Shown: positions 1 to 11,639 of the stretch, piece after piece | Layout of the letters: every line of letters begins with the position of its first letter | How positions within the stretch are numbered: position 1 is the first letter of the stretch | Assembly: GCA_947461185.1 (NCBI GenBank) | Contig: CANHJY010000038.1 | Location: 1 to 11,639 of the forward strand | Direction: 5' to 3' | Length of the DNA: 11,639 bases | Source of the DNA: Flavobacteriales bacterium | GTDB lineage: Bacteria > Bacteroidota > Bacteroidia > Flavobacteriales_D > Crocinitomicaceae | The notes under the pieces: model-generated | Database searches by the model: none | Seen by the model: only the letters and a program-made list of their open reading frames with translations | What the model was told of the DNA's origin: nothing | Made by a program: the position numbers and the translations under genes

Positions 1-524
1 ATGATGATGTCGTTTCGATAGCTTCCGCCTGCTGCACCTCCGCCCACTCCCGGCAGAGATTGGATCACTTTGCTGATGTCGAAGTTGCCGCCAGGATTTG
101 CTTTAATATCCTCTGTTGTGAGTCTTTGTATGCTAAGCGGACTTTCAAGGCTCGTGGCACGAGCTGTATTTTTTCGGCTGCTGATGGTAACATTGCTCAG
201 TTGACCTATGGTATTATTAACCTCAATGGATAGATTGGTTTCATTACCGCTGGTGATGACGAGGTTGGAAAGGGATTTGATTTCAATACCCACACCAGTG
301 ATGACAAGAGAATAAGTACCAGGAGTCAGGCTCGTGAACCTGAAGTTCCCCATAGAGTCCGAAATTTGAGAAAAATTACCGGAACTAAGGGATATAGACA
401 GCCCTGGCATTTGTTTTTGTGTACTGCGGTTGATGATGGAACCGCTTAAACGGCCATTGGACTGCGCAAAAGCAGAAGAAAAGCAAGCAAAGACAAAGAG
501 TAAACCAAAGATTCGAAGTGTCAT
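1..524 (-). CDS. TonB-dependent outer-membrane receptor, N-terminal part (runs off the window)
   Basis: Reading the minus strand from the ATG at 522-524 gives 174 open codons to the window edge. Residues 1-20 (MTLRIFGLLFVFACFSSAFA) form a clear Sec signal peptide with an AFA-Q cleavage site. Residues about 23-105 look like a carboxypeptidase-regulatory-like beta-sandwich, with the typical GRLSGSIIN opening and a DSMGNFRFTSLTPGTYSL core. From about residue 125 the sequence resembles the start of a TonB plug domain (ITTxDIKxNPGGNFDISKVIQSLPGV pattern here as RLTTEDIKANPGGNFDI). This architecture is standard for Bacteroidota outer-membrane receptors importing glycans, siderophores or other ligands with TonB energy; the substrate cannot be told because the barrel is outside the window. 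It is transcribed away from the tRNA and is richer in GC (first 60 bases: 35 G or C) than the rest, so it probably belongs to the chromosomal backbone. Confidence 0.9.
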   Translation of the reverse strand, partial: MTLRIFGLLFVFACFSSAFAQSNGRLSGSIINRSTQKQMPGLSISLSSGNFSQISDSMGNFRFTSLTPGTYSLVITGVGIEIKSLSNLVITSGNETNLSIEVNNTIGQLSNVTISSRKNTARATSLESPLSIQRLTTEDIKANPGGNFDISKVIQSLPGVGGGAAGGSYRNDII

Positions 525-676
525 TTTATATAAAGGGTTTGAAAGACAACAACATAGTTTGAGATTTTGTTTAAAACATCTTAATTTTGCGCTTCAATTC
601 ATTAAGTGAGTATGTTTACTGCAAGCTTTTGGTAGTAGTCCATAACAGTTAAAGAGTTGATTAACCGAATATAATT
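525..676. other. Divergent intergenic region between receptor gene and tRNA
   Basis: This 152-base gap must carry the promoters of the leftward receptor gene and the rightward tRNA. I found no exact TAnnTTTG Bacteroidota -7 element on the minus strand for the receptor, and no convincing element for the tRNA. No open frame here looks like a gene. Confidence 0.4.
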
Positions 677-750
677 GGACCTATAGCTCAGCCGGTTAGA
701 GCATCTGACTCATAATCAGAGGGTCCCTGGTTCGAGCCCAGGTGGGTCCA
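677..750 (+). tRNA. tRNA with CAT anticodon, elongator type (tRNA-Met, or tRNA-Ile2)
   Basis: A full cloverleaf can be drawn. The acceptor stem is GGACCTA paired with TGGGTCC (one T-G pair), followed by discriminator A at 750. The D-arm is GCTC/GAGC, the anticodon stem TCTGA/TCAGA has loop CTCATAA (anticodon CAT at 711-713), and the T-arm is CCTGG/CCAGG with loop TTCGAGC. CCA is not encoded, as is common in Bacteroidota. The first base pair is a normal G-C, unlike the mismatched C1-A72 of initiator tRNA, so this is an elongator Met tRNA or the Ile2 species whose anticodon C is changed to lysidine; sequence alone does not settle which. Its 3' half is a typical target for tyrosine-integrase-mediated island insertion. 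Confidence 0.95.
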
Positions 751-762
751 CGCAGTACAGAT

Positions 763-808
763 AAGGGTTTCAGCGGATTTAAAGATGCTGAAACCCTTTT
801 TTATTTTT
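763..808 (+). terminator. Intrinsic terminator of the tRNA gene
   Basis: AAGGGTTTCAGC (763-774) and GCTGAAACCCTT (787-798) form a perfect 12-bp stem with a 12-nt loop. It is followed by a T-rich run (799-808, TTTTATTTTT). It lies 13 nt past the tRNA end, so it should end tRNA transcription and insulate it from the genes downstream. Confidence 0.9.
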
Positions 809-810
809 CC

Positions 811-835
811 ATTTGCACCAAAATTTGCACCAAAA
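811..835. repeat. Two tandem copies of a 12-bp unit, ATTTGCACCAAA
   Basis: The unit occurs at 811-822 and again at 823-834, with a shared following A. A third partial copy, TTTGCACCAA, lies at 893-902. Direct copies of a short site next to a tRNA 3' end are the kind of arrangement used as arm-type binding sites by tyrosine integrases, or could be what remains of an island end. No integrase gene is seen in the window, so the role is inferred. Confidence 0.6.
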
Positions 836-892
836 CTTCCTTGTAAATCCGACTCTTGATTTTCCACGAGCGTACGTTTTTTGAGTCATATT

Positions 893-902
893 TTTGCACC
901 AA
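893..902. repeat. Third copy of the TTTGCACCAA motif
   Basis: Ten bases identical to the core of the tandem repeat at 811-835, in the same orientation, about 60 bases further from the tRNA. It is directly followed by a small inverted repeat (GGGGT 904-908, ACCCC 916-920, 7-base loop). Confidence 0.5.
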
Positions 903-1053
903 GGGGGTGTAATGGACCCCTCTAAACATGGACTTTTTCAGCTCAATTAGAGCGATTTTTTCGGAATAAAAACCCCACTTTTTATATTTTATTTGTTCCT
1001 CACCACGCTTTGTGGCAAATCTGACACATTTTTAAATTCCTTTCTCATGCAAC

Positions 1054-1083
1054 TTTGTAGTGTAATTAATTTGGGTATATTTG
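1054..1083 (+). promoter_or_regulatory. Bacteroidota-type promoter of the cassette
   Basis: TTTG at 1054-1057 and TATATTTG at 1076-1083 exactly match the Bacteroidota -33 TTTG and -7 TAnnTTTG elements, with an 18-nt spacer. Transcription would be expected to start near 1090, leaving a leader of roughly 16 nt before the regulator ATG at 1106. It is the only clear consensus promoter I find for the genes from 1106 to 8140, whose gaps are 2 and 1 nt. Confidence 0.65.
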
Positions 1084-1096
1084 ACAGTTTTGTCAA
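1081..1096. promoter_or_regulatory. Candidate operator for the HTH regulator (TTGACA-gttt-TGTCAA)
   Basis: A perfect inverted repeat with 6-bp arms and a 4-bp centre. It shares its first three bases with the end of the -7 element and covers the expected transcription start, where a bound dimer would block RNA polymerase. A second small palindrome, CATAC-T-GTATG (1098-1108), follows and overlaps the start codon. Paired symmetric sites in front of a small HTH gene resemble the C-boxes of restriction-modification controller genes; binding itself is inferred. Confidence 0.55.
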
Positions 1097-1105
1097 CCAT
1101 ACTGT

Positions 1106-1390
1106 ATGATTTCAGGAAGAATAGATTTTGGAAAGTATATATTAGAACTGAGAACAGCCAAAGGCTTCTCTCAAAAAAAAGTAGCAGAGAAATTGGGGAT
1201 TGATATTAGCATGCTTAGTAAAATTGAGCATGGCGAGAGGCAAGTGCAGGGACATATGCTTAAGCCATTGGCTAAACTTTTTGAAGTGGATTACAAAAAC
1301 TTACAGATACAGTTATTGCAACAAAAGATTGAAGAGGAATATGGAAGCGAGCCATATTTTTTCGAAGCAATTTGTCAGATTAAATCTTGA
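1106..1390 (+). CDS. Cro/C1-type HTH regulator, R-M controller (C protein)-like
   Basis: A 94-aa protein that is little more than an HTH_3/XRE domain. Residues about 10-64 carry the five-helix fold, with SQKKVAEKLGI (22-32) as first HTH helix and DISMLSKIEHGER (33-45) as turn and recognition helix. The charged C-terminal tail (QQKIEEEYG) may aid dimer formation. Controller proteins of R-M systems have about this size and fold, bind symmetric boxes at their own promoter and delay the restriction function until methylation is established. Here the gene is first in the cassette, follows a promoter overlapped by a palindrome, and its stop lies 2 nt before the helicase ATG. The ATG at 1106 is used because it precedes the whole domain and follows the promoter at the right distance; no Shine-Dalgarno is visible. 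Regulation of the two large genes is inferred from position. Confidence 0.85.
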   Translation: MISGRIDFGKYILELRTAKGFSQKKVAEKLGIDISMLSKIEHGERQVQGHMLKPLAKLFEVDYKNLQIQLLQQKIEEEYGSEPYFFEAICQIKS

Positions 1391-1392
1391 TT

Positions 1393-4300
1393 ATGTCAAC
1401 AAACAGCAAGTTTTTTACAAACAGAGAGGATAACTCACTACTTAAAAGGTTCATTGGTGCCTTTGAAAATATGGATGTGCACCAATTTGATGCACTGGTT
1501 GGCTATTTCCGATCTTCTGGCTATTTCAAACTAAGACCATACCTACAAAAAGTTCCAAAAATTAGAATTTTGGTGGGTATCAATGTAGATGAAATCATCT
1601 CAAAATATCATGCTCAAGGACTTCTATTCTCAAAAGACGCCGAAAAGACTAGATCAGAATTTTTAGAGGACTTAAGAAAAGATATTCAAGACTCTCCATA
1701 CGAGAAAAATGTAGAGGATGGTATCATCCAGTTTATTGAAGATGTACTTGATCAAAAACTAGAAATAAGAGCCCATCCTACAAAAAAACTTCATGCCAAG
1801 ATCTACATTTTTAAGCCGGAGAAATGGAATGAATATAATGTAGGAGAGGTAATTACAGGCTCTTCAAATTTAACAGAAGCCGGATTAGGGGTAAGTGATG
1901 CATCAAAAAACTACGAATTCAATGTACTCCTAAGAGACTACAATGACGTTAAATTTGCCAGCGAAGAATTTGAGGAATTATGGGCAGAATCAATCTCAAT
2001 ACTTCCTGTAGATATTGAGGGGCTTAAAGCCAAAACATATCTGCGCTCTGATATCACAGCTCGTCAGATTTATTATAAGTTTCTTATCGAATACTTCGGA
2101 AAAGCGATTGACTTTGATCCTAATTCGGTGACTGATTTACCACAAGGTTTTAAGCGATTAAACTACCAAGTTGACGCAGTTGAACAAGGATATCGACTGA
2201 TGATGAAACATAATGGAGCTTTCCTGAGTGATGTGGTTGGTACTGGAAAAACAGTCGTGGCTACACTCATAGCCAAGAAATTCTTTTTCCAAAATGGATT
2301 TCCCGAACACCTATCAAGAACATTAATTGTAATGCCCCCGGCTCTCGAGGAAAACTGGACTGAGACTACGGCAAAATTTGGCCTTTCGAATGTAGAATTT
2401 ATCACTAGTGGATCACTTCATAAGATTGGTAATAAAATGGAAAAATATGACCTAATTATTGTCGATGAAGCGCATAAATTCAGAAACAATACTTCAGAGG
2501 CATATGCTGAATTACAAAAAATTTGTAAGGCGCCAGCTGCAAGAATTCTTGAGGATGAGACCAGAGCTCAGAAAAAGGTTTTATTACTTTCTGCAACTCC
2601 ACTAAATAACCGCCCTGAAGATATTCGAAATCAAGTAATGCTGTTTCAAGATGGCAAGCGAACAACTCTTGATGTACCTAATTTGACTAGCTACTTTAAT
2701 GACAAAATAAAAATCTGGAAGGAAATATCAAAGGAAGAAATTAGAGTTGCTAAGCCTAAAATCGAAAGCTTATATGCGGATATAAGGGATAAAATTATTG
2801 CTCCTTTGACTGTAAGGAGAACCAGAACAGATTTGAAAGAACATCCGATGTATAAAAAGGATTTGGATGAACAAGGCATCAAATTCCCAGAAGTTCAGGC
2901 ACCCCACAAAGTTTTATATGAATTAGATTTTGAATTAGAAGAATTATATGATGAGACTTTGAAATTACTCACTGATAAAAAGAATGGATTCACTTTCAAT
3001 AGATACCGTGCACTTGGGTTTTTAAAGCCTGATTTGAAAAAGAAGTACAAAGCAGCAGACCTAGCATCCGATCAGTTAGCGAATATCATGCGAATTCTTT
3101 TGGCAAAAAGAATTGATTCCAGCTTTTATGCATTCACTAATACATTGAAAAGATTCATGGATGCAACTCATGCCATGATTAAAATGCGTGATAATGATAA
3201 GATAATCATCGCTCCTAACTTAAAAGGGAAGGTCAGTGAATATATCATGAACGATCAGGAAGATGAATTATATGCCATCATTGCTGATTTGGAAAAAACC
3301 GATCCTACTATAACAGTTTGCAAGGTTTCCGATTTTGAGGATGGCTTTTTTGAAGGGCTTGAGCGTGATTTTAATTTTCTTACAAGCCTCTACAGTCGTT
3401 GGTCGGAAATAAAGACTGATCCAAAACTTGACAAATTCAAAGGGTATTTAAAAAAGATTCTAAAAGAACCATACAATGCCGAAGGAAAGCTAGTAGTCTT
3501 TTCAGAGTCAAAGGAAACTACATCATACCTTGTTAAAAAATTAGATGAAGTGGGATTTACAGGTATCATTGATGTTGATGCCGGCAATAGAAATCAACGA
3601 ATGCCAATTGTTCGTGCAAATTTTGATGCCAATGCAGACGGCTCGACTAAAAAAGATGATTTCAATGTAATAATAACGACTGAAGTCCTTGCGGAAGGCG
3701 TAAACCTGCATAGGGCCAATGTTATTGTAAATTATGATACACCTTGGAACAGTACAAGACTTATGCAGCGAATCGGCCGGATCAACCGTATTGGGTCAGT
3801 AGCCGACGAAGTTCACATTTTCAATTTTTATCCAACTTCTAAAGTAGAAGATCAAATTGAGTTGAAAAAGAAAGCGATTTTCAAACTACAAGCTTTTCAT
3901 TCCGCTCTTGGTGAAGATTCACAAATATATTCTGATGATGAAGAGGTAGATACTTTCGGACTTTTTGAAACGCCTCCAGCTGAAGAGCGAGATGAAACAC
4001 TTGCATACCTTATGGAGTTACGGAAATTCAAAGAGGATTTTCCGGCCGAGTACCGAGAGATTAAAAAAATGCCATTAAGAATGCGAGTTGCCGTTGAAAA
4101 TACTCAATTAAGCTCATCATCATTCTGTTACTTAAAAAATCAAACAGGTAGTGCCTTTCTTCAGGTCAATGAGAATGAAGTAATTGAAGCTTCATTTATT
4201 AAAATGGCAGGAACGCTTAAATCAAATATCGAGAAGCAATCAATTATTCCGCTTCCAAAATATCACCATGATTTAGTGTCGATGGCCATAAAAGATTTTG

Positions 4301-4680
4301 AGAGAAAAATGGCTGATGCACCGGTTGAACAAATTGCTATCGATACGAATAAAAGCCCTCAGGAAAAACAAGCCATGTCATTGCTAACAACCTTTGTCAA
4401 TGCCCAATTCTTAGATCAGGAAGACATTGATTTGATTCGACTTGGACAACAGTGCATAGCTGAGCAAACCTTTACACCCATGCAAAGGGAGTTGGCTCAG
4501 TTAGCGCGTAATGTAAAAAAGACACCAGTTTCTCCAGAAACAATTGCAGAATCAATATTGAGCATTTTGAAGAAATATCCGGTGCATGCTGTAGCATCCA
4601 ATAAAACTCAATCGCAAAAGAAAATTAAGACCGCAAGTGAACTAACGCCAAAGGTGATATTAACCCAGACATACTGCTAA
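1393..4680 (+). CDS. PLD-family nuclease fused to SNF2/DEAH-type helicase
   Basis: About 1095 aa. Residues 1-210 form a phospholipase-D-like nuclease domain with one active-site motif: H134-A-K136, then G156-S-S-N159 (HxK...GSxN, as in BfiI/NgoFVII-type nucleases), so two chains would be needed for a full active site. The helicase follows: Q-motif-like region near 255, Walker A GTGKT (K286), DEAH box (358-361), SAT (400-402), and in the second RecA lobe TTEVLAEGVNLH and QRIGRINRIG (792-801). The last 290 residues are unrecognised. The role inferred is translocation along foreign DNA coupled to cleavage, as the restriction half of a modification-dependent defence system. The ATG at 1393 is preferred, 2 nt after the regulator stop; an in-frame TTG at 1387 would add two residues. 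The stop is 1 nt before the methyltransferase ATG, so translation is probably coupled. A non-R-M DNA repair role is less likely given the partners. Confidence 0.88.
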   Translation: MSTNSKFFTNREDNSLLKRFIGAFENMDVHQFDALVGYFRSSGYFKLRPYLQKVPKIRILVGINVDEIISKYHAQGLLFSKDAEKTRSEFLEDLRKDIQDSPYEKNVEDGIIQFIEDVLDQKLEIRAHPTKKLHAKIYIFKPEKWNEYNVGEVITGSSNLTEAGLGVSDASKNYEFNVLLRDYNDVKFASEEFEELWAESISILPVDIEGLKAKTYLRSDITARQIYYKFLIEYFGKAIDFDPNSVTDLPQGFKRLNYQVDAVEQGYRLMMKHNGAFLSDVVGTGKTVVATLIAKKFFFQNGFPEHLSRTLIVMPPALEENWTETTAKFGLSNVEFITSGSLHKIGNKMEKYDLIIVDEAHKFRNNTSEAYAELQKICKAPAARILEDETRAQKKVLLLSATPLNNRPEDIRNQVMLFQDGKRTTLDVPNLTSYFNDKIKIWKEISKEEIRVAKPKIESLYADIRDKIIAPLTVRRTRTDLKEHPMYKKDLDEQGIKFPEVQAPHKVLYELDFELEELYDETLKLLTDKKNGFTFNRYRALGFLKPDLKKKYKAADLASDQLANIMRILLAKRIDSSFYAFTNTLKRFMDATHAMIKMRDNDKIIIAPNLKGKVSEYIMNDQEDELYAIIADLEKTDPTITVCKVSDFEDGFFEGLERDFNFLTSLYSRWSEIKTDPKLDKFKGYLKKILKEPYNAEGKLVVFSESKETTSYLVKKLDEVGFTGIIDVDAGNRNQRMPIVRANFDANADGSTKKDDFNVIITTEVLAEGVNLHRANVIVNYDTPWNSTRLMQRIGRINRIGSVADEVHIFNFYPTSKVEDQIELKKKAIFKLQAFHSALGEDSQIYSDDEEVDTFGLFETPPAEERDETLAYLMELRKFKEDFPAEYREIKKMPLRMRVAVENTQLSSSSFCYLKNQTGSAFLQVNENEVIEASFIKMAGTLKSNIEKQSIIPLPKYHHDLVSMAIKDFERKMADAPVEQIAIDTNKSPQEKQAMSLLTTFVNAQFLDQEDIDLIRLGQQCIAEQTFTPMQRELAQLARNVKKTPVSPETIAESILSILKKYPVHAVASNKTQSQKKIKTASELTPKVILTQTYC

Positions 4681-4681
4681 T

Positions 4682-7600
4682 ATGAATAAGGAACAATTAC
4701 AAAATTTGCTCAATCAGAAATACGATGCTGCAAATTGGAACAAAATCTATGGAAGCATATTTCCGAATGTGATGTTATTCGCATCACCAAAAGAAATTGC
4801 AGTTACTGAGAATTGGGTAAAATCATTCAAGCAACGCGGTTTGGTTCGTTTGCAAGGCAATCAGGATGTGGCTATTTTTGAGGTAGTATTACAGGATGGA
4901 ATAAGTGTACAGTCGAAGCGAGTAGGCCTCAGAAACTTAGTAGCAAAGCTGATTGATGAGTATCAAAATCATGGTGTGCTAGCTGTTTTTGACAATGGCA
5001 GTACTGAATACAGATTCACATTCGCAGCCAAGGAGACCAAAGTTACCAGAGAGGGAATAGAGAAAACAGAAACAGATTCCAAGCGTTATACCTACATATT
5101 AGGTGAAACAGAAACATGCAAAACAGCCGCTGAACAATTTATTAAACTTTCAGAAAAAGGTTCAACAATCTCACTATCAGATTTGCAGGAAGCATTCTCT
5201 GTTGAAAAGCTATCCAAACAATTTTTCAATGAATATAAGGAACAGTATACTTATTTTATTTCTTATCTCGAATCACAACCCAAAATTCTTAAATCAGTTT
5301 TTGCCGATGACGAAAAGAGAATGCGGGACTTCGTTAAATTATTATTAGGCCGTTTAGTTTTTTTACAATTCGTTCAGAAAAAGAGGTGGCTTGGTGTACC
5401 TTCAAAAAATACCGACTGGTCATCCGGTGATGTGAAATTTTTAGTGAACACATATAAGGCCTTCTCAAAAAAAGAAAAATACTATAGCGAGTTCTTAGAG
5501 GAGTTGTTTTTTGAATGCCTCAACAGCCCAAACAGAAAAAACGAACTTTTTTCGATTACAGGCACCAAAGTACCATTTTTGAATGGTGGTCTATTTGAGA
5601 ATGACAACCCGAAAACCAAATCCATCAATTTTCCGACAAGTTATTTTGACGGTCTATTTGATTTTTTCGGCCGTTATAACTTTACAATAGATGAAAATGA
5701 TCCAACTGAAAAAGAAGTAGGTATTGATCCCGAAATGTTGGGAAGTATATTTGAAAATCTACTCGAAGACAACAAGGATAAAGGTGCATTTTATACCCCA
5801 AAGGAAATTGTGCACTACATGTGTCAGGAGAGTTTGATCGAGTATTTATGTACCAAAATAAATACTCAAAATGATGAGAAAGTAACTACATCAATAAGGA
5901 ATTTGATTACTAAGAGGAAAATAGATGGAGATGGTACAGAATTAATAAAACCTATTGCCACTGCTCTGAGAGAAGTAAAAATATGTGATCCAGCAATTGG
6001 ATCTGGCGCCTTTCCCATGGGAATGCTGATGGAAATATTTCATTGTGTGTTTGAATTGTATAATGCCGATTCAAAAATTGTAAGCAAAGAATGGAATTTG
6101 AATGGTTGGCAAGCCAATGTCGTAAAGAGCAACATTATTCAAAATAGCATTTATGGGGTTGACATCGAAAAGGGTGCAGTCGATATCGCCCGTCTCCGTT
6201 TTTGGCTAAGCCTTGTGGTTGATGAAGAAGAGCCAAAAGCCCTTCCAAATCTTGATTATAAGATAGTAGTAGGAAATAGCCTTGTGAGTAAACTTGGTGA
6301 TGACATCATTGATATAGATTGGGAAGTAAAGGCAAATACAGAAGCTGCCAAAAAGCTACAACAGGAAATACAAAATAATCTCAATAAATTATTAAAAACA
6401 CAAAAATTATTTTTCGACTTTAATGGTAAAAAGGAAAACTTAAAAGAAGAAATCAGAAATCTTAAAATTGATGTCCTTATCAGCCAATTGCAGCTCGATA
6501 AATACAAGTATGGAAATAATAGCGCACAAATTGGAAGTTTATTTGAGATGACGGCCAAAGAAAGAGCAACTAGTGAGGATCGTGAAAATAAATTGTTGGG
6601 ATTTGAAAAAACTATTCGCGAGCTACAAAAGTTAAAAAGTAAAACAGATCAACCGTTAAATTTTTTTGATTGGAAATTAGATTTTCCTGAAGTGTTAAAT
6701 GAATTAATAAACTCAAATGCGGGGTTTGATATAGTGATTGCAAATCCTCCATATGTTGGTGTAAAAGGAAATCAAAAAATATTTGACGCCATCAAACAAA
6801 GTAATTTGTCCAAATTTCTAAAAGGTAGATCAGAACTCTTTTACTTTTTTATTCATCAAGCAATTATTTTGGGCAAGAAAGATTGTGTAAATACTTTTAT
6901 AACAACCAATTACTATATTACAGCATCAGATGCCAATGTTTTAAGAAAATCCTTAAAGGAAGAAACTACAATTGTAAAACTTCTGAATTTTAATGAAATG
7001 AAGTTATTCCCTTCTGCTCAAGGGCAACACAATATGATCACTATTTTCAAAAAAGGTTTATCTAAAGATTCAATCGTAAAATCATTTATCACTAAATACA
7101 AAGGATTTCCCAAAGACAATGTCCTTCCATTTATTTTTGATTTTTCAGATTCTAATACTAATTATTTTACAACAACTCATTCTGAAGTATTTGAAGGAGC
7201 TAATCATTATATGAGAATTGAAGGGAAATCTGGTAGCTCAGAATCACTCAAAGGTGTTTACAAAGCAATTAATTGCAAACAAACACTTGGTGATATTTGC
7301 TTTGTTCGGCAAGGATTAAGAACAGGCATTGATAAAATAACAGACAGCCACATTGCAAAATTCAACTATACTGGTAAAAAAGGTGAAGGTGTTTTTATTT
7401 TGACAGAAACAGAACTTAAAGAAAAAGGTATAAGCAAAAAAGACAAATTAATTAGACCTCTTTTTAAAAATAGTGATGTATCCAAATATGTCACTGGTGA
7501 AATAAATAATAAATATTTAATTTATACGGACAATAGTATTACACTAAGTAAATTAAAGAATAACCATAAGGCAATTTATGATCATTTGAAAAAATACAAG

Positions 7601-8140
7601 GATTTGATTATTCAAATTAGAAATCAAAATAATGAAGATACTAGCACCTGGTTTTTGCTTGATAGGCCAAGAGAAGAATGGATATTTGAAGGTGATAAAA
7701 TTGTGGCACCACAACGTTCAAAGACTAATACATTTGGATTTAATTCAATATCTTGGTATTCAAGTGCTGACGTTTATTACATTAAAACAAAGATGAAGGA
7801 ATATGATTTAAAATATATCTTGTCATTACTAAATTCAAGATTGTTTTTAATTTGGTTACTTTATAAAGGAAAAAGAAAAGGAGAAATGTTAGAGCTTTAT
7901 CAACAACCACTTTCAGAAATTCCAATAAAGGAAGTTTCAAAAGAAATACAATCAAAGTTATCATCTTTTGCAGCAAAAATTATACTACTAAAATCACAAG
8001 ACAGAGACACAACAGATTTAGAAAAGCAAATTGACAACATTGTTTACAAAATTTACGAACTCACTTATGATGAAGTAAAAGAAATAGATTCTGAATTTAA
8101 ATTAAGCAAAAAAGAATATGATAAAATTGAATTGGAGTAA
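4682..8140 (+). CDS. Eco57I-like N6-adenine DNA methyltransferase with target-recognition region
   Basis: 1152 aa. The catalytic core shows GAFYTP (368-373), SAM-binding motif I DPAIGSGAF (436-444), an acidic YGVDIEKGAVDIARLRFW motif (D494), and catalytic motif IV NPPY (688-691), diagnostic of gamma-type N6-adenine methylation. A lysine- and glutamate-rich, probably coiled-coil insert (about 546-660) separates motifs I and IV. The C-terminal part resembles a TaqI_C-like DNA recognition region (VRQGLRTG, RPREEWIFEG, LLNSRLF) and ends with a type IIG-like YKIYELTYDEVKEID tail. The N-terminal 340 residues contain KRVGLRNL and KRYTYILGETE blocks I associate with this family, but no nuclease motif I can identify. 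It probably marks host DNA and supplies sequence specificity for the upstream helicase-nuclease. The 3' part from about 6660 is far more AT-rich than the 5' part, suggesting exchange of the recognition half. Confidence 0.9.
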   Translation: MNKEQLQNLLNQKYDAANWNKIYGSIFPNVMLFASPKEIAVTENWVKSFKQRGLVRLQGNQDVAIFEVVLQDGISVQSKRVGLRNLVAKLIDEYQNHGVLAVFDNGSTEYRFTFAAKETKVTREGIEKTETDSKRYTYILGETETCKTAAEQFIKLSEKGSTISLSDLQEAFSVEKLSKQFFNEYKEQYTYFISYLESQPKILKSVFADDEKRMRDFVKLLLGRLVFLQFVQKKRWLGVPSKNTDWSSGDVKFLVNTYKAFSKKEKYYSEFLEELFFECLNSPNRKNELFSITGTKVPFLNGGLFENDNPKTKSINFPTSYFDGLFDFFGRYNFTIDENDPTEKEVGIDPEMLGSIFENLLEDNKDKGAFYTPKEIVHYMCQESLIEYLCTKINTQNDEKVTTSIRNLITKRKIDGDGTELIKPIATALREVKICDPAIGSGAFPMGMLMEIFHCVFELYNADSKIVSKEWNLNGWQANVVKSNIIQNSIYGVDIEKGAVDIARLRFWLSLVVDEEEPKALPNLDYKIVVGNSLVSKLGDDIIDIDWEVKANTEAAKKLQQEIQNNLNKLLKTQKLFFDFNGKKENLKEEIRNLKIDVLISQLQLDKYKYGNNSAQIGSLFEMTAKERATSEDRENKLLGFEKTIRELQKLKSKTDQPLNFFDWKLDFPEVLNELINSNAGFDIVIANPPYVGVKGNQKIFDAIKQSNLSKFLKGRSELFYFFIHQAIILGKKDCVNTFITTNYYITASDANVLRKSLKEETTIVKLLNFNEMKLFPSAQGQHNMITIFKKGLSKDSIVKSFITKYKGFPKDNVLPFIFDFSDSNTNYFTTTHSEVFEGANHYMRIEGKSGSSESLKGVYKAINCKQTLGDICFVRQGLRTGIDKITDSHIAKFNYTGKKGEGVFILTETELKEKGISKKDKLIRPLFKNSDVSKYVTGEINNKYLIYTDNSITLSKLKNNHKAIYDHLKKYKDLIIQIRNQNNEDTSTWFLLDRPREEWIFEGDKIVAPQRSKTNTFGFNSISWYSSADVYYIKTKMKEYDLKYILSLLNSRLFLIWLLYKGKRKGEMLELYQQPLSEIPIKEVSKEIQSKLSSFAAKIILLKSQDRDTTDLEKQIDNIVYKIYELTYDEVKEIDSEFKLSKKEYDKIELE

Positions 8141-8160
8141 TATTAACGTGAATTATCAAT

Positions 8161-8478
8161 ATGGATTCGAAATTATTTGAAACAAGACAAATTTTGTTGT
8201 TTATTGTTAATTCTCCAGATTATTGTGAGTTTGAAGTGCAACAACAACTCCAGGAGCTTGTTTTTTTGGGTACTATTAATATACATGGAAATACAATACA
8301 AACAAGCGAATTTTATACAAAAGAAATTACGACCACGAACAACAGCCCAATATTAGAGATAGTAAGAGATGAGGTTAAAATGAGGTGTCGAATATTAAAT
8401 ATAAGGATGCTTGATTTCTTTCTTATAGATTTAACCGACGCGCCTATGTACAAAGCAATGTGGTATGGCGATCAATAA
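8161..8478 (+). CDS. Small protein of unknown function
   Basis: 105 aa, 20 nt after the methyltransferase stop and in the same direction, so probably in the same transcript. I recognise no family. The sequence (MDSKLFETRQILLFIV..., ending MYKAMWYGDQ) has a mixed alpha/beta character with hydrophobic stretches but no clear membrane segment, signal peptide or metal-binding cluster. Codon use is strongly AT-rich, like the 3' end of the methyltransferase and the next gene. A GTG at 8148 in another frame closes after ten codons, so the ATG at 8161 is used; no Shine-Dalgarno is visible. It may be a passenger or an accessory factor of the cassette. Confidence 0.55.
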   Translation: MDSKLFETRQILLFIVNSPDYCEFEVQQQLQELVFLGTINIHGNTIQTSEFYTKEITTTNNSPILEIVRDEVKMRCRILNIRMLDFFLIDLTDAPMYKAMWYGDQ

Positions 8479-9299
8479 TAGATATAAAAACAAATAAGAC
8501 TATAATCCAAATGTTTTTAGAAGACATAGAAAAATATACATCCCAATATCAGAAAGGAATGAAAAAAATCACCTTTCGTAGCAGCTATCTTAAGTTGCTT
8601 AAAGAGCCAATCGAAATTAAGATCGATAAAGTTTACGGCAACTATGAATTAGTTTTTAATAATAATGGTCTTTTACTTCACAGTGTCCACAATGAACAAA
8701 ACAATAACTTCAAAGTAATTTATGGTTATAACAATAAGGGGTTTCTAATTACAGCCATGAAATTGTTTTGTGAAAAGAATGTACTGATTTCACGGAGTGA
8801 ATTTAAGTATAATAACAGAGGAAAAATTGAGACAGAAACAGTCTATAAGTTTTGTTTAGGTACCAATGATTACAAAATAATAGAGTGTCACACACATACA
8901 TATGAAGAAAACAAGAGAACGATTACAGTAAAAAATTATGAAGATGAAAAAGATACTTTTTTTTGTGTTTATTTAACATACAATAATATCGGTAATGTTA
9001 TAGAAGAAAAAGCCTTAGATATTGGGGGATTGGTTTACTGGAACAAAAAAGAGTATGACAACGACAATAATTTACTTAAGGAGATTTCATTAGATGAAAA
9101 TGGTGTCCAAGATTGCCTTTACGAGTTTTTTCCACTTAAAAACAATCTAGAGTCTGGTTATGTTTGCAAATCAGCAGAAACCAACTACAGGAGAGACTAT
9201 TCTTTTACATTTAATGAAAAAAATCATTGGATAAATAAAGTTATAATGAATGATGGTGGCCCTCGATATTTTTATGATAGAGAAATAGAATACTATTGA
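8460..9299 (+). CDS. Unrecognised protein with YD-repeat-like beta-hairpin repeats
   Basis: Up to 279 aa. The first ATG overlaps the previous gene by 19 nt; an in-frame ATG at 8511 (262 aa, beginning MFLEDIEKYT) starts 32 nt after that gene's stop and is an equally good choice, since neither has a Shine-Dalgarno. From about residue 60 on, the chain is built of degenerate repeats: an aromatic-rich strand, then N-N/D-x-G or N-x-K-G turns, for example VFNNNGLLLHS, YGYNNKGFLIT, FKYNNRGKIETE, LTYNNIGNVIEE, EYDNDNNLLKE and FTFNEKNHW. This spacing is like RHS/YD repeats, but much shorter than RHS toxins and with no toxin tip. There is no signal peptide or membrane segment, so a cytoplasmic protein is likely. 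Function is unknown; its position ends the AT-rich block after the methyltransferase. Confidence 0.6.
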   Translation: MVWRSIIDIKTNKTIIQMFLEDIEKYTSQYQKGMKKITFRSSYLKLLKEPIEIKIDKVYGNYELVFNNNGLLLHSVHNEQNNNFKVIYGYNNKGFLITAMKLFCEKNVLISRSEFKYNNRGKIETETVYKFCLGTNDYKIIECHTHTYEENKRTITVKNYEDEKDTFFCVYLTYNNIGNVIEEKALDIGGLVYWNKKEYDNDNNLLKEISLDENGVQDCLYEFFPLKNNLESGYVCKSAETNYRRDYSFTFNEKNHWINKVIMNDGGPRYFYDREIEYY

Positions 9300-9386
9300 T
9301 TTTGCATAATGTACCTGACACACATCCCAATCAACCCCCTAACTTTCAATATGGTTTTTATGAAACTATAAACAAAAGAGATCACA

Positions 9387-9400
9387 AGAGAAACTTCTCT
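9387..9400. promoter_or_regulatory. Inverted repeat before the GIY-YIG gene
   Basis: AGAGAA-ac-TTCTCT, perfect 6-bp arms around a 2-bp centre, ending 22 nt before the ATG at 9423. No T-run follows, so it does not look like a terminator; an operator is possible. No TAnnTTTG promoter element was found in the 123-base gap around it. Confidence 0.3.
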
Positions 9401-9422
9401 AAAAGATTTAAAATAAATTACT

Positions 9423-10040
9423 ATGCCTGGAATAATTTACATTCTCTCAAATCCTGCAATGCCAGGAATAATTAAAATAGGTAAAACAACTCAAGAGGAC
9501 GTGAAAACAAGAATGCAGCAATTATATCAGACGGGGGTGCCATTGCCATTTGAGTGCGTTTACGCTGCTTCTGTTAACAACATAGATGATGTGGAAAAGG
9601 CTTTGCACGTTGCTTTTAATCCAAACAGATTAAATCCTAAACGAGAGTTCTTTGAAATTGAGGCGATACAGGCAATCGCAATCATCAAATTGTTGCAAAT
9701 TGAAAATGTTAGTCAGCAAGTTGAACAAGAAGCTGAAGTCATTGATCAAGTAGAATTAGAGGCCGGGCAAGCATACGCAAGAAAACGGCCAAATTTTAAT
9801 TTTATTGAAATGGGTATTCCAGTTGGTTCGCAAATTTATTTTAATACAGATGGAGAAGCTGCAACAGTTATCTCCGAAAAACTTGTACGATTCCGGGACA
9901 CTGAAACAAGCTTGACAAATGCTACTAGATTGGCTCTTGGTGAAGGCTATGCTTACAATGTAGCACCTGGTCCATATTGGACATTTAATGGAAGAAAACT
10001 GAGAGATATTTACAACGAAACATACCAAAGAATTGATTAA
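9423..10040 (+). CDS. GIY-YIG nuclease (MUG113/T5orf172 type) with RAMA-like C-terminal domain
   Basis: 205 aa in two parts. Residues 1-90 match the MUG113/T5orf172 branch of GIY-YIG: IIY (4-6), NPAMPGIIKIGKT (10-22) in place of YIG, R30, GVPLPFECVYA (38-48), H62 and the catalytic-glutamate motif REFF (E75). Key catalytic residues look intact, so it is probably an active metal-dependent DNA endonuclease. A Q/E-rich linker (about 92-118) leads to residues 122-205, with FNFIEMGIPVGSQIYF, a central SLTNATRLALGEGY and PYWTFNGRKLRDIYNETY. This pattern resembles RAMA, a domain predicted to read modified DNA and often joined to methylases and nucleases; that call is from memory of the pattern. It lies in its own unit after a 123-base gap. 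A modification-sensing or accessory defence nuclease is likely. Confidence 0.82.
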   Translation: MPGIIYILSNPAMPGIIKIGKTTQEDVKTRMQQLYQTGVPLPFECVYAASVNNIDDVEKALHVAFNPNRLNPKREFFEIEAIQAIAIIKLLQIENVSQQVEQEAEVIDQVELEAGQAYARKRPNFNFIEMGIPVGSQIYFNTDGEAATVISEKLVRFRDTETSLTNATRLALGEGYAYNVAPGPYWTFNGRKLRDIYNETYQRID

Positions 10041-10093
10041 GATAAAAGTGAATTGAACCTGGAATAATTATTGACACAGCAAAATAAACAAAT

Positions 10094-11245
10094 ATGAAAC
10101 GCTACATTGAAATTGTATACGACAACAGCGGAAGCATGAATGATCGTGTTGGAGGTAAAAAGAAATACGAAATAGCTCAAGAGTTATTTGAAAAAGACAT
10201 TCTGCCTACTATTGGTTTGAAGGGTGATCACGTTGTCTTAAGATTATTAAGAACTAGCTGCGAAGATTCAATTTCAAGAACTGAAATTCTGCCAAATCAA
10301 AGGAGTTTAATGCTTAATCGCATTAAGGGGATTAGCCATGACCAGAGCACTCCTCTGTTTTTTACAGTATATGATGCAGTTGAAGCATGTAGAAATTTCC
10401 GCGCTGATGAGTATTTAATTTTTGTTCTTACGGATGGTGACGACACCTGTGGTACTAGGATTGAGGAGCTTATTGATGAAGATACCCTGAAAAAATATGT
10501 TAGATTTTACAAGGTACTTCTTGTTCAGTTAGCGGTTGATTCTCCAATCAGCCGTAACAACCTTACAGCCTTTACCAATGCGCTTGGAGGTCAGGCTATC
10601 TCCTTAGATAGTTCTGATTCAATTACTCAGATGAGGAGAAAACTTAAGCTCGCATTAAATGTTTCCGGCTTTTCTAATAAGCTACCCCTAGAGCATTGTT
10701 TTGACAGCCTACCGGGGTTCGACTTATCATGGGATGAAATTGAAAGTGCAGGAATCAGTTTTCATCAATCCATGTTACTGCATCAAAAAGGCATACTAGA
10801 GTGGATGCCTGATTTAAACATTAATGTTAATACACTTCAAATGGCGGAATTGAGGTTTTTACATTCATTAATTTTCAAAAGCGGAATTCCCGAAGATTTA
10901 ACCAAGACAATGTTGTCCCAATTAAAGAAGCCATATTACTATTCATTCGACTGCATTTATTGGGATTTTTCTGTTGCCCGATGGAGATATTTCATACAGC
11001 AGAACCCAATTGAACAACTTCCAAATAGAGATGCAAGGTTTGATGATTTTCCTGAAAAGAATAAAATGCGGGATTTTGATGAAAAGCAATGTCACTATAA
11101 AGAAAATGAAATATATCGAGTTGAACTAGCCCCAACATTAATGCCTTCATTTCGGTTAGTTAGAGAGGATTTAGCTGATTTTGAAATCAAGCCTAAAACA
11201 AAAAATTTGAAAGAAGGTGATAGGATAATTTTCAAATGGAAATAA
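10094..11245 (+). CDS. VWA-domain protein with intact MIDAS
   Basis: 383 aa. The N-terminal 200 residues are a von Willebrand factor A domain: D10-N-S12-G-S14 (DxSxS), T86 in DQSTPLFF, and D114 in VLTDGDD make a complete metal-ion-dependent adhesion site, so metal-bridged partner binding is expected. No signal peptide or transmembrane segment is seen, so it is cytoplasmic. Residues about 200-383 are unrecognised and end in KEGDRIIFKW. Cytoplasmic VWA proteins usually act as adaptors for AAA ATPases (MoxR type), Ter-type kinase/phosphatase modules or defence complexes; none of those partners is encoded in the window. The ATG at 10094 opens directly on the first beta strand. It follows the GIY-YIG gene by 53 bases in the same direction, so the two may be cotranscribed. 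GC content looks closer to the helicase gene than to the AT-rich block at 6700-9300. Confidence 0.85.
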   Translation: MKRYIEIVYDNSGSMNDRVGGKKKYEIAQELFEKDILPTIGLKGDHVVLRLLRTSCEDSISRTEILPNQRSLMLNRIKGISHDQSTPLFFTVYDAVEACRNFRADEYLIFVLTDGDDTCGTRIEELIDEDTLKKYVRFYKVLLVQLAVDSPISRNNLTAFTNALGGQAISLDSSDSITQMRRKLKLALNVSGFSNKLPLEHCFDSLPGFDLSWDEIESAGISFHQSMLLHQKGILEWMPDLNINVNTLQMAELRFLHSLIFKSGIPEDLTKTMLSQLKKPYYYSFDCIYWDFSVARWRYFIQQNPIEQLPNRDARFDDFPEKNKMRDFDEKQCHYKENEIYRVELAPTLMPSFRLVREDLADFEIKPKTKNLKEGDRIIFKWK

Positions 11246-11309
11246 AAATATTAAATACCGTTTTATATGGATTTAACTAAGGCTTATTATGTAGTAAAAT
11301 TTAAAGTAC

Positions 11310-11491
11310 ATGAGAAATAAAATTATGATTGATTGGTTTGAAAAAGGCGCACTTGCAAAAACAAATAATAATCCATTTGAAGCATTTATTTATCTGTGGA
11401 TATCTTGGGTAGTTGCCTGCCGCATTTATATATCTTACAACGTAAACAACTATAATTATAATAGCACTGATAGGGAAGATATTATCTGTTG
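11310..11491 (+). pseudogene. 5' fragment of a gene cut by the IS3-family element, possibly HEPN-like
   Basis: Sixty codons are open from the ATG at 11310 (or 11325, MIDWFEKG) up to the insertion-sequence end; the frame then closes inside the element at 11520-11522. The peptide reads as a genuine protein start: NNNPFEAFIYLWISWVVAC followed by a tyrosine/asparagine-rich stretch and STDREDII. An N-terminal acidic-proline-phenylalanine then FIYLWI(A/S) helix is a pattern I associate with HEPN-type proteins common in defence loci, but the fragment is too short to be sure. The rest of the gene should lie beyond the element, outside the window. Any product made now would carry about ten residues read from the element. 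Confidence 0.45.
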
Positions 11492-11514
11492 TGTAAGTAT
11501 CCCTAAAAAGCAGA

Positions 11515-11552
11515 CAGTTTAAAATTAGAGTTAAACACTTAAATTTAAACTG
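11515..11552 (+). repeat. Hairpin-forming inverted repeat before orfA
   Basis: CAGTTTAAA (11515-11523) and TTTAAACTG (11544-11552) are perfect 9-bp complements separated by 20 nt. The right arm ends 3 nt before the orfA ATG. In a transcript entering from outside the element this hairpin could limit access to the orfA start, a form of control known from other insertion sequences. Confidence 0.4.
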
Positions 11553-11555
11553 CAA

Positions 11556-11639
11556 ATGAAAAAAACACGATTCACGGAGGCCCAGATTGTCTCCACGCTA
11601 AAAAAGCAAGAAGCTGGCATTCCTACTAAGGAGATTTGC
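11556..11639 (+). CDS. IS3-family transposase OrfA, N-terminal part (runs off the window)
   Basis: Twenty-eight codons to the window edge. MKKTRFTEAQIVSTLKKQEA opens the helix-turn-helix DNA-binding domain of the HTH_8/IS3-type OrfA, and GIPTKEIC fits the next helix. OrfA binds the terminal repeats and, joined to OrfB by -1 frameshifting in most of the family, makes the DDE transposase. The rest of the element, including OrfB, lies outside the window, so whether it is intact is unknown. Insertion of this element has split the gene at 11310. Confidence 0.88.
   Translation, partial: MKKTRFTEAQIVSTLKKQEAGIPTKEIC

What the first reader, a model, noticed from the sequence alone, without database searches (positions are those of the whole stretch)
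1106..8140. Compact regulator / PLD-helicase / adenine methyltransferase cassette, possibly an underdescribed defence type
Seen: an HTH regulator, a single-chain PLD nuclease plus SNF2-type helicase, and an Eco57I-like methyltransferase with gaps of 2 and 1 nt. Known relatives share only parts: DISARM has a PLD protein, a helicase and a methylase as separate genes with DUF1998 proteins; NgoAVII/CglI systems pair a PLD nuclease with a separate SNF2 protein and a C5 methylase; type ISP enzymes put helicase, nuclease and methylase in one chain. Inference: this is a distinct two-component restriction system where the methylase supplies specificity and the fused helicase-nuclease cuts.
Basis: partly seen in the sequence, partly recalled or inferred. 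Interest (0 to 1): 0.7.

Follow-up and report, generated by a model that had tools for sequence, protein, structure and literature searches.

The report
Widespread two-gene ATP-dependent restriction-modification pair
This is a pair of neighbouring bacterial genes, one making a motor protein with a DNA-cutting domain and one making a DNA-marking enzyme whose recognition part is often swapped; it looks like an unnamed, common kind of defence that marks the cell's own DNA and attacks unmarked DNA.

Summary
An HTH gene, a PLD-SNF2 protein (1095 aa) and an Eco57I-type adenine methyltransferase (1152 aa) lie in tandem with gaps of 2 and 1 nt. The two large genes are a conserved unit: 22 of 24 helicase-bearing genomes of the window's phylum carry the methyltransferase beside it, as do 72 of the 73 judgeable loci among the 80 best GTDB ones, across many phyla. 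The HTH is optional. PLD, ATPase and methylase active sites are invariant or nearly so. DUF499, DUF3780, DUF1998 and BREX-size PglZ are not linked to the pair, so it is not Hma/BREX-related, DISARM or BREX; nothing I searched names it. The methylase's C-terminal recognition domain is exchanged: its identity is uncorrelated with helicase identity (rho 0.00). In five loci an inverted partial methylase copy and a serine recombinase sit downstream. A constant nuclease beside a changing methylase is easiest to explain if that domain directs both activities. The methylase N-terminal domain covaries best with the helicase, suggesting it is the dock. I read it as a split, type ISP/III-like ATP-dependent restriction system with a PLD nuclease. 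Cutting, m6A and phage defence are untested.

The parts
1106..1390 (+). XRE-type HTH, control-protein-like, 94 aa; optional partner
   Evidence: Pfam HTH_3 47.5 bits; PADLOC Control_protein 31.4 bits; same-strand relatives within 2.5 kb upstream of the helicase in 14 of 101 loci
1393..4680 (+). PLD-SNF2 protein, 1095 aa (nuclease-motor)
1393..2037 (+). PLD (HKD) domain, residues about 1-215; H134, K136, N159, E175
   Evidence: PLDc_2 32.2 bits; the four residues are invariant in 79 of 79 sequences that have the region, 2 of 81 lack it
2110..3972 (+). SWI2/SNF2 motor, residues about 240-860
4682..8140 (+). Adenine N6-methyltransferase with built-in TRD, 1152 aa
4682..5203 (+). N-terminal domain, residues 1-174, REase-like in position and strand order, degenerate motif; proposed dock for the helicase
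   Evidence: D/E59-E/D67-K69 complete in 9 of 60 paired methyltransferases, window has G59 E67 V69; best covariation with the helicase, rho 0.54
5204..6760 (+). Helical and catalytic region, residues 175-693, motif I DPAxGxG at 436-442 and NPPY at 688-691
   Evidence: checked motif residues kept in 60 of 60, apart from G for A438 in 1 and F for Y691 in 3
6779..7936 (+). Target recognition domain, residues about 700-1085; the exchanged part
   Evidence: 8-36% identity in 50-residue bins over 701-1100 against 56-98% in bins over 1-700 in four close pairs; rho 0.00 with helicase identity
677..751 (+). tRNA-Met (CAT) beside the cassette; context only
   Evidence: ARAGORN

Best explanation
A two-gene, ATP-dependent restriction-modification system. 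The methyltransferase reads a (probably asymmetric) site through its C-terminal recognition domain and methylates adenine N6 on the cell's own DNA (inferred from its family). The PLD-SNF2 protein docks on it, probably through the methyltransferase's N-terminal domain (inferred from covariation). At an unmethylated site the SNF2 motor is switched on and the PLD domain, which works as a dimer in BfiI and SauUSI, cuts, perhaps when two complexes meet, as in type III and ISP enzymes (inference). Because the same recognition domain steers marking and cutting, specificity can change by swapping or inverting that domain while the nuclease-motor stays the same (exchange and inverted copies: seen in sequence; inversion itself: inferred).
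For: Linkage in 22 of 24 genomes and 72 of 73 judgeable loci; methylase-first, 18 of 19 genomes also hold the helicase. Active sites invariant or nearly so. TRD identity independent of helicase identity over 1770 locus pairs, median 22.6% even where the SNF2 regions are 80% or more identical, n=29; Mantel rho 0.00, p 0.47. Break close after NPPY in four metagenome pairs and in L130/L143 and L141/L145. Inverted C-terminal copy and serine recombinase downstream in five loci; four of the five copies match TaqI_C, one of them at 23.6 bits, below Pfam's cut-off of 26.5, and all five recombinases match Resolvase. N-terminal domain rho 0.54 against 0.14 for the catalytic part. Neighbours scanned include defence-type genes: YhcG nuclease, Schlafen/AlbA, RhuM, KilA-N, McrBC.
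Against: No experiment. The helicase model is moderate (pTM 0.59), and the PLD domain was not aligned to solved PLD structures by VIA. The REase-like fold of methylase 1-174 was not tested alone; 9 of 60 paired methyltransferases keep a complete D/E-E/D-K set, so some may still cut. In 20 of 70 loci an SMC-like ATPase gene follows, so two genes may not always be enough. One locus (L082) and one genome (G037) have the helicase without the methyltransferase. In some close pairs the exchange is wider than the TRD: L090/L092 drop from about residue 520 and L111/L121 differ over most of the methylase. The recombinase also occurs in three loci without an inverted copy: L036 (= L134), L096, L136.
Confidence: 0.7

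Rival explanations
1. The methyltransferase is a self-contained type IIG enzyme that both cuts and marks, and the PLD-SNF2 gene is a separate accessory (for instance type IV-like) that travels with it.
For: PADLOC's best hits for the methyltransferase are REase_MTase_IIG (252 bits); an N-terminal domain sits where MmeI and DrdV carry their nuclease (VIA alignments start at model residues 144 and 132; nuclease place in those enzymes recalled); 9 of 60 keep a complete D/E-E/D-K set.
Against: Linkage is near-obligate in both directions. The motif is incomplete in 51 of 60 and in the window, while the PLD site is invariant. The same N-terminal domain covaries with the helicase.
Confidence: 0.13
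2. BREX-like exclusion without cleavage: the motor acts on phage DNA or its replication and the PLD domain is not used to cut.
Against: PLD residues H134, K136, N159, E175 are invariant in 79 of 79; BREX-size PglZ is not linked.
Confidence: 0.1
3. A reduced or divergent Type-2 BREX-related (DUF499) system that lost its ATPase and DUF3780.
For: Same domain recipe HKD-SNF2 plus N6-methylase (PMC12839542 section 30); the helicases are remotely related (21.5%, E 7e-20).
Against: DUF499 is in 3 of 24 helicase-bearing genomes and not near the pair; DUF3780 in 0 of 24. The one Type-2 BR locus found here (L059) fits other PADLOC models over its full length (PLD_Helicase 1513 bits, DUF499 1596, DUF1156_MTase 1461), against 74 bits for the window's helicase on PLD_Helicase, and its methylase was not hit by the window's methylase at E 1e-4.
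Confidence: 0.05

Closest known systems
Type-2 BREX-related (DUF499) systems; PADLOC PLD_Helicase/DUF499/DUF1156_MTase; Hma is in the same DUF499 group
   Same: N-terminal HKD nuclease fused to SWI2/SNF2 helicase, plus N6-methylase (PMC12839542 section 30)
   Different: No DUF499 or DUF3780 linked here; different methylase family; helicase only 21.5% identical to the one Type-2 BR locus fetched
Type ISP enzymes (LlaGI, LlaBIII)
   Different: Split over two proteins, with PLD instead of the Mrr-like nuclease (recalled) and an SNF2 motor
Type III R-M (Mod + Res)
   Same: Two genes: methylase with its own TRD, and a helicase-nuclease
   Different: Nuclease is PLD, not PD-(D/E)XK; methylase is Eco57I/TaqI_C type, not the type III Mod kind (recalled)
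CglI/NgoAVII
   Same: ATP-dependent restriction with a PLD nuclease and SF2 motor (PMC4267653 passages)
SauUSI (type IV)
   Same: Single-chain PLD-SF2; Foldseek rank 12 for the helicase model (7clg)
   Different: Carries its own SRA domain and cuts methylated DNA (PMC7913695 passages)
PADLOC C3a139 'HKD+Snf2'
   Same: Best PADLOC hit of the window's helicase, 134 bits over 42-856
   Different: Best fit among the proteins scanned here is a Weissella plasmid protein (403 bits) beside a site-specific DNA-methyltransferase and a DEAD/DEAH helicase, type III-like by my inference; what system C3a139 belongs to could not be read
BREX PglX/BrxX
   Different: No BREX-size PglZ beside the pair; extra N-terminal domain here

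Membership tests
Type-2 BREX-related / Hma | DUF499 ATPase in the locus | tested here: not met
   DUF499 in 20 of 296 genomes; in 3 of 24 helicase-bearing genomes: on another contig in G213 and G270, about 900 kb away in G236; none in G000, which is 65% complete. G213's pair is itself broken at contig ends
Type-2 BREX-related / Hma | DUF3780 gene (Type-2) | tested here: not met
   0 of 24 helicase-bearing genomes; the same model rang in G166 at 214 bits, 1 of 198
Type-2 BREX-related / Hma | HKD nuclease fused N-terminally to SWI2/SNF2 (Type-2) | tested here: met
DISARM | DUF1998 (MZB) protein, DrmB (association recalled) | tested here: not met
   3 of 24 helicase-bearing genomes, all on other contigs than the pair
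BREX | PglZ in the locus | tested here: not met
   PglZ domain in 21 of 24 genomes. Four have BREX-size frames (832-850 aa), none near the pair. The nearest hit, G175, about 3.5 kb from the helicase, has a 554-aa frame, the size of PorX (PorX size recalled; its PglZ domain is noted in PMC12839542)
Type IIG | active nuclease in the same chain as the methylase | tested here: inconclusive
   incomplete motif in 51 of 60 paired members and in the window; the fold of residues 1-174 was not tested alone
Type ISP | nuclease, motor, methylase and TRD in one chain | tested here: not met
   two ORFs, gap 1 nt
Type III | Res with C-terminal PD-(D/E)XK and Mod of the type III kind (definition recalled) | tested here: not met
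   Pfam shows PLDc_2 N-terminally, and Eco57I plus TaqI_C
SauUSI-like type IV | SRA domain on the PLD-SF2 chain, no methylase partner | tested here: not met
   no SRA hit at E 0.01; methylase partner conserved
ATP-dependent R-M in general | ATP-driven cutting of unmodified sites | not testable with these tools
   needs biochemistry or phage plating

The most novel reading that the evidence does not exclude
A separate, unnamed class of ATP-dependent restriction-modification: an enzyme of type IIG ancestry whose own nuclease domain decayed and became a docking module for an external PLD-SNF2 cutter. Many genes now labelled 'type IIG' would then be the methylase half of two-gene ATP-dependent systems, some of them with recombinase-driven specificity switching.
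Probability: 0.45. Interest if true: 0.68.

Novelty: new variant of a known kind. Interest (0 to 1): 0.55.

Why it matters
The helicase is common (24 of 296 sampled genomes of the phylum; at least 577 close and remote relatives in GTDB contigs), and it nearly always comes with this methylase, yet the libraries and record annotations seen here give only generic names or 'type IIG'. If the reading is right, a large set of 'type IIG' calls hides an ATP-dependent cutter next door. Natural TRD exchanges on a near-constant nuclease offer ready-made specificity variants to test, and the inverted copies predict strains that switch their restriction and methylation pattern.

Tried and rejected
DISARM, BREX, Hma/BREX-related: rejected by linkage tests. 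CglI/NgoAVII, SauUSI, type III and ISP as membership: rejected on architecture. The Foldseek and VIA lists were filled by the methylase body and the SNF2 core, so they say little about the fold of methylase 1-174, helicase 1-215 or helicase 861-1095. PDB sequence search gave only motor parts for the helicase (best 60 of 104 seen) and CamA/BseCI for the methylase. No helicase tree was built.

Mobility: 6 of 72,556 plasmid records at E 1e-40 (1 covering at least 80% of the query), 1 of 50,697 phage records at E 1e-30, 18 loci in IMG/VR, fetched but not read further: no clear vehicle. No second copy of the tRNA-Met 3' end in the window.

Exceptions followed: of three loci first scored as lacking the methylase with 1.5 kb or more of room, L087 and L089 carry its N-terminus at the contig end (read by eye); L082 stays an exception. 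G133 (methylase-first) is a 27% relative with no helicase in the 12 kb read. G037 is a 28% helicase with no methylase in the 12 kb read.

Other results of the self-search: same-strand methylase C-terminal pieces downstream in L044, L047, L127 and L145, and short DNA repeats in several loci; not pursued.

Not in print, as far as searched: (open-licence PMC only) gave no paper describing this two-gene unit; most of their listed papers were seen as listings only. REBASE, DefenseFinder and PADLOC system definitions were not available.

Full report
What is there. The window is a whole 11.6 kb contig of a 65% complete assembly. Its phylum is Bacteroidota in the GTDB sense by inference: names of protein relatives, and three contigs of the phylum sample that recur as records titled Balneolaceae, Kapaibacterium and Balneola. 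The HTH gene ends at 1390, the PLD-SNF2 gene runs 1393-4680 and the methyltransferase 4682-8140, all on the + strand. Pfam finds HTH_3; PLDc_2, SNF2-rel_dom and Helicase_C in one chain; Eco57I and TaqI_C in the other. PADLOC gives the helicase C3a139 'HKD+Snf2' at 134 bits as its best hit, a remote match, and the methyltransferase REase_MTase_IIG at 252 bits. NCBIfam hits are all far below their cut-offs.

A conserved pair. A protein search found 7,423 helicase relatives among the 7,998 candidates scored, a capped list. In a draw of 296 genomes of the phylum, 24 (the window's own included) have the helicase at E 1e-60 or better. I read all 24 loci. In 22 the methyltransferase lies directly downstream or with one or two ORFs of 90 aa or more between (window; 20 loci; G141). 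In G213 both genes lie at contig ends, as a break would give. G037, a 28% relative, has none in the 12 kb read. Methylase-first, 19 of 296 match and 18 of those genomes also hold the helicase; the odd one, G133, is a 27% relative. The methyltransferase follows on the same strand in 70, directly in 52 and after one to three ORFs of 60 aa or more in 18. Seven end within 1.5 kb of the helicase. L087 and L089 carry the methylase N-terminus at the contig end, read by eye. L082 is the one exception left, so 72 of 73. Three of the 80 are the same contigs as three of the 24. By record title the paired loci come from Bacteroidota, Balneolaceae, Verrucomicrobiota, Marinimicrobia, Alpha-, Beta- and 'Delta'-proteobacteria, Ignavibacteria, Cyanobacteria, Acidobacteriota, Cloacimonadota and Dojkabacteria; many are MAGs, where a contig can be binned to the wrong organism.

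Active sites. PLD residues H134, K136, N159 and E175 are invariant in 79 of 79 sequences that have the region. The helicase motif positions checked are kept in 81 of 81, apart from S for A360 in 7 and S for T402 in 2. The DPAxGxG and NPPY positions checked are kept in 60 of 60, apart from one G for A438 and three F for Y691. The methylase N-terminal domain has the strand order of a restriction nuclease (model; my reading) and the position of MmeI's and DrdV's nuclease. In the family consensus a D59-E67-K69 pattern can be read, but a complete D/E, E/D and K set is present in only 9 of 60, and the window has G59, E67 and V69. The pattern is my own reading. The conserved nuclease is therefore the PLD domain.

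Specificity lies in the methylase and is exchanged. Four metagenome pairs (assigned to the same contig by equal contig length) have helicases at 65-100% identity per 100-residue bin. Their methylases are at 56-98% per 50-residue bin up to residue 700, fall to 8-36% over 701-1100, and rise to 40-50% over 1101-1150. Over 1770 pairs among 60 loci, TRD identity has rho -0.00 with SNF2 identity; in the 29 pairs with 80% or more SNF2 identity the TRD median is 22.6%, range 17.5 to 94.6. After removing helicases 85% or more identical (51 left), Mantel rho with whole-helicase identity is 0.54 for methylase 1-174, 0.23 for 175-340, 0.14 for 341-693 and 0.00 for the TRD (p 0.001, 0.001, 0.015, 0.47). 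These loci share ancestry, so p values are rough. The order suggests that the N-terminal domain, not the catalytic body, touches the helicase. The break lies near residue 680-700 in L130/L143, L141/L145 and L112/L121, but in L090/L092 (Bacteroides sp. An322, Phocaeicola plebeius) identity falls from about residue 520, and L111/L121 differ over most of the methylase with helicases at 90-100% per bin. So the exchanged piece always includes the TRD in these pairs and is sometimes larger.

Inverted recognition-domain copies. Searching each methylase against the rest of its own locus gave inverted C-terminal fragments downstream in L037, L040, L128, L135 (the same contig as L035), L142, L146 and L151. 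Six of these, all but L151, are among 68 distinct loci with a methylase of at least 600 aa and 1 kb or more downstream; L151 was outside that count. Five (L037, L040, L135, L142, L146) also have a serine recombinase next to the fragment. Inverted repeats of 22-314 nt were found in the six loci searched, which include L151 but not L128. Four of the five fragments match TaqI_C, that of L037 at 23.6 bits, below the 26.5 cut-off; L135's has no Pfam hit. Against: the same kind of recombinase occurs without an inverted copy in L036 (= L134), L096 and L136, and L142's methylase is in two frames. The window has no such copy. Inversion itself was not observed.

Argument. If the PLD-SNF2 protein had its own site, a methylase that changes its site by exchange or inversion would leave the cell unprotected. 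The pattern seen is the one known from systems where one recognition domain steers both activities, such as type I hsdS. That is the main support for the mechanism; cutting, m6A and defence remain inferred.

Accessory genes. A family of 21 proteins in 20 of the 70 loci follows the methylase, 17 of them in first place; the two members scanned are SMC/RecN-like, one just under Pfam's cut-off. YhcG/DUF1016, Schlafen-AlbA, RhuM, KilA-N and 23S-IVP genes sit between the two in others. McrBC follows in L068, with BLAST relatives in four more loci. A relative of the window's HTH lies on the same strand within 2.5 kb upstream, mostly touching, in 14 of 101 loci (three duplicates not removed; other HTH kinds not sought).

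Against what is known. The closest described recipe is the Type-2 BREX-related system (PMC12839542: outline, sections 28 and 30, passages). Its DUF499 and DUF3780 are not linked here. The one such locus fetched, L059, belongs to other PADLOC families. DUF1998 and BREX-size PglZ are not linked either. CglI/NgoAVII (PMC4267653, passages) and SauUSI (PMC7913695, passages) put specificity on the nuclease side. An HKD domain on a few type III-like helicases was noted in 2008 (PMC2292703, passages), and HKD-SF2 fusions occur in Pbe/CxC systems (PMC10853773, passages). PMC7641849 (passages) notes SWI2/SNF2 helicases fused to PD-(D/E)XK or PLD nucleases with a COG1743 methylase and DUF499. The CglI paper mentions over 95 homologues with fused PLD nuclease and ATPase genes; whether some are of the present family I cannot tell. 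PMC12707154 (passages) says that PglX was once listed as type IIG, a precedent for the relabelling proposed here. Also seen in passages only: PMC3710099, PMC8565338, PMC10273834, PMC5903667.

Verdict. A real, widespread, unnamed (within what I could search) two-gene variant of ATP-dependent restriction-modification, with strong comparative evidence for methylase-borne, exchangeable specificity and none yet for activity.

Noticed in passing
L037, L040, L135, L142, L146 (also L128, L151 without that recombinase): Inverted recognition-domain copy downstream of the methylase, with a serine recombinase in five loci: probable specificity switch.
   Followed up: yes
window 9423-10040: T5orf172-type ORF matching PADLOC candidate PDC-S57 at 251 bits, so another defence candidate lies near the pair.
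   Followed up: no
window 10094-11245: ORF with a DxSGS-like start (VYDNSGSM) and no family hit; looks like a von Willebrand A protein by eye.
   Followed up: no
window 8161-8478 and 8460-9299: Two ORFs in a low-GC stretch with no Pfam, NCBIfam or PADLOC hit, just after the methylase.
   Followed up: no
window 677-751: tRNA-Met beside the cassette, a usual island site; no second copy of its 3' end in the window.
   Followed up: partly
20 of 70 paired GTDB loci, e.g. L073:14869-16824: SMC/RecN-like ATPase after the methylase; a possible optional third component.
   Followed up: partly
G000:C104 (L066:1552-4617): A second, different Eco57I-type methylase, full-length match to a PADLOC IIG model (478 bits), without a PLD-SNF2 neighbour on its 6.9 kb contig.
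   Followed up: partly
L148, L149, L152: Remote PLD-SNF2 relatives (about 25%) on two Lactobacillales plasmids and an Erysipelothrix phage sit with a methyltransferase and a second helicase; the phage record calls these type III, the plasmids add a DUF4391 gene.
   Followed up: partly
L111 and L121: Helicases 90-100% identical per bin but methylases different over most of their length: near-whole methylase exchange.
   Followed up: partly
L044, L047, L127, L145: Same-strand pieces of the methylase C-terminus downstream of the intact gene, perhaps leftovers of earlier exchanges.
   Followed up: no
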